Shown here in pieces: positions 1-64,000 of a stretch of 64,000 nucleotides of DNA. Numbering within the stretch: the first letter of the stretch is position 1; each line of letters begins with the position of its first letter. Under the pieces are notes generated by a model, which was not told the origin of the DNA, searched no databases, and worked only from the letters and a program-made list of their open reading frames with translations. Both the position numbers and the translations under genes were made by a program. The stretch comes from Asticcacaulis machinosus (GTDB lineage: Bacteria > Pseudomonadota > Alphaproteobacteria > Caulobacterales > Caulobacteraceae). Location of the stretch: positions 1 to 64,000 of the forward strand of contig NZ_JAQQKV010000003.1 of the NCBI RefSeq assembly GCF_028550435.1, in the 5' to 3' direction.

Positions 1-42
1 ATAACCTGAAGGTCGTCAGTTCAAATCTGGCCCCCGCAACCA
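1..42 (+). tRNA. Initiator tRNA-fMet (CAT), 3' half, cut by window start
   Basis: The window opens inside the anticodon: the bases after the missing C read AT then AACC, as in initiator tRNAs. The T-arm (GTCAG, loop TTCAAAT, CTGGC) is followed by a 7-nt acceptor strand CCCCGCA, discriminator A and an encoded CCA ending at 42. The tail closely matches the E. coli initiator tRNA as I recall it. The 5' half lies outside the window, so the acceptor pairing cannot be checked. Confidence 0.88.
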
Positions 43-69
43 AAACTTAGGCAGATACAATGACTTAGA

Positions 70-91
70 AGCCCGCGAAAGCGGGCTTTTC
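70..91 (+). terminator. Rho-independent terminator of the tRNA
   Basis: A 7-bp stem AGCCCGC/GCGGGCT with a GAAA tetraloop is followed by a T run. It lies 28 nt after the tRNA CCA end. Confidence 0.85.
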
Positions 92-158
92 TGCGTTTTA
101 AGCGAAAAATGCCTAGCACAGGCTGAGCACAGAATTTGCGTAAATACCGCATAGGTGG

Positions 159-201
159 TAACCTGAAGGTCGTCAGTTCAAATCTGGCCCCCGCAACCAA
201 A
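159..201 (+). repeat. Direct repeat of the tRNA-fMet 3' tail (att-like or tRNA remnant)
   Basis: Bases 159-201 are identical to 2-44, starting in the anticodon loop and running through the CCA end plus two bases. The sequence upstream (about 120-158) does not form a D-arm or a 5' acceptor strand, so this is a tail copy and not a second functional tRNA. A duplicated tRNA 3' end is what tRNA-targeting integrases leave behind, but only about 115 bp separates the copies and no integrase gene is in the window. A partial gene duplication is the alternative. Confidence 0.75.
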
Positions 202-206
202 CTAAA

Positions 207-232
207 GTGGCGCCCCTTCGGGCGCCTTTTTA
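207..232 (+). terminator. Rho-independent terminator after the second tRNA tail
   Basis: The stem GGCGCC/GGCGCC with loop CCTTCG is followed by five T. Each tRNA tail copy is therefore followed by its own terminator, with unrelated stems. Confidence 0.8.
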
Positions 233-403
233 GTTTGGTCATGTTGGTTTGGTTATGGGCTCATACTGAACGGACGAGAAACGTCAGTTCAACCGCAGCC
301 GCAGGCGTGCGTAAGCCCGCCGATCAGTGGCTGGGTCGGGGAGTAAAGCGACCCAAATCGCGCCCCCGAAATTACACTTACCGCAACTAAATCAACAGAT
401 TAT

Positions 404-425
404 AGCCTCCTTGCGGAGGCTTTTC
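404..425 (+). terminator. Third rho-independent terminator
   Basis: The stem AGCCTCC/GGAGGCT with loop TTGC is followed by TTTT. The preceding 258-391 stretch has scattered matches to the tRNA tail (GGCTCATA near 258, CGTCAGTTCAA near 282, CCGCAACTAA near 381). It may be a decayed third copy; this is weak. Confidence 0.7.
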
Positions 426-486
426 TGCGCCCCCGAAACACACCGCCAAACTCGTCGAGCGGGTATCATCCTTCGGTATTAATTAG

Positions 487-2322
487 CTAGACCCGCACGT
501 GATTATAAAGCCGATAGGTTTCGTTTGTGATCGCCATGAAGGGTTTGAGGGCAATATCACCTTGCGGCGTGTTTACGCTCCATATCTCAGGTGACACACG
601 CGCAGTTTTTAACCATGTGGCGGCCGTCAGGGGTGTTTCTGGCGCTTCAATGGGAAAGAGCACCATCGGTCCGGTCATCACGGCGACCATTTCCGGATGG
701 CTGGCATTCAGCGGCTCCAGACGTATGCCCATGTCAAACCTGATCTCGATAATATCGCCCTTGCGCCATGTGCGATCAATTTTGAGAAACTGCCCGGCTG
801 TTACCTCTGTGGTGACAGCTATGCCATTGACGGTGATCTTTGTGCTGGCACCGCTCCAGCCCGGTATACGCAGAAAAACATTAAAGCGTGTTTCGTGTGC
901 GGGGGTGATCTCGATACGGCCCGTATCGGCAAGAGGATAGTCGGTGACTTGAGTAAAGCGAACCGTTTCACCAGAGACCGTCGCGGTCAGGTTTGAGGCT
1001 ATGTAGAGGTTCACATAAACACTGTCGGCTTCCAGCAGATAAGCGCTGATGCCGTAATCGGCGGCTATCTGGATAAACGTGCCGGAGCAGCACGGCCAGG
1101 CTTCGCCGCGGAAAAATTTGGTCGCGGTGTGACTGTAGTCTGAATAATAGAAAGTATCGCCGTTCGGCTCGGTAGGTTTGGCACCAAGGATGGTGTTATA
1201 AAGCACCCGTTCCATGCTGTCGCCATAACGGCTGTTCCTGGTAATGCCCAGCAGCGAGCGGGTAATCTTGAAATGGCCATAGGCACCGCACGGGGTTTCA
1301 AACGTCCGGTGTGTGTCTGTCAACATGTTATAAAGGGTCTCGGTATCGTCGGCCGCGACGAGTTCCTCATTCGGCCCCCAGCCGCCGGTGGCGTAGGACT
1401 GGCGCTCGACAAAATCGAAGCCGTTGATTGCGGCTTTCAGGTATGTCTGGTCGCCGGTGGCATACCAGGCTTCGATCGCGGAATTAAGCGCATTGACGTG
1501 GCTGTAGGCATGCTTGCCTTTTAACGGACTGACGCCATCGGCCAGCGGATTGAACAGGGCGTCGTCCTGAAGGAAGCGGATGGCCAGATCACGATAGCGG
1601 TCACCCATGCCCAGCTTCCATGCCTGAAACAGGTGCTCCGGCAGGATGTAGGGTTCATCCCAGATTTCGGCTTCCTGGGTGTAGGGACGGGCGCGGCGCT
1701 CCTCACGCGTCAGGGCCTTTTCCGGCAGGTAGGGCAGGACGGCGTCTGTTGCCTTATCGAGTGCGATCTTAGCCTCCGGCACGCCCGCATAGCGAAAGGC
1801 ATCGACCATCCCAATAACGATCTTATCGTAGGTATAGGCGGGCAGAGGATAGTCTTTGAAAAACGCCGCTGAAATGGTCGGCAGGTAGTCCCTGACCATT
1901 GAGGCAACCTTTTCCCGCGTCTTCGGGGCACCGGTAATGGCATAGCTGCGTGCCAGCCCTGACAAATATTGACCAAAGCTGTGGCCGGGAATGTAACCGT
2001 GCCAGTTGGCCGTGCTCCAGTCGGACGGATCAATATGGAAGTCGTCGGAAGCGTCGTACCAACCGCCCATATCTGCGCCGGGAGCTGCCTGCCCGGCACG
2101 GACACGAAACGGTTTAAGCAACCGGTCATTATCAATCCCCAGATAAAGATCGCGCTGATGATCAAGCTGCGTTTGCAATCGCCCTTCAGACAGCTTCACC
2201 TGTGCGTAATCCGGGGGTGTCAGATCAGGAAACCGGTTCGTGCTGACGCGGGCTGATGCTGGCAATCCGCAAGTACACAGGGCCGCCGCTCCGGCTTTGA
2301 TGAACATTCGGCGCGTCGTCAT
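487..2322 (-). CDS. GH127/DUF1680-like beta-L-arabinofuranosidase, Tat-exported
   Basis: 611 aa with a twin-arginine leader (TRRMFIK, then an Ala-rich stretch to about residue 24), so export in folded form is likely. The body matches the DUF1680/GH127 family: a TGGWG motif near 313-316 followed by Glu319/320, a putative metal/catalytic region with Glu342 and Cys345, and the Cys411-Cys412 pair in a PCCSG motif. In characterised GH127 enzymes one of these cysteines is the nucleophile and the cluster binds zinc. The first ligand motif reads ETPC here, whereas ETC is usual. Family members remove terminal arabinofuranose from plant glycans. The GH43 gene at 4221 fits such a role. The exact substrate is unknown. 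Confidence 0.8.
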   Translation of the reverse strand: MTTRRMFIKAGAAALCTCGLPASARVSTNRFPDLTPPDYAQVKLSEGRLQTQLDHQRDLYLGIDNDRLLKPFRVRAGQAAPGADMGGWYDASDDFHIDPSDWSTANWHGYIPGHSFGQYLSGLARSYAITGAPKTREKVASMVRDYLPTISAAFFKDYPLPAYTYDKIVIGMVDAFRYAGVPEAKIALDKATDAVLPYLPEKALTREERRARPYTQEAEIWDEPYILPEHLFQAWKLGMGDRYRDLAIRFLQDDALFNPLADGVSPLKGKHAYSHVNALNSAIEAWYATGDQTYLKAAINGFDFVERQSYATGGWGPNEELVAADDTETLYNMLTDTHRTFETPCGAYGHFKITRSLLGITRNSRYGDSMERVLYNTILGAKPTEPNGDTFYYSDYSHTATKFFRGEAWPCCSGTFIQIAADYGISAYLLEADSVYVNLYIASNLTATVSGETVRFTQVTDYPLADTGRIEITPAHETRFNVFLRIPGWSGASTKITVNGIAVTTEVTAGQFLKIDRTWRKGDIIEIRFDMGIRLEPLNASHPEMVAVMTGPMVLFPIEAPETPLTAATWLKTARVSPEIWSVNTPQGDIALKPFMAITNETYRLYNHVRV

Positions 2323-2425
2323 ATCTTGCGTTTCCCGGAATAATTATATTTGAAATAAGAATTAGCATCTATGTTTACTGATGTCATTCCCAATCTCCTT
2401 AATCTGTCGTCGGTGCCGTAGATGG

Positions 2426-3724
2426 CTACTTGCGCCGTTCGTCCTCACGCAACTGACGCAGCGCATCGACACGCAGGTAGTCGCTTATGGCTGTGAGCGC
2501 ATCGTCGGGCATATCCGGTTCATTAAGGTGGCTGAAGATTACCGAGGGATCCTCAGGCGTTTTCAGGGGCGTCTCAAGATTGGCCGCGACCATGACTACA
2601 CAAACCAGAGGTGCCACCAGCATGATCAGGGTCATTAACCCCATCATCAGATCCTGAAGCGTCACGTAAGTCACGACCGCCCCCAGCACGATCAGCGCCA
2701 AAGCGCTTACCGCGGCGTGAACGACTGTGCGCCTCAGCCAGAAGCGCAGGAAATGCGCCTTATAGACTGACCGCACATTCAGGCCGGTTGTCGCCATAGC
2801 CATCAGTTCCAGATAGAGCTGGGTAATCCGCGCCTGCGCCTGAGCGCGGGCCTGGCCATAGCGGGACATCAGGGTCCACCGCCGGCGCAGCGTGGCCCAT
2901 TCGGCGGGTTTATGTGCCTGCCAGCTATCCTCGCGGCTGTGATCGGCCTGCTCGGCACACAGGTGTTGAAAGGCTTCGAACCCGGCTTCGCGCGCCTGCA
3001 GGAAGGCTGTGGCGCTCAGGTGGGTTTCGCGGGTATGGCCCCCGAAGCTGTCGGCCCGATGGCGTTGGCGTTCATGCGCGGCAGCAACTACCCGGTGAAT
3101 GCTAAAGCTCAGAACAATCAGCGTCATAATGCCGACCATGACCGCATAAAGCCTGGCCCCCGGCCAGTGCCCGTAAACGGCGACGCAGATACCGGTGATG
3201 ATCGCAGCCAGTACGCCGCCCGCGATGATGTGTGACTGGGTGCGCCGGATATCCGACACCTTGCGCTCAATTAATGTCCGGAAGTTTTTCACAATCCCCA
3301 GCGACCAGCCGTGCAGATAGTCATGGGTGGCACCATCGGCAAAATGGCTGTTGCCATACCCCATCCTGTCCTTGAGGATCGATAGTTCCCGCATCCGAAC
3401 CTCATAGGGATCCATCTGCTCAAGGATATCATCAAGCCCGGCGGCTTTGAGGGTAAACACCGCCGGATCATGAACCGGGGTCAGGGCGGGCATGAGGTGA
3501 TTTGTCTCAAAAGCCTCCCAGTCCGGCCCTTCAACCAGCCGGCGCAAACCTTCGCGGTCATACCGAACTACGGGGGCGGCTTTGAGGACATGGAGACTGC
3601 CCGGGCGGCCGTCAGGGGTATCAAGTTGGGGGGAGGTTTGTTCGCTGAACCTGTCTGCGGATGTGAGAAATCCGCCTTTGGCAGCGCGTAAAAACCTTTG
3701 GCGGGCATGTGCGTGTTCAGCCAT
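2426..3724 (-). CDS. Unknown four-helix membrane protein
   Basis: 432 aa. I do not recognise the family. The start at 3724 is chosen because GGAGGAAAG lies just upstream; a longer frame reaches 3760 without a ribosome site. The N-terminal roughly 160 residues are soluble and charged. Two hydrophobic pairs follow, at about 165-185/192-214 and 333-355/358-381, separated by a charged helical segment rich in Arg, Gln and Ala. The C-terminus is charged. There is no signal peptide and no catalytic motif that I can name. The gene lies between two glycosidase genes on the same strand, which is the only functional hint. Confidence 0.75.
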   Translation of the reverse strand: MAEHAHARQRFLRAAKGGFLTSADRFSEQTSPQLDTPDGRPGSLHVLKAAPVVRYDREGLRRLVEGPDWEAFETNHLMPALTPVHDPAVFTLKAAGLDDILEQMDPYEVRMRELSILKDRMGYGNSHFADGATHDYLHGWSLGIVKNFRTLIERKVSDIRRTQSHIIAGGVLAAIITGICVAVYGHWPGARLYAVMVGIMTLIVLSFSIHRVVAAAHERQRHRADSFGGHTRETHLSATAFLQAREAGFEAFQHLCAEQADHSREDSWQAHKPAEWATLRRRWTLMSRYGQARAQAQARITQLYLELMAMATTGLNVRSVYKAHFLRFWLRRTVVHAAVSALALIVLGAVVTYVTLQDLMMGLMTLIMLVAPLVCVVMVAANLETPLKTPEDPSVIFSHLNEPDMPDDALTAISDYLRVDALRQLREDERRK

Positions 3725-4220
3725 TTGCTTTCCTCCGACTCCGGTCTGAAAACCGAACATCGAAGAAAAACCTTCAACGATCGGCTGTGTTAATCCTGCC
3801 TTGGGTAGCGGCGGTTAGCCGCGGTGCCTTTGGGTTCGGTCCGGTACGACGACGTGTCGTTCCGGCCCGACAGGGTATTTTCAGACACGTCAAAACCTGA
3901 CGCGCGCGTAGTCGTGGACGCCGCAGATAGCGATCCTGAAGTTTCGGATGATGTGTCAATGCAGAGCATGAACAAACCTGCGGCCAATTCCAAAAAAGCA
4001 ATCAAAAAAGTTAAAGTTCATAAGGGGTTATGAATTCTCACCCCTTAGGAGGTAAAGCCCTTACGGACTTTAACTTTTCCAAGCCTGGTTAATATATACC
4101 TAATTTATCCACAGGCAGCAATGGGCCTGTGATCACAGTTTGCGAAATAATCGCACACAAAAAAGTGCATGCGATTATTTCTAAACTCTGAGATTAGCCG
4201 AACGATAAGTATGGGTGGAA
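3725..4220. other. Gene-poor spacer with two strong inverted repeats
   Basis: No convincing gene is present. At 4006-4078 a 12-bp inverted repeat (AAAAGTTAAAGT/ACTTTAACTTTT) encloses a second one (AAGGGG at 4022, CCCCTT at 4041). At 4144-4181 a perfect 12-bp repeat GAAATAATCGCA/TGCGATTATTTC encloses CAC-A6-GTG. Both lie downstream of the GH43 gene (minus strand) and far upstream of the membrane protein gene. They could be 3' end structures, an operator or a small RNA. A clean T tract is missing. Confidence 0.55.
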
Positions 4221-5210
4221 TTAGTCCTTCCGCGGGGCCGTAAGCCCGGCCTCGGTTTGCTCAACCGGCTGCATCGTGCCATCGGGATTGTAGTAAAGAT
4301 GCTCGGCCCGTACGGCGCGCCGGCCAATCGCACCGGTCTGATCACCGATGGTAAGCGACGCATCATGGTAAAAGAAATAGTCCTTGCCTTTGAAGGTGAT
4401 GATGCCCGGATGGATGGTGAAGCTGTTTTTGCCGGAGCCGGTCAGCACGCCGCGAAATGTCCACGGGCCGGTAATCGATGGCGCGGTGGCATAGGATATG
4501 GTCTCATCCTTATCCTTTGACTTATCGCGGGAGGCATAGGTCAGGTAATAGATGTCGCCGCGCCTGGTGATCCACGGGCCTTCTTCGAAATGGGGCAGGT
4601 CGAACTGCTTAATCGGGCCGTCCAGTTCGATCATATTGGGTTTCAGCTTAGCGTAATAGCAGTTGAAATTGCCCCAGATCAGCCAGGCCGAGCCATCGTC
4701 GTCAATGAACACGGTCGGGTCAATATCGTCCCAGGTATGCGGGCCTTGCGGCGTCATTTGATTATGGATCAGGGCCGTGCCGCGCGCGTCGACAAATGGG
4801 CCGGTCGGGCTGTCTGAGACCGCCACGCCGATCGCTTTGCCGGGCTGGGTTTTGTCGTGTTCAACGGCGGCGTAGAAATAGAACTTGCCGTCTTTCTCAA
4901 TCGTCTGAGCCGCCCAGGCGTCTTTTGCAGCCCACTTGAAATCGGTCGCCTTCATGATCGGGCCGTGGGCGGTCCAGGTCAGAAGGTCTTTGGACGAAAA
5001 GACGCGCCAGTCCTTCATGGTGAACATCTCAGTGCCGCGCGCTTCGTCATGGCCAGTGTAAAGATAGACCGTATCGCCCACCACCAGAGGCGCCGGATCG
5101 GCAGTGAACATGTCGGTAAACAGCGGATTTGATCCCGGTGCGCGAGGGTCTGCGGTGGCGGTCGTGGCCAGCATAAGGCCCGCCATGATAAGTGACGTGG
5201 TTTTAAGCAT
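4221..5210 (-). CDS. GH43 family arabinosidase/xylosidase, secreted
   Basis: 329 aa with a Sec signal peptide ending around TATA-DP (residue 20). It shows the GH43 five-blade propeller signatures: ADPAP with base Asp38, DIDP with the pKa-setting Asp164, and FEEGPW with the acid Glu210. An AGGGA ribosome site precedes the ATG. GH43 enzymes release arabinofuranose or xylose from arabinan and arabinoxylan. With the GH127-like gene at 487 on the same strand it suggests stepwise trimming of arabinose-containing side chains in the periplasm. The two genes are not contiguous, so one operon is not certain. Confidence 0.88.
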   Translation of the reverse strand: MLKTTSLIMAGLMLATTATADPRAPGSNPLFTDMFTADPAPLVVGDTVYLYTGHDEARGTEMFTMKDWRVFSSKDLLTWTAHGPIMKATDFKWAAKDAWAAQTIEKDGKFYFYAAVEHDKTQPGKAIGVAVSDSPTGPFVDARGTALIHNQMTPQGPHTWDDIDPTVFIDDDGSAWLIWGNFNCYYAKLKPNMIELDGPIKQFDLPHFEEGPWITRRGDIYYLTYASRDKSKDKDETISYATAPSITGPWTFRGVLTGSGKNSFTIHPGIITFKGKDYFFYHDASLTIGDQTGAIGRRAVRAEHLYYNPDGTMQPVEQTEAGLTAPRKD

Positions 5211-5263
5211 GTTGATCTTCCCTGATGTTATGTTTTTTTAGATTATTTTGTCGCGATATCGTT

Positions 5264-5289
5264 GTCGAAAACCGCTTACACTTTTCGAC
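5264..5289. promoter_or_regulatory. Candidate operator upstream of the GH43 gene
   Basis: A perfect 8-bp inverted repeat GTCGAAAA/TTTTCGAC has a 10-bp centre, 54 bp before the GH43 start. Its size and position suit a dimeric regulator. No regulator gene is adjacent, so the assignment is inference only. Confidence 0.4.
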
Positions 5290-5429
5290 TATCGCTTATT
5301 ATGTCGGGCTTTGACAGATGTGCAATAGTCTGAGTAAATGACGGTCAAATAACACTTATAAAACGGGAAGACGCTATGAAGATTTGGTTCTTCTTATGAA
5401 AAACCTGTCGGTCAATTCTGCAAAATAAA

Positions 5430-5466
5430 GCGAAAATTTTCGCAGGGCCGCCCCAAGAAAATTTTC
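5430..5466. repeat. Palindrome pair GAAAATTTTC, 25 bp apart
   Basis: The 14-bp palindrome GCGAAAATTTTCGC (5430-5443) is followed by a second GAAAATTTTC (5457-5466). The rest of the 5211-5524 spacer holds only these, the operator-like repeat at 5264 and the terminator at 5481. Confidence 0.45.
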
Positions 5467-5480
5467 ACCGAACTTGATCC

Positions 5481-5521
5481 GCAGAAAACGTATTTGGCAC
5501 ATAGTGCCAAAACTTTTCTGC
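5481..5521 (-). terminator. Long hairpin terminator of the DUF2336 gene
   Basis: It starts 3 nt past the stop codon at 5525. Outer arms GCAGAAAA/TTTTCTGC enclose inner arms TTTGGCAC/GTGCCAAA with a 3-nt loop. Almost every base is paired, and the structure could stop transcription from either side. Confidence 0.7.
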
Positions 5522-5524
5522 GAG

Positions 5525-6610
5525 TTACGCCGCATGCCCCTCAGCGCGTCTTAGGCGCCAGAAGCGGATGGTGCGCAGGGCCGTCTCGCGCGGCAGGTCG
5601 GCATATAAACGACCATATTCCTGGGCCTTGGCCATCGCGTTTTCCTGATGGTTGAGCATGATCATGGCATAGGTCAGGAACAGCGATTTTTCCAGATCGG
5701 CGGCCTTACACGCAATGGCCAGCGCGTCAATTTCCCGCTTTTCGACCAGATGCTTGGCGGTCAGGAAATCGATATCGGCCAGTTGTGACAGGGCGACCAG
5801 AAACCAGGTCGGGTTCGGATCGCGCATGTAACGCGCCAAAAGCGGCGGGGTCAGTTTCTCGTTCTTGCGCAGCCCTTCGACCTCAGCCGAAATGGCTTCA
5901 TAGTCGGCGGGGTATGAGCCGTGGGCGATGGCGACGCTGTTACGGCCCTTGCTCATGGCTTCATCCAGCAGGGCCGGATCGAGCTTGGCGTTTTCCTCAA
6001 GGATGCGTTCCCTAAGGCGGGCTTCGACCACGAAATACATCTCATTCATCAGGTCGGCGGGCAGGTCAGAACGGCCAATGACGGCCGCATGAAGATCAGG
6101 ATTGGCCTGAGCGCGGGCGACGACCGCTTCGTTCGATTCCCGCGACAGGCGCGCGCCTTCGTTTTTCAAAAGCACGTTCAGAGTGGTGTCATCGCCGCGT
6201 CGCACAATGACGCCGGTGACATTTTCGGTGACGGTTTCACGGCGCGACACGGCCCGCAGGTGCTCCTGCCCCTGCGTGTTGACGACGTGCAAAAGATCGC
6301 TTTCCGACAAAGCGTTTGAGCGCATGAGGATGGGTTCGGCCACGTCGATATGATCGACCATCAGTTGCCGCAACAATCCTTGCGGTGCGGTTGCCGCCCC
6401 TGACATTTTGTGGGCGATTTCGGCACGGACGACGGCTTCCATCTCTTCGGTCAACTGGCTCATGACCGTGTCATAAAGCACCATCTCCGCGCTGGAAATC
6501 GCCTCATGATTGGCCAGAAACAGGTTGGTGACTTCGCGCAAAAGTTCGCGCCGCTTGGAACTTGACGGTTCTTTCGCCAGTTCGATCAGGGATAATAACG
6601 GAGAAGGCAT
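5525..6610 (-). CDS. DUF2336 domain protein
   Basis: 361 aa, entirely helical-looking and soluble, with no signal peptide. It resembles the DUF2336 family common in Caulobacterales and other alphaproteobacteria: N-terminal LLSLIELAKEPSSSKRRELLREVTNLF, then repeated helical pairs such as the PILMRSNALSESDLLHVV segment near residue 93. The repeats recall HEAT-like scaffolds. The biochemical role is unknown. It ends in a strong hairpin and starts 27 bp after the next gene upstream, so the two may be cotranscribed. Confidence 0.75.
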   Translation of the reverse strand: MPSPLLSLIELAKEPSSSKRRELLREVTNLFLANHEAISSAEMVLYDTVMSQLTEEMEAVVRAEIAHKMSGAATAPQGLLRQLMVDHIDVAEPILMRSNALSESDLLHVVNTQGQEHLRAVSRRETVTENVTGVIVRRGDDTTLNVLLKNEGARLSRESNEAVVARAQANPDLHAAVIGRSDLPADLMNEMYFVVEARLRERILEENAKLDPALLDEAMSKGRNSVAIAHGSYPADYEAISAEVEGLRKNEKLTPPLLARYMRDPNPTWFLVALSQLADIDFLTAKHLVEKREIDALAIACKAADLEKSLFLTYAMIMLNHQENAMAKAQEYGRLYADLPRETALRTIRFWRLRRAEGHAA

Positions 6611-6637
6611 GTGCAGACCTTAAGGGGCAGAAATATT

Positions 6638-7567
6638 CTATCTCGGGGACGCTGACTCATTAGCTACGGGAAGGTCGTTTTGACCTGGTTCCTGTGTCTG
6701 TTGGATGGTGTCGGGGCTCAGGCCATATTCACGGTGCAGCGAATAAAAGCGCGGGCTTTGGGTGGTGGGGTCGGTGATGGTCTGACCCGGTGTAAAGCCG
6801 ACACCGGCGGCCGTGCCGGGGGCGCTTTGCGGGGCGGTGTCAGTTTGCGGGCCACGATAATATTTTGACGTGCGCGGGATCTGGTAGGCGTCCATATCAG
6901 GGGCCGTCGTCGGGGCAGATGGCGTGGGAGCGGTCGCAACTGCCGTGGTCGCCTTGGGGGTGGATTTGGCCTCTGCAACCTGCGGCGCGGGATTGGGTAT
7001 CGGGGCCATAGTGACGGGTTTGGGTACTGGCTTAACCGCCACGCGCTGGGTGGGCGCAGGGGCCGTTTCCAGTTCACGCATCTGCTCTGGCGTAAGGCGT
7101 GGTGCCGGCGCGGGCAAGGGGGGCGGTGTGGTCAGGGATGCCATTGGCACAGACGGAGCCGTGCGGCTGGCGACCTGGGGTACGGGGGTGTAGACCTGCG
7201 GGCGGTAGGTATAGGCTTCAACCGGGGCGCTGACATAGCGCTCAGGGCGAGGGCTGCGAGGCTCGGCTATTGAGGGCTCAGTCGAAGATACCTGAGGTAG
7301 GGCGGATACGGGCGCAGAATTGGCCGCTGCGGGCACGGTTTGCGTCGGTTTGGTCGGCCATTTGAGTTCTTTTTTGAAGAAATTCCCGACATCGCCGTAA
7401 GGGGAGGGCGGCACCCCATACTGACCGGCTTTTGGGGCGGCATCGGCAACGCTTTTTCCGGGCCAGTTGAGGTTGCCCGCATCCCGCGCCGGGGCGGCCT
7501 GCGCCGTAATCGACGTGGCGCTTAAGAACATGCCGCAAAGGGTCAGCCGGACAAACAACGATGACAT
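6638..7567 (-). CDS. Secreted proline/alanine-rich protein, unknown function
   Basis: 309 aa with a Sec signal peptide (cut near AQAA, residue 25). From about residue 70 onwards the protein is low-complexity Pro, Ala, Thr and Val, likely disordered, with repeated APAP and PVP patterns. The N-terminal mature part (GNLNWPGKSVADAAPKAGQY) and the C-terminal part (RFYSLHREYGLSPDTIQQ) are the only ordered-looking segments. Such proteins often span the periplasm or act as cell-wall linkers. I cannot assign a family. Codon-position GC bias on this strand supports a real gene. Confidence 0.65.
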   Translation of the reverse strand: MSSLFVRLTLCGMFLSATSITAQAAPARDAGNLNWPGKSVADAAPKAGQYGVPPSPYGDVGNFFKKELKWPTKPTQTVPAAANSAPVSALPQVSSTEPSIAEPRSPRPERYVSAPVEAYTYRPQVYTPVPQVASRTAPSVPMASLTTPPPLPAPAPRLTPEQMRELETAPAPTQRVAVKPVPKPVTMAPIPNPAPQVAEAKSTPKATTAVATAPTPSAPTTAPDMDAYQIPRTSKYYRGPQTDTAPQSAPGTAAGVGFTPGQTITDPTTQSPRFYSLHREYGLSPDTIQQTQEPGQNDLPVANESASPR

Positions 7568-7668
7568 AGGCGCGCGATCAACTCATATAAACAGGTTGCA
7601 ACCGGCTGACCTTACGTCGTCAAGTTTAATATCCGGCTAACTGCCGGTAATGTTTTTGAGGCACGCCC

Positions 7669-9075
7669 TCAGGGTTTTATACTTATGGCGTAGCGCATGA
7701 CTTCATACAACAAGGTCGACTCCACCGTGCCGGAAACCAGATGCGCCTGCGGGCCGGAGGCATAGACGGGCACATCCTCGCCGGTATGCTGGGCGCTGGA
7801 CAGCGGCACAAGGGTCGGTTGTTTGAAATCCGGCTGTAAAACCTCATCCTGCGTCAGATCATGATCGTGAGGCTCAAGCGCTGACGGGCCGGACGCATAG
7901 CTAAGCACCGTGCGGCCCTTGCCGTTTTTGTCGGGTTCATTAACGCCGCGATTGCGGGCCAGGCCCATGATCGGTTCTTCGCGGGTCGAGCCCGCCGATT
8001 GGGTCAGGCCGTGGCTGTGGTCGGCGGTGACGATGATCAGGGTGTCTTTGGCATCGGTTTTGGAAAGGGCCACCTGTACGGCCTTATCCAGTTCATCGAC
8101 ATCGGTAAGGGCGCGGTAGGCATTGTTCTGATGGTGCCATTTGTCGATAGCGGCCGATTCCACCAGCAGGAAAAATCCATCAGGGTCTTGTGACAATATG
8201 TCGATGGCCTTGGCGGTCATATCGGCCAGATTGGGCACTTCGGTCTGGTTTTTATGGTCAACAACGGAGGGCAGGTCGCCCTCAGAAAACAGACCTAACA
8301 GCTTTGAGGTCGTTTTCGGATCGACCGCGTTCAGGGCTGATTTTCCGGTCACGACCTTGGCACCTTTCTGTGCGGCCCAGAGACGGATCAGGTCTTTGTC
8401 CTTGCGTTTGCCGCCCTTATCCGCCGTCTGAAACCGCGCCAGATCGCCGCCCAGCACCACATCCATGCGGATCGCCTCAGGGGCTTCGACAAGCTGGCGG
8501 GCGATGTCGATGCACCCGGCTTTTGCAGCGTCGGCAGGCAGTTCAGTATCTGAGCGCCAGCCGCGCGTCGAGACATGGCCATAAGCCCCTGCGGGTGTGG
8601 CATCGGTCAGCCCTGAGGTGGTCACCACACCGGCGGCCTTACCCATGCGCCTGGCCTGTTCGGCTATGGTAGGAATATGGGCGGCCTTAGGCGCACAGGC
8701 TTTTGAGGTAACGGTGGCATCAACGCCGATGGCCCCATTAATGGTCTTTATGCCGGTGGTGATAGCCGAAATGCCGTTGGCAGAATCGGTTACGAATTTA
8801 TCTGCCGAATAGGTTTTGGAAAACGCCGAATAGGGCAGGCTCTCAAAGGCCAGCCGGTAGGAGGCACCGTCTAAGCCGCGGGCCTGCCCGGCCATGATGC
8901 GGCCCGCAGTGACCGAATTGATGCCCATGCCGTCACCTATGAACAGGATGATGTTTTTCGCCTTAGCCGTATTGGGCGTGCGCGCCAGAGCGGCGTCCAG
9001 AGCCGGATACGGTGATGTCTGCGCCCAGACCGGTGTTGTCATGAGGGCGGTAGCAAGACACAAGGCGGCTTTCAT
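7669..9075 (-). CDS. PhoA-family alkaline phosphatase, secreted
   Basis: 468 aa. The start at 9075 has AGGAGT upstream and opens directly into a signal peptide (cut near VWAQ, residue 19); a longer frame begins at 9141. It shows the alkaline phosphatase superfamily metal motif DGMG (48-51), a DSA motif with likely nucleophile Ser98, and the C-terminal ADHSHG metal motif. It releases phosphate from monoesters in the periplasm. The gene follows the TBDR at 9160 by 84 bp, with a hairpin between them, suggesting coexpression with attenuation. The receptor may import the same compound class. Confidence 0.9.
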   Translation of the reverse strand: MKAALCLATALMTTPVWAQTSPYPALDAALARTPNTAKAKNIILFIGDGMGINSVTAGRIMAGQARGLDGASYRLAFESLPYSAFSKTYSADKFVTDSANGISAITTGIKTINGAIGVDATVTSKACAPKAAHIPTIAEQARRMGKAAGVVTTSGLTDATPAGAYGHVSTRGWRSDTELPADAAKAGCIDIARQLVEAPEAIRMDVVLGGDLARFQTADKGGKRKDKDLIRLWAAQKGAKVVTGKSALNAVDPKTTSKLLGLFSEGDLPSVVDHKNQTEVPNLADMTAKAIDILSQDPDGFFLLVESAAIDKWHHQNNAYRALTDVDELDKAVQVALSKTDAKDTLIIVTADHSHGLTQSAGSTREEPIMGLARNRGVNEPDKNGKGRTVLSYASGPSALEPHDHDLTQDEVLQPDFKQPTLVPLSSAQHTGEDVPVYASGPQAHLVSGTVESTLLYEVMRYAISIKP

Positions 9076-9100
9076 CGGTTTACTCCTGAACAAAATTACA

Positions 9101-9134
9101 AAAACCCCGCCCAAGGTTGAAAGCCTGAGCGGGG
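9101..9134 (-). terminator. Intercistronic hairpin between TBDR and phosphatase
   Basis: Read on the minus strand: CCCCGC, an imperfect inner stem (CAGG/CCTTG), then GCGGGG and TTTTT. It could terminate most transcripts after the receptor and reduce phosphatase expression, or protect the receptor mRNA. Confidence 0.65.
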
Positions 9135-9159
9135 AGGTCATAGCGTTAAATCGCGAAGA

Positions 9160-12090
9160 TTAAAACTTCGCCCGCACACCGAAGGAGACGGTACGGCCAT
9201 TATAGGTATAGCCGCCAAACTGGCCGTTCTGAGCAAACTGCCACTGGGCTTCGTTGGTCAGGTTCTGGGCTTCGGCCACGATGCTGTAGCGGTCATCGAT
9301 CTTGTAGCTGATATTGCCGTCGAGCGAGCCGTATTCTTTTTCGTTCAGATTGGTCAGGCCGCCGGTGCCGACCGAAGCCAGCACATCATCAACCCACGAA
9401 TAGGACAGGCGCGCGCCCAGCTTATCTTTCTCGTAAAAGACCGTGATGTTGTAGCTGTTTTCAGCCACATTCTGCATCTTGTCCTTAAGCGTGGCCGAAT
9501 AGGTGGCCTCAGAGTCCGTCCAGGTATAGTTGGCAAGAGCCCCCAGACCATCGAACGGTGCGGGCAGGAACTTGAAGTTCTGTTGCCAGGCCAGTTCAAA
9601 ACCCTTGACCCAGGCTTCCCCGCCATTGACCGGCGCGGTCAGCAGGTAGTTCTGGCCATCAATGGCAATGGTGGTGTTCTGGTTATATACAAAGGTGGTG
9701 ATGTCCTTATAGAACACCCCGCCGATCAGGGCCGAACCCGGTGCGAAGTACCATTCTGCGGTCAGGTCGAACTGATTAGCTTCAAACGGGTCCAGCAGCG
9801 GATTGCCACCGACGGCGGTGAATTGCACACCGGACGAATTGAGCGTCAGACGCGGCGACAGGTCAGCCAGTGACGGACGGGTGATGACCTTGGCGGCGGC
9901 GACGTGAACCTGAACATTGTCACGCAGTTCATAGACAAAGTTGGCGCTCGGCAACGTATCCTTATAGGTCTTATCGAAGCTGACCGGTACGGCGGCTGAG
10001 CCGGTATCGGCGTGGCCCTGTGAAGTTTGGTCGGTTTCGGCATAGCGCACGCCGACTTCACCGCGCAAAGCCCGGTCAAACACCGTGGTATCAATATTGG
10101 CGGCGACATAGCCGGCCTTGATCTTTTCAGCCACATAATATGAGTTTCTCAGGTCACCGCGCGCCGGTGCAGTGTTGGCGATTGCTGAGGTATCAAGAAT
10201 GGCCAGAAACGCATCGCGGTTCGGCAGCAGCCAGGTTTGGGGCAGGGTGCCGGACGCTTCGCTCAGGAAGTCGTCTTCGGGGAAGCCGTCATAGAACTCA
10301 CGGCCGAACAGGGTATTGTTGCCGCCGATGGTCTGGCCCGACTTATTGCGTGTGAAGTTGATATCACGGCGGTTATATTCACGCGAGCGGTCGCGGAATT
10401 TGACGCCACCGGAAATCTGGCTCAACACACCCCAGCTCAGGTCGCGTTTGGCATCAAACTGGGCGGCATTTTCTTCGTCGGTCGAATTATTGACGCGCCA
10501 TTCTGTACGGCGGAACGGCAGGATAGGATTGTTGAGATCGCGCGTGAGGAACTTGAGACTGGGCACGCCATCACCGACCTGCGGGATGTAGAATTCAAGT
10601 CCACCGGAATTACCCTGCACGCGGGTGCGGGTAATTGGCTTATCGGTATTGGAATAGGCGCGCGCCACATAGACGCTGCCCGACAGATCCCACTCACCTA
10701 GACGATGCTTGATGGTCAGATCGGTCAGCATGTTGTCGTGAGTCAGATAGTCGATCTCACGCCCGATCTGGGTGTTGGTCGTTGTGGTGCGACCACCCAC
10801 CAGAACGCCGTTTTCGACGCGCGCCGAGCCTGGCTGAAGGGCAGATACAACGAAGTCAGCCGAATAGGTCAGTTCGTCATAGAAGTTGTCGAGATAGGTG
10901 TAAAAGCTGGTCAGGGCGATTTCAGTATTTTCGGTCGGGCGCCATTGCAGGGCGGCGGTAAGGCCCCAGCGTTCGCGGCGTTCGCGCTCAAGAGTAGGTC
11001 GTACCGCGGAGGGCAGAAAGTTTGTATCCGCAATACCGTCGCCGGTCACATCGACCTTGCTGGCCGTCCAGCCCACGCCGGTGATACGATCAGAGCGCAG
11101 GGAGCGGATGCCGTAATTGGCCGAAACCAGCGCCCCGAACGTGCGGTCTTCGTTGTTCCAGCTTACCAGAGCCGACGCCTTGGGGTCGACCTTGTCGGCC
11201 AGTTCGACATAGGTGGTGGTCAGGCTGAGCGAGGTGGTCGGCTTTTTGAAATCGAGCGGCTTAAAGGTGCGGATATTGATCGTGCCGCCGATGGCGCCTT
11301 CGTCGAGCGAGGCCAGCGGCGACTTGATCACCTCGACGCCGGACACCAGTTCGGAGGCCATCGTATCAAAGCGGAACTGACGGCCCGACTGGCCGGAATC
11401 GCGCACGTTTTCGTTCACGGCGGCGCTGCGGCCATCGATGGTCACGTTCTGGAAGTTGGGGCCGAGGCCACGGACGCGCACGAACAGACCTTCGCCGCGA
11501 TCACGGGTGATCGAAATGCCCGGTACGCGCTGAAGCGCTTCGGCGATGTTGTTCGACGGGAACTTGCCGATGTCTTCGGCATTGATGACGTCTATGACGT
11601 TGACGGCCTTACGTTTTTCATTCAGCGACTTGGCCAGGGAACTGCGAAAGCCCGTGACGACGACTTCTTCGATGGCTTCCGGGGCGGTGGTGTCAGCCTG
11701 TGCAACTGTGGCGGCTGCCATGACCGGAGTGACTGTCTGGGCGGTAGCTTTCGTGACGCCCGCTTTGACAATCACCGTATCGCCCTTGAGGCTGTAGCTC
11801 AGGTTCTGACCGGACAGCAGGCTGCTAAGTGCCTGATCAACACTGACATTACCCTTGACGCCGCGGGTGGTCTTGCCGGCCAAAAGGGCGGGGTCAGCGA
11901 CGACCTGCACACCTGAGGTGCGCGACAACTGCACCAAGGCTGTGTTCAGGTCACCGGCCTTGATGTCAACCGCGACGACGCGGCCCACGACCGTCTGAGC
12001 CTGCGCGGTGACGGCGACCATGCCCGCCCCCAGATTGAGCGCGGCCAGCGACGCCGACAGGCACAGAATGCGATGAAAGTTAAAGGTCAA
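9160..12090 (-). CDS. TonB-dependent receptor with STN signalling domain
   Basis: 976 aa outer-membrane transporter. Order: signal peptide (to about 32), STN domain (41-110), TonB box EEVVVTG (141-147), plug with the AEALQRVPGISI segment, then a 22-strand-type barrel ending in VRAKF with terminal Phe. It is of the Xanthomonas/Caulobacter large-receptor type. The start appears to be TTG, with GGGGA about 8 nt upstream; no in-frame ATG precedes it. The STN domain, and FecR and sigma genes directly upstream on the same strand, indicate substrate-triggered surface signalling. The neighbouring alkaline phosphatase suggests a phosphorylated ligand. The ligand itself is not deducible. Confidence 0.93.
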   Translation of the reverse strand: MTFNFHRILCLSASLAALNLGAGMVAVTAQAQTVVGRVVAVDIKAGDLNTALVQLSRTSGVQVVADPALLAGKTTRGVKGNVSVDQALSSLLSGQNLSYSLKGDTVIVKAGVTKATAQTVTPVMAAATVAQADTTAPEAIEEVVVTGFRSSLAKSLNEKRKAVNVIDVINAEDIGKFPSNNIAEALQRVPGISITRDRGEGLFVRVRGLGPNFQNVTIDGRSAAVNENVRDSGQSGRQFRFDTMASELVSGVEVIKSPLASLDEGAIGGTINIRTFKPLDFKKPTTSLSLTTTYVELADKVDPKASALVSWNNEDRTFGALVSANYGIRSLRSDRITGVGWTASKVDVTGDGIADTNFLPSAVRPTLERERRERWGLTAALQWRPTENTEIALTSFYTYLDNFYDELTYSADFVVSALQPGSARVENGVLVGGRTTTTNTQIGREIDYLTHDNMLTDLTIKHRLGEWDLSGSVYVARAYSNTDKPITRTRVQGNSGGLEFYIPQVGDGVPSLKFLTRDLNNPILPFRRTEWRVNNSTDEENAAQFDAKRDLSWGVLSQISGGVKFRDRSREYNRRDINFTRNKSGQTIGGNNTLFGREFYDGFPEDDFLSEASGTLPQTWLLPNRDAFLAILDTSAIANTAPARGDLRNSYYVAEKIKAGYVAANIDTTVFDRALRGEVGVRYAETDQTSQGHADTGSAAVPVSFDKTYKDTLPSANFVYELRDNVQVHVAAAKVITRPSLADLSPRLTLNSSGVQFTAVGGNPLLDPFEANQFDLTAEWYFAPGSALIGGVFYKDITTFVYNQNTTIAIDGQNYLLTAPVNGGEAWVKGFELAWQQNFKFLPAPFDGLGALANYTWTDSEATYSATLKDKMQNVAENSYNITVFYEKDKLGARLSYSWVDDVLASVGTGGLTNLNEKEYGSLDGNISYKIDDRYSIVAEAQNLTNEAQWQFAQNGQFGGYTYNGRTVSFGVRAKF

Positions 12091-12222
12091 AACCAGATCC
12101 CCATGAATAGATATGCTCAGCCCCAGTGACGAGCGTCTTACGGTTAAAGGGACGGATAAGAGACCGATTTACCCGACAGGTCATTTCGTGAATTATTCGT
12201 GACAGATTTAAGCTTATGTATT

Positions 12223-13179
12223 TTAACGTATAATTATAGTGCCGTTATCGCGGGCGACCTCAAAACCATGCACGACCGCAAGGGTTTCCAACTGGCTATG
12301 CGGATCATCTAACCGCAACCGGCCGATAATACGCTTATCTTTCAGGGCATTGTTTTCAAACCGTATAGGAGTGCCGGAATGGCGGGTAAATTCCTGCGCC
12401 ACCCGCTCAAGACTCCAGTTATCGGGCTCAACCCAGCCGGTGCGCCAGTCGCCGCCATCCGGGTCAAAGGCCTTAAGCGGCGTGATCGCACCTTTCGTCA
12501 GGCGCGCCCTCATGCCACGGGTGAACAGACCAAATTTACGGTCGCTGCCTTTGAGCCTGACCTTGCCCTCATAGACGTTCAGTTCAACGCCGCCGGGCAT
12601 ATAGCTCAGGTTAAACTGGGTGCCTAAAACGCGCACATCGCCACCGTCTAGGGCGACCGTAAAGGGCCGGTCGGCATCTTTGGCGACGGCAAAATAGGCC
12701 TCGCCCTGACGCAAATGTACATGGCGGCGATAGGGGGTAATGCGCGCTTCCACGCGGCTGGCGCCATTGATGTGCAGATCGGTGCCGTCGCTCAGGCGCG
12801 CCTCACGCGGGCGTCCGGCCTCGGTTTCATAGACGGTCAGCGGCGTAATCTGGTCGTAGACCACCGGCGGCAGTACAAAGGCTGAGACCGCGACCGCAGC
12901 GGCGGCCATAATGCCTCCAATAAATACCTTACGCCGCGCAGCCTTGACGGCGGTAATATTGACGGCAGGCGGGGTATCAAAGGCCGCCAGGGCATCGTTC
13001 AGTGCTGTGTCGCGCGCCACGCCCATGAGGGTATCATAGGCGATCCGGTGGCGGGGATCGTGCGTGATCCACTCATCGAAGGCAGCGGTCGTGAACTTTG
13101 TATCGTGCAGGTGGCGATCAACAAATCCGGCGGCGGCATCCCAAATGGTGTCTGTGATATCCGCCGTCTCAGGAGTCAT
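12223..13179 (-). CDS. FecR-type anti-sigma/transmembrane signal transducer
   Basis: 318 aa. A short cytoplasmic N-terminal domain (DUF4880-like, with FDEWITHDPRHRIAYD) is followed by one membrane helix at about 85-107, then the FecR periplasmic domain (GRPREARLSDGTDLHINGAS; HLRQGEAYFAV). The C-terminal STN-like module runs from about 250 to the end. It overlaps the sigma gene by 11 bp, so translation is coupled. It should relay the state of the receptor at 9160 to the sigma factor at 13169. Confidence 0.92.
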   Translation of the reverse strand: MTPETADITDTIWDAAAGFVDRHLHDTKFTTAAFDEWITHDPRHRIAYDTLMGVARDTALNDALAAFDTPPAVNITAVKAARRKVFIGGIMAAAAVAVSAFVLPPVVYDQITPLTVYETEAGRPREARLSDGTDLHINGASRVEARITPYRRHVHLRQGEAYFAVAKDADRPFTVALDGGDVRVLGTQFNLSYMPGGVELNVYEGKVRLKGSDRKFGLFTRGMRARLTKGAITPLKAFDPDGGDWRTGWVEPDNWSLERVAQEFTRHSGTPIRFENNALKDKRIIGRLRLDDPHSQLETLAVVHGFEVARDNGTIIIR

Positions 13180-13687
13180 ATTTTACGCGTTTCTTTTCGG
13201 CTTTTTCGAGATGATCGTGCAGTTGGCGCAGGGCCCGTGAGATATGTTTTTCGACTGCATCAGGACTGAGGTTCAGGGCTTTCCCGATCTCCTCACACGT
13301 CTCACCCCGGACACGCCGCCGGATCAGCACTTCGCGCCTGAGCGGCGGCATGCCTTTTAAGGCGTCGGTGAAAACATCCAGTCGCTGGCGGTGCATCAGG
13401 ATCTGCTCCGGCAAGGGTTGATCGCAGGCAAGGTCAGTGTCGATTTCTTCGGTAGGGCGCGCTTTGGCGGCCCTGAAATGGTCGTTGATCAGATTGGTGG
13501 CGATGGCGCGCGCCAGACCGGTGAGATTTTCAACCGCATGACGGCGGCTGTAGCTGATCAGGCGGGCCAGAGTTTCCTGCACCACGTCTTCGCGCACGGC
13601 CTCATCGCGCACCTTGCCCGCGACAAACTGCATAAGACGGCCGCGCTCCTGCGGCACCCAGAAATGTTCGGGTAGTCCAGTCGCCAT
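13169..13687 (-). CDS. ECF sigma factor, FecI-like
   Basis: 172 aa. Region 2 (DEAVREDVVQETLARLISY) and region 4 with the helix-turn-helix (CEEIGKALNLSPDAVEKHISRAL) are clear, and there is no extra domain. It forms an overlapping sigma/FecR pair followed by the TBDR, so it is expected to transcribe the receptor operon. A Pho-box-like sequence lies just upstream (13710-13727), which would place the whole module under phosphate control. This is inference from the motif. Confidence 0.92.
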   Translation of the reverse strand: MATGLPEHFWVPQERGRLMQFVAGKVRDEAVREDVVQETLARLISYSRRHAVENLTGLARAIATNLINDHFRAAKARPTEEIDTDLACDQPLPEQILMHRQRLDVFTDALKGMPPLRREVLIRRRVRGETCEEIGKALNLSPDAVEKHISRALRQLHDHLEKAEKKRVKYDS

Positions 13688-13709
13688 GCCTGCTGAATAG
13701 ACGGCTTAG

Positions 13710-13727
13710 GTGACAGTTATATTACAA
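13710..13727 (-). promoter_or_regulatory. Pho-box-like PhoB site
   Basis: The minus strand reads TTGTAATATAACTGTCAC. That is two 7-mers with the exact 4-bp spacer of the known Pho box (CTGTCAT-N4-CTGTCAT): the first matches 5 of 7, the second 6 of 7, with the C often seen at its last position. It lies 23 bp before the sigma start, which leads a module ending in an alkaline phosphatase. Confidence 0.5.
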
Positions 13728-13740
13728 AATGAACCTGAGT

Positions 13741-14976
13741 TTATTCGACGCGAAGCAGGGCCACGATCTGATCGATCGTATGGTGGGCGCCGCTGAGGGC
13801 CTCATCGGCCGGCAGAACCATCAGATCGCGCCGTAGCCCTTGCGTCCAGTTCGATATCAATGCCGCGTCCTGAGCCCCCAAGGGCCCAAGCGGTGAGATC
13901 ATGCGCGACAGACCGTGATAGGTCGATCGCCCGCGGCTGTAGCGGATCATGGCCCCGACACCGTTCAGATCATCAGCACGAGCCGAGGCCGACATCAGTT
14001 CTTCCATGCCGAGCAGATCTTCGACAAGTGCGGGTTTCTGGACAAAGTGGATCAGATTGTCTTTGAACTGTTGGTGGGTGTAAGGCTCGTTTTCATCGCG
14101 AACCACATTGCGGGTCAGGCGCAGATAAATATTTATCCAGGCCGCGTGCATCAGGGTGTCGCTGGTCGGGAAGTGGTAGGTGACCGCCCCCAGATTAACC
14201 CCGCTTTCGCGCGCCACGGCGCGGTGGGTGACGGCGGCGGCGCCAAAGCGGCCCACAATCATGGCTGCAGCCTCGGCGATCTGTTCGGCGATTGAGCCGT
14301 GGGCGATGATCGGCGTGGTGAGTTTTTCGCTTTCAAGCCTTGCGAAATGACGAAGCGCCCCGTCACCGGCACGACTGGTCGTCAGCAGTCGCGCCCAGCC
14401 CTGACAGGTCTCGGTAAGGCAGGCCCGGTCAAGCGCCCGACGCCAGGTAATCCGGTGCAAAAATGATTCGCCGTCGAAAAACTGACGCGTGATATCGGCA
14501 TAGGCCCCAAAGCCCATGCGGGCGCACATATCATCCCAAAAGGCTTTCCAGATGTCGCGCCACTGGCGGGCGAGGGGGGCGAAGGTGTCATCGCGCGCCG
14601 CCATCATCTGACATTCCCGCCAGGCAAAGGCGTGGGGCCGCTGAGTAACCGTCCAGTCATCAATCAGGGCGGCCATCATCGCACCGAATCCTTCGGGGGC
14701 AATCGCCGGAAGGCCGTCGGTCTGCGACAGTTGCCGGTCACACCAGATTTGCGCGGCGATCATGGATTGAGCTTGTGCCGAAGCTAACAACTGTTCAAAA
14801 TTGCCAAAATAATAATTTATCTGAGATGTCTGAACTTCGGCGGTCTGACTGATTTGGCGGGCGGTCATATTGGCTCGTCCAAGGGGCGGCCAGGCGGCTT
14901 GAACGGCTTCCAAAAGGCGGTCTGCGGGCGGTGTGTCGGTGACGGGACTGGCTTTCAGGCTTTTGATTGTCTTCAT
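13741..14976 (-). CDS. Tandem TetR-like regulator (two DNA-binding units in one chain)
   Basis: 411 aa, about twice the usual TetR length. Two TetR-type helix-turn-helix units are visible: TARQISQTAEVQTSQINYYF (38-57) and THRAVARESGVNLGAVTYHF (250-269). Each is followed by a helical ligand/dimer domain, so the protein looks like an intramolecular dimer or a fusion. It is divergent from the TBDR/phosphatase operon at 15215, with a 238-bp shared region carrying two AAACGTT sites. The simplest reading is that it controls that operon. Its effector is unknown. Confidence 0.82.
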   Translation of the reverse strand: MKTIKSLKASPVTDTPPADRLLEAVQAAWPPLGRANMTARQISQTAEVQTSQINYYFGNFEQLLASAQAQSMIAAQIWCDRQLSQTDGLPAIAPEGFGAMMAALIDDWTVTQRPHAFAWRECQMMAARDDTFAPLARQWRDIWKAFWDDMCARMGFGAYADITRQFFDGESFLHRITWRRALDRACLTETCQGWARLLTTSRAGDGALRHFARLESEKLTTPIIAHGSIAEQIAEAAAMIVGRFGAAAVTHRAVARESGVNLGAVTYHFPTSDTLMHAAWINIYLRLTRNVVRDENEPYTHQQFKDNLIHFVQKPALVEDLLGMEELMSASARADDLNGVGAMIRYSRGRSTYHGLSRMISPLGPLGAQDAALISNWTQGLRRDLMVLPADEALSGAHHTIDQIVALLRVE

Positions 14977-15144
14977 AAAAGCTTATTTTGTAATAGATTT
15001 GGCGGGTATGTGTGCGAATGAGGGATTGTATATACTATTTTCAGGGGGTGTCGCTAGTGATCAGTGTGTTGGGGTGTAAGATTGTGCCGTGTGCGGTCGG
15101 ATTTGACACGTAAGTGTCGTGAGGTTGTAAAAATTGCTTCATAC

Positions 15145-15174
15145 AAACGTTTAAAAAAATACAAACAAACGTTC
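15145..15174. promoter_or_regulatory. Two AAACGTT palindromic half sites 22 bp apart
   Basis: AAACGTTT (15145-15152) and AAACGTTC (15167-15174), each preceded by ACA or CA, have centres two helical turns apart. They are separated by an A-rich stretch, 41 bp before the TBDR start, between divergent regulator and receptor genes. They are candidate operators for the tandem TetR protein. The GACAC/GTGTC repeat at 15105-15119 is another candidate. Confidence 0.45.
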
Positions 15175-15214
15175 TAATTGAGGCTCCATCTTCGGCAATA
15201 CTGATGGGGTCATC

Positions 15215-17839
15215 ATGTTCAGCAATCTAACCACATTCACTTTCAAAGCCGCGGCTTTGGCAGGGGTATCACTTCTGGCGGTCAGCGCCACGGGCGCTCT
15301 GGCGGCGGATCCCGCGCCCGAACCGGCCGTCGCCGATGAAGACATCACCGAAGTCGTCATCTATGCGCCGATCCGCGATTCACAGATTGCGGCCCTGCGC
15401 GAACAACGCAATGCCGACAATCTGGTCAACATTATCGCGTCTGACACGGTGGGCCGCTTCCCGGATCAGAACTCCGCCGCCGCCCTGTCACGTTTGCCCG
15501 CCGTTGCCGTTCAGCGCGATCAGGGACAGGAACGCTACATTCAGGTGCGCGGCGCACCCAATCGCTGGACCAGCGTGTCGTTTGATGGCGTTACGGTAAT
15601 TGGTGTGGACGAGGGCGGTTCTTCGCGCGCTTTCCGTTTTGATGCCGTGCCGGCGGTGATCCTGCAATCTATCGCGGTTAATAAGTCCCTGACGCCCGAT
15701 CTGCCGGCTGAGGCGGTGGTGGCGCAGATCGACCTTAAAACCTATTCGCCGTTCCATAAAAACGGTTTTGACCTTCAGGGCGAACTCGGTCTGGGGGAAA
15801 TGGAACTGGGCGGCGGCCAGCAGCAGCAGGGCTCACTGCGCACCACCTGGTCGAACGGGACGTTTGGCGTCGTGGCAGGGGCATCGCATTACAGCCGCAA
15901 TCAGGTCACCGACAACCGTGAATTTGCCTATGATGCCAGAGGCCTGTCGAGCTTTGATGCGCGCAACTACCTGCTGCACCGTGAAAACAACGGGGCCTCG
16001 CTGGGGTTTGAGTGGCGCCCCGCCGAGGGCCACAAGTTGTTCCTGAAGACGGTCTATTCGGAATTCAAGGATGACGAAGAGCGTAACCACTATACGTTCC
16101 AACTGGCCAACGCCTTATCGGGTACGCGCACTGAAACGGGGGGCGATCTGGTGGGCGTGCCGGTGCGCTCAACGGCCGAATATGGCGAATACCGTACCCG
16201 CAATACCCTGACGACCCTTGGCGGTGACCACGAGTTTGGCGAAAACTGGAATCTTGACTGGCGCTTAAATGCCACCAAGATGGAAAACACCACCTACTTG
16301 CCGCTTTTGATGCAGCAGCAGGCCTCACCGCTTCAGCGCGTCTCCATGACCTATTCGCTGAGCGATCCGAACTTCCCGAACGTTTCACTCTTCAGGACAG
16401 CAGCCGGTACGACGGCAGGCACCTATGTGCGCGGTGCGGCTCTGACGGCACTTGATCAGTCGGCTTTCAGCATCAATATCGCCATTCCGATCACCTCCAA
16501 CATCAAGGCGGATAACTGGACGGCCAAGGCTGACCTGACGCATGAGTCCGGTGCATGGACCTACAAGACCGGCTTTCAGTACGACTCCCGCGACATCGAA
16601 GGTAACGTGATCGGTCAGCCGGTTGTGGTGCTGACGACGGGACTTCCGGCGGGTACGGATCTGAGGGCCGCGAACTATGTCTCGACCAAGGCCTGGTCCA
16701 CGGGCTTCCCGCTCGGCTTCACCATCAACTATCTCGATAACCAGCGCCTGCGCACGGATATGGAGGGGAAGCTTGCGGTGATGCAATCGCTGGGCCGGTA
16801 TAATCCTGCCAATAATATTGCCAAATCCGATATGTACAGCATCGCTGAGAAGCTGACTGCCGGTTACGGCATGGCCAAGGTTGAATTCAACACATGGCAA
16901 GTTGTGTTTGGCGCGCGTGTCGAAAACATGAAGCAAACCATTAAGGGCTTCACCAATGCCGCCGGTGTCATTACGCCGGTTGAAGTTGAAACCGACTACA
17001 CTGACTTTTTCCCCAGCGTGAACGCCAAGTTTGACCTCAATGAAAAGCTGGTCTTTCGCGGCTCGGCCCAGCGCGGCATCGCCCGCCCAAGCTTTGGGGC
17101 GGTGCGGGCCGGGGCCTCGATCAACGATACGGCCACACCGGGCACCATCACCGGTGGCAATCCTTATCTGGAGCCGGAATATACCTGGGGCGGGGACGCG
17201 TCGCTGGAATATTACCCCTCCACCGACAGCGTCCTGTCGGTCAGCGGCTTCTATCGCCATGTCGAAAACGTGCTTTATGACTCGCGCACCAAAATTACCG
17301 ATGACCGGTATGACGGTAATGGCATTGATCGCACAGGATATGATTTCACCTCCACCCTGAACGGCGACGAAGGCAAGCTCTACGGCCTTGAGTTCAACTA
17401 CCAGCAACGCTTTGCCATGCTGCCGTCGCCGTTTGACGGTTTGGGTTTCCAGGGCAATGTCGCGGTGCTGGATGGCGCGTTCGATACCGCCGCCCGTAAG
17501 GATGTGCCGTTCCCCGGCACGTCGGACACCATCGTCAATACCTCGATCTACTATGAAAAATACGGCCTGTCGGCCCGCCTGAGCTATCAGTGGCGCGATG
17601 ACTGGGCGGATACGCTGGGTGGTCTGGGCTTAGGTTCTGGCGGCGATGAATACCGTAAGGGCTATGAAAACCTCGATCTGACCCTGCGTTATGCGGTCAA
17701 TCCGAACCTGACGGTCTATGCCGACGCCTCGAACCTGACCGATGAAACCTACATCGCCTATGAGGGCGACCTCAGCCACCCCTCCGAAGTCGAACAGATT
17801 GGTCGCCGCTTCATGGCCGGTATCCGCTTCAATTTCTAA
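15215..17839 (+). CDS. TonB-dependent receptor without STN domain
   Basis: 874 aa. The signal peptide ends near residue 32 (ALAA-DP), followed directly by a TonB box (ITEVVIYAP, about 44-52) with no STN domain. The plug contains GRFPDQNSAAALSRLPAVAV and the barrel ends in GIRFNF with terminal Phe. The lack of STN fits its control by the divergent TetR-like gene and not by a sigma/FecR pair. It is followed 16 bp later by a secreted Cys-dependent phosphatase, so it probably imports a phosphorylated solute or the product of that enzyme. Confidence 0.92.
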   Translation: MFSNLTTFTFKAAALAGVSLLAVSATGALAADPAPEPAVADEDITEVVIYAPIRDSQIAALREQRNADNLVNIIASDTVGRFPDQNSAAALSRLPAVAVQRDQGQERYIQVRGAPNRWTSVSFDGVTVIGVDEGGSSRAFRFDAVPAVILQSIAVNKSLTPDLPAEAVVAQIDLKTYSPFHKNGFDLQGELGLGEMELGGGQQQQGSLRTTWSNGTFGVVAGASHYSRNQVTDNREFAYDARGLSSFDARNYLLHRENNGASLGFEWRPAEGHKLFLKTVYSEFKDDEERNHYTFQLANALSGTRTETGGDLVGVPVRSTAEYGEYRTRNTLTTLGGDHEFGENWNLDWRLNATKMENTTYLPLLMQQQASPLQRVSMTYSLSDPNFPNVSLFRTAAGTTAGTYVRGAALTALDQSAFSINIAIPITSNIKADNWTAKADLTHESGAWTYKTGFQYDSRDIEGNVIGQPVVVLTTGLPAGTDLRAANYVSTKAWSTGFPLGFTINYLDNQRLRTDMEGKLAVMQSLGRYNPANNIAKSDMYSIAEKLTAGYGMAKVEFNTWQVVFGARVENMKQTIKGFTNAAGVITPVEVETDYTDFFPSVNAKFDLNEKLVFRGSAQRGIARPSFGAVRAGASINDTATPGTITGGNPYLEPEYTWGGDASLEYYPSTDSVLSVSGFYRHVENVLYDSRTKITDDRYDGNGIDRTGYDFTSTLNGDEGKLYGLEFNYQQRFAMLPSPFDGLGFQGNVAVLDGAFDTAARKDVPFPGTSDTIVNTSIYYEKYGLSARLSYQWRDDWADTLGGLGLGSGGDEYRKGYENLDLTLRYAVNPNLTVYADASNLTDETYIAYEGDLSHPSEVEQIGRRFMAGIRFNF

Positions 17840-17855
17840 AACAAGGAAATAAAAT

Positions 17856-18713
17856 ATGACTCTTTTGAAATCAGTCGCCTTGGCCGCCCTCCTGATGGGG
17901 ACTGTGGCCGGGCAGGCTTTCGCTCTGTCGCCGGCCCCTTCCGTTGCCACCAACCGCGTGGTCGGCATTGATGGCGCCAACAACTTCCGTGACATCGGCG
18001 GCTACAAAACCAGCGATGGCCGCGAAGTGAAGTGGGGCATCATCTACCGCTCTGCCGCCATGAACAAGATCACCCCCACAGGCTTTGATCAGCTCCGGGC
18101 GCTCGGTATCAAGACCAATGTCGATTTCCGCGCCACGCAGGAACGCCAGTCGACCCCGATGGTCTGGCCCGCCGACATGAAGGTTACGGTCTATTCGCAG
18201 GACTACGACATGGACATGACCCCGTTCATGGCCTTCTTCCGGCAGAAAGATGTGACGGCCGAGCAGACCAAGGCGATGATGGCGACCTTTTACCGTGACG
18301 CACCGTTCAAGTTCGCCGGTCAGTATAAGCGTATGTTGCGCCTGATTATCGACGGTCAGACGCCGATGATCTATAATTGCTCTGCGGGTAAGGATCGCAC
18401 CGGTGTGGCGACCGCACTCATCCTGACCCTGTTGAGCGTTCCGCGTGAGACGGTGATCGAGGATTACCTGCTGTCGAACCAGTATTATAAGCCGGAAATG
18501 CCTAAGGCGGGCGATAAGCCGGATCCAATGTATGCGGCCTTCAGCCGTCTGCCGCCGGAAGTGGTTCAGGCCCTGATGGGCGTTGACCGCACCTACCTTG
18601 AAGCCGCGTTTGCCGAGATCGAGGCCCGCGGTGGCTGGGAACGCTATGTGCGCGAAGACCTAGGCCTTACGGCAGCCGATGAAGCCAAGCTGAAAACGCT
18701 GTTGCTGAAATAA
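17856..18713 (+). CDS. Secreted tyrosine/inositol-type Cys phosphatase
   Basis: 285 aa with a signal peptide (MTLLKSVALAALLMGTVAG, cut near QAFA, about residue 23). It shows the Y_phosphatase3-type N-terminal NNFRDIGGY motif (about 45-53) and the CX5R signature in NCSAGKDRTG (about 174-183) carrying the catalytic Cys and Arg. Such proteins hydrolyse phosphotyrosine, phosphoinositides or inositol phosphates. An extracytoplasmic location argues for nutrient scavenging. The AAGGAAAT ribosome site lies in the 16-bp gap after the TBDR, so they form one operon ending at the terminator at 18735. Confidence 0.88.
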   Translation: MTLLKSVALAALLMGTVAGQAFALSPAPSVATNRVVGIDGANNFRDIGGYKTSDGREVKWGIIYRSAAMNKITPTGFDQLRALGIKTNVDFRATQERQSTPMVWPADMKVTVYSQDYDMDMTPFMAFFRQKDVTAEQTKAMMATFYRDAPFKFAGQYKRMLRLIIDGQTPMIYNCSAGKDRTGVATALILTLLSVPRETVIEDYLLSNQYYKPEMPKAGDKPDPMYAAFSRLPPEVVQALMGVDRTYLEAAFAEIEARGGWERYVREDLGLTAADEAKLKTLLLK

Positions 18714-18734
18714 AAGTCTAACCACGCCTGATGG

Positions 18735-18767
18735 AAAAACCGGCCCTGACAGGGGCCGGTTTTTTTG
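18735..18767 (+). terminator. Rho-independent terminator of the TBDR/phosphatase operon
   Basis: A stem with arms AACCGGCCC/GGGCCGGTT around TGACA is flanked by A and T runs, 20 nt after the phosphatase stop. It rules out starting the next gene before this point. Confidence 0.9.
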
Positions 18768-18815
18768 TCTTCAGGGGGCAAGTCGCCATTATGTTGGCGC
18801 TCAGCCTATGCCAAA

Positions 18816-18835
18816 CTGTCACAAAGGTCTGTTAT
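18816..18835 (+). promoter_or_regulatory. Pair of CTGTYAY half sites before the sigma gene
   Basis: CTGTCAC (18816-18822) and CTGTTAT (18829-18835) resemble Pho-box half sites, but the spacer is 6 bp and not 4, so PhoB binding is doubtful. They lie 9 bp before the predicted start at 18845. Confidence 0.3.
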
Positions 18836-18844
18836 GGCCGCCGC

Positions 18845-19366
18845 ATGGCGGATACCTGTGCAATGACGATGGCTTATGGCGGCGGCAGTTTCGATGCCCT
18901 GTCCCGTCGTCTGCGCACCCCGCTGATGCAGTTCTTTATGCGCCGCACAGGCTCGCAGGCGGATGCCGAGGAACTGGTGCAGGAGTTGTTTTTACGCCTG
19001 CTGCGCCGCAAGGATCTGTTCAGCCTGCAAAATCTGGACGGTTATGTATTTGAAACCGCCTCGAACCTGATCCGCGATAAGGTGCGGCGCGATACGGCGC
19101 GCTCAACCGACCGCCACGATGATGTCAGCGATCTGGATATCGCCACGGACGCGCCGTCAGCCGAGCAGGGCCTTGAGTCGCGGCAACGGCTGAACCGGAT
19201 GCTGGCGGCTCTGGATTCCTTGCCCGCGCGTGCGCAAACCATAGTTATCCTGCGCCGGTTTGAGGATATGAGCTATGCTCAGATCGCCAGGCGGCTTGGG
19301 ATATCGATCAGCGCCGTCGAAAAACATATGGTCAGGGCGATGGACGCCCTTAAGCAAATCGACTAA
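18845..19366 (+). CDS. ECF sigma factor, FecI-like
   Basis: 173 aa from the ATG at 18845. The open frame extends to 18731 but runs through the terminator hairpin, so the later start is preferred; ATG 18863 is an alternative. Region 2 (ADAEELVQELFLRLLRR) and region 4 (YAQIARRLGISISAVEKHMVRAM) are clear. It is 12 bp upstream of a FecR gene and then a TBDR and phoD, which it should control through surface signalling. Confidence 0.9.
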   Translation: MADTCAMTMAYGGGSFDALSRRLRTPLMQFFMRRTGSQADAEELVQELFLRLLRRKDLFSLQNLDGYVFETASNLIRDKVRRDTARSTDRHDDVSDLDIATDAPSAEQGLESRQRLNRMLAALDSLPARAQTIVILRRFEDMSYAQIARRLGISISAVEKHMVRAMDALKQID

Positions 19367-19378
19367 TCACAGGGCGTT

Positions 19379-20335
19379 ATGGATATACCTAAAACCGCTG
19401 ACGAATGGTTCGTCCGCCTGCATTCAGGCCATCCGGTTTCCCCGCAGGACGAGGCCGATCTGCGCGCGTGGCTGGCGCAAAATCCTGACCATGAGGCTCA
19501 GTTGCGTCAGTGCGAGGCCCGCTGGGCGCAACTGTCAGCGCTGTCGCAGTCACCAGAAATTCAGGCGCGGCGGGCGCGGGCATTGCGCGAGACGTCGCCT
19601 AAGACTGTGGACATGGGGCGGCGCGGTCTGTTTAAAATGGCCGGTGGCGGGATCGCCGCCGCCCTTGTGCTGGGCACCGGCTGGACCGTCCTGACGCCGG
19701 GCGGGGCGCAGGCGGCTTATGTCACGGCCGCGGGTGAGCGACTGACGACCCAACTGCCGGACGGGTCGGAACTGACGCTGGCGCCCTTGAGCGAAGCGCG
19801 GGTTAGGTTCACCGGCGGCAAGCGCGAGGTAAATCTGCTGGCGGGTCAGGCGTTCATTACGGCGGTGCGTAAAGGTGCGCCGTTGTCAGTGACGGCGGGT
19901 AACTGCACGGTTGAGGGGGCGGGCTGCCAGTTTCAGGTAACGCTGACCGCAGGCCGTGCCGATGTGATCATCGCCGACGGTGGCGCTACGGTCAGGTCTT
20001 CGGACGGCCGGGTGCGCAAGCTGTGGTCGGGGCAGACACTGGCCAATGCCGGGGCCGCTGCCTCACGGGTCGGGGCCGCAGATGTCCGCACACAAACCGA
20101 ATGGCGGCATGGGCGGCTGGTGTTCCGCGATCAGCCTTTGTCCGAAGTGGTGGCCGATTTTAACCGCTATTCTTCTGATCAGTTTGTGATTGAGGATGCG
20201 CAACTGGCCGGACTGCGGTTGTCGGGCTCATTTCGCTATGACGGGGTCGAAGATTTTCCGGCCGCACTTGAAACCGTTCTTGGGCTTGAGGTTACCACAA
20301 ACGGGCCGCACCGCTGGGCCATCCGTAAGGGCTGA
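19379..20335 (+). CDS. FecR-type signal transducer
   Basis: 318 aa. Order: N-terminal cytoplasmic domain (ADEWFVRLHSGHPVSPQDEADLRAWL), a hydrophobic segment at about 83-105, the FecR core (LPDGSELTLAPLSEARVRF; KREVNLLAGQAFITA) and a C-terminal STN-like module (PLSEVVADFNRYSSDQFVI). The pair sits on the receptor's upstream side in the same direction, as in classical fec systems. It should hold or activate the sigma factor at 18845 depending on occupancy of the receptor at 20443. Confidence 0.92.
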   Translation: MDIPKTADEWFVRLHSGHPVSPQDEADLRAWLAQNPDHEAQLRQCEARWAQLSALSQSPEIQARRARALRETSPKTVDMGRRGLFKMAGGGIAAALVLGTGWTVLTPGGAQAAYVTAAGERLTTQLPDGSELTLAPLSEARVRFTGGKREVNLLAGQAFITAVRKGAPLSVTAGNCTVEGAGCQFQVTLTAGRADVIIADGGATVRSSDGRVRKLWSGQTLANAGAAASRVGAADVRTQTEWRHGRLVFRDQPLSEVVADFNRYSSDQFVIEDAQLAGLRLSGSFRYDGVEDFPAALETVLGLEVTTNGPHRWAIRKG

Positions 20336-20442
20336 AACCTCAGCCGGAAATATGAAATTTTTGCGACGGAGTGAGGATTGGTTAATCGGGTGCGTTCCTG
20401 AAGTTGGGCCGGGTTGATTGCCCTGTATCAGGAAAGACCACG

Positions 20443-22923
20443 ATGACTTCTAACCGTTTCAAGCCATTTCTCATGACGTTCTGTGCGGCTGCCGCGTGCA
20501 TGGTGGCGCCGCTGTCTATGGCGCAGGCGCAAACTCCGGTCGCGTTCGCCATTCAGGATCAGCCCCTTGATCAGGCCCTCATCGAATTCGCCCGCGTCGC
20601 CAATGTGCAGGTTCTGTTTACGCCGGATATGGTGCGCGGTAAGCGCGCTAACCGGGTCAGCGGCACCTTGCCGGCCGACAAGGCTCTGAACGCCCTGCTT
20701 AACGGCACCGGCGTCGGTATCAAAAGCGTCAGCGCCGATGGCCGCACCTTCTCGCTGGGGGCCACCGCGGTCGCCGAAGAAGAACCTGAACTGGTAGTCG
20801 TCACGGCGCTTAAGCGCTCATCCGCCATCGCCAGGGTTCCGGCGGCGGTGGTCGCGATGAATGCCAGTGAAATTCGCGAACGCGGCATCAATGGCGCGGA
20901 CGGTCTGGTTGACGAAGTGCCGGGTGTTTCCATCAACTATTCGACCGGCGGCACGGGCTATGGCCTTTTGAGCATCCGCGGCATCGGCGGGGCCGACGAC
21001 TATAAGCCCAATGGCTCGCCGTCAGTGGCCCTGCATGTCGATGGCATCTACCAGACCTCGAACGCCTATGTCGGCATGCCGTTGTTTGACCTTGACCGGA
21101 TTGAGGTTCTGAAAGGCCCGCAAGGCACGCTCTATGGCCGTAACACGACCGCAGGCGTTATCAATGCCATCACCAAAGGCCCGTCGGAAGGCTTTGACGG
21201 CTATGCCGATGTCCGCGCCGGTAACTATGACTATACCCGCTTTGAAACGGCCTTCGGCGGTAAGGTCAGCGAAAACTTCGGCGTGCGTTTAGCTGTCATG
21301 GCTGAAAACGGCGGCGGCTTCATGGACGGCGAAGGGGCGGGCACCCTGGCCGGTTTTCGCCCCAGCGTAGGTGGCGTGGTGCAGACACAAGTGCCTGCAG
21401 TCACCGATCCGGGCAAGCGCGAAGGCTTTGGCGATAAGGATATGGTTGCCGCCCGCGCCACCTTTTCGTTTGATTTCGCGCCTGAGACCAATCTGACACT
21501 CAAAACCTTCGCCAGCCGTGACCGCGGTGACAGCCGTCAGTATGACCGTCTGGCCCGCGCTCAGGACAATACTCAGTTCAATGCCGGTGAAAACGCCGAT
21601 CCCTATAGCTTCTATTCGCAGAAATACTTTACCCACGCCTATGATATCCGCGGCCTGTCGGGCACCCTGACGCACCGCCTGAAGGACAATCTCAACCTGA
21701 CCGTGGTCGGCGGCGTGCAATCGACCGACCGCACTGACGGCGGCAATGGCGATGGCTCACCCTATCCCGGCTATGAGTACGCCTTTGATGAAACCCTGTC
21801 TCAGGCCTCACTGGAAATGCGCCTGAGCGACGATAACGGCGGTAAGTTCGACTGGATTTTGGGCGCGTTTTACCTAAGCGACTCGGCTGATTTTGACTCG
21901 ACCTGGACCAGCTTTACCGTGCGCTCAGTCTACGACAACAATCACGAGCAGCGCCGTAACTCCTTCGCGCTGTTTGGTCAGGGCGATTACAATGTCACCG
22001 ATAAACTGCGCTTGTCGGCAGGTCTGCGCTACACCCGCGACACAGTCGATTACAAGGGCCAGAACATCGACCATAATCCGTGGGGCATCTCGATCTACAA
22101 CACGACCTTTGCCACGGTCAGCGGCTTTAGCTGGGACCGGAATTTTGAGGACGACAACCTGTCGGGGCGTCTGACAGCGCAATATTTCATCAGCGACAGC
22201 CTCAATGTGTTCGCCTCGGCCTCAACCGGCTATCGCGGCGGCGGATTTGACGGCACCTCGATCATGACGCTGGAAGAAACCCTGCCGTTTGATTCAGAAA
22301 CCGTGACCGCCTATGAGGCCGGTGCGCGCTGGTACAAAGGCCGCTTCCGCGCTTCGGCAGATGTCTTTGCCTACAGCTTCAAGAACCTTCAGGCGACGAC
22401 CCGTCTGGCCAATGACACCAATGGCCGCACCAACGTGGGTAAGGCCGAAACGTCGGGCATCGATCTGGCGGTCGGGGCGCGTCTGTTTAACGGTGAGACC
22501 CAAAAGCTGGATCTTGACCTGTCGGCGGCCTTCCTGGAGTCGGAAATCACCGAGTACCAGTCGCGCCGTGCGGCGGATGTGACGGCCACCGTTGGCGATC
22601 CTTTGCCGGGCGCACCGGATGTGACGGCGAACCTAAGCCTGACGCATCGGGTGGCCTTCAGCGGCGGCTGGGATCTGACCTCACGTCTGACGGTGGCGCA
22701 TCACGGCGAAGAGTCCAATCGCCTGAACGCTCTGCCCAATAACACGGCGGAAGCCTATACCCTGACCAATCTCCATATTGATCTGGCCTCACCGGCATCA
22801 TGGTCAGTCTATGCCTATGGTAAGAACGTCACGGATGAGGTCTATTTCCCGGAGAAGAACGGGGCCTCGCGTCTGGTGGGCGCGCCGGCGACCTATGGCC
22901 TGGGGCTGCGCTACAGCTTCTAG
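20443..22923 (+). CDS. TonB-dependent receptor with STN domain
   Basis: 826 aa from the ATG at 20443, which has AGGAAA upstream; a longer TTG-started frame begins at 20404. Order: signal peptide (to about 30), STN domain (34-106), TonB box (EPELVVVTA, about 114-122), plug (VDEVPGVSINYSTGG; LKGPQGTLYGRNTTAGVINAI) and barrel ending in GLRYSF. The plug and barrel resemble classical iron/cobalamin-type receptors more than the large Caulobacter type, so it differs from the other five in the window. PhoD follows 73 bp later, suggesting a phosphorus-containing ligand. Confidence 0.92.
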   Translation: MTSNRFKPFLMTFCAAAACMVAPLSMAQAQTPVAFAIQDQPLDQALIEFARVANVQVLFTPDMVRGKRANRVSGTLPADKALNALLNGTGVGIKSVSADGRTFSLGATAVAEEEPELVVVTALKRSSAIARVPAAVVAMNASEIRERGINGADGLVDEVPGVSINYSTGGTGYGLLSIRGIGGADDYKPNGSPSVALHVDGIYQTSNAYVGMPLFDLDRIEVLKGPQGTLYGRNTTAGVINAITKGPSEGFDGYADVRAGNYDYTRFETAFGGKVSENFGVRLAVMAENGGGFMDGEGAGTLAGFRPSVGGVVQTQVPAVTDPGKREGFGDKDMVAARATFSFDFAPETNLTLKTFASRDRGDSRQYDRLARAQDNTQFNAGENADPYSFYSQKYFTHAYDIRGLSGTLTHRLKDNLNLTVVGGVQSTDRTDGGNGDGSPYPGYEYAFDETLSQASLEMRLSDDNGGKFDWILGAFYLSDSADFDSTWTSFTVRSVYDNNHEQRRNSFALFGQGDYNVTDKLRLSAGLRYTRDTVDYKGQNIDHNPWGISIYNTTFATVSGFSWDRNFEDDNLSGRLTAQYFISDSLNVFASASTGYRGGGFDGTSIMTLEETLPFDSETVTAYEAGARWYKGRFRASADVFAYSFKNLQATTRLANDTNGRTNVGKAETSGIDLAVGARLFNGETQKLDLDLSAAFLESEITEYQSRRAADVTATVGDPLPGAPDVTANLSLTHRVAFSGGWDLTSRLTVAHHGEESNRLNALPNNTAEAYTLTNLHIDLASPASWSVYAYGKNVTDEVYFPEKNGASRLVGAPATYGLGLRYSF

Positions 22924-22946
22924 TCCAAGGGTAATGTTGCATAACG

Positions 22947-22971
22947 GCGTCCCCTCCTGACGGAGGGGGCG
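22947..22971 (+). other. GC-rich intercistronic hairpin before phoD
   Basis: Arms GCG-CCCCTCC/GGAGGGG-CGC (one mismatch each side) enclose a TGAC loop, with no T tract. It lies between the TBDR stop and the phoD start and probably stabilises or punctuates the mRNA. It is positioned like the hairpin at 9101. Confidence 0.6.
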
Positions 22972-22996
22972 CCATCACTGTTTTCAGGAGAGGCTC

Positions 22997-24409
22997 ATGT
23001 CTGTGGATCGCCGTACCGTTATTGCGAGCGGACTGTTTGCCGTGTCACCTTTGAATGCACTGGCGCAGTCCAATGTGCACTGGGACGGCATTCCGCGTCT
23101 GATGCAGGGGCCGGTGCTGGGGTGGTGCTCTGGCACAGAAGCTACGGTCTGGACGCGCGCCAGCGGCGCCTGTGCCGTGTCGATCCAGTACGACAAAGAC
23201 CCGCGTTTTTCGGCGGCAAAGACGACCCCCGCCCTGACCGCAAACGTCGATGATGACTTCACACAGGTGCATCGTCTTACCGGCCTGACACCCGGTGAAA
23301 CCTATGCCTACCGCGTGCTGATCAATGGCAAACCCAACCCCGATGAGGTGGGATTTGAGCCGCATCGCCTGCGTACCGCGTCCTCAGAGCCCGCGCGGTT
23401 TCGGATGGCCTTTGGCTCATGTGCCCGTCGCGCCCGCTATCCGGTGCAGCCGATCTGGAAGGCAGTGGAACAGGCGCAGCCGGATCTGTTTATCTGGGCG
23501 GGCGATGCGGTCTATGCCGACAGTCCCGATCCATCGGTGGTGGCCGAAGAATACCGCCGTCAGCGCGATCTGCCTGAAATCCGATCGTTTATGGCTTCGG
23601 TACCGCAACTGGCGATCTGGGATGATCACGACTATGGCCTGAACGACCATGATCGCCGCCATCCGCACAAGGACGGTGCGCTTAAGATGTTTAAGCAATA
23701 CTGGCCCAATCCGGCGGCGGGCCTGACCGGCGTGCCGGGGACGTTTTTCAAGCATGGCTACGGCGGCGTCGATTTCTTTTTTCTTGATGTGCGCTATAAC
23801 CGCGACCCTAATATGGACCCGGACACACCGCAGAAAACCATGCTGGGTAAGGCGCAGTTCGATTGGTTGCTGGCGGGTTTGCGCGCCTCCAAAGCGCCAT
23901 TCAAGGTGCTGGTTTCGGGTTCAGGTTGGACGGACTCAAAGGCAGTAGGGGCGGATTCGTGGGCCTCATTTACCCATGAACGTGACCGCCTGTTTGGCCT
24001 GATCATGAAGGAAAATATCACCGGCGTTATCCTTTTGTCCGGCGATACCCATTTCGGTGAGATGAACTGCCTGCCGTGGTCAGATAAGGGCGGTTATGAC
24101 CTTTATGAATTCGTAAGCTCACCTCTGGCGCAGGACACCGAAGACCTGTTTTTAGATTACCGGCCCGTTTTGCGCGTGCGGCAGGCTTACCCTAAGGATG
24201 TCAATTTCGGTGTGGTTGATTTTGACCTGTCAAAGCCCGATCCAACGGTGACCTTTGACCTGAGGGACGAAGGCGGGCAGTCGGTGTGGGCGCCTGTGAC
24301 CGTGCGGGCCTCAGACCTCAGACCGGGGCAGACCTCATGGCCTGAAAAACTGGATAAGGTATCTCAGTCGCGCTGGCAGCGGTTTGTCACCACAGGGCGA
24401 TATTATTGA
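22997..24409 (+). CDS. phoD: PhoD-type alkaline phosphatase/phosphodiesterase, Tat-exported
   Basis: 470 aa. The leader has a twin Arg (DRRTVIASG) and ends near residue 23; PhoD enzymes are known Tat substrates. An N-terminal beta domain (about 35-130) precedes the metallophosphatase domain with FGSC (Cys142, a metal ligand in PhoD), WAGDAVYAD (Asp170), WDDHDYG (208-214) and SGDTHFGE near 349. It cleaves phosphomono- and diesters in the periplasm. AGGAG lies just before the ATG. It is the third distinct phosphatase class coupled to a TBDR in this region. Confidence 0.93.
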   Translation: MSVDRRTVIASGLFAVSPLNALAQSNVHWDGIPRLMQGPVLGWCSGTEATVWTRASGACAVSIQYDKDPRFSAAKTTPALTANVDDDFTQVHRLTGLTPGETYAYRVLINGKPNPDEVGFEPHRLRTASSEPARFRMAFGSCARRARYPVQPIWKAVEQAQPDLFIWAGDAVYADSPDPSVVAEEYRRQRDLPEIRSFMASVPQLAIWDDHDYGLNDHDRRHPHKDGALKMFKQYWPNPAAGLTGVPGTFFKHGYGGVDFFFLDVRYNRDPNMDPDTPQKTMLGKAQFDWLLAGLRASKAPFKVLVSGSGWTDSKAVGADSWASFTHERDRLFGLIMKENITGVILLSGDTHFGEMNCLPWSDKGGYDLYEFVSSPLAQDTEDLFLDYRPVLRVRQAYPKDVNFGVVDFDLSKPDPTVTFDLRDEGGQSVWAPVTVRASDLRPGQTSWPEKLDKVSQSRWQRFVTTGRYY

Positions 24410-24460
24410 TCCCGTGGTGATGAACTTGCCAGAACGGTGATAAAGGCCTAGTTTAGTGAC

Positions 24461-24865
24461 ATGATATTGACTCGCAAACAGACATGGAAAGGCTGGACGA
24501 CCCTGTTGGGGATCGGCCTGATGCTGTGTCTGATGCTGGCGACGTCAGTGAATGCGGCGGATAATCTGAGCCATCTGGGGCGGGCTGTCGCCCACGGCCA
24601 GTCGGTGTTTACGGTCGTTGAAATCGACGACCACCACCATGAGCCGCATCTGTCATCCACCTCAGTCCCCTCGACCTCACCGGAAACGCCTGATCATATT
24701 CATCCCGATATCTGCGGGGTTTATCTTTTGTGTGTTGCCATCCCGCAAGTCAGAGGCATTACGCGTGTTGAACAGGTGAAGCATACCGCACGCATTTATG
24801 ACCGTGTGCCTGAGGCCGTGATCCACGGACTGGACCGACCACCGAAATCTGATCTCTGGGCCTGA
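24461..24865 (+). CDS. Small His-rich exported protein of the czc operon
   Basis: 134 aa. A signal peptide or anchor (TTLLGIGLMLCLMLATSVNAA, to about residue 33) is followed by a His-rich metal-binding stretch (DDHHHEPHL, about 56-64) and DHIHPDICGVYLLC. The C-terminus has a GLDRPPK motif like small DUF2946-type proteins that accompany metal efflux operons. It is the first gene before czcCBA and probably buffers or delivers metal in the periplasm. There is no strong ribosome site before the ATG. Confidence 0.7.
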   Translation: MILTRKQTWKGWTTLLGIGLMLCLMLATSVNAADNLSHLGRAVAHGQSVFTVVEIDDHHHEPHLSSTSVPSTSPETPDHIHPDICGVYLLCVAIPQVRGITRVEQVKHTARIYDRVPEAVIHGLDRPPKSDLWA

Positions 24866-24933
24866 TTGAACCGCGTAAGGGGTTAAATGCCCTTTGCGTC
24901 TGCATCTGCTTAGTTTTCAGAAGATATATTCCC

Positions 24934-26210
24934 ATGATATTCACTATTCAACCGGCGCCGGTGCGCCGCAGGGGCAGGCGTGTGGCCGCCCTGCTGTTCG
25001 GCGCCTGCCTTATGGCGTTTAGCGGCGTAGGCCATGCCGAAACCCTTACGCTCAATGAAGCTTTAAGTCGCGCCAGTGCCCATAGTCCGGTCTTGGCGGC
25101 AGGTCTGGCCCGTGAACAGGCGGCGCGCGCCGCTGCCGATCAGGCCGGTGTGAAGCCCAATCCGGTTGTCGGTTTTGAGGTCGAAAACCTGGCCGGCTCC
25201 GGTAATTATTCTATGCTCGATACCTCGGAGACGACGGTTTATTATGAGCAAAAGATAGAGCGCGGCGGCAAGCGTCAGGCCCGTGCTGCGGTGGCCCGCA
25301 CTGAAATAGACGTTGTGCGGCTGGATACTGTCATCGCGCAACTTGACCTGATGGAGGCCGTGGAAAAAGCCTGGGTGGCGGTGCTGGAAGCCGACGCTGA
25401 AATCAATCTGGCGCAGGATCGGCTGAATATCGCCCGCCAATCCGAAGCCGAAGTGATGCGCCGGGTCAAGGCCGCGCGCGATCCTTTGTTTGCTGGCTCT
25501 CACGTACAGGCACTGACGGCACAGGCCCGGCTTTATCTGGACAACGCGCGCCTGAAATCGGCGGAGGCGCGAAGGAACCTTGCGGCCTATTGGGGCGAGG
25601 GGGGCGTTGACGTTAGCGGGCAACTGGAAAACCTCAGCCTGCCCACGGATGATGTGCCGCCAGAGTCGACCGTCGAAATGCAGCGGCTGATCCTGATGCG
25701 GGAGGTCATGACGGCCCGTCTGAAGTCGGAAATGACCGCGTCGGTTCAGGATATCAATGTGCGCGGCGGCGTGCGCTATTTCAACGAAGGCCGTGATGCG
25801 GCGTTTGTCATCGGCGGATCTATCCCTTTGGGACGCTATGACACCAACAGGGGCAATATCGCCAGAGTGAAAGCTGAGCGGGCAGCCATCGAGAGCGATA
25901 TAGAGGCGGAGCGGTTAGCCCATCTTCGCGAACGCGCTCAGGTTCTGGGGCGGCTGCATATGGCCAGGGCCGAGGTCGTGCGCATCGACCATGACATCCT
26001 GCCGTTAGCACGTAAAACCCTGACGCAGGTGCGCGAAGGCTTCGCCCGTGGCGGCTTTAGCCCCAGCGACGTCACTCTGGCGGCCAATGCTCTGGCCGAC
26101 GTACAGGCGCGCCGCCTCACCCTCTTGACGGCCTTTCATCTGGATATGGCCACGCTCAACCGACTGGATGGCCGCCATGCCGGCCTCGTCGCCCTTAAGG
26201 ATTCCCAATA

Positions 26211-26211
<1 letters not shown>
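24934..26211 (+). CDS. czcC: CzcC-like outer-membrane efflux protein (TolC family)
   Basis: 425 aa with a signal peptide (cut near GHAE, about 36) and two outer-membrane efflux repeats rich in coiled-coil helices (LTLNEALSRASAHSPVLAAG; RLILMREVMTARLKSEMTAS). It forms the outer-membrane exit duct of a tripartite metal pump. The stop codon overlaps the czcB ATG by one base, so the two are translationally coupled. Confidence 0.9.
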
Positions 26212-30758
<4,547 letters not shown>

Positions 30759-30759
30759 G

Positions 30760-31476
30760 CTAAAACAGCCAGCGAATACCGGCATTAAGCGAGAGGCTTT
30801 CCGGCTTTTCGCCGTTGCTACGGGCAAAATCAGCGGTATTCCCGAATTTGCGCTCATACCGAAGATCGATGTAGGGGGCAAACCGGCGGCTGAATTCGTA
30901 GCGGGTTTGCACCCCTATCTCCGCCGAGGTCAGGCCGGTGCCAAGGCCGGTCAGGGCATCCTCTCTGGCGTTCAGATTGACCTCGGCATAGGGCTGCATG
31001 ATCAGGCGATTGGTTAGCAGCCACTCGTTTTCCTGACGCAGACGCGCACTGACCGCGCCATCGTCACGCATAAACAGGTGCGCGCCGGTTTCAAAGAAAT
31101 AGGGGGCAAGGCCCTCCACTCCTACTGTGAGGTAGGTATGGCCTTTGGGTTCGGCATCATACCTTACGCCGATTTGTCCATCCCAGAAGGTGGCGATATT
31201 GCGGCTGTAGAGCCCCCAGACTTCGGCGTGTTCAATGTCGCCGTCGGTGAGTTCTCCCTCACTGATAAGTTTGAGCTTGTGGGTGTCACCGCCGATCCAG
31301 GCGTCAATGTCCCACGATGCGGTATCAGCGCTTTTGGTGCGTCCATAATCGGTCTCAAGCCGGACCGCATGATAGGTCGCGCCGACATGATCGTGGGTGG
31401 CGTTTTCAGCCGCATAACTGAGGCCGGGCAGGGCCATCAGGGCCGCGATCACAAGAGGTTTAGTCATGATGGTCAT
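30760..31476 (-). CDS. copB: CopB-like outer-membrane copper resistance protein
   Basis: 238 aa from the ATG at 31476, six bases after AAGGAGG; an upstream frame to 31533 lies inside copA. The signal peptide ends near SYAA (about 22). The mature part shows the CopB beta-barrel pattern (HAVRLETDYG; WDIDAWIGGDTHKLKLISEGE; NAGIRWLF end). It lacks the long Met-rich N-terminal region seen in many CopB proteins, so it is a short form. It overlaps copA by 17 bp and is coexpressed with it. Confidence 0.9.
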   Translation of the reverse strand: MTIMTKPLVIAALMALPGLSYAAENATHDHVGATYHAVRLETDYGRTKSADTASWDIDAWIGGDTHKLKLISEGELTDGDIEHAEVWGLYSRNIATFWDGQIGVRYDAEPKGHTYLTVGVEGLAPYFFETGAHLFMRDDGAVSARLRQENEWLLTNRLIMQPYAEVNLNAREDALTGLGTGLTSAEIGVQTRYEFSRRFAPYIDLRYERKFGNTADFARSNGEKPESLSLNAGIRWLF

Positions 31477-33088
31477 GGCCGGCCTCCTTATGAGCGGAGG
31501 ACGCCTCAGAGGGGGCAATCGTCCCCTGTTCATGGACGATAAAGCTGGTCATCATGCCCGACGACATATGGTACAGCAGGTGGCAATGCAGGGGCCAGGT
31601 GCCGACTTCATTGGCGGTCAGAAGCACCGAAGCCCTCTGCCCTGGCGGGACAATCAGGGTGTGTTTATTGGGCAGGCTGGCCGTGGATTGCCCGTTTTCG
31701 AGTTGCACAAACATGCCGTGCAGATGGACGGGATGGGCCATCATGGTTTCATTGATATAGATGATGCGCACCCGCTCATTGAAGGCGGTCTCAATACCAT
31801 CGGCCGGATCAAAGGTCTTGCCGTTGATCGTCCAGATGTAGCGCTCCATATTGCCGCCCAGACGCACCGTAATATCGCGGGTGGGTTCACGGGTATCCGT
31901 CTGCGGTGTCAGGCTTTTCAGATCGCGGTAGCTGAGCGTCGTGGTGCCCTCAGGCGCGCCGGTTTTTGCCCAGCCGCTGTCGGGCAGATCCGACATATCC
32001 ATATCCGGATCGTCGCGCATCATCAGTTCCATGTTCATATCGGTCATGGTCAGGATGGCGCGCGCCCGCTGAGCCGGAATGTCGCCGCGCAAGCCCACAC
32101 GCGGGGCCAGGGTGCCCAGCGCAAAGCCTTCGCGATCAAGGGATTCGGCGGCAATCGTATAGGCCCTGTCATCCTTAGGCTCGACAATCACGTCATAGGT
32201 TTCAGCATTGCCAAAACGGAACTCATCCACTTCGACCGGCACGACGGGCTGGCCGTCAGCCGCGACGACTGTCATCTTTAGCCCTGGGATACGGATATCG
32301 TACATGGTCATGGCCGAGGCGTTGATGAACCTTAAGCGCACCTTTTCGCCGGGGGTAAATATCCCCGTCCAGTTCTGATCCTTGGTCAGTCCGTTGATCA
32401 GGAAATGGTAGCCCGTCACATCGGACAGGTCGGACGACAACATGCGCATCCGGCCCCATTCGCCGGAGGTTTTGAGCGCTTTGGAAAAGCCCTGCTGGCG
32501 AACATCCCTGAAAAAATCACCAAGCGTGCGGCGATTGTACTGATAATATTCGGAGGACTTTTTAAGATTGCCGAGAATTTGGCCGGAGGTTTCGCGGCTG
32601 AAATCCGACAACAGCACGACATAATCCCGGTCGGCCCTGATCGGATCCGGCCCCTTGGGGTCAATGATAATGCCGGCATAAAGCCCTTCCTGTTCCTGCC
32701 CCAGAGTATGGGCGTGATACCAGTAGGTGCCGGATTGACGAATCTCAAATCGATAGGTGAAGGTTTCACCGGGCTTTATGCCTTTAAAGCCATTATAGCC
32801 GGGCGCGCCATCCATCAGGCCGGGCAGCAAAAGCCCATGCCAGTGCACAGAGGTCGCCTCAGTCTTCATGGCGTTTTTGACGTGGATGACCGCGTCATCG
32901 CCTTCGGCAAAGCGCAGCACCGGCCCCGGAAGGGTGCCGTTGACGGTGATCTTGCTCAGTTTTTCACCGGTGATGGTGACGTCCTGACGCGCGATCGTCA
33001 GGGTATATTCGCGGGTTTCAGCGGTCGAGGTGGCGGGCATAAGCGCCAGCCCCCACACCAAAAGACCCGCAAGAATTGCGTGTTTCAT
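31460..33088 (-). CDS. copA: CopA-like multicopper oxidase
   Basis: 542 aa. It has a Sec-like signal peptide (cut near STAE, about 23); the usual Tat twin Arg is absent. Three cupredoxin domains carry all copper motifs: HWHG (82-85), HAH (about 124), HPVHLHG near 450 and HCHLLYHMSSGMM near 500. A Met/Asp-rich segment (DMNMELMMRDDPDMDMSD, about 348-365) and the His-rich tail (GHDHHD) probably bind Cu(I). It should oxidise Cu(I) in the periplasm. The next gene, copB, starts within its last codons. Confidence 0.93.
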   Translation of the reverse strand: MKHAILAGLLVWGLALMPATSTAETREYTLTIARQDVTITGEKLSKITVNGTLPGPVLRFAEGDDAVIHVKNAMKTEATSVHWHGLLLPGLMDGAPGYNGFKGIKPGETFTYRFEIRQSGTYWYHAHTLGQEQEGLYAGIIIDPKGPDPIRADRDYVVLLSDFSRETSGQILGNLKKSSEYYQYNRRTLGDFFRDVRQQGFSKALKTSGEWGRMRMLSSDLSDVTGYHFLINGLTKDQNWTGIFTPGEKVRLRFINASAMTMYDIRIPGLKMTVVAADGQPVVPVEVDEFRFGNAETYDVIVEPKDDRAYTIAAESLDREGFALGTLAPRVGLRGDIPAQRARAILTMTDMNMELMMRDDPDMDMSDLPDSGWAKTGAPEGTTTLSYRDLKSLTPQTDTREPTRDITVRLGGNMERYIWTINGKTFDPADGIETAFNERVRIIYINETMMAHPVHLHGMFVQLENGQSTASLPNKHTLIVPPGQRASVLLTANEVGTWPLHCHLLYHMSSGMMTSFIVHEQGTIAPSEASSAHKEAGHDHHD

Positions 33089-33139
33089 ATGATGAGTCCA
33101 GATAGCAGATAAATCAGAAAACAGATGGATCTATTCTGA

Positions 33140-33493
33140 TCAGGCTCTGGGGGGACGCTCCGGCGCGTCAACCATAAGGCCGTGCCCATGCGTGTCGTCA
33201 CGGAGCGGCAAAGCTAAGCTCGCCCCATAGATCACCGGCGCGCCGTCAATCCCCGATCCGATCAGGCCGGTCGTGGCCGGACAGTGGGTAAGGGCGCAGT
33301 CGCAGGCACCGGCACAGTCAGATACCGGTTTCACGGGCGCGGTATCTTTATCGTGGCAGGCAGCGGCGTCCTGAGCCACCTGATGAACCGCGGCCTCAGG
33401 TGACGTCATATGCGCATACGTCGTCGAGGACATTGCCACCAGGGCAAACATCACCAGACTAAGGAAACCGGAAAGGCGCTTCGACATGATCAT
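33140..33493 (-). CDS. Small Cys/His-rich exported protein upstream of copA
   Basis: 117 aa. A signal peptide (cut near TYAH, about 28) precedes a cysteine cluster CHDKD...CAGACDCALTHC (about 46-71) and a C-terminal HGHG and ERPPRA motif resembling DUF2946-type proteins. It is likely a periplasmic copper-binding partner of copA and copB, 51 bp downstream on the same strand. The start is ATG 33493 or 33487; neither has a clear ribosome site. It parallels the His-rich small protein heading the czc operon. Confidence 0.68.
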   Translation of the reverse strand: MIMSKRLSGFLSLVMFALVAMSSTTYAHMTSPEAAVHQVAQDAAACHDKDTAPVKPVSDCAGACDCALTHCPATTGLIGSGIDGAPVIYGASLALPLRDDTHGHGLMVDAPERPPRA

Positions 33494-33608
33494 ATATTAG
33501 AGCTATCCTGCTGTTTGGGAAATACATATCGCACGCGAACTTAAAAAATAGATTGTCTGATTTCGCGGACGCAGGTGTCTATATGGCAGCATCGTGGAAT
33601 TTGGCATC

Positions 33609-34085
33609 ATGTCGCACCTTAAGGACATTCTTGATAAGGCCCGCCGGGTGATTGTCCGCAAAGGGACGGCGCCTCAGGATGCGGAGGACATTGTTCATGA
33701 TGCCTATCTGCGGGTGCGTGAATTTGAACGGCGTGAACAGGTAAAGTCAGAAGAGGCCCTGATTGTGACAACCGCAAAAAACCTGGCTCACAACCTGCGC
33801 CGCAAAACCCTGAATTCCCCCGTTATGATTGCGGGAGACCATGTGCCTGTGGCCGTGGATGACCGGCCCGCCGTTGACGATGTGATGCTGGCGCAGGAGC
33901 GGTTGCGCCAGCTTGCCGACGGGCTGGGTCAGCTTTCGGAACGCTCCCGCCGTATTCTGCTGAGCCGCCGCATTGACGGCAAAAGTTTTAAAGAAATTGC
34001 CGCCGAGGAAAACATGACGGTGGCGGCGGTCGAAAAACAGGTCGCCAGAGCCACGCTGGAGCTTTTGAAATGGGTGGGCCAATGA
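33609..34085 (+). CDS. ECF sigma factor, FecI-like
   Basis: 158 aa from ATG 33609; a GTG at 33594 is possible. Region 2 (PQDAEDIVHDAYLRVREFE) and region 4 (FKEIAAEENMTVAAVEKQVARATLEL) are present. The stop overlaps the following FecR start (ATGA). It is divergent from the copper block. The FecR and TBDR behind it form a complete surface-signalling unit, but no enzyme gene is attached to it. Confidence 0.9.
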   Translation: MSHLKDILDKARRVIVRKGTAPQDAEDIVHDAYLRVREFERREQVKSEEALIVTTAKNLAHNLRRKTLNSPVMIAGDHVPVAVDDRPAVDDVMLAQERLRQLADGLGQLSERSRRILLSRRIDGKSFKEIAAEENMTVAAVEKQVARATLELLKWVGQ

Positions 34086-35038
34086 GTGATGTCCTGAAAT
34101 CGAAGGTTCATGCGGAGGCATCTGTCTGGGTCGCACGCCTGCACAGTGAGGCGCGTACCCCCGCCACCGAAGCTGCCTTTTCGGAGTGGCTGCGTCAGAC
34201 CGAAGGGGGGCGTGAGGCGTTTGACGAACTGACCGGCGTTTGGGAATCCCTGCCGGGGGCCGCGCGGATATTACAGGCTCAGGACATGCGGCGCACAATG
34301 CCTGCGCGCAATGTAAAGGCGTGGCGCGTAACGGTGGCTTTGGCGGCAGGGTTGGCCGGACTTGCGGTACTGACCGGAATCTGGGCGGCAGACCGACCGC
34401 AGATCTATGATACCGGGCGCGGCCAAACCCGCACGGTGACCCTGGCCGACGGCTCGGTTCTGGTTCTGAACACCGGCACCAAGCTTGAGGTGCGGTTAAG
34501 GCCGTGGGCGCGTGATCTGCATCTGGTCGCCGGTGAGGCGCGTTTTAATGTCGCCCCTGAGGCTAAGCGGCCCTTTACCGTGACGACCGGCAAAGGGCGG
34601 GTGACCGCACTGGGGACTGCCTTTGTGGTCCGTGATCTGTCTGAGGCCACGTCGGTGACCCTGCTGCATGGACGGGTCGAGGTCGGCACGCCTTTGAAGC
34701 CGTTCCAAAGCGTACAGGGCGCGGTGATACTGGCGCCGGGGCAGAGGGCCATAGTCTCAGGCCGTGAACGGGTCATTGTCGATCAGCCTGACATTGCCGC
34801 CGTTACAGCCTGGGAACAGGGCAAGGTGGTGTTTTCCAATACAACCCTGATGGCGGCGGCGCAGGAGATGAACCGCTATGCGACAAAGCCGATAAAACTC
34901 AAAGGATCATCCGTGGCTGCGATCCGTGTTTCTGGCGTGTTCGGCACACAGGATGCGGCTGATTTTGCGGTGGCGGTTGCGCGGCTGAATGACCTGAAGG
35001 TGCGCGATAGCGGGCAGGCGATTGAGATATCAGAATAG
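34082..35038 (+). CDS. FecR-type signal transducer
   Basis: 318 aa, 4-bp ATGA overlap with the sigma gene. The N-terminal domain (ASVWVARLHSEARTPATEAAFSEWL) is followed by a membrane helix at about 85-103, the FecR core (RTVTLADGSVLVLNTGTKLEVRL; DLHLVAGEARFNV) and a C-terminal STN-like module (TLMAAAQEMNRYATKPIKL). It should control the sigma factor at 33609 in response to the TBDR at 35184. Confidence 0.92.
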   Translation: MSDVLKSKVHAEASVWVARLHSEARTPATEAAFSEWLRQTEGGREAFDELTGVWESLPGAARILQAQDMRRTMPARNVKAWRVTVALAAGLAGLAVLTGIWAADRPQIYDTGRGQTRTVTLADGSVLVLNTGTKLEVRLRPWARDLHLVAGEARFNVAPEAKRPFTVTTGKGRVTALGTAFVVRDLSEATSVTLLHGRVEVGTPLKPFQSVQGAVILAPGQRAIVSGRERVIVDQPDIAAVTAWEQGKVVFSNTTLMAAAQEMNRYATKPIKLKGSSVAAIRVSGVFGTQDAADFAVAVARLNDLKVRDSGQAIEISE

Positions 35039-35183
35039 ACGGCAAGTCGTGATGAGGGGGCGTGGTAAAAACACCGCCCGTGTCTAAAATGACTGTCCGA
35101 GTCTGGCGCTAGGGTTTTGCTACGGTTATCATCGTGACTAATTAATCACCGGTGGCAGCAGGATCACCGGGCAGGTCGCAGGA

Positions 35184-38100
35184 ATGGACTCCAGAATAGT
35201 GAGTGCGCGAAAACGTGCGAGGCGGATCGTAGTGCCAACGGTTCGGGCGCTTATGGTTTGGACCCTGCTGGCGGCAGGGGCCGCTCAGGCGCGCGAACGT
35301 TTTTACCTGCCGGCACAAGCCCTTGACAAAACGCTGACGGAAATCGCCAGAACCGGCGGGGTGAACATCGCCTATTCACCGGAACTGGTATCGGGCCTGA
35401 GGGCTCCGGTGATCCGTGAGGCGTCCTCTGACGCGGCGATAAAAAAAGCGCTGGACGGCAGCGGGCTTCGGATTTCGCGCACACCGGCCGGAACCTATCT
35501 GATTGAGCGGGAAATGGCACCGCCGCCCGTATCTCCGCCGCTCATGCCGTATGAGGGTGACGCGCAGGGCGTGGGCGAAGAGACTATCCCCGAAGTGATC
35601 GTCAGGGGCTATCGCAGCAGTTTGAGTCAGTCGGCCAGGGTCAAGGCCGGAGCATCGGGGATGCTGGACAGCATCGTCGCCGAAGATATCATGAAGTTTC
35701 CGGACAATAACCTGGCCGAGGCCGTGCAGCGCATATCCGGTGTGGCCATCACCCGCGATCAGGGCGAAGGGCGCAGCGTCTCCGTGCGCGGGCTGGGGCC
35801 GGAATTTACCCGCGTCCTGATTAATGACATGGAGGCTCAGGCCAGCACCGATGGTCTGATAGGCGGGGTCAACCGGGGGCGCGGGTTCGATTTCAATGTC
35901 TTTCCGACCGAGCTATTCAGCCGGATCGATGTGCGCAAAACCACTACGGCGGATGAATCGGCGGCCTCAATCGGGGCAACCATTAATCTGGTGACACCAA
36001 AGCCGTTCAATTTTGCCGACCGGGTTGTGTCGCTTAATGCTCAGGCCGGTTACAATGATCTGAGCGATCGCAGCGGCGGGCGGATTTCGGCGCTTTACAG
36101 TCGTAAGCTTATGGGCGGTAAGCTGGGGGTGCTGGTGGCGGTGGCGCACACTTTTAGCCCGCGGGAAATACAGGGCGTTAACAGCGGCGGATGGAGCACG
36201 GCGGTGGCCGATGGTGGCTTTTGTGCGCCGACTGTGGGCACAGGCGGCCTGTGCGATGTGCCCGCCGCCGATTTCACGAAGGCTGAGGCCGCTTACGGCG
36301 CGCTCAACCGGCCGGATGTGTTTCATCCGCGCTTTTACCGCTATACCCATCTGATCGGCAAGGTGGAGCGGACCGGGGCTATCGCCAGTCTGCAATGGCG
36401 GCCCCGCCCGTCCAGCTATTTGTCTGTCAACCTAATGGCCGCCCGCTATGCCACGCAGCGCAGCGATTATTTTCTGGAGGCTATCGGGTTCAGTCGTGGT
36501 GCGACGCAGGGTGGCAAGCCGGAAATCGTGGCGCGGGATGTGTTCGTTGATCCGCAGGGGGCGCTTCGGGCCGGCACCTTTGATAATGTCGATGTCCGCT
36601 CCGAAATGGTCGTCGATAATTTCACCACGGATTTTAAGCGCTACTCGGTCCTCTACAAAGAAAACGTCAGCGACAAATTCCGGTTCGATCTGGCCTTTGC
36701 GGCGTCGCGGTCGCGGTTTGATAACCGTGAGGATCTGGCCGTGCACATCGACCGGTTCAATGTCGATGGCTACAGCTTTGATACGCGGGAGCACGGCCTG
36801 CTGCGGCCGGATATAAACTATGGTTTTGATGTTGCGGACGCTGGCAACTGGTACTTCGGGCCGGTGGTGACTCAGGCCGGCGGAACGGGGGCGGCCGGGC
36901 CTGAGATCAGGTTGCGGCCCAATGGTGTGCGTCATGATTATGATGTCTGGAAACTGCGCACCTATTACGATCTGTCATATCATATGCAGATCGGGGCCGG
37001 TCTTGAGGTCAATCGTTATAAATACCGCTCCGAAGGTTCCCGCCTCACTGAAGGAGAAAGTGGCTATCCGGCACCGGACACAGACCTTAGCGCACTGACC
37101 AAAATCTTTTGTGGCTTAAGTTACATCAATCCGCCGGGGATGAGCCCGCGCTGCTGGCGGGTGCCGGATGTGGCGGCTTTTGTGGACTATTATGACCTCT
37201 ATTCCGGCACAGGGCGTAATGCCCTGTCACCTTCTGCGCCGTCGGCGCGGGCACTGAATCAAGCGGTGGATGAGGATGAGGTTGCGGGCTATCTCAAGCT
37301 GAAGTTCAGGACAAAGCTGTTTCAGCGGACTGTATTTGGCAATGCCGGGATCCGGGCGGTCAGCACCCGCCAGGACAGCGATTTCTACCTGACCCGAAGC
37401 GCGGGCGGGGCCGCAAACACCTACATGTCATCTGCCGCGCGCCGCTATAACGATGTGCTGCCGTCGGTAAACCTGATGATGAAGTGGAATGAGCAGACAT
37501 ACCTTAAGACGTCGTGGGCGGAGGTGGTGGCCAAGCCGCCTCTGGCCGCCATTGCGACCGCAACCACGGTGGAGGTGAGCGGCGGGCGCCGCCAGATTAC
37601 AACCGGTAATCCGAACCTTGATCCCATTCGGGCTACCAGTTTTGATGCCAGCTATGAATATTACCCCGGCGGGGGTGGCCTGATGTCGGTGGCGCTGTTT
37701 CACAAACGCTTTCACAATTACATTCAAAACCGCACCTATATAGCGCGGTTTTCAGATACGGATCTGCCGCTCAGTCTGATCGAAGGCACGGGCGTGTCGG
37801 CGCAGGATGAATTTTCAGTCGCGCAATATGTCAATACACCCGGTGGTCGGCTAAGCGGTGTGGAGCTTTATTATCAGAACCGGCTGTCCGGGCTCAGCCC
37901 CGCCTTACATGATTTTTGGCGCGATTTCGGGGTTAATCTGAACTACACCTATGTCAACAGTTCGCTGGAGTACCTTACGACCAACTATGTGTCCCCGGCG
38001 CTGATTTCTGCAGACCTTACCAACGTATCGCGCTCATCGTACAATGCCACGCTTTATTATGAACGCGCCCGTTTTGAGGGGCGGATATCCGTCAATTACC

Positions 38101-38342
38101 GGGACGAGTACCTGACCAGTGTGCCGGGCTCATACGGGGCCGATGCGGGCGGGATCGAAGCCGCGACCTATATCGATGCGGCGTTCACCTATCGCCTGAC
38201 GCCCAGACTGGCCCTGACGCTGGAGGGGCTTAATCTGTCGAATGAGCCCAATGTCACCTGGGACAAGACCGATGCCCATCTGGTCGGGGATGCACGCTAC
38301 AGCGGCCGCCAGCTTTATGTCGGTTTCCGCTACAGCCGTTAA
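35184..38342 (+). CDS. TonB-dependent receptor with STN domain
   Basis: 1052 aa. Order: Arg-rich N-terminus with signal peptide (cut near AQAR, about 37), STN domain (40-109), Pro-rich linker, TonB box (IPEVIVRGY, about 135-143), plug (NLAEAVQRISGVAITRDQGEG) and a long barrel ending in VGFRYSR, which lacks the usual terminal aromatic residue. Ribosome site spacing at ATG 35184 is poor (AGGA adjoins the ATG), so a slightly later GTG is possible. It is surface-signalling type with the sigma/FecR pair upstream. The ligand is unknown: the position between copper genes and a xylosidase locus allows either a metal chelate or a glycan. Confidence 0.9.
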   Translation: MDSRIVSARKRARRIVVPTVRALMVWTLLAAGAAQARERFYLPAQALDKTLTEIARTGGVNIAYSPELVSGLRAPVIREASSDAAIKKALDGSGLRISRTPAGTYLIEREMAPPPVSPPLMPYEGDAQGVGEETIPEVIVRGYRSSLSQSARVKAGASGMLDSIVAEDIMKFPDNNLAEAVQRISGVAITRDQGEGRSVSVRGLGPEFTRVLINDMEAQASTDGLIGGVNRGRGFDFNVFPTELFSRIDVRKTTTADESAASIGATINLVTPKPFNFADRVVSLNAQAGYNDLSDRSGGRISALYSRKLMGGKLGVLVAVAHTFSPREIQGVNSGGWSTAVADGGFCAPTVGTGGLCDVPAADFTKAEAAYGALNRPDVFHPRFYRYTHLIGKVERTGAIASLQWRPRPSSYLSVNLMAARYATQRSDYFLEAIGFSRGATQGGKPEIVARDVFVDPQGALRAGTFDNVDVRSEMVVDNFTTDFKRYSVLYKENVSDKFRFDLAFAASRSRFDNREDLAVHIDRFNVDGYSFDTREHGLLRPDINYGFDVADAGNWYFGPVVTQAGGTGAAGPEIRLRPNGVRHDYDVWKLRTYYDLSYHMQIGAGLEVNRYKYRSEGSRLTEGESGYPAPDTDLSALTKIFCGLSYINPPGMSPRCWRVPDVAAFVDYYDLYSGTGRNALSPSAPSARALNQAVDEDEVAGYLKLKFRTKLFQRTVFGNAGIRAVSTRQDSDFYLTRSAGGAANTYMSSAARRYNDVLPSVNLMMKWNEQTYLKTSWAEVVAKPPLAAIATATTVEVSGGRRQITTGNPNLDPIRATSFDASYEYYPGGGGLMSVALFHKRFHNYIQNRTYIARFSDTDLPLSLIEGTGVSAQDEFSVAQYVNTPGGRLSGVELYYQNRLSGLSPALHDFWRDFGVNLNYTYVNSSLEYLTTNYVSPALISADLTNVSRSSYNATLYYERARFEGRISVNYRDEYLTSVPGSYGADAGGIEAATYIDAAFTYRLTPRLALTLEGLNLSNEPNVTWDKTDAHLVGDARYSGRQLYVGFRYSR

Positions 38343-38754
38343 GGCCTGTCGGGGTGTTGCGCACCTGCCTGAGATAATTTCCATAAATTTTGTCTGATTT
38401 TCCATCCCCGGATGTCTTCTGAGATGAAGGCACTGTTCGCCGGGTTGCGCCGTAATGTGCCATTCAGATGTGCAATGAATTATTTTATTTATACCGTGCA
38501 ATACTAAAGTATTGTTCGTGTATTGTTGTGTTTAAATTTATAATTTAAACAGTTGTTATCGTGCAACACTGGTTTAATTTGCATAAAATGAGATTCGTTA
38601 TTTTCATTTACTGCCTTGCAAAACGAAATAGGTTAGCGCTAACATTGTCGAATATACGATAATTTGCGTATTGAAATTACAAATAGTGTCGCCAATGCTT
38701 GGTGGTGCGAAAAGTTCGATACAAAGCGAACGCGAAAACAACAGGGAATGCCAA
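38343..38754. promoter_or_regulatory. Regulatory spacer before the xylan-type TBDR
   Basis: 412 bp without a gene. It holds an AT-rich hairpin with arms GTTTAAATT/AATTTAAAC (38530-38550, loop TAT), and the LacI-type operator at 38632-38643 listed separately. The leader after the operator is about 110 bp. No clear terminator follows the TBDR stop at 38342. Confidence 0.55.
38632..38643. promoter_or_regulatory. LacI/XylR-type operator GTTAGCGCTAAC
   Basis: A perfect 12-bp palindrome with the central CG step of LacI-family operators. It closely matches the Caulobacter XylR site reported upstream of xylose genes (TGTTAGCGCTACCA as I recall it). It lies 112 bp before the TBDR start at 38755, ahead of a receptor and a GH3 gene. 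Confidence 0.7.
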
Positions 38755-41700
38755 ATGAAAATCAAAAGGGAGGCGCACGCAGGTGCGCGCGGGATATTGC
38801 TGGCCGGAATTTCGGCCGGTGCGCTTATGATTGCCACCGGTGTCATGGCGCAGGAAGCCGCACCGGCTGCACCGGCTGACAATGTGACCGAAGTGGTCGT
38901 GACCGGCTACCGGGCCTCATTGCAAAGTGCGCTGCGCAGCAAGAAGAATGCTGATGTCATCATGGATGCGATTGACGCCGAAGACATTGCCGATTTCCCG
39001 GACTCGAACCTGGCTGAATCGCTGCAGCGTATCCCCGGCATTTCCATCGACCGGGACAATGGCGAAGGCCGTACCATCAGCGTGCGCGGTCTTGATGGCG
39101 GCTTTAGCCGGGTGCGTATCAACAATATGGAAGCCCTGTCGACCAGCGGTGCCAACAATGCCGACGGCAGCCCCAACCGGTCACGCTCGTTCGATTTCAA
39201 CGCCTTTGCGTCTGAGCTGTTCAGTTCGGTGCGGGTGCGCAAGTCCTCATCCGCCGAAGCCGACGAAGGTTCGCTGGGCGCGACCGTCGATCTGATCACC
39301 GGGCGTCCGTTTGATTTTAAGACCGGCGCCATCGCCTTTTCGGCGGAAAATTCATACTATGAGAACAGCGGCAAAAGCAGCCCGCGCGTGACCGGCCTGT
39401 TCTCCCGCCGCTGGGCCGACGGGCGTCTGGGCTTTCTGGGATCGGTCGCCTGGGCCAAGCGGTCGTCCGAAGACGATAACTATGCCCGCAGCCCCGGTGG
39501 CGTGGAATATGTCTATCGCTCAACAGACTTCACCGGTGACGAACTGCCGGGGCGCGCCGGTTTCGCGGCTCCGACCGGGACTGTATTTACCGCGCTGATT
39601 CCGGCGCCAGCTAACGTCACGGGGGCCGCACTTACGGCCTATAAGGCCAATCCGGCCAACTATTATAATCCGGTCGCCAATCCTCTGGCCTATGCGGAAC
39701 TGACCGGTTCCGATCCGGCGGCCTATGCCAAGCTGCATCCGAATTGTGCGACGACAACGTCCCAGCCAGTGGCAAACCTGACGCCCACGTCGCCCGGCTG
39801 TAACGATTCCCTGATCCGCTTTCCGGCTCTGGCCTCTGTCAGTCAGCGCAATGTCGACACCGAGCGTTTGGGGATCACCACAGCATTTCAGGCGCAGATC
39901 ACCCCGCGTACCCGCCTGTCGGTCGATTTCCTCTATTCAAAGTTTGAGAGTGAGAGCACCAATTACCAGTTGGGTGCCGTTGGCCTGAACCGCAACAACA
40001 CCAATGCGGCCTATGCCTTTGGGGCCAACGTGCCGACCGCCACCGCACGCTCAGGCACCGCCATGACCGATGCCCAGCGCCGCGCCCTCTATCCCGGCGG
40101 GTGTTCGTTCGCGGTCGAAGATGCGCTCAATGCCGGTTATGATTGCGGCCAGCAAATTTACGGCACCACACCGGCGGCGGGCTATACCTACAGCCTTAAC
40201 CCCAAAAATCTCGATCCGTATGAATACTACACCAACGTCAATTCCCCCGGCTATGCGGGCCCTGCGGCGACCTTGCCGTTCCGCGGCGATCTGATCGGGC
40301 GTCCGTCGACCAAGGTTCTGGCCGCAGAAGTCGAAGGCCAGAATGCCACCTATCTTGAGCTTTCCAATGTCGACTGGCGTTCCGGCGCTGACCGGGGCGT
40401 CTATACGACCGAGTTCTCGCAGGTGTCGTTTGAACTGACCCATCAGTTCAGTGAGCGCCTGTTTGGTAAACTGGCCGTCGGGGCATCGAAATCGAGCAAT
40501 GACCAGCACGGGTATCTGGTCGAGTTCAATCGGCTGGATGCGCAGGAAACCTACACCTGGGATCAGCGCAATAAGGATTCTTTGCCGGTGTTCGATCCGG
40601 GCTTTGATGCGGCCAATCCGGCCAACTGGGGTATCGTCAAGGGGCTGTCGGCCATGCGCCACTACCGCAGCGTCACCGAAAACGAATATGCGGGTTGGAA
40701 AGCCGATTTCAGCTACGATCTGACCGAGCATCTGACCTTCAAATTTGGCGCGACCCAGCGCAAATTCGACTTCTTTACCCAGAACTGGACGCGCGGCAGC
40801 GATATCGTCAATCCGACCGAAAAAGAAGCCGGCGTCAGCGTCGCTTCACTGGGCAACATCGTTGAATTCGGGCAGGGGCTTGATCTTCAGGAAGGGACGG
40901 TCACCAGCTTCTTCGTGCCCAATCTCGAAGCCTTCGATGCGACTTTTGGCTTTATGTGTGATTGCGTCAACGCATATGGCGACTGGCGCATTTCCACCAA
41001 GCGCGGCCGTGCTGCCTACAACGTCTCTGAGAAAAACGACTCGTTCTATGGTCAGTTAGACTTCAAATATGAGGTTCTGGGCGGGCGTCGTCTGTCCGGT
41101 AATATCGGGGTACGTCAGGCCAAGACCGAGATCAACTCGATCGGTCAGAATACGGTCGGCCGCATCGTTACCGGCCATAACGAATATACTGATACCCTGC
41201 CGGCGGCGAACGTCACCTTTGAGGTGTTTGAAAACCTCTATATCCGCGCCGCCGCCGCCAAGGTCATGGCCCGTCCGTCGCTGGGGGTCTTAAGCCCGCA
41301 GATCACCGCGATCAATATCCCGTCCGGTACGGACCTGTCGGCCTATGGCACGCTCTCGGTCGGTAATCCGAAACTGGCGCCGTATCGCGGTAAGTCGTTT
41401 GATGTCTCGGCGGAGTGGTACTTCACTCAGGGCGGTCTGATCAGCCTCGGCTGGTTCCGCAAGGAGATCGATTCCTTCCCGCAGACGATTTTCTATGAAG
41501 GGGCTTTGTCTGAGTTCCTGACCGACGAAGAGCGTGCGGCCTTAAAGCTTCAGTTCCCCGGCCTGACCGGCGGCGATGTCAACCGTCGGGCCTGGATCGA
41601 TAATGACGGTCTGGTTCAGGCCCGCCAGATGCGCGACACACCGGGCGGTTATCTTGAGGGATGGGAGTTCAGTTATCAGCAGGATCTGACCTTCCTGCCG

Positions 41701-42213
41701 TGGTATTTCAAAAACCTCGGTGTCCAGTTCAATATGACCAAGCTGGAGTCTGAGTTCCAGTACCTGATCGATCCGGGCAGTGTCACACCGGGTACCGGCG
41801 TGGTGACCCGTCCGGCGACCTGGGCGCCGGGGCCGTGGCTGGGGTCTTCGCCCAAGGGGATGAATTTCACCCTCTATTATGAGACCGAAAAGTTCAATGC
41901 CCGCGTTTCTGTCGCCAAGCGTGATGAGTTCTATAAGACCTATCCGATCGGCGTCGGAAGCTGCGATCCGGGGCTTCAGGCCAATGGTTCGGCCTGTAAC
42001 TCACCGCTGATCAATGAGTTCGGCATCACCGACGGCACGACCAATGTCGATATGTCGATGCGCTATGCACCGATCAAGCGGGTAAATATCACGTTCGAAG
42101 CCCTCAATCTGACCAATGAGACCGGACGTCAGTACGCATACACCGACCCTGCGCTGACCTCCTACAGCTCAACCGGTCGGAACTTCAGGCTTGGGTTGCG
42201 CTATAAGTACTAG
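38755..42213 (+). CDS. Large TonB-dependent receptor, no STN (glycan type)
   Basis: 1152 aa from the ATG at 38755, preceded by AGGGA; the frame extends to 38671 but has no ribosome site there. The signal peptide ends near VMAQ (about 33). The TonB box VTEVVVTGY follows at once, then a plug (FPDSNLAESLQRIPGISIDRDNGEG) and a very long barrel ending in GLRYKY. It is typical of the TonB-Xanth-Caul family used for oligosaccharide uptake. With the LacI-type operator upstream and the GH3 gene downstream it probably imports xylo-oligosaccharides. The stop codon lies in the first base pairs of a long hairpin. Confidence 0.92.
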   Translation: MKIKREAHAGARGILLAGISAGALMIATGVMAQEAAPAAPADNVTEVVVTGYRASLQSALRSKKNADVIMDAIDAEDIADFPDSNLAESLQRIPGISIDRDNGEGRTISVRGLDGGFSRVRINNMEALSTSGANNADGSPNRSRSFDFNAFASELFSSVRVRKSSSAEADEGSLGATVDLITGRPFDFKTGAIAFSAENSYYENSGKSSPRVTGLFSRRWADGRLGFLGSVAWAKRSSEDDNYARSPGGVEYVYRSTDFTGDELPGRAGFAAPTGTVFTALIPAPANVTGAALTAYKANPANYYNPVANPLAYAELTGSDPAAYAKLHPNCATTTSQPVANLTPTSPGCNDSLIRFPALASVSQRNVDTERLGITTAFQAQITPRTRLSVDFLYSKFESESTNYQLGAVGLNRNNTNAAYAFGANVPTATARSGTAMTDAQRRALYPGGCSFAVEDALNAGYDCGQQIYGTTPAAGYTYSLNPKNLDPYEYYTNVNSPGYAGPAATLPFRGDLIGRPSTKVLAAEVEGQNATYLELSNVDWRSGADRGVYTTEFSQVSFELTHQFSERLFGKLAVGASKSSNDQHGYLVEFNRLDAQETYTWDQRNKDSLPVFDPGFDAANPANWGIVKGLSAMRHYRSVTENEYAGWKADFSYDLTEHLTFKFGATQRKFDFFTQNWTRGSDIVNPTEKEAGVSVASLGNIVEFGQGLDLQEGTVTSFFVPNLEAFDATFGFMCDCVNAYGDWRISTKRGRAAYNVSEKNDSFYGQLDFKYEVLGGRRLSGNIGVRQAKTEINSIGQNTVGRIVTGHNEYTDTLPAANVTFEVFENLYIRAAAAKVMARPSLGVLSPQITAINIPSGTDLSAYGTLSVGNPKLAPYRGKSFDVSAEWYFTQGGLISLGWFRKEIDSFPQTIFYEGALSEFLTDEERAALKLQFPGLTGGDVNRRAWIDNDGLVQARQMRDTPGGYLEGWEFSYQQDLTFLPWYFKNLGVQFNMTKLESEFQYLIDPGSVTPGTGVVTRPATWAPGPWLGSSPKGMNFTLYYETEKFNARVSVAKRDEFYKTYPIGVGSCDPGLQANGSACNSPLINEFGITDGTTNVDMSMRYAPIKRVNITFEALNLTNETGRQYAYTDPALTSYSSTGRNFRLGLRYKY

Positions 42214-42283
42214 TGTCCTGAATCTGAAATTCGCCTCATGGCTATATCAAGCTTTAGCGAATTTCAGATTCAACAGGACACTA
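42211..42283. repeat. Long hairpin repeat, copy 1
   Basis: Arms TAGTGTCCTG+AATCTGAAATTCGC (42211-42234) pair with GCGAATTTCAGATT (42257-42270) and CAGGACACTA (42274-42283), giving 24 bp with a 3-nt bulge and a 22-nt loop containing ATCAA. The element starts in the TBDR stop codon. Confidence 0.8.
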
Positions 42284-42300
42284 GTAACTAACTGAATTCT

Positions 42301-42372
42301 AGTATTGTTTTGAAATCAAAGTTCGCTTTGTACTTGATATCAAAATGATGCGAACTTTGAATTCACGATACT
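42301..42372. repeat. Long hairpin repeat, diverged copy 2
   Basis: AGTAT...TGAAATCAAAGTTCGC (42301-42326) pairs with GCGAACTTTGAATTCA...ATACT (42350-42372). The layout, loop (ATCAA) and GCGAA border match copy 1, but stem bases differ on both arms so that pairing is kept. The remaining bases to 42549 are the GH3 leader, with no clear motif. Confidence 0.7.
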
Positions 42373-42549
42373 GGTGCGCTCATCTCTGGCCGTCCTCTCC
42401 TTCCCGTTGGGGCGGCCTTCTTCCTAAACTACGCGCGAAAATTGCTGACCATTTAACGTGCGGGCAGGTTGTGTCGTCATCCCGATCGCAACCTGCTCTT
42501 TTTTAGGTTAGGCTGCGTGCGAAAATTATAAAATACAGGGCGTGAAATC

Positions 42550-45177
42550 ATGAAAACCTTTCGCACGATGGCTTTGACTTCGGTTATGCTGGCTGCACTG
42601 ACGGCACCGGCAATGGCACAAACGCCTGCGCCTTATCAGACGCAGACCCTGACCCCGCAGGCGCGGGCAGAAGATATCGTGTCGCGCCTGACACTTGAGG
42701 AAAAAGCGGCTCAGATTCAGAATAATGCGGCCGCTGTGCCCCGTCTGGGTTTGCCCGCCTATGAGTGGTGGAATGAGGGCCTGCACGGGGTGGCGCGCGC
42801 CGGAGAGGCGACGGTGTTCCCGCAGGCGGTGGGACTGGCCGCGACCTGGGACACGCCGCTGATGCAGCGCGTGGCTGATGTCATCGCCACCGAATTTCGC
42901 GCCAAGAACCTTGGGTTTCGCACAGCCGACGGCAGCACCAAGCGCTATCAGGGCCTGACCGTATGGTCACCCAATGTCAATATTTTCCGCGATCCGCGCT
43001 GGGGGCGGGGACAGGAAACCTATGGCGAAGATCCGCACCTGACCTCACGCATGGGCGTGGCCTTCATCAAGGGGCTGCAAGGGCCTGATCCGGCTCATCC
43101 CAAAACCGCAGCGACCGTAAAGCATCTGGCGGTCCATTCCGGCCCCGAAGCCGACCGCCATTTCGACGATATTCACCCGTCGAAGCGCGATGAGATCGAC
43201 ACCTACCTGCCCGCGTTTCATGCCGCGATTACCGAAGCCCGCGTCGAAGGGATCATGTGCGCCTATAATGCCGTCAACGGTGTTCCCGCCTGTGGCTATA
43301 CGCCCTATATGCGCGACCGTGTGAAAACGGAGTGGGGCTTTAAGGGGCATATTGTTTCCGACTGTGCCGCGATTGCCGATTTTTACCTGCCGAAATCCCA
43401 TGCCTATGTCAAAACGCCGGAAGAGGCGATCGCGGTGGCGTGGAAGGCCGGAACCGACCTCAACTGCGATTTCGTGTCTAACAAGACTTTCGATCCGCAA
43501 ACTACGGTCAATGCGGTCCAACAAGGTTTATTGAGCGAGGCGGTGCTGGATCAGGCCCTGATCCGCCTGTTTGAAATCCGCTATCGTCTGGGCTTACTGG
43601 ATCAGCCCTATACGGGGCCGTTTGCGGGTATCAAGCCGACCGATTACGACACGCCCGAACACCGCGCTCTGGCGCTGGAGACGGCGGAAAAATCGCTGGT
43701 GCTGCTCAAAAACGATGGCCTGCTGCCGTTTAAGGGTGATCCGCGCCGTATCGCCGTGATCGGCCCCAATGCCAACAGTGTTGAGGCGCTGGTCGGCAAC
43801 TATAATGGCACACCCTCAAAGCCGGTCACCATCTATGCGGGCCTGAAGGCGCGCTATCCCAATGCCGAGGTGACCTTTGTCGAGGGCACCGGCTGGGTCG
43901 CGCCACCGCTGGAGAATGTGCCGGACAGTGCCTTTTGTCAGGACGCGGCCTGCGCCACGCCGGGCCTGAAACTCGAAGACTTCAGCGGCCCCAAACCCGA
44001 AGGCACACCGGTCGCCACGTCCACAGTGGTCAATGCCCAGTATCGCTGGGGCTGGCCGACCCGTCAGGCGCGTGAGGCCTCCGTCCGCTGGAGCGGTTAT
44101 GTCCGCCCGACCGAGAGCGGCGGTTACCGTTTCCGCTACACCGGTGATGCCGGATACCGGGTCTGGATCGACGATAAGCTGATTGCCGATGTCTGGGATA
44201 TCGCCTGGCCGACGTCGGATACGGCTGTGCCGCTGGAGGCCGGTAAGACCTATAAGATCCGCATCGAAGCCGCGCAAAAGGGCGAACGTGGCGATCACCG
44301 CCTGCAATGGAGCCAGCCCAGCGCCAATGACACCAAGGCGATGGCCGCGGCGCAGGATGCCGATCTCATTGTATTCGCCGCAGGACTTACCGCCCGTCTC
44401 GAAGGCGAGGAAATGAAGGTGCTGGCGCCCGGCTTTGCCGGTGGTGATCGCACCAGCCTTGACTTGCCGGAGCCGCAGCAAAAATTGATTGAGCGCCTGC
44501 ACGCGACGGGCAAACCGGTGGTTCTGGTGCTGATGAGCGGCAGCGCCATGAGCGTCAACTGGGCCGATAAAAACCTGCCCGCTATCATTGAGGCCTGGTA
44601 TCCGGGCGGTGAGGGCGGCCATGCGGTCGCCAAGCTCATTGCCGGTGATTTCAGTCCGGCGGGGCGTTTGCCGGTGACATTCTACAAATCCGCCGACCAG
44701 TTGCCGCCGTTCAAGGATTACAGCATGGACGGCCGCACCTACCGCTATTTTGCCGGTGAGGCGCTCTATCCCTTCGGTCATGGCCTGAGCTATACGACCT
44801 TTAGCTATGGCAAGCTCAAACTGGATCGCACCAAGATCAAAGCCGGTCAGCCGGTGCGCGTCAGTGTCGATGTGACCAACACCGGTAAGCGTGACGGTGA
44901 TGAGGTGGTGCAGCTTTATGTGTCACGGAACGGTGCCGATGCGCCGATCCGCGCCCTGAAAGGCTTTGAGCGGGTCGCCCTCAAGGCCGGGGAGACGAAA
45001 ACGGTAAGGTTCATGCTCGATGCCAAGGCCATCAGTGTGGTCACAGCCGGTGGTGAGCGGGTGCTGGACGCCGGGCCGGTCGATGTGTGGGTCGGAGGCG
45101 GTCAGCCGGTATCCGACGTTGCCGGGTCAAAGGCCACGCTCACCGTGTCCGGCACCAAAGCCCTTAGCGCTTTCTAG
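42550..45177 (+). CDS. GH3 beta-xylosidase-like enzyme with PA14 domain
   Basis: 875 aa with a signal peptide (cut near AMAQ, about 25). The GH3 N-terminal barrel has WWNEGLHG, KHLAVHSGPE and the nucleophile Asp271 in VSDCAA. The GH3 C-terminal domain is interrupted by a PA14 carbohydrate-binding module (about 500-590). The acid/base region is LEGEEM (about 616-621). A fibronectin-type-III-like end follows. This architecture is usual for xylan 1,4-beta-xylosidases, though beta-glucosidase activity cannot be excluded. Placed after the TBDR, it would degrade imported oligosaccharides in the periplasm. Confidence 0.9.
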   Translation: MKTFRTMALTSVMLAALTAPAMAQTPAPYQTQTLTPQARAEDIVSRLTLEEKAAQIQNNAAAVPRLGLPAYEWWNEGLHGVARAGEATVFPQAVGLAATWDTPLMQRVADVIATEFRAKNLGFRTADGSTKRYQGLTVWSPNVNIFRDPRWGRGQETYGEDPHLTSRMGVAFIKGLQGPDPAHPKTAATVKHLAVHSGPEADRHFDDIHPSKRDEIDTYLPAFHAAITEARVEGIMCAYNAVNGVPACGYTPYMRDRVKTEWGFKGHIVSDCAAIADFYLPKSHAYVKTPEEAIAVAWKAGTDLNCDFVSNKTFDPQTTVNAVQQGLLSEAVLDQALIRLFEIRYRLGLLDQPYTGPFAGIKPTDYDTPEHRALALETAEKSLVLLKNDGLLPFKGDPRRIAVIGPNANSVEALVGNYNGTPSKPVTIYAGLKARYPNAEVTFVEGTGWVAPPLENVPDSAFCQDAACATPGLKLEDFSGPKPEGTPVATSTVVNAQYRWGWPTRQAREASVRWSGYVRPTESGGYRFRYTGDAGYRVWIDDKLIADVWDIAWPTSDTAVPLEAGKTYKIRIEAAQKGERGDHRLQWSQPSANDTKAMAAAQDADLIVFAAGLTARLEGEEMKVLAPGFAGGDRTSLDLPEPQQKLIERLHATGKPVVLVLMSGSAMSVNWADKNLPAIIEAWYPGGEGGHAVAKLIAGDFSPAGRLPVTFYKSADQLPPFKDYSMDGRTYRYFAGEALYPFGHGLSYTTFSYGKLKLDRTKIKAGQPVRVSVDVTNTGKRDGDEVVQLYVSRNGADAPIRALKGFERVALKAGETKTVRFMLDAKAISVVTAGGERVLDAGPVDVWVGGGQPVSDVAGSKATLTVSGTKALSAF

Positions 45178-45178
45178 A

Positions 45179-45311
45179 GCGGAATGATCTCTACTGGAAT
45201 CATACCCCTCAAGCCGCCACCCCGGCGGCGGCCTAGGTGGCGGGGCCACCGCCCGGCGAGGGACTAAAAAATTCAGATCATTATGTTTCTATCAAAAACA
45301 TAATGATCTGA
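45179..45311 (-). repeat. Dispersed palindromic element, copy B (inverted)
   Basis: 133 bp starting 2 nt after the GH3 stop. Its reverse complement follows copy A (30624-30758) through all three parts. The outer hairpin is perfect here: TCAGATCATTATGTTT/AAACATAATGATCTGA with loop CTATCAA (45273-45311). Like copy A it fills the gap between convergent genes. Confidence 0.85.
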
Positions 45312-45330
45312 GGGTAAAGCCGAAAGCGGC

Positions 45331-46299
45331 TCAGGCGGGCGGAATTCGGGCGGGGAATAACCACTCGTGAATATAGCCTTCATGCCATGCCAGGCTGAGA
45401 TGATGCCTGGCGGTATTGATCGGTATGAAGGACATCAGGAAATGGCCGGCCAGTTTCAGGCTCACCCACAGATTTCGGCCAAGTCCCGGAGTGTTGCCCA
45501 TCAGGTGTGCCTCACGCCGCTCAGTAACGCCTTCCCAGAACATGCGTTGCTTGGCCCATTTCAGGGTCAGGCGATCCGCGGGAATTATGCGCCGGATGGC
45601 CATTTCGGCAAATACCCACAGCCGCCAACCGTTGGCGATGATGCGGTTGACCATAATGCGTTCATCGCCGCTCAGCAACAGGTCGCCGTGGCGCCCCAGG
45701 GTCATATCGTGCCCTCCGACGGTGATGGCCACATCGCGGCGCACCATAAGGTTGGCGCCGGTGACCATCGGATTGAGGGTGCAGTCGCCTTCGCGCGAGG
45801 GGTAGGGGTAGATCAGGATGCGCCAGGCATCGGTCAGATGTGATGTGTCGCCATCGAATTCCGGTATCACCGGCCCGCCGATGATGGCGCAGTTTTCCGG
45901 CACGTTGTTTATGGCGTGGAACAAGGCCTGTACCCAGTCATCGGAGATCAGGGCGTCATCATGGATAAACGCCACCCATTTACCATGTGCGCAGGCCAGT
46001 GCCAGATTGCGGGCGCGGGAGGAGCCGGAGATATCCAGCCGGACCAGCCGCACGCGGGCGGCGTTTGACCCCGGCATTTGCGCCGTCTCTATCAAAGCCT
46101 GAGCGTGCTCGGCATCAGAACCGCTGTCGATGATCAGTAACTCATTGCGCTCAGGGTCCAGTTGCGGGCGCAAGGCGTTGATCAGTTCCGCAGCCTTTTG
46201 GGAACGGTTGTTTGTGGTTATAGCAATCGTGATCAGGGGCTGGCCTGTACCCACCGGATTGGCCGCCGTATCACTGATTAACCGGAAGTTGCCACCCAT
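45331..46299 (-). CDS. Family 2 glycosyltransferase
   Basis: 322 aa, GT-A fold: ITIAITTNNRSQ nucleotide-binding start, a DXD-like HDDALISDDW (about 115) and a GGHD motif near 190. The C-terminal amphipathic part suggests membrane association. It is the last gene of a minus-strand operon (16 bp after rfbC) that makes an activated sugar, so it probably transfers that sugar to a surface polysaccharide or glycoprotein. The acceptor is unknown. Confidence 0.85.
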   Translation of the reverse strand: MGGNFRLISDTAANPVGTGQPLITIAITTNNRSQKAAELINALRPQLDPERNELLIIDSGSDAEHAQALIETAQMPGSNAARVRLVRLDISGSSRARNLALACAHGKWVAFIHDDALISDDWVQALFHAINNVPENCAIIGGPVIPEFDGDTSHLTDAWRILIYPYPSREGDCTLNPMVTGANLMVRRDVAITVGGHDMTLGRHGDLLLSGDERIMVNRIIANGWRLWVFAEMAIRRIIPADRLTLKWAKQRMFWEGVTERREAHLMGNTPGLGRNLWVSLKLAGHFLMSFIPINTARHHLSLAWHEGYIHEWLFPARIPPA

Positions 46300-46315
46300 C
46301 GCTTACTCCCGGCCT

Positions 46316-46867
46316 TTACGCAAAAATCGGTTCGGCATCAGCCGACAGTAGCGGCCAGACGCGATCCTTATCCGAAATCACGCTGACCGGCACCGGCCAG
46401 TCTATACCCAAAGCCGGATCGTCATATCGCAAACCGCCTTCGGCCGACGGCGTATAGGGCGATGACACCAGATAGCTGACTTCGACATCATCGGTCAGGG
46501 TCTGAAACGCATGAGCAAAGCCCGGCGGCACATAGAGCTGATGACGGTTTTCATCCGTCAGTTCAAAGGCCTGGTGCTGCATATAGGTCGGTGATGACCC
46601 GCGCAGATCGACGATGATGTCCATAATCGCACCTTTGAGGCAGCGCACCAGCTTAGCCTCGGCGGCCTCTCCGCGCTGAAAGTGCATGCCGCGCAGCGTG
46701 CCTTTTTCTTTGGAAAACGACGTATTCTGCTGAACGTAGCGGGTGATCAGGCCATGAGCCGCAAATTCGGTCTCGCAATAGGTGCGGGCAAAAAAGCCGC
46801 GCTCATCGCCGCGTTTTTGCAACTCGATCAGCCAGGCGTCTTTGAGGGTGGTTTCGTGAAATATCAT
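46316..46867 (-). CDS. rfbC: dTDP-4-dehydrorhamnose 3,5-epimerase-like cupin (RmlC family)
   Basis: 183 aa, RmlC fold. The motif TLRGMHFQ has the catalytic His62, and VPPGFAHAFQTL with the following SYLVSS carries the active-site region. Its start overlaps the stop of the SAF oxidoreductase (ATGA). Without rmlA, rmlB or rmlD nearby, and with a CDP-glucose enzyme in the operon, the substrate may be a CDP-linked and not a dTDP-linked keto sugar. Confidence 0.85.
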   Translation of the reverse strand: MIFHETTLKDAWLIELQKRGDERGFFARTYCETEFAAHGLITRYVQQNTSFSKEKGTLRGMHFQRGEAAEAKLVRCLKGAIMDIIVDLRGSSPTYMQHQAFELTDENRHQLYVPPGFAHAFQTLTDDVEVSYLVSSPYTPSAEGGLRYDDPALGIDWPVPVSVISDKDRVWPLLSADAEPIFA

Positions 46868-48213
46868 TGGGCGGCTCCGGCTATGGCCATTTGAGGCGCG
46901 AACATAGCCTCCTGCTCGGCATAAAGCTGATCGATCAGGCGGCCCGACGGCAGGTCAAGGTCATCAAAGGTCAGCGGTTGATCCTTGGGCACAGACCGGC
47001 GCAATTTGGCCCCCAGCGCCAGACCGATCGGGATCAGGTTTTCACGGCGGATGACATCGATGTTTTCAGCAACGCCATAAACTTCATAGCCACCGAAATC
47101 TTCGACCGTTTCACCGACCTCAAGGTCTTTTTTGGCCAGAGCGATAACGCCCACAACCGGCCCGGCCTTTGGGGTGAGCACAGGATCATCAAACAGAACT
47201 GCCCGCGCTACGGAGGTTGGCACCTCGAAATGGCAGAGGTGGTAGGGGGTGTAGAAACAATAGTAAGGGCCTGTGCCGAGCTTATAGAGATTCAGATAAT
47301 GCTGCTGACGGGCATTGTCGATCGTGCCCAGCACAAACACGCCGGGGCCGGGGCGGGCGCCCACAACATAGTCAACTATGCCTTCACCGCCTTGCGCCAG
47401 CACGCGATCCAGATGCTCGGCAAAGGCGCTGACGGTGTCCTCCAGCGGCACCAGCGGGGCGCCGGGATTGCCGCCGGAAAAATCAGGGCCGACCATGCCG
47501 CGTTTTGCCACCGTCATGCCGGTGGCGTTGGCGACAATGGCCTGCTCGAACGAAATCTTGGTGCCGTCGGCAAAGGAGGCCACCATCGCCGGTTTCTGCC
47601 CCCACTTTTCGGCAAAGGCCTTTTGCGTGGTCGGATTACGGTAAGGGTCGTGCAGGCCCTTGATATTGCCGCACAGAACCGGCCTGACGCCCAGACCTTC
47701 GACGAAGCGCACCAGATTCATCTGCACGCCCGGCTGATCCCCGTCCGAGAACGAATAGACCACGCCTTTGGCATCGGCGCGCGCCTTAAGGATCGGGCCG
47801 ATGGTGCCGTCCAGTTCGGCATTCATCTGTACCACATGCTTACCGGCTTCGATGGCGGCCAGCACCACATGGGCGGCGTATTCAAGCGAGCCGGTCACCT
47901 CGACCACAGCATCAATGCCGTCAGCGGTCGAAAGTGCGATGGCGTCGGTGGTGGCGACCGGTTTGCCCTCACGGATCAGGGCTTCGATTTCGGCTTTGGT
48001 GGCCGCAGTTTCTGGCTCAACCCCGGCCTCACGATAGGCGGCAAGGGCCGGATCGAGGTTGCGGTTGGCGACGCCCGCCAGAACCATGCCAGGGGTGGCG
48101 GTGATGATTTTCAGCGCTATGCCGCGGCCCTGAAAGCCCGCGCCGACCAGGGCAACGCGGATCGGTTTGTTGTCAGCGTGACGTTTTTTTAGGGCGGTAT
48201 CGACGATGATCAT
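46864..48213 (-). CDS. NAD(P)-dependent oxidoreductase with SAF domain
   Basis: 449 aa from the ATG at 48213, with GGAAAG 7 nt upstream; it begins 2 nt after the rfbF stop. The N-terminal Rossmann fold (VALVGAGFQGRGIALKI) resembles homoserine dehydrogenase and Gfo/Idh/MocA enzymes. The C-terminus (about 345-440) is a SAF domain, otherwise found in sialic acid synthases and antifreeze proteins. Such proteins recur in nucleotide-sugar clusters but their reaction is not established to my knowledge. It probably reduces or oxidises a keto sugar made by its neighbours. Confidence 0.75.
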   Translation of the reverse strand: MIIVDTALKKRHADNKPIRVALVGAGFQGRGIALKIITATPGMVLAGVANRNLDPALAAYREAGVEPETAATKAEIEALIREGKPVATTDAIALSTADGIDAVVEVTGSLEYAAHVVLAAIEAGKHVVQMNAELDGTIGPILKARADAKGVVYSFSDGDQPGVQMNLVRFVEGLGVRPVLCGNIKGLHDPYRNPTTQKAFAEKWGQKPAMVASFADGTKISFEQAIVANATGMTVAKRGMVGPDFSGGNPGAPLVPLEDTVSAFAEHLDRVLAQGGEGIVDYVVGARPGPGVFVLGTIDNARQQHYLNLYKLGTGPYYCFYTPYHLCHFEVPTSVARAVLFDDPVLTPKAGPVVGVIALAKKDLEVGETVEDFGGYEVYGVAENIDVIRRENLIPIGLALGAKLRRSVPKDQPLTFDDLDLPSGRLIDQLYAEQEAMFAPQMAIAGAAQ

Positions 48214-48215
48214 GC

Positions 48216-48998
48216 TCAGTCTTTCCACACCTTCCAAGGGGCCTTGCCCGACGACCAGATCCCTTCGAGGGTCATCTTGTCACGCAGGGAATCCATGCTC
48301 TGCCAGTAGCCGTGGTGATGATAGCTGGACAATTGCCCGGCCTCAACGATCCGGTCCATCGGAGCTTCTTCCCACATCTGGTGATCGCCATCGATGACGC
48401 TAAAAATTTCCGGTTCGCACACAAAAAAACCGCCGTTGATCAGGCCGCCGTCATGGCTGCCTTTCTCGCGGAAGCCGCGTACCTGGGTGCGGTCATCTGA
48501 CAGGGCCAGCGCCCCGAAGCGGCCGGGTTGGGTGACGGCGGTGACGGTGCACCAGCGTCCCTGAGCCTTATGGAACTCAAGCAGTTCGGCAATATTCACA
48601 TCGGACACGCCGTCGCCGTACGTCAGGCAGAAGGTTTCATTGCCCAGATGAGCCTGAGCGCGCTTGATGCGGCCTGCGGTCATGGTGTCGGGGCCGGTGT
48701 CGAGCACGGTGACGCGCCAGTTTTCGGTGCGGGCCTCCAGCCAGTCGACCTTGCCGGTGCCCAGATCGATGGTGAAATCACTGACCATCGACTGATAACG
48801 CAGGAAATAGTCGCGAATAAACTCGACCTTATAGCCGCCGAGGACGACAAAATCGTTCAGCCCGTAATGGGCATACAGCTTCATGATGTGCCACATGATC
48901 GGCTTGCCGCCGATTTCGACCATAGGCTTTGGCCGGATGCTGGTCTCTTCGCTCAGGCGGGTGCCAAAGCCCCCGGCCAGTAATGCCACTTTTACCAC
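48216..48998 (-). CDS. rfbF: Glucose-1-phosphate cytidylyltransferase
   Basis: 260 aa. The nucleotidyltransferase signature GGFGTRLSEETSIRPKP (9-25) is followed by YGDGVSDVNI and GGFFVCEP. It forms CDP-glucose from CTP and glucose 1-phosphate. It starts with GTG at 48998, with AGGGAAAA upstream. It is the only committed CDP-sugar enzyme in the window; the CDP-glucose 4,6-dehydratase that normally follows is missing here. Confidence 0.92.
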   Translation of the reverse strand: MVKVALLAGGFGTRLSEETSIRPKPMVEIGGKPIMWHIMKLYAHYGLNDFVVLGGYKVEFIRDYFLRYQSMVSDFTIDLGTGKVDWLEARTENWRVTVLDTGPDTMTAGRIKRAQAHLGNETFCLTYGDGVSDVNIAELLEFHKAQGRWCTVTAVTQPGRFGALALSDDRTQVRGFREKGSHDGGLINGGFFVCEPEIFSVIDGDHQMWEEAPMDRIVEAGQLSSYHHHGYWQSMDSLRDKMTLEGIWSSGKAPWKVWKD

Positions 48999-49114
48999 TA
49001 TTTTCCCTTTGCGGTTTTTTGAGCATCCCCGGATGACTAAGGCTTATTGGGGTGCAGCTAAGGATGGGAACGCTTATACTGATGAATTGTGGGCCCAATT
49101 GTGGACTGCGTATT

Positions 49115-50158
49115 TCAGGATTGCCACTCAAGCGCCATGTTCAGACGGTTTTGCGATATGTGCCCCTGAAGGACTTTCAGGCGCATAAGCTCGGAATTGC
49201 GGAACTGGCTATCCTTGAAGTTCATGCGGGTCAGACCCTCGATCAGGTTCTCGATCGAGTGTTTCAGGCTGACCTGCGGCTGATGGTTCGGGGCCAGTGT
49301 TTTATAAAGGTCGAAACAGACCTGATAGGAGCGGCTGTCGGCGGGCGCATCCAGATTGATTGAAACCTTGGTGCCGGGTACGGCTTCGGATACGGCCTTG
49401 GCCAGATCGCGCACCTGATAGTTGCGGTCGTTGGAGCCGGCATTGATGGCCAGATACTGCCCGCCGTTGTCGGCGGCGCGGGTCGCCGCCCAGTCGATGG
49501 CGCGGGCCATGTCCGCCACATCGATCAGCGGCCGCCACGGTGAACCGTCGGACAATACCGTGATTTCCCCTTGCGACAGGGCGCAGGCCACAAAGTCATT
49601 CAGCACCAGATCGAGACGCAGACGATCCGACATGCCGCAGGCTGTGGCAAACCTAAGCGAGGTGATCACCATATCGGTGTCAAGCGCGGATAGTTCCCCT
49701 TCGGCACCGATCTTGGACTTGGCATAGGCGGTAATCGGATTAAGCGGATCGGTCTCACTGCGCGGGCCACCGGCGGCAATGCCGTAGACGCTGCAGCTTG
49801 AGGCAAAGACGAAGTTTTTGACGCCAGCCGCAGCGGCGGCCTTGGCGATAGACACCACGCAGCCCTGATTGATGTCAAAGGTCACGGCTTCAAACTGATT
49901 GCCCATCGGATCATTCGAGATGGCGGCCAGTTCAACCACCGCGTCATAGCCGCTCAGGCGCTCCGCCGACAGGGTGCGGACATCGCCGTAAAACTGCTCA
50001 TCCAGCGCCCGCTCCGGCAAGGTCACGCTGCCGGTCAGGCAATGGGCGAAATAGGCGTTGTCAAACCCGTGCAAAACCGCATCAGGATGGGTGGCGCGCA
50101 GGTGACGCACCACGGCAGGGCCGACATAACCCATGTTTCCGGCAATTAAAATTTTCAT
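49115..50158 (-). CDS. NAD-dependent sugar epimerase/dehydratase (extended SDR)
   Basis: 347 aa from the ATG at 50158; an in-frame extension to 50209 has no ribosome site. It has a Rossmann GNMGYVGPAV (7-16), ASSCSVYG with the catalytic Ser, and YAKSK with Tyr and Lys near 147-151. It heads the sugar operon. It may take the place of the missing dehydratase or epimerise its product; sequence alone does not decide. Confidence 0.85.
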   Translation of the reverse strand: MKILIAGNMGYVGPAVVRHLRATHPDAVLHGFDNAYFAHCLTGSVTLPERALDEQFYGDVRTLSAERLSGYDAVVELAAISNDPMGNQFEAVTFDINQGCVVSIAKAAAAAGVKNFVFASSCSVYGIAAGGPRSETDPLNPITAYAKSKIGAEGELSALDTDMVITSLRFATACGMSDRLRLDLVLNDFVACALSQGEITVLSDGSPWRPLIDVADMARAIDWAATRAADNGGQYLAINAGSNDRNYQVRDLAKAVSEAVPGTKVSINLDAPADSRSYQVCFDLYKTLAPNHQPQVSLKHSIENLIEGLTRMNFKDSQFRNSELMRLKVLQGHISQNRLNMALEWQS

Positions 50159-50308
50159 TTGGCACCAACCCCTTCGCGCCTCTAGGTAAAATGGATCATT
50201 TCGCGACAATTATCAGGCGCGAAAGCTTTAATTTATGTGCAATGCAAAACTCATACCTGACATGACGCAAAATGCTTCAAAAACCCTTAAATAACAGTGT
50301 TAAGGATT

Positions 50309-51439
50309 TCATATTTCCGCAATTACCGATGCTTTGTCAGTTCTGGCGATCATGTGGGTCACATAATCAGCCAAAGCCAGCGCCGACGTCATGCCGGGGC
50401 TTTCTATGCCCAGCAGGTTAATCAGGCCATTAATGCCGTGACGGTCCGGCCCTTCGATGCGAAAATCCGGCATGGGCTGATCAGGGGCGTGTATCTTGGG
50501 GCGGATACCGGCATAGTCGGGTATCAATGCGCCCTCAGGCAGACTTGGCCAGTAGCGTCTGATGGCCGTGGCAAAGGCATCTGCGCGGGCAGGATCAACT
50601 TTCAGATCCTGATCATGGGCCACCCATTCAACATCCGGCCCGAACCGGACACGACCGCTCAGGTCGATCGTCGCATGAACGCCAAGACCGGCGGCTTCGG
50701 GCATAGGATAGACCAGCCGCTTGAACGGCGCGCGCCCCGACAGCGAAAAGTAATTGCCCTTGGCAAAATACTGAGGGCAGGGCGGGGCATAGGCGCTCAA
50801 GCCCTGAAGCAGGCGCGGCGCTCCGTGGCCGGCGGCATTGATCACCCGGCGCGCCCTAAGCGTCATCGGATCGGCACCGCCCGTTTCAATGACAAAGCCA
50901 TTGGCCTCAACCGACCAGCTTACGACCGGTGTACCGCACACCAGTGTGCCCCCGGCATTTTCAAAATCCCCCAACAGGGCCAGCATAAAGCCATGCACAT
51001 CAATAATGCCGGTAGAGGGCGACAGGTACCCCCCCACACAGACCACTTCGGGCTCCAGGGCATGAGCCTCATCCGCGGATAGCCGGATCAGATCGTGTAC
51101 GCCGCTTAAGCGGGCATTTTCGGCGATAGCTTCGAGTTTGGGCAGTTCCGCCTCGGTGGTCGCCACCAGCAGTTTACCACAGGCGTTAAACTCAATGTTG
51201 CGGCTTTTGGCATAGTCATAAAGCTGGATGCGGCCCTCACGGCAGAGCTTAGCCTTGAGAGAAGCCGGCGGATAATAGATTCCGGCATGGATAACTTCGC
51301 TGTTGCGCGAAGAGGTCTGGGTGCCGAAATGATCTTCGGCTTCCAGAATAAGCGTTTCGTGTCCGCGCAAGGCCAGTGCGCGCCCGACCGCCAGACCCAC
51401 CACACCGGCACCTATGACAACTGTATCAAGCTGATCCAT
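50309..51439 (-). CDS. FAD-dependent oxidoreductase, L-2-hydroxyglutarate oxidase-like
   Basis: 376 aa, DAO superfamily. The Rossmann FAD motif VVIGAGVVGLAVGRAL (7-22) and acidic LEAE end of strand 2, SSRNSEVIHAGIYY (about 43-56) and the C-terminal GIESPGMTSALALADYV match the LhgO/YgaF group that oxidises 2-hydroxy acids. It is separated from the sugar operon by 150 bp and divergent from the cupin gene. It may belong to the acid-sugar catabolism around it, since that pathway ends at 2-oxoglutarate semialdehyde. Confidence 0.82.
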   Translation of the reverse strand: MDQLDTVVIGAGVVGLAVGRALALRGHETLILEAEDHFGTQTSSRNSEVIHAGIYYPPASLKAKLCREGRIQLYDYAKSRNIEFNACGKLLVATTEAELPKLEAIAENARLSGVHDLIRLSADEAHALEPEVVCVGGYLSPSTGIIDVHGFMLALLGDFENAGGTLVCGTPVVSWSVEANGFVIETGGADPMTLRARRVINAAGHGAPRLLQGLSAYAPPCPQYFAKGNYFSLSGRAPFKRLVYPMPEAAGLGVHATIDLSGRVRFGPDVEWVAHDQDLKVDPARADAFATAIRRYWPSLPEGALIPDYAGIRPKIHAPDQPMPDFRIEGPDRHGINGLINLLGIESPGMTSALALADYVTHMIARTDKASVIAEI

Positions 51440-51627
51440 AAGCGTGTCGTTTTCCCTTTATGTGTTCGTCTGACCGTATCAATAGCAATGCGGGTTTCAA
51501 CTTTTATGCCACAGGCTTAGTGAGTATCGCCGTATTTATCGTTCAGGCGAATGAAACCATTCATCAACAGCATGGATATCAGGCCAGACTGTCGGCTATA
51601 GTGGCAACTTTATCAGGGAGAAAAATC

Positions 51628-52053
51628 ATGCGTTTGCACTGTGTTTTGGTATCGCTGGGCCTGCTGGCGGCCGGCGTGGCTCAGGCGGGCGAACTACCGC
51701 CGATGGTGGTCGTCGATGAGGCTAAGATCGAAAAGGTTGAGCCCAATCCGCACGGCAAGATCGGCCTCAGCACGTCCTACCGCATCAGCGATCAGGCCCC
51801 TAAGCGCAATATGGAGTTCCGTAAGCGCATCCTGCATGTCGGCTCGGCCATCGGCCTGCATCCGATCAATCACGATGAAGTCTATTATGTGCTGTCCGGC
51901 ACCGGTGAAGTGACATCCGACGGGGAGACGAAAACCCTGACCTCCGGCATGGCGGCCTATCTCTATACCGGCGCCAATGTCGGTATTAAACAGGTTGGCA
52001 CAGAGCCGCTGACCCTGATTATTTCCTACCCGCTGGCTGAGCGGACGAAGTAG
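51628..52053 (+). CDS. Secreted single-domain cupin
   Basis: 141 aa from the ATG at 51628 with AGGGAG upstream; an upstream frame to 51460 lacks a site. The signal peptide ends near AQAG (about 19). The cupin core has metal-site residues in HPINHDEVYYVLSGTGEV (about 79-96) and a YTGANVGIKQ strand. Cytoplasmic KdgF cupins open unsaturated uronates, but an exported cupin next to kdgD is unusual. Function unknown; lyase, isomerase or sugar-binding roles are possible. Confidence 0.75.
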   Translation: MRLHCVLVSLGLLAAGVAQAGELPPMVVVDEAKIEKVEPNPHGKIGLSTSYRISDQAPKRNMEFRKRILHVGSAIGLHPINHDEVYYVLSGTGEVTSDGETKTLTSGMAAYLYTGANVGIKQVGTEPLTLIISYPLAERTK

Positions 52054-52057
52054 GCAA

Positions 52058-52132
52058 GCGCATCCCAAACGAAGTTCGGCGAAGCCAAAAAGTGTGCATT
52101 CTTAGTATCTGGGGTTTTTGGATAAGATGCGC
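52058..52132. other. Hairpin between convergent cupin and esterase genes
   Basis: Arms GCGCATC-CCAAA (52058-52069) and TTTGG...GATGCGC (52117-52132) are interrupted by a 4-nt bulge. It is probably a bidirectional transcript end, but there is no T tract on the plus side. Confidence 0.35.
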
Positions 52133-52140
52133 GACAAAAA

Positions 52141-53742
52141 TTAAGTGCCCGGCTTAGTATAGGGGACGGTGGCAAAGAGTTGCCGTTCCTGAGCGCGCGG
52201 ATCGTTTTCGATGTGTGGCGACTGATCGACGATCAGGGTCGCGCGGTTGGTCAGTTCATAGCGCGGCCACTCAGGGATCAGGGCATTTTGCGGATTACCG
52301 GTACGGGCAAACTGAATGAGCATAGTGCTCAAAATATCGGCCACCTTTTGTGCCGCCGCGATCTGCTCCGGCGTCGTGCCGACACCCGCTTCCGGCACAT
52401 TGATATTGTCAAAGATCAGCCCGATATCGTAGCCATGATAGGCCCCCAGCCGTCCGCCATGCAGGGGCGAGCCGAAATCAAGCTGATACATCCAGGTCGG
52501 GGTAGATTTAGCACCGCGCGCTTCGGCCTGAATAAGGTGCGGGCGCCAGCTTCGACCCGCCGTGGCCGCGGCGCGCAAAACCTCGGTCGGGGTCATATCC
52601 GGATACCATTGCCGGTAATGGGCGATGACATATTCGGGTGAGATATCGACCAGCATTTCTTTGGCCAAACGCGCCGGCAGATTATCCCACGTCGTGTCGT
52701 TGGCAATCATAGTGCCGCGCATAAAGGCGGCCGTTTCATGGAGGGTGTTGCCGATAATCAGCGGCACCTGCGCCGTTTCCTCCGGCGCATCGGGGTAAAA
52801 CGGATGGCGGGACAGGGTTTTGAAATCAAGCGTGGCCGCAAACAGCACCTTATCGCGGGCCACGATCGGGTCGGGCGTATCCAGGGCCTTGACCAGAGCC
52901 TCAACCGGCAGGGTTTTCAGTTGCGACACCTGATCCGGCGTTAGATTAAGCGTCTTCAGATAGGCCTCGGCCCGGCGGGTGGCATTGAGTGGGGCTGACG
53001 CCGTGACATGCTGGCCGCTCATGGTCAGGCACTGACGGTACAGGCCATCGGCGGCACGCATGGCCATAAGGCCGACGATCTTGCCGCCCCCGCCCGATTG
53101 CCCGAACAGGGTGACATTGGACGGATCGCCGCCAAACTCCGCGATATTGTCACGCACCCACGTCAGCGCCTGAATGATATCGAGGTGGCCGACATTGCCG
53201 GAATAGTCGAAATCCTCATCACCGATTGTCGCGCCTAAACGCGCGAAATAGCCATAGCCAAATACATTGAGGCGGTGGTTGAGGGTAATCACCACCACAT
53301 CGCCGCGGCGGGCCAGATTAACACCGTCATACAGCGGGGATGACCCGTCGCCAGAAGCATGGGCGCCGCCGTGCAGATAGACCAGCACCGGACGCTTGCC
53401 GCCGTCTTTCAGGGCAGGCGTCCAGATATTGAGAAACAGGCAGTCTTCGCTGACCGCACCTTTGGCGCTGCGTTGAGGGCAGGCGGGGCCATAGTCAAAG
53501 GCGTCGCGCACCCCTGTCCACGGTTGTGGCGGGCGCGGTGGCTGAAACCGATAAGGCGCTGTATCGGCCCCGTACCTTATCCCTTTGAAGACATGAATGT
53601 TGCGCTCGGTGCGGCCACGCACCCTTCCGAACAGAGTAGGGACGATCGGTGGGTTGGGGGGAGCCGATCGGGCCTGTCCGGAGGCTATGGCCGCACCGAG
53701 GGCGACCGCGCCCCCGATGACCTGGCGGCGCGGCAATTGCAT
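52141..53742 (-). CDS. Type B carboxylesterase, Tat-exported
   Basis: 533 aa with a twin-Arg leader (PRRQVIGGAVALGAAIA). It has the alpha/beta-hydrolase oxyanion motif YLHGGAH (122-128), a disulfide-type EDCLFLNIW segment and the nucleophile elbow GQSGGGG with Ser216. The usual family elbow is GESAGG, so Glu and Ala are replaced. The catalytic His lies in AYHGYD near 438. Its ATG overlaps the kdgD stop (TGATG), so it is coexpressed with uronate catabolism and may remove acyl or methyl esters from sugar acids. Confidence 0.86.
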   Translation of the reverse strand: MQLPRRQVIGGAVALGAAIASGQARSAPPNPPIVPTLFGRVRGRTERNIHVFKGIRYGADTAPYRFQPPRPPQPWTGVRDAFDYGPACPQRSAKGAVSEDCLFLNIWTPALKDGGKRPVLVYLHGGAHASGDGSSPLYDGVNLARRGDVVVITLNHRLNVFGYGYFARLGATIGDEDFDYSGNVGHLDIIQALTWVRDNIAEFGGDPSNVTLFGQSGGGGKIVGLMAMRAADGLYRQCLTMSGQHVTASAPLNATRRAEAYLKTLNLTPDQVSQLKTLPVEALVKALDTPDPIVARDKVLFAATLDFKTLSRHPFYPDAPEETAQVPLIIGNTLHETAAFMRGTMIANDTTWDNLPARLAKEMLVDISPEYVIAHYRQWYPDMTPTEVLRAAATAGRSWRPHLIQAEARGAKSTPTWMYQLDFGSPLHGGRLGAYHGYDIGLIFDNINVPEAGVGTTPEQIAAAQKVADILSTMLIQFARTGNPQNALIPEWPRYELTNRATLIVDQSPHIENDPRAQERQLFATVPYTKPGT

Positions 53743-54680
53743 CAGGCTGCGCTCTTTAGCGCGGAAGGCTGTACCCGTGCAATCAGGGCGGTCAGTTCGG
53801 CCATTTCGGCCTCATCCAGATCGCTGAGCGGCGTGCGCACCGGACCAGCGGGGCGGCCAATGGCGGTCATGCCGGCCTTGACGATCGAGACGGCATAGCC
53901 CTTACCTTTGTTGCGCAGGGCGATGTAGGGCATGACAAAATCACGCAGGCCCGCCAGAACCGCCGCCTGATCTTCGGCGCGCACGGCCTTATAGAAGTCG
54001 AGCGCCCAGTCGGGCAGGAAGTTGAAAATCGCCGACGAATAGGTGGTGACGCCCAGCTTGAGATAGGGGGCGGCAAAGGTTTCTGCGGTTGGCAATCCGC
54101 CGATATAGGTCAGGCGATCGCCCATGCGGGTATAGATGCGGGTCATCAGTTCAATATCGCCAACGCCGTCTTTGTAGCCGACCAGATTCGGGTTGCGGTC
54201 ACACAGCCGCGCCAGAGCTTCGTCTTCGATAATGCCGTTGTCGCGGTTATAGACGATGACGCCCAACTTGGTCGATTTGCAGACCGCATCAATGTGGGCC
54301 TCAAAGCCGTCCTGCTTGCCGCTGATCAGATAGGGCGGCAGCAGCAAAATACCGTCCGCGCCGCTTTGTTCAGCCGATTGGGCCAGTTCAACCGCGATCT
54401 GGGTGCCGTAACCGCAACCGGCCACGACCGGCACCTTGCCTTTGGTTTCCTGAACGGCGGCGGCCACGACATTGCGCACTTCGGTCAGGCTGAGCGAAAA
54501 GAACTCTCCCGTGCCACCGGCGGCGAACAATCCGGCCAGCGGTTTTTCCAGCATCCATGCGCAGTGGTCGCGGTAGGGGGCTTCGTCAAATTTGTTATCG
54601 CTGTCGAAATGCGTAACCGGAAAGGACAACAGTCCGGTTCCGATTGTCTGTGCCATTTCCTTTGGGCTGATGCCTGCCAT
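53742..54680 (-). CDS. kdgD: 5-dehydro-4-deoxyglucarate dehydratase (KdgD)
   Basis: 312 aa from the ATG at 54680, six bases after GGAGG; the open frame extends to 54869 but lacks a site there. DHDPS/NAL family barrel: GGTGE (55-59), Tyr144 in VIVYNRDNG and Schiff-base Lys170 in GYKDGVGD. KdgD-type features give 2,5-dioxopentanoate from 5-keto-4-deoxyglucarate with loss of water and CO2, in oxidative uronate/aldarate catabolism. Divergent from an aldarate-type MFS transporter, 268 bp away. Confidence 0.9.
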
Positions 54681-54948
54681 TACCGGCCTCCGTGTACTTA
54701 AATTTGATTTTTTGGGGTATGATTGCGGTCGCGGGACATTAAGACCTGACGCATTACCCGGTGACATCAACGCTAATGATCGGCTGCGCGCCCGTCCAAG
54801 CCAAAGGCGGTATCGATCAATGCGTGCAACGCAATGAACGGCGCAATCAAACCCTCCCCAAGCTCTCAAAACTATGTCTTACTGTCATCAACAAGGGGCC
54901 GGGTCGCCATCAGCGATACACGGCCGGTATGAATACAGTGAGAAAACC

Positions 54949-56298
54949 ATGCCCCAGGATATTACCCGCGATGCGCAGGCGAAAAGCCGTGCTGCCGCCC
55001 CCACAAAACCCACGCATGTCCGTTACTGGCTGATTGCGTTTCTGTTTATTATCACGACTATCAATTACGCCGACCGGTCGACCTTTTCGATCGCGGGGGC
55101 GTCGGCGTCCGAGGCCTTGGGCCTGTCGCCGGTAGATATGGGCTTTATCCTGTCGGCATTTGGCTGGGCCTATGTGGCCGCCCAAATTCCCGGCGGGGCC
55201 TTGCTGGACCGGTTTGGCGTCAAGCGGGTCTATGTCGGGGCGATTGCCCTGTGGTCGATCTTCACAGCGTTTCAGGGCTTTGTCGGATTGATCGGCGGGC
55301 TGTCGATTGTCGGGTCGTTATTTGTGTTGCGGTTTCTGGTCGGTCTGGCCGAAGCGCCATCCTTTCCCGGCAATGCCCGCATCGTGGCGGCCTGGTTTCC
55401 GGCGTCCGAGCGCGGTACGGCGTCAGCCATTTTTAACTCAGCGCAATATTTCGCCCTGGTTGCCTTTGCGCCCCTGATGTCATGGCTGGTGCATGATTTC
55501 GGCTGGCGGGCGGTGTTTTACGTCATGGGTGCGCTGGGTTTGGTGGCCGCGTTTGCCTTTGCCAAATTTATCCAGAGTCCTGAAAAGCACCCGATGGTCA
55601 ATGCCGGCGAACTGGCGATCATGAAGGACGGCGGCGCCGTCAGCATGGAGGCCAAGGCCAAAGGTGATAAGGCGGGTTTCAGCTTCGCACGCCTTAAGGT
55701 GCTGCTAACCAACCGGATGCTGCTGGGCATCTATCTGGCGCAGTATTGCATCAATGTGCTGACCTATTTCTTTGTGACGTGGTTCCCGATCTACCTCGTC
55801 AAGGAGCGCGGCCTGAATATCATGCAGGCCGGTTTTGCGGCGGCCGCACCGGCCCTGTGCGGATTTATCGGCGGGCTGGTCGGCGGGTTCCTGTCGGACT
55901 ATCTGCTCAAAAAATCCGGCAATGTCAGCGCCTCGCGCAAAACCCCGATCTTCATTGGCATGACCTTGGCACTGTCCATCATTGCCTGCGCCTATGTCGA
56001 TCAGGAATGGCTGATCATCACCCTGATGGCGGTCGCCTTTTTCGGTAAGGGCGTGGCGTCTCTGGGCTGGGCGGTGGTGTCGGATGTGGCACCCCGCGAA
56101 TATATCGGTCTGGCGGGCGGGGTGTTCAACATGTTCGGCAATACGGCGGGAATCGTTACCCCCATCGTTATCGGCTACATCGTGGCGGCCACCGGATCGT
56201 TCGATGGTGCGCTGATCTATGTCGGTCTTCACTGCATCGTCACCATGCTGGCCTTTGGGCTGATTACGGGTAAGATCGAACGCCTGAAGATGTCGTGA
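54949..56298 (+). CDS. MFS transporter, glucarate/galactarate (GudP/ExuT) type
   Basis: 449 aa from the ATG at 54949; an upstream extension to 54874 is poorly supported. Twelve helices. The family motif INYADRSTFSIAG is in helix 1 (about 36-48), and FGWAYVAAQIPGGALLDRFGVK carries the MFS loop motif. GudP-like proteins move hexuronates and aldarates with protons across the inner membrane. It is 15 bp before the unknown exported protein at 56314 and divergent from kdgD, so it supplies substrate for that pathway. Confidence 0.88.
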   Translation: MPQDITRDAQAKSRAAAPTKPTHVRYWLIAFLFIITTINYADRSTFSIAGASASEALGLSPVDMGFILSAFGWAYVAAQIPGGALLDRFGVKRVYVGAIALWSIFTAFQGFVGLIGGLSIVGSLFVLRFLVGLAEAPSFPGNARIVAAWFPASERGTASAIFNSAQYFALVAFAPLMSWLVHDFGWRAVFYVMGALGLVAAFAFAKFIQSPEKHPMVNAGELAIMKDGGAVSMEAKAKGDKAGFSFARLKVLLTNRMLLGIYLAQYCINVLTYFFVTWFPIYLVKERGLNIMQAGFAAAAPALCGFIGGLVGGFLSDYLLKKSGNVSASRKTPIFIGMTLALSIIACAYVDQEWLIITLMAVAFFGKGVASLGWAVVSDVAPREYIGLAGGVFNMFGNTAGIVTPIVIGYIVAATGSFDGALIYVGLHCIVTMLAFGLITGKIERLKMS

Positions 56299-56313
56299 GG
56301 TCTGAGCATTAGT

Positions 56314-58152
56314 ATGAACCGTCGTCATTTCCTGCTGGGGGCCACGGCTGCGGCTGCCTTCACCACCTTGCCTGTCACGCGGGCTGCGGCCCACAGCATC
56401 AACACCCCAATGCCCCCGCCGGAGTGGGCCTTGCTGCAACGCGAGGCCTTAAGGGTTCAGAGCGAGGCGGTCGAATGGTTCTATAACCGCTATTTCGATG
56501 ACCGCGGCTATTTCCAGTGCTTTGAGCGCTGGGGCGCCAATGACGGGCCGGACGATGCGATTGAGAACTGCAACGACTGGCCGCATCTTCATGCGCTGGG
56601 CGGGTCTGACCGGGTGCTTGAGCTTTACAGAAAGGCGTGGGAAGGGCACCTCAAGCAGTATTCTGAGCTGAAAACGGTCGAGACCGAAATTGCGCGCGAC
56701 GGCATGTACTACCGCGAATTTCCGGTCATGAATGATTGGCAGCACCTGTCGGAAGGGCTGTCGGTGTTTAACCTGATGGGGCTGTCAGCACCACACGATC
56801 CGGCGTTTCAGGATCGCGCCCGCCGCTTTTCCGGCTTTTATACCGGCGAAGACAAGACCGCCCCCAACTATGATCCGCGCCGCAAACTGATGCGGTCAAT
56901 GATCAACGGCTCAAAGGGCCCGTTGCTGCGCAAAGCCACAGCGCTCGACTGGGCCGGTGATCCGTTCGACCCGACCGGCTTTTTCATGGAGCACGGGGAG
57001 ACGACCTATCAGGAAACGCTCGATCACTATGTCGAATATACCGATGTGGTCGGTGATAGCCCCTTAAATCTTCAGGCGACCAGTCTGGTCATGAATGGCT
57101 ATATGGTGGCCGGTGAGCGCAAATATCGCGACTGGATCACCCGCTATCTGGATGCCTGGATCGAGCGCGCCCGTCGCAATAACGGTATTTTCCCAAGCTT
57201 CGTCGACCTGAAAGGCCGCATCGGCGGGCCGGAAAAAGCATGGTACGGCAATGTCTACGGCTGGAGCTTTTCGCCGGTCGATCCGGTAACGGGCAAGCGC
57301 GAAGACCGCAACCGCGTGCCGCGCGCGATTGTGGCCTTTTTGAACGCGTACCTTCTGACCGGCGATGACAAATATCTTCAGGTCTGGCGCGATCAGACCG
57401 ACGCCATCAATGCGCAGGCGAAGATAGTCGACGGTGTGTCGATGGTGCCGACCATGTTCGGCAAAGACGGCCCCTATAGCTATAAGCCCGGCCCGTATCG
57501 CACTAACGGGCTCGATATCTGGTACATGTCAATGCGCCCAAGCGACTATGCGCGCGCCGATACCAACCATCCGTGGGTGCAATATCTGGCGGGCCAAAAC
57601 GCCGGTTATCCGGTCACGGCCCTGCGCGACACACTGGAGACCGTGCGCAAGAAAATGGATACGCTGGGTAAGGACACGACGACCAAAGAGACCCGTCTGG
57701 CCGATGCGCTGCTGAAGTTCAATCCGGCGACGGTGACGCAGTTGCTGCACCTGATGTGCGGGGCGATCCATATTGCGCGGCCGACCTGGTCAAAGACGTC
57801 AGCACCGCAGGGCGGGGCGCTGCTCTATGCCCGCCTGCGTTATTTCGATCCGGTCAAACGCAGGGCCGGTATCCCCGAAGATGTGGCGGCTCTGGTCAGT
57901 GAACTAACCGATACCACAACGACCGTAACTCTGGTCAACACCCACCCGTTTCGGGCGCGGACTGTGACGATACAGGCTGGCGGCTATGGCGAGCATCAGT
58001 TTGCGTCGATGGATGTTGGGGCCACGAAAACCGCCATTGAGTCCAATCAGGTCACGCTGGAACTGGCCCCCGGCAGCGGGGCAGACGTCCGGTTCGATAT
58101 GCGCCGCCATGTCAATGCGCCGACCCTGTCCCATCCGTGGGATCGGGTGTGA
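56314..58152 (+). CDS. Tat-exported protein of unknown function, likely alpha-barrel enzyme
   Basis: 612 aa. Leader NRRHFLLGATAAAAF with twin Arg, ending near residue 26. I do not recognise the family. The body is rich in aromatic-flanked helices, as in six-hairpin glycosidases and lyases, and repeats a motif: NDWPHL (87-92) and NDWQHL (140-145). Other acidic/aromatic clusters are WAGDPFDPTGFF and NVYGWSFSPVD. The C-terminal roughly 100 residues look like a beta-sandwich. It follows the uronate transporter by 15 bp, so a periplasmic hydrolase or lyase releasing a uronate is the best guess. Confidence 0.7.
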   Translation: MNRRHFLLGATAAAAFTTLPVTRAAAHSINTPMPPPEWALLQREALRVQSEAVEWFYNRYFDDRGYFQCFERWGANDGPDDAIENCNDWPHLHALGGSDRVLELYRKAWEGHLKQYSELKTVETEIARDGMYYREFPVMNDWQHLSEGLSVFNLMGLSAPHDPAFQDRARRFSGFYTGEDKTAPNYDPRRKLMRSMINGSKGPLLRKATALDWAGDPFDPTGFFMEHGETTYQETLDHYVEYTDVVGDSPLNLQATSLVMNGYMVAGERKYRDWITRYLDAWIERARRNNGIFPSFVDLKGRIGGPEKAWYGNVYGWSFSPVDPVTGKREDRNRVPRAIVAFLNAYLLTGDDKYLQVWRDQTDAINAQAKIVDGVSMVPTMFGKDGPYSYKPGPYRTNGLDIWYMSMRPSDYARADTNHPWVQYLAGQNAGYPVTALRDTLETVRKKMDTLGKDTTTKETRLADALLKFNPATVTQLLHLMCGAIHIARPTWSKTSAPQGGALLYARLRYFDPVKRRAGIPEDVAALVSELTDTTTTVTLVNTHPFRARTVTIQAGGYGEHQFASMDVGATKTAIESNQVTLELAPGSGADVRFDMRRHVNAPTLSHPWDRV

Positions 58153-58159
58153 TACCTAT

Positions 58160-58315
58160 TATACCTCCCCAACACGTTGGGGAGGGGTGCCATGAGCGTA
58201 TGCGAATGGTGGTGGGGGGCTTGCTTCCTTACGACAGAGGCCGTTGAACCTCTGCAAGATACCCCACCTTCCGGCCTTCGGCCTCCCTCCTCCCCGGCAT
58301 AGCCAGGGAGGTATA
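58160..58315. repeat. Palindromic intergenic element with terminal inverted repeats
   Basis: 156 bp bounded by TATACCTCCC (58160-58169) and GGGAGGTATA (58306-58315). Inside are a perfect hairpin CCTCCCCAAC/GTTGGGGAGG (58164-58185), AGAGG/CCTCT, and a GGCC-TTC-GGCC stem. It fills the gap between the convergent unknown-protein and LysR genes. There is no coding capacity. It resembles a miniature inverted-repeat element, though target duplications are not obvious. Confidence 0.7.
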
Positions 58316-58318
58316 GGC

Positions 58319-59215
58319 TTAAACCGTTTTGGGCGCGACTTCGGCGCACAAGGTTCGCACCGGCGTCAGGGCCGGATTGCTGTTGCCGCGACGCCAGACC
58401 ATATAAAGCTCAACCGGTGTGGCGGGGGTGGTGGCAATATCGCGGTAATGGACGTCGGAAAATTGCAGGCTCATGGCTGTGCGCGGGACGATGGCGATCC
58501 CCAGTCCTGCGCGCACCAGCCCCAGCATGGAATGGATCTGGGTCACCTGCTGCACATAGTCCGGCGTGACCTTGGCCTCCGCAAACAGCGACAGCAGCAT
58601 GTTGTGAAAATAGCTGGCCCCTTCGCGCGAATACATGATCAGCGGCGAGCCATCAAAGGCTTTCAGCGTCAGTTCCGGCTCGGTCAGGCGCGCATCGCCG
58701 GTCGGCAGGGCGGCCACCAGCCCTTCGGACACGACGCGCTCAGACTCAAACTCATTGCGCTCCAGCGGTTGACGCAGAAAACCGATATCGATCAGGCCGG
58801 TTTGCAGGGCTTCGACCTGCTGATTTGAGACCATTTCGCGCAGATCAAGCTCGATGTTCGGCAGCCGCGCCCGTGCCTGGGCCACGATCTGCGGCAGGAA
58901 GCTGTAGCCGGAGACGGCGGTAAAGCCGATACCAATCCGGCCGGCATCGCCCTGCGCCACCTTGCGGGCGGCAAGGGTCGCACTTTCGGCCAGCCAGACA
59001 ATGCGGCGCGCTTCGGGCAGGAATACTCTTCCTGCGGGGGTCAGTTTTACGCTGCGGCTGGTGCGCTCAAACAGCGGCACGCCCAAGATGCGCTCCAGCA
59101 CCTGAATCTGGCGGCTGAGGGGCGGCTGGGTCATGTTGAGCCGGGCCGCCGCCCGTCCGAAATGCAGTTCTTCGGCGGCGGTGACGAAACATCGTATCTG
59201 ACTGAGTTCGAACAT
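58319..59215 (-). CDS. LysR family transcriptional regulator
   Basis: 298 aa from the ATG at 59215 with AGGGAAG upstream; a frame to 59290 lacks a site. The N-terminal winged helix has HFGRAAARLNMTQPPLSRQIQVLE (about 18-41), followed by the two-lobed effector domain (GIGFTAVSGYSFLP; FDGSPLIMYSREGASYF). It resembles regulators responding to small aromatic or sugar acids. It lies between the uronate genes and a TBDR and probably activates one or both. The effector is unknown. Confidence 0.9.
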   Translation of the reverse strand: MFELSQIRCFVTAAEELHFGRAAARLNMTQPPLSRQIQVLERILGVPLFERTSRSVKLTPAGRVFLPEARRIVWLAESATLAARKVAQGDAGRIGIGFTAVSGYSFLPQIVAQARARLPNIELDLREMVSNQQVEALQTGLIDIGFLRQPLERNEFESERVVSEGLVAALPTGDARLTEPELTLKAFDGSPLIMYSREGASYFHNMLLSLFAEAKVTPDYVQQVTQIHSMLGLVRAGLGIAIVPRTAMSLQFSDVHYRDIATTPATPVELYMVWRRGNSNPALTPVRTLCAEVAPKTV

Positions 59216-59302
59216 GCTTCCCTGCGGCATCCTATTTTGGAGCTTATTGGGGGCAAGGCTAACAAGACGGATGGGGGCTGGCAAGGACATGATCCTAAAA
59301 AG

Positions 59303-59338
59303 AAAAAAGGCGCGGCTGCCATCTATATGCAGCCGCGC
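59303..59338 (-). terminator. Rho-independent terminator of the TBDR at 59402
   Basis: The stem GCGCGGCTGC/GCAGCCGCGC has a 9-nt loop. Read on the minus strand it is followed by a T run. It separates the receptor transcript from the LysR gene. Confidence 0.88.
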
Positions 59339-59401
59339 TTGAGTTTCGCCGGGCCTACGGGGAGACGCCCGGAGATAGGGAAGAGAACACGATACTAAAA
59401 G

Positions 59402-62203
59402 CTAGAAGCTGTAACGCGCACTGAGGAAGACCTGACGGCCCGTATGGCTACGGACATTCAGACGGTTGGAGGCATCAACATACTGATCGTTGAATTCATC
59501 GGTCAGGTTGATGCCCTCCAGGCTGAGCTTCAACTTCGGCGTCACGCTATATGACGCCTGCATGTCGAAGTTCAGGGTTTCATTGGTACCGGCGACGCTG
59601 TTGCCGTCGGGGGCCGGAACGGCGGTCAGATAGCCCTCACGATAGGCCGCCGATCCGCGTACCGAGAATTTTTCGGTTTCATAGTAGATAGTGAAGTTGG
59701 CCGCATTCTTGGACAGGCCGATCAGGGTCTCATTGACCACGGCGGCATTGGCCGAGGTCGAGGTCAGATAATCGATGCTGGAATCGACATAGGTGTAGTT
59801 GGCCAGCACCCCGAAATTGGCCCAGAAACCGGGCAGAAAATCGAGTTGCTGCTGAGCATTGATCTCGAACCCTTTCAACTCACCGCCGGGGCTGTTGAAC
59901 GGCTGGCTGACGTTGAAAATCTCGGTCGGCGACGTATTGGTCGGGGTCAGCAGCGACAGCGGCAGGCCCAGTTGATCAAACGGGATACGCTCGACTACGG
60001 TTTGTACGAAGGTGTCGATCTTTTTGTAGAACAGACCGGCGGCAAAGAGCGAATTGGGCGCCGGATACCATTCCAGAGACAGGTCGAGGTTTTTCGACTT
60101 GGTCGGTTCTATGTCAGGATTGCCGCGCGAATAGGAGTAGTTCGAGCCCTGGATAGAGACATTTCCACCGGGGGTCAGCCCTGAAATAGACGGCCGTGCG
60201 ATGGTTTCGGCGGCACTGATGCGCAAGACCACATCGTCGGTCAGGTCGGCGGCCAGATTGCCCGATGGCAGGGTCATGTCGTAGCTACGCTTGGATTCTA
60301 CCCACTCGATCTGGAGATTGGCACCCGAGCCGGTCGAAGCGTAACCCCCGGCATGCTGATCCGTCTTGACGTGACGCACACCCGCATCACCGCGCCACGG
60401 CAGGCCAAAGGCGTTGAACTTGAAATCGGCCTGTAGATAGGCCCCGGTATTGGCTTCGCGGACATTTATCCACTGGCCGCGCGCCGAGGAATTGGCCGTG
60501 CCGGTCAGGGCGTAGATGCCGCAATTGCAATAGATGTCGTACTTTTCGGCAAACTTGTTCAGGTCAGGCGCCAACCATGCTGTGGCATTGCCCGATGGCT
60601 GATCCAGGTTGCGGCCAAAGCCTGAGAAGACTTCCGACACCGCCGCCAGATCGTTGGCCGACAGGGTGTTGGTGAGGGTCTCGGACGTGCGGTAATAGCC
60701 ACGCGAGTCAAAGGTGAACTTGCGGTAGTCGATCCCGCCCTTGACGGTGAAATTGTCGGTGAAATCATATTCCAGATAGGCCTTGGCATTGGCAAAGGCG
60801 TTGGTGACGAAGTTCGGGCGGATACGCACCTCAGACGTGCCATTGGTCATCGCCCAGTTGGCCGGGTTGGTGGCGTCGAAGTTCAGATTAATCGCCGGCA
60901 TACGTGAGCGGAAGTCGTAGCTGTAGCCCTGCGTATTGGCGCGATCAAAGGTGATGATGGTCGAGACGGGGTTTGAAAACTCCGACTGCGAATGACCGGC
61001 GATGACCCCGCCGCGCAGACGATCACTGAAATTATGGGTCAGGGTGAGGGTATACTGGGTGAACTCCGTCTCCATCTCATCCCACGCCGTCTGGGTGCGC
61101 AGATCGACATTGTCCATCGTGGCCTGAACCAGATTACGGCCTTCGACGATGCCGCTGCGGATAATAGTTTGCGGCTTACCCGTACCGCTGCGGCTCAGGC
61201 CGATGGCCTGAAGCTGATGCTCACCGCGTGTGGTTTTCACATCAGAATAGAGCACATCAAACGTAACCAGCGTATCATCCGATGGGCGCATCTGGAACGA
61301 ACCGGTCAGGCCCAGACGCTCGGTATTGATGTCGTAGCTGACATAGGACGGCAGGCGCGGGTGAAAAATGCCGGTGGTGGCGCTGGTGTTATTAATTTCG
61401 GCAATGGTATAGCCCGCAACGGTCGACTGGGTGTTGAACCCGCCGTTGGCACCGCCCGCACTCCAGCGGGTGATATTGGCGCCTTCCTCAAGGATATGGC
61501 GCTTCTCATAAGCGACCGAAAACAGCGCCCCCAGACGGCCATCGGCCCAGCGGCGGCTGCCCATCATGGTCACACGCGGTTGCACATCGCGGGCCAGATC
61601 ATTGTAGCTGGCCTGAGCCGAGACAACGAGTTGATCATCCTTATAGTCAAACGGGCGGGCGGTTTGCAGATCGACCGTGGCGCCTAATGAGCCTTCTTCG
61701 ACATCGGCCGAGGCGGTCTTGCGCACGCTCAACGAATTAAACAGTTCCGAGGCGAACATATTAAAGTCAAAGCCGCGGGTGCGGTTGGTGCCGCCGGAAT
61801 TGACCGTGCCGCCGGTGGTGGCGATGGCTTCCATGCCGTTGACACGGACACGGGTATATTCAGAGCCTAAGCCACGCACCGAAATCTGGCGGCCTTCGCC
61901 ATTGGCGCGGGTGATGGCCACCCCCGGAATACGTTGCAGCGATTCCGCAAGATTCAGGTCGGGGAAGTCGGCGATATCTTCGGCCTTGATGGAATCAACC
62001 ACGCCGCTCTCAAACCGCTTGGCGCGGATGGCGCTTTGCAGCGAGCCACGAAAGCCGGTAACGACAACTTCGGTAACATCATCTTCGGCCGCGGGTGCTG
62101 CGTCCTGTGCCATGACCGGCGCGGCGCTGGCCAGCAGCAGCCCGATAAGCGATACACTCCGCAGGAGGCCGTGACGGGCCTCCCCATTCCCTGATTTCAA
62201 CAT
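59402..62203 (-). CDS. Large TonB-dependent receptor, no STN
   Basis: 933 aa from the ATG at 62203 (AGGAAAG upstream; a longer frame to 62251 is unsupported). The signal peptide ends near VMAQ (about 33), then comes the TonB box VTEVVVTGF, plug (FPDLNLAESLQRIPGVAITRANGEG) and a barrel ending in SARYSF. It is the same glycan-type class as the receptor at 38755. A small Cys pair (CNCG, about 566) may form a loop disulfide. Its neighbours suggest uronate-containing oligosaccharides as cargo. It has its own terminator and lies 146 bp after the DctD-like gene. Confidence 0.92.
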   Translation of the reverse strand: MLKSGNGEARHGLLRSVSLIGLLLASAAPVMAQDAAPAAEDDVTEVVVTGFRGSLQSAIRAKRFESGVVDSIKAEDIADFPDLNLAESLQRIPGVAITRANGEGRQISVRGLGSEYTRVRVNGMEAIATTGGTVNSGGTNRTRGFDFNMFASELFNSLSVRKTASADVEEGSLGATVDLQTARPFDYKDDQLVVSAQASYNDLARDVQPRVTMMGSRRWADGRLGALFSVAYEKRHILEEGANITRWSAGGANGGFNTQSTVAGYTIAEINNTSATTGIFHPRLPSYVSYDINTERLGLTGSFQMRPSDDTLVTFDVLYSDVKTTRGEHQLQAIGLSRSGTGKPQTIIRSGIVEGRNLVQATMDNVDLRTQTAWDEMETEFTQYTLTLTHNFSDRLRGGVIAGHSQSEFSNPVSTIITFDRANTQGYSYDFRSRMPAINLNFDATNPANWAMTNGTSEVRIRPNFVTNAFANAKAYLEYDFTDNFTVKGGIDYRKFTFDSRGYYRTSETLTNTLSANDLAAVSEVFSGFGRNLDQPSGNATAWLAPDLNKFAEKYDIYCNCGIYALTGTANSSARGQWINVREANTGAYLQADFKFNAFGLPWRGDAGVRHVKTDQHAGGYASTGSGANLQIEWVESKRSYDMTLPSGNLAADLTDDVVLRISAAETIARPSISGLTPGGNVSIQGSNYSYSRGNPDIEPTKSKNLDLSLEWYPAPNSLFAAGLFYKKIDTFVQTVVERIPFDQLGLPLSLLTPTNTSPTEIFNVSQPFNSPGGELKGFEINAQQQLDFLPGFWANFGVLANYTYVDSSIDYLTSTSANAAVVNETLIGLSKNAANFTIYYETEKFSVRGSAAYREGYLTAVPAPDGNSVAGTNETLNFDMQASYSVTPKLKLSLEGINLTDEFNDQYVDASNRLNVRSHTGRQVFLSARYSF

Positions 62204-62348
62204 ATGGCTTTCCTTACCTGTAGAGCAGGGTGTTCGATGCGTATTTGGCATCCCTGCTATCTTGTTATGGGAGGATCATATGCCGTTTTTCAAAGGGAGC
62301 GAATTCCAATCGGGCATGAATCAATGCGCGAAGCGGAATGAAGCGGGC

Positions 62349-63689
62349 CTATTGGCCCCGATAGGTATCGAGTGAAATGCCGTAGCGGGTGATCTTGTCG
62401 TAAAAGGTTTTGCGCGGCAGTTTCAGGGCCGAGATGACCTCACGGACATTGCCTGCGTACTGGCTTAAGGTCTCACGCAGGACCGCCTCTTCGTACCTGC
62501 TGACCTGCTCAGCAAGCCCCAGAGCGTTAGTGTCGGCAGGCAGATGTGCGCTATCGAGACCAAGGGCGCATAGTTCAGCAAACTGCTCCAGTTCGCGCAC
62601 ATTGCCGGGCCAGTCGTGACGGCTGAGATAGGCCTGAGTGGTCTGAGTAAGCTTTGGCGGCGGCCGGTTCAGGCGCGTCGCCGCATTCAAAAGGAAATGC
62701 TGAAACAAAAGCCGGATATCATCGCCGCGTTCACTCAATGGCGGTACGCGTAAGGAAACCCCGCTTAAGCGGTAACAGAGATCGGCGCGAAACTGACCGT
62801 CCTTTACGCTTTGGGTCAGATCGGTGCGCGTGGCAGCCACGACGCGTATATCCAGACTGCGCGGGCTTTCAGAGCCAACCGGCCAGATTTCGCGCGTTTC
62901 CAGCACCCGCAGCAGCTTGGCCTGCTGCGACAGGCTTAAACCTTCCACCTCATCCAGAAACACGGTCCCTTTGTTGGCGCGCTCAAACCGGCCAATGACC
63001 CGCGCCGCACCCGGACGGTGTCCGGCCTCAATACCGAACAGTTCCGGCTGAAAACTGTCTTCGGTGAGGGTGGCGCAGCCGATATGGACAAACGGCCGGT
63101 TCTTACGCGCACTCAAGGCGTGAAGGGCGCGCCCGACCCGTTCTTTCCCCACGCCGGTGTCGCCGGTGATCAGGGCATCGACATCGGCCTCGGCCACCCG
63201 CACCACCACCTGCTTCAGGTAGGTCATGGCGGGCGATTCGCCCAACAACAGGTTCTGGGCCGGATTTTCGCGGTCGAGCAGGGCCGCATGGGCCTGACGC
63301 AATTGCCGGTTTTCCATAACCAGGTCGCGGGTCTGAAGCGCGCGGCGGACCGACTGGATCAGGTCATCGCGGGCAAACGGCTTTGAGATAAAATCATAGG
63401 CGCCATCTTTCAGCGCCTGCACCGCCATCGGCACATCGCCGTGGCCGGTCATCAGGATCACCGGCAATTCGGGATCAATGTCGCGCACCCGTTTGAACAG
63501 GGTAAGCCCGTCCATGCGCGGCATACGCACATCGGTGACGATTACCCCATCGAAAGCTGAGGTAATGACCTTTAATGCGTCGGGCGCATTGGCAAAGCCG
63601 CGCACCGAAAACCCGTCCAGTTCCAGCGCTTGCATCTGCGCGGATAAAAGATCAGCGTCATCATCGATGAAAATGACATTGCCGGTCAT
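62349..63689 (-). CDS. DctD/NtrC-like response regulator with altered GAFTGA loop
   Basis: 446 aa. Receiver domain with Asp53 as phosphoacceptor and KPF near 104; AAA+ domain with Walker A GDTGVGKE (176-183), Walker B TVFLDE (242-247) and RADLCYRL; Fis-type helix-turn-helix at the end (NVREVISALKLPRKTFYDKI). The sigma-54 contact motif GAFTGA is replaced by GHRPGA (223-228), and the loop is about one residue shorter. Activation of sigma-54 is therefore doubtful. It overlaps the kinase gene by 4 bp and lies upstream of the TBDR on the same strand. Confidence 0.9.
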   Translation of the reverse strand: MTGNVIFIDDDADLLSAQMQALELDGFSVRGFANAPDALKVITSAFDGVIVTDVRMPRMDGLTLFKRVRDIDPELPVILMTGHGDVPMAVQALKDGAYDFISKPFARDDLIQSVRRALQTRDLVMENRQLRQAHAALLDRENPAQNLLLGESPAMTYLKQVVVRVAEADVDALITGDTGVGKERVGRALHALSARKNRPFVHIGCATLTEDSFQPELFGIEAGHRPGAARVIGRFERANKGTVFLDEVEGLSLSQQAKLLRVLETREIWPVGSESPRSLDIRVVAATRTDLTQSVKDGQFRADLCYRLSGVSLRVPPLSERGDDIRLLFQHFLLNAATRLNRPPPKLTQTTQAYLSRHDWPGNVRELEQFAELCALGLDSAHLPADTNALGLAEQVSRYEEAVLRETLSQYAGNVREVISALKLPRKTFYDKITRYGISLDTYRGQ

Positions 63690-64000
63690 GTCGCGACCTT
63701 TAATCTGAGGATAAAGGTCGCCCCTGCATCCGTGCTTTCCGCGCTCAGGTCGCCGCCAAAATCGCGTAAGATATCGTGGGCGATGACGAGGCCGAGCCCC
63801 AGCCCCTTGGGCTTGGTCGTCACAAACGGCGTAAATAACTGATCCAGCACTTCGGGTTTGAGGCCGGGGCCATTGTCGATGACCTTAAGTGTCACCCAGC
63901 CGTCCGCCACCTTAACCGTCAGGCGCACGGTCGGATTGGGTGTGTTCTCCAGCGCTTCAAAGGCGTTTTGCAGCAGGTTGACCAGAACCTGTTCCAGCCG
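63686..64000 (-). CDS. Sensor histidine kinase (DctB-like), C-terminal part only
   Basis: The 3' 104 codons are in the window and the rest lies beyond 64000. The visible part is the ATPase domain: N box LEQVLVNLLQNAFEAL, G1 DNGPGL, F box LFTPFVTTK and G2 GLGLGL. Its stop overlaps the response regulator start (ATGA), so they form a two-component pair. The sensing domain cannot be seen, so the signal is unknown. Confidence 0.88.
   Translation of the reverse strand, partial: RLEQVLVNLLQNAFEALENTPNPTVRLTVKVADGWVTLKVIDNGPGLKPEVLDQLFTPFVTTKPKGLGLGLVIAHDILRDFGGDLSAESTDAGATFILRLKVAT

Follow-up and report, generated by a model that had tools for sequence, protein, structure and literature searches.

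We report that the promoter of a FecI-like ECF sigma gene (SIG1) of Asticcacaulis machinosus, in a window of 64,000 nucleotides, carries the element TTGTAAT-ATAA-CTGTCAC. We consider it likely that this is a genuine Pho box, through which PhoB would drive the sigma and fecR genes, and that the freed sigma factor, probably together with PhoB, would drive the receptor and phosphatase genes. The sensor would then probably be made only under phosphate starvation, and production of the phosphatase would probably require the presence of its substrate as well.

The sigma gene heads an alkaline phosphatase module, as the preliminary description had it, being accompanied on the minus strand by fecR, the gene of an STN-bearing TonB-dependent receptor and a phosphatase gene of family PF00245 (Table 1). 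The ECF sigma factor beside a FecR-domain regulator, and the receptor with its STN signalling domain (PF07660) at the N-terminal end, at residues 61-109, give the composition of a FecI/FecR surface-signalling system. This gene content is a direct reading of the DNA, as are the promoter architectures and the conservation described below. The genome also encodes PhoB, scoring over the family cut-off, a pst operon and a second phoA gene (phoA2) with its own Pho box. The element stands where it had been described, ahead of the sigma gene and running from 13727 to 13710 on the minus strand, although 22 nt, and not the 23 bp given earlier, separate the last base of the 18-mer (13710) from the SIG1 ATG at 13687. 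On its other side, at 13741-14976 of the minus strand, lies the gene of a 411-amino-acid regulator with a Pfam TetR domain at residues 233-278 and a weak NCBIfam TetR-like match near its N terminus, which is possibly a fusion of two TetR units; in two sister species a different gene takes this position. A near-palindrome, TTGACACGTAAGTGTCGT, at 15103-15120 of the plus strand, ahead of a TonB receptor gene and a tyrosine-phosphatase-family gene, may be the operator of the adjacent TetR-type regulator.

Table 1. Coordinates of the modules' genes and promoter elements in the 64,000-nucleotide window
Feature	Position	Strand	Remarks
PhoA-family alkaline phosphatase, 490 aa	7669..9141	-	PF00245, 381 bits (cut-off 24.4)
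TonB-dependent receptor, 976 aa	9160..12090	-	TIGR01782, PF07660, PF07715, PF00593
Promoter 2, ECF -10 CGTCCC	12149..12154	-	C[GA]TC conserved 18-19 nt after TGTC[CG]
Promoter 2, ECF -35 TGTCGGG	12172..12178	-	TGTC[CG]GG conserved in the gap
Pho-like tandem CTGTCAC-GAAT-AATTCAC	12188..12205	-	upstream of promoter 2
FecR-type anti-sigma/sigma regulator, 318 aa	12223..13179	-	PF04773, PF16344; overlaps the sigma gene
FecI-like ECF sigma factor SIG1, 172 aa	13169..13687	-	PF08281, PF04542; TIGR02937 above cut-off
SIG1 start codon	13685..13687	-	coincides with the predicted transcription start
Promoter 1, predicted -10 TCTATTCA	13694..13701	-	TA at 13698-13699
Putative Pho box TTGTAAT-ATAA-CTGTCAC	13710..13727	-	left half 13721-13727, proximal half 13710-13716
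SIG2 promoter	18805..18847	+	CTGTCAC at 18816-18822; good proximal half-site only

The element consists of two direct CTGTCAT-like half-sites with an 11-bp period. The 7-4-7 layout that had been offered as the mark of a Pho box is thus present, but as a stand-alone argument it is weak: at three mismatches in 14 to the E. coli consensus the window holds 3 matches where 3.5 are expected. Counting mismatches to this consensus was therefore discarded as uninformative; over the whole genome the same threshold gives 262 matches against 102 for the reversed pattern. The case for a Pho box rests instead on the matrix score, the spacing and the conservation. A PhoB matrix built from Caulobacter ChIP data had been proposed for scoring; in its place we used one trained on 13 non-redundant Pho boxes upstream of pstC in other genera of the Caulobacteraceae, with the present genome left out. 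The site reaches 20.8 bits on this matrix and ranks first among 127,966 positions of the window, the runner-up standing at 12.9 bits, and it exceeds the genome's own pst (19.4 bits) and phoA2 (13.4 bits) boxes. Only 2 positions in total attain 20.8 bits in 150 simulated 64-kb windows of the same dinucleotide content. The combination of Pho box and -10 occurs a single time in the window, and CTGTCAY-N9-CTA is found 9 times in the 3.77 Mb genome, where the reversed control gives 5; SIG1, the SIG3 sigma gene, phoA2 and a TonB receptor gene are each preceded by one of these 9 sites.

Further Pho-like sites were observed in the genome. At G000:C1:807789-808007 (L005 and L006) at least two Pho-box-like arrays, one of 21.0 bits, lie upstream of a TonB receptor gene, which on this sequence is a probable PhoB target. 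The top score among the loci scanned, 23.6 bits, belongs to TTGTCACGAAACTGTCAT at L017 (G000:C2:1079080), within the opening codons of the longest ORF at that locus, which may in fact start further downstream.

The position of the element relative to the -10 is that expected of a PhoB-dependent promoter, with the proximal half about 10 bp before the -10, in place of a -35. The TA of the SIG1 -10 lies 17 nt after the C that opens the proximal half-site, and the same spacing is seen in other promoters of the genome, namely those of pst, phoA2 and a receptor gene with a Pho box. The E. coli pstS and phoA promoters have the same half-site-to--10 spacing. The SIG1 -10 is similar to the consensus GCTANAWC of Caulobacter RpoD (PMC8144410). 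Since the predicted start of transcription falls on the ATG, the sigma-fecR transcript is probably a leaderless mRNA. Most homologues have a start-like codon at a distance of 29-35 nt from the half-site, and in Asticcacaulis SIG1 and SIG2 and in most of SIG3 its frame is that of the sigma gene and stays open; for SIG2 the start is probably the ATG at 18845 and not 18731. In the Caulobacter homologues L139-L152 an out-of-frame ORF of 16-20 codons begins with an ATG 29-30 nt past the proximal half-site and stops near the start of the sigma gene; it may be a leaderless leader peptide with coupling to that gene.

Alignment of the homologous sigma upstream regions of the Caulobacteraceae gave 27 non-redundant promoters of the form AA-CTGTCA[CT]-AAA-N7-cTA, in which the TGTCA core of the proximal half is nearly invariant and the TA lies exactly 17 nt from the C in 27 of 27. 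When the TA is not required, a single TGTCA is still found in nearly every upstream region with the TA present, so the spacing is not an artefact of the way in which sites were picked. The sequence TTGTAATATAACTGTCAC is kept in the four closest orthologues, two of which differ in the gene and flank upstream. The left half-site is more variable. Asticcacaulis SIG1, SIG1b and SIG3 show an enrichment for it at exactly 11 bp, and both halves are present in SIG1 and in part of SIG1b and SIG3. Caulobacter and the PhoD-linked SIG2 lack it, and there a single half must suffice or another factor acts. A general lack of left-half conservation, which holds for these last two groups, is contradicted by the Sphingomonadales, whose promoter is a full tandem, CTGTCAY-N4-nCTTCAY-N8-nnTA.

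A scan of named genomes extends the sigma family to Sphingomonadales, Azospirillum, Nitrospirillum, Steroidobacter and others. Of 68 non-redundant upstream regions, 28 have half-sites with an 11-bp period, a descriptive count because the relaxed half-site was picked after some of those sequences had been seen, and the neighbouring periods, counted with the same relaxed half-site, give 1-4. The 11-bp tandem together with the TA at 17 nt is found in 25 of the 68, against 0.03 in shuffled sequences and 0 on the antisense strand. Two Brevundimonas loci (L135 and L137) that had seemed to be motif-free exceptions carry a relaxed right half, CTTCAC, with the TA at 17 nt and fit the Sphingomonas type; consequently there is no clean negative control inside the sigma clade.

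The idea of a two-key switch, raised in the preliminary description, needs a second promoter of the ECF type, and a conserved element of that type is present in the fecR-receptor gap (promoter 2, Table 1), with a transcription start predicted near 12142. The Pho-like tandem upstream of it recurs in homologues with an 11-bp period and a fixed 14 nt to the -35, and the strict pattern is present at 25 of 80 homologous loci (antisense control, 0). Scores of these repeats on the pst matrix are modest, 3.0 bits for the window's copy, so that action of PhoB at promoter 2 is plausible from the sequence and the case for it is weaker than at promoter 1. A second module (18731-24409, plus strand), about 5 kb from that of SIG1, comprises genes for the second FecI-like sigma factor (SIG2), preceded by a promoter resembling that of SIG1, FecR, a TonB receptor and a PhoD-like phosphatase; promoter 2 was not found in its fecR-receptor gap, which has a different conserved sequence, GGATTGGTTAATCGG.

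The enzymes encoded with members of the sigma clade include PhoA, PhoD, PhoX, purple-acid-phosphatase-like proteins, histidine acid phosphatase/AppA-like phytase and PI-PLC, along with a CehA/McbA-like metallohydrolase that falls below its family cut-off. Both promoters are absent from six FecI modules of the same genome that lie outside the clade, whose cargo, where identified, consists of glycosidases, pectinesterase and S9 peptidases, and from a heme oxygenase FecI/FecR module in a relative. This contrast is supportive and not decisive, the controls being other ECF clades in which clade and cargo are confounded.

Three other explanations of the element were weighed. It could be the sigma factor's own autoregulated ECF promoter, with CTGTCA as the -35 and the likeness to a Pho box accidental; the whole clade does have CTGTCA-N10-TA ahead of its sigma genes, and TGTC also begins the ECF -35 of promoter 2. 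We regard this as unlikely, because an ECF -35/-10 pair needs a longer spacing and a conserved CGTC -10 at the matching position, neither of which is seen here and both of which promoter 2 has, because the tandem 11-bp repeat is kept by the Sphingomonadales, and because pst and phoA2 show the identical layout without having a sigma factor of this kind. The assignment of CTGTCAC as an ECF -35 was rejected on the spacing and on this parallel with pst and phoA2.

Control of the sigma gene by a different OmpR-family response regulator with a TGTCA half-site, rather than by PhoB, would draw on the roughly ten further OmpR/PhoB-type regulators in the genome and on the Caulobacter promoters, which retain one half-site only. 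Against it stand the best matrix match, which is to the pst boxes, the phosphatase cargo and the spacing identical to that of pst and phoA2, and we consider such a substitution very doubtful. That the 7-4-7 match is functionless and due to chance is in keeping with its three mismatches to the E. coli consensus, which is the chance level, but becomes highly improbable given the first rank on the matrix with two equals in 150 simulated windows, the tandem and TA in 25 of 68 regions against 0.03, and a box that is identical among orthologues whose upstream sequences are unrelated.

We therefore return to the Pho box acted on by PhoB. During phosphate starvation, PhoB~P on TTGTAAT-ATAA-CTGTCAC at the -35 position would recruit RNA polymerase, probably with the housekeeping sigma factor, to judge from the resemblance of the -10 to GCTANAWC, and the output would be a transcript of sigma and fecR that is probably leaderless. 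FecR, a type of protein that can be either an anti-sigma factor or an activator, would retain the sigma factor for as long as the STN-type TonB receptor is without its ligand, which is presumably an organic compound of phosphate. Once the ligand is bound, the released sigma factor would fire promoter 2, probably with PhoB on the second Pho-like repeat. Receptor and alkaline phosphatase would then rise, giving a two-key switch in which PhoB possibly acts twice. We infer the occupancy by PhoB, the regulation, the specificity of the sigma factor and the ligand from the features described above.

The logic of sigma factor, FecR and STN receptor is like that of the E. coli FecI-FecR-FecA system for iron citrate, the sigma genes of which are Fur-controlled. 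A closer likeness is to VreA-VreI-VreR (PUMA3) of Pseudomonas aeruginosa, in which a FecI-like sigma factor and a FecR-like anti-sigma factor are under a PhoB promoter (PMC4971064), an arrangement that is predicted here. The target promoters of sigma-VreI have a pho box upstream of the -35/-10 and require both PhoB and the sigma factor (PMC4971064); promoter 2 may be comparable, with a conserved 11-bp Pho-like repeat upstream of the -35, but the window's copy scores only 3.0 bits on the pst matrix. Unlike in PUMA3, both predicted targets, a phosphatase and a signalling receptor of full length, belong to the same cluster, the Pho box of the sigma promoter is at the -35 position, and relatives are spread across Caulobacterales, Sphingomonadales and others with interchangeable phosphatases. 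The PUSI-III clusters of Flavobacterium johnsoniae, induced by Pi starvation, comprise an ECF sigma factor, a FecR-like regulator, a SusC/TonB receptor and a phosphatase/phosphodiesterase (PMC8115612); the likeness is one of gene content, and PUSI-III, unlike the present module, is a Bacteroidetes PusCD system. The PhoB regulon of Caulobacter crescentus, as far as its description in the main text goes, includes pst, TonB receptors, phosphatases and a phytase, and the term 'sigma factor' is absent from that text (PMC11208175). PhoB control of a FecI-type sigma factor is thus already known from VreI, and the phosphatase-linked, widespread form appears to be new. No description of the arrangement in Caulobacterales or Sphingomonadales was found in the literature searched, and this novelty is provisional because the main Caulobacter PhoB ChIP study lies outside that search.

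More tentatively, as a proposal that falls a little short of probable, the modules may belong to a widespread PhoB-gated class of surface-signalling systems, in which PhoB acts twice in a coherent feed-forward AND gate and the phosphate-releasing enzymes are unrelated and interchangeable; PhoA, PhoD, PhoX, purple acid phosphatase, histidine acid phosphatase and PI-PLC would all have been fitted to the proposed gate. If this is true, the single worked example, VreI, would become general, and the Asticcacaulis and Caulobacter modules would be suited to direct two-input tests in bacteria that are not pathogens. It would also explain how oligotrophic alphaproteobacteria choose among several phosphatases: starvation would arm every sensor, and the substrate would select the enzyme.

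Follow-up and report, generated by a model that had tools for sequence, protein, structure and literature searches.

The window analysed here is a stretch of 64 000 nt (C3:1-64000, the same numbering as the contig) that ends inside a dctB gene, and the rest of dctB together with dctA follows past position 64000, out of reach of the earlier note. The features discussed below are:

59402-62251, minus strand: TonB-dependent receptor gene, proposed in an earlier note as the target of the regulator, unsupported in that role
62349-63689, minus strand: dctD-like response regulator gene with an ATG start, 446 aa, receiver, AAA+ and HTH parts (open reading frame and Pfam)
62376-62453, minus strand: HTH stretch that includes PRKTFYDK and shows strong conservation with canonical DctD (alignments)
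62946-62963, minus strand: Walker B, VFLDEV, residues 243-248, intact in this DctD (alignment)
63006-63023, minus strand: GHRPGA in place of GAFTGA, residues 223-228 (sequence and alignments)
63141-63164, minus strand: Walker A, GDTGVGKE, residues 176-183, intact (alignments)
63531-63533, minus strand: phospho-acceptor Asp53, invariant in both alignments (A1 and A2)
63686-64000, minus strand: 3' part of the dctB kinase gene, whose listed open reading frame reaches C3:65425
C3:65409-65426 and C3:65441-65458, outside the window: paired candidate DctD operators (palindrome sequence)
C3:65582, outside the window: start of dctA, divergent from dctB (DctA model match)

Pfam places Response_reg at residues 5-114 of DctD, Sigma54_activat at 148-313 and AAA_lid_14 at 320-376. 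The receiver is matched by the solved receiver structure of S. meliloti DctD (1qkk, E 1.5e-47), the best match for the whole protein is the NtrC-family entry 4l4u, and no NCBIfam model exceeded its cut-off among the 25 matches listed of 107. FRADLCYRL and WPGNVRELE are present (sequence, alignments), and the alignments show that the arginine fingers are retained, as are Walker A and B; the Walker B glutamate, which is substituted in 10 of the 43 clade rows, is kept in this DctD. The open reading frame, Pfam and the alignments thus confirm what the earlier note had read from the letters, namely intact Walker motifs and receiver with GHRPGA at the place of GAFTGA. A sequencing slip behind GHRPGA is excluded, since the same reading is found in five genomes of the genus (L022, L045-L048); other relatives carry GLRPGA, SSRPGA or EARPGA at this place. 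The predicted structure, which served for the fold alone, is confident (mean pLDDT 89.6, pTM 0.58).

The product of dctA scores 669 bits against the NCBIfam DctA model (cut-off 513), and the dctB kinase contains HisKA and HATPase domains plus a dCache match below its cut-off. Considering this locus and 20 from relatives, dctB accompanies dctD in 21/21 and dctA in 19/21; one of the two loci without dctA lies at a contig edge, and the other is a second copy. A putative porin of the TorF/Gcw_chp type is encoded 3' of dctA (L022:17022-17720, i.e. C3:67022-67720, plus strand). A match to it exists at 14 of the 20 other loci, and it may serve dicarboxylate uptake as a partner in the outer membrane.

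For comparison we aligned 81 DctD-type loci, 50 from the order of the window and 31 from the same class outside that order. The loop is changed in all 50 loci of the order, in forms that run from GAFSG, GAFNG, GAFAG, GAFDG, GAFPG and GHRPGA up to deletions and insertions; outside the order it reads GA/SFTG in 28 loci and GAFPG in three. The 450 nt upstream of the adjacent transporter gene were scored with a sigma54 matrix whose weights we assumed from general knowledge. L137 and L143 were too short for this scoring, and L051, L058, L094, L095 and L096, with no dctA in the stretch, were left out. Scores of 11.6-18.3 were found for 16/17 GA/SFTG loci, whereas none of the 47 loop-changed loci scored above 9.0 (Mann-Whitney p 2.9e-9, a value that ignores relatedness). 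Tested against shuffles, 10/11 GA/SFTG loci had p ≤0.007 and 45/45 loop-changed loci p ≥0.133. Before dctA of this genome the best score is 4.3 (shuffle p 0.547), and no -24/-12 promoter was found there with this matrix. For random 450-nt pieces drawn from the window, the median score is 5.9, the 95% point 11.0 and the maximum 13.6; the weakest positives (L163, 11.6; L136, 13.6) are therefore not strong alone. The single GSFTG locus with no sigma54 match, L150 (7.5), has a transporter of 39% identity and no operator pair, and we kept it as a miss.

The named loci, taken from the best 80 of 584 with dctA present in 8 of those 80, behaved as expected: Azospirillum scores 16.7, and Rhizobium anhuiense (16.0) and Rhizobium sp. 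GN54 (18.3), which we found to share the layout of this locus, differ from it in carrying GAFTGA and a sigma54-like element. In Sphingomonas sp. AOB5 (L153) and an uncultured relative (L164), loop and promoter are both gone (7.0 and 6.0) and the operators are retained 32 bp apart. Genome-wide there are five perfect matches to the sigma54 consensus, one of them 71 nt before the start of a protein that by eye resembles a flagellar rod protein, three within other open frames and the last where a frame begins. Matches with at most one mismatch are not commoner than in the reversed control (102 versus 97), so the single-mismatch pattern alone is uninformative.

A tree was built by a quick method, with the loop columns excluded, from 80 rows (the 81 loci and 12 named ones, minus 13, mostly near-copies). 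This tree unites the 41 rows of the order with the two Sphingomonas-like rows in a single branch (SH-aLRT 99), placed near Rhizobiaceae DctD, beside which the DctD of the window is grouped. Because the loop-changed loci form one branch, the correlation between loop and promoter represents one evolutionary event, not 47. Mapped on the tree, the promoter state changes once (L150 excluded) and the loop at least seven times within the clade. Four members, L061, L106, L108 and L112, carry GAFSGA, a form whose function we presume, and they too have no sigma54 promoter (7.4-9.0). As these members are already without it, the comparison suggests that the promoter was lost before the loop. The dN/dS of DctD is 0.048-0.118 in 13 pairs, which indicates strong purifying selection, and 0.056-0.058 between this genome and three near relatives.

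The gap between dctB and dctA contains two palindromes, TTGGCGGAAAATCGCACA and TGTGCGGATTTTCGCACA, with 32 bp between their centres. The distal one overlaps with the start listed for dctB, and the centre of the proximal one lies 132 bp from the listed start of dctA. A perfect TGTGCG-N6-CGCACA occurs only once in the 3.77-Mb genome, inside this gap; with one mismatch it occurs at ten places, of which C1:772267 sits within an ORF. This perfect palindrome agrees with the published R. meliloti DctD site, TGTGCGgaaatCCGCACA, and two sites are likewise reported for Rhizobium dctA (PMC11077940). The consensus used for operator scoring had been drawn from the analysed loci before the published site came into the comparison. 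Operator pairs scoring at least 18 of 24 are present in 39/47 loop-changed loci, each above 100/100 shuffles, and the remaining eight (L097-L104) are close to shuffles with pair scores of 15-17 (p 0.01-0.31). In the GA/SFTG set a pair score of 18 is reached by 12/17 loci and missed by L134, L150, L163, L165 and L167. In L097-L104 the operators have drifted (TGTGTCATATTCCACAC-like) while dctB, dctD and dctA remain linked, and the specificity of DctD may have changed in this subgroup.

A WATCAANNNNTTR-like site, scored with an IHF consensus that we assumed from general knowledge, follows 33/34 or 43-45 nt past the proximal operator, offsets that are one helical turn apart. The offsets were picked after the data had been seen. 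With ties shared, 22.8 of the 37 loop-changed loci have their best forward match there, against a shuffle mean of 1.67 (largest 4.8), as do 6.0 of the 9 GA/SFTG loci (shuffle mean 0.40). A wider range of offsets, likewise picked afterwards, raises the count to 26.2 of 39 loop-changed loci, where shuffles average 2.53 and reach at most 7.3. The match is weak in the window's own locus, with 7 of 9 positions and a tie with another place. An IHF-alpha-like gene of this genome falls slightly short of its cut-off (118.4 against 120.25 bits). Operator spacing and IHF-like site are common to loop-changed and sigma54-type loci. Judged from these comparisons, the regulator is a DctD by descent, linkage and site, and by the two features tested it is not a canonical sigma54 activator; its natural target is likely dctA.

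Taken together, we think it probable that the dctB-dctD/dctA circuit has exchanged sigma54 for a sigma70-type RNA polymerase with its ancestral operators still in use. The independence of this DctD from sigma54, put forward earlier, is supported by the coupled loss of loop and promoter across loci; the comparison is not a proof. We infer the use of sigma70, activation by DctD and the start site at dctA. No sigma70 promoter facing dctA was found in the gap, and none was assignable by eye in the subclade alignments; this missing match neither shows nor excludes transcription of dctA by sigma70. The sole sigma70-like match in the gap (L022:15459-15487, i.e. C3:65459-65487, minus strand; 9 of 12, 0.4 expected) faces dctB, and its second hexamer ends at L022:15459, adjoining the proximal operator. 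As this match abuts one operator and the other overlaps the dctB start, autorepression of dctB by DctD is also plausible. From the same arrangement one could argue that DctD is mainly a repressor which, from the paired operators, blocks dctB and perhaps dctA and is tuned by phosphorylation; Caulobacter NtrC is indeed reported as a repressor as well as an activator (PMC10274813). However, the distance of 132 bp between the proximal operator and dctA is far for simple blocking, the operator spacing and IHF-like site are those of sigma54-type loci where DctD activates, and a block confined to dctB is compatible with activation of dctA, so that we regard this reading as unlikely, if still worth some weight.

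The possibility that DctD continues to use sigma54 at dctA, by way of its unusual loop and an unrecognised promoter, draws on the presence of rpoN, which this genome contains and which is retained in 45/45 sampled family genomes with this DctD (131/149 overall) and also in Sphingomonas sp. AOB5. This retention is accounted for by two further activators, FlbD, which reads GAFTGA (FlbD-Caul model, 808.7 bits, cut-off 750), and one that reads GSFTGA and that we take to be TacA-like. A candidate for NtrC, L002, was rejected; it is NtrX (745 bits, cut-off 600), which has no GAFTGA motif. Loop-less NtrC mutants can affect sigma54 genes (PMC12421884), but with low -24/-12 scores throughout the loop-changed loci, continued work with sigma54 is in our estimate very unlikely. 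Slightly more doubtful still is an action of DctD on the TonB-dependent receptor, the target that had been favoured in the earlier note. The receptor gene lies 97 nt downstream of dctD on the same strand, and read-through is possible, the gap between them having yielded no terminator-like site. The absence of a sigma54-type site before the receptor, as noted earlier, was borne out: within the 97-nt gap the score peaks at 0.5, and within 450 nt at 6.5, where random pieces have a median of 5.9. As a target, however, the receptor is unsupported and we rejected it: the window has no DctD-type palindrome within three mismatches (0.42 expected by chance), the best match in the gap being 6 of 12; no sigma70-like match was found in this gap; and no full-length receptor match was found in the loci of the 20 relatives, in which mostly about 3 kb downstream of dctD was covered. 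Two partial matches at 41% (L059 and L060) are kilobases off, on the dctA side. Finally, free variation of the loop, including deletions and insertions, and the substitutions of the Walker B glutamate might indicate a decaying regulator and a constitutive dctA; the low dN/dS, the intact receiver, Walker A lysine and HTH, and the operators kept in most loop-changed loci speak against this, and we give it the least credence.

For the proposed move to sigma70-type polymerase we envisage the following course. DctB would sense C4-dicarboxylates and phosphorylate DctD, as in the known family, and phosphorylated DctD would bind upstream of dctA at the two ancestral palindromes, which are spaced by about 32 bp; the IHF-like bend site farther downstream could then bring it to the polymerase. 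Because GAFTGA and the -24/-12 element are both missing, DctD would not carry out the usual ATP-driven remodelling of the sigma54 polymerase at dctA; its probable role is to recruit or stabilise a sigma70-type holoenzyme, as reported for loop-less NtrC. ATP possibly serves for assembly alone, given that the Walker B glutamate is substituted in part of the clade. A single change of the promoter would have occurred close to the base of the clade, with the loop decaying in several ways thereafter. Extended to its full form, this becomes a more tentative proposal, which we hold as possible: the whole enhancer (paired sites and phased IHF-type site) was kept and the core promoter swapped, the AAA+ activator drives a sigma70-type polymerase from a distance, the loop decayed afterwards, and in some members ATP hydrolysis may be dispensable.

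The DctB-DctD-dctA system of Rhizobium and Sinorhizobium shares with this locus its gene content, the divergent dctA, paired sites with the same sequence (PMC11077940) and a similar receiver, and PMC3616915 lists dctA of S. meliloti as RpoN-dependent. It is already known that loop-less enhancer-binding proteins act at sigma70 promoters. The NtrC proteins of Rhodobacter capsulatus and Caulobacter, which are enhancer-binding response regulators without GAFTGA as well, are reported at sigma70 promoters (PMC10274813, PMC12421884), but they belong to another family with other targets, and their loop is deleted where that of this DctD is substituted. Hydrolysis of ATP is reported to be needed by Caulobacter NtrC, and binding alone by R. 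capsulatus NtrC. The Rhodobacter precedent, invoked earlier for this protein, is real in that this NtrC works without the loop (PMC10274813); its extension to DctD is an analogy. Loss of GAFTGA alone is no proof of sigma54 independence, because sigma54-dependent flagellar genes of Caulobacter are raised by a loop-less NtrC whose DNA-binding domain is damaged (PMC12421884); the present DctD differs from that case in that the sigma54 promoter is missing as well. TyrR, DhaR, HupR and VpsR likewise have activator domains with an altered GAFTGA, and none of them is a DctD; the first three are stated to be sigma70-dependent (PMC3162934), and the main text of that paper makes no mention of Caulobacter. 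An open-access search by titles and beginnings of abstracts found no loop-less DctD.

Sigma54 activators and sigma54 promoters are normally paired. Related loci that have the same kinase, regulator, operators and transporter, with or without the sigma54 parts, form a natural before-and-after series, in which the order of events (promoter, then loop) becomes testable by promoter and loop swaps, as does the mechanism, i.e. an AAA+ protein activating sigma70 polymerase at a distance. If true, a two-component circuit would have switched its sigma factor by exchanging the core promoter only. Caution is also advisable in annotating members of the clade as sigma54-dependent.

Other regulators with altered motifs were met alongside. 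A separate DctD-like group with GAFPGA comprises L191 (Mesorhizobium sp. 1M-11, 4986-6600), L133, L139 and L146, and the Walker B glutamate is replaced by Asp or Gly in L133 and L139/L146. In L191 the next gene resembles, by eye, one for a TctC-type binding protein and is preceded by a TGTGTG-N6-CACACA site; no sigma54 match was found before it (best 6.0). This group may represent a second, independent switch. L267/L005 (G000:C1 near 1840600-1841800, minus strand) is a 409-aa response regulator with a receiver and a shortened, altered AAA+ core, for which NCBIfam gave no match at 1e-60. With no ELFG...GAFTGA block in its core, it appears to be another degenerate enhancer-binding protein.
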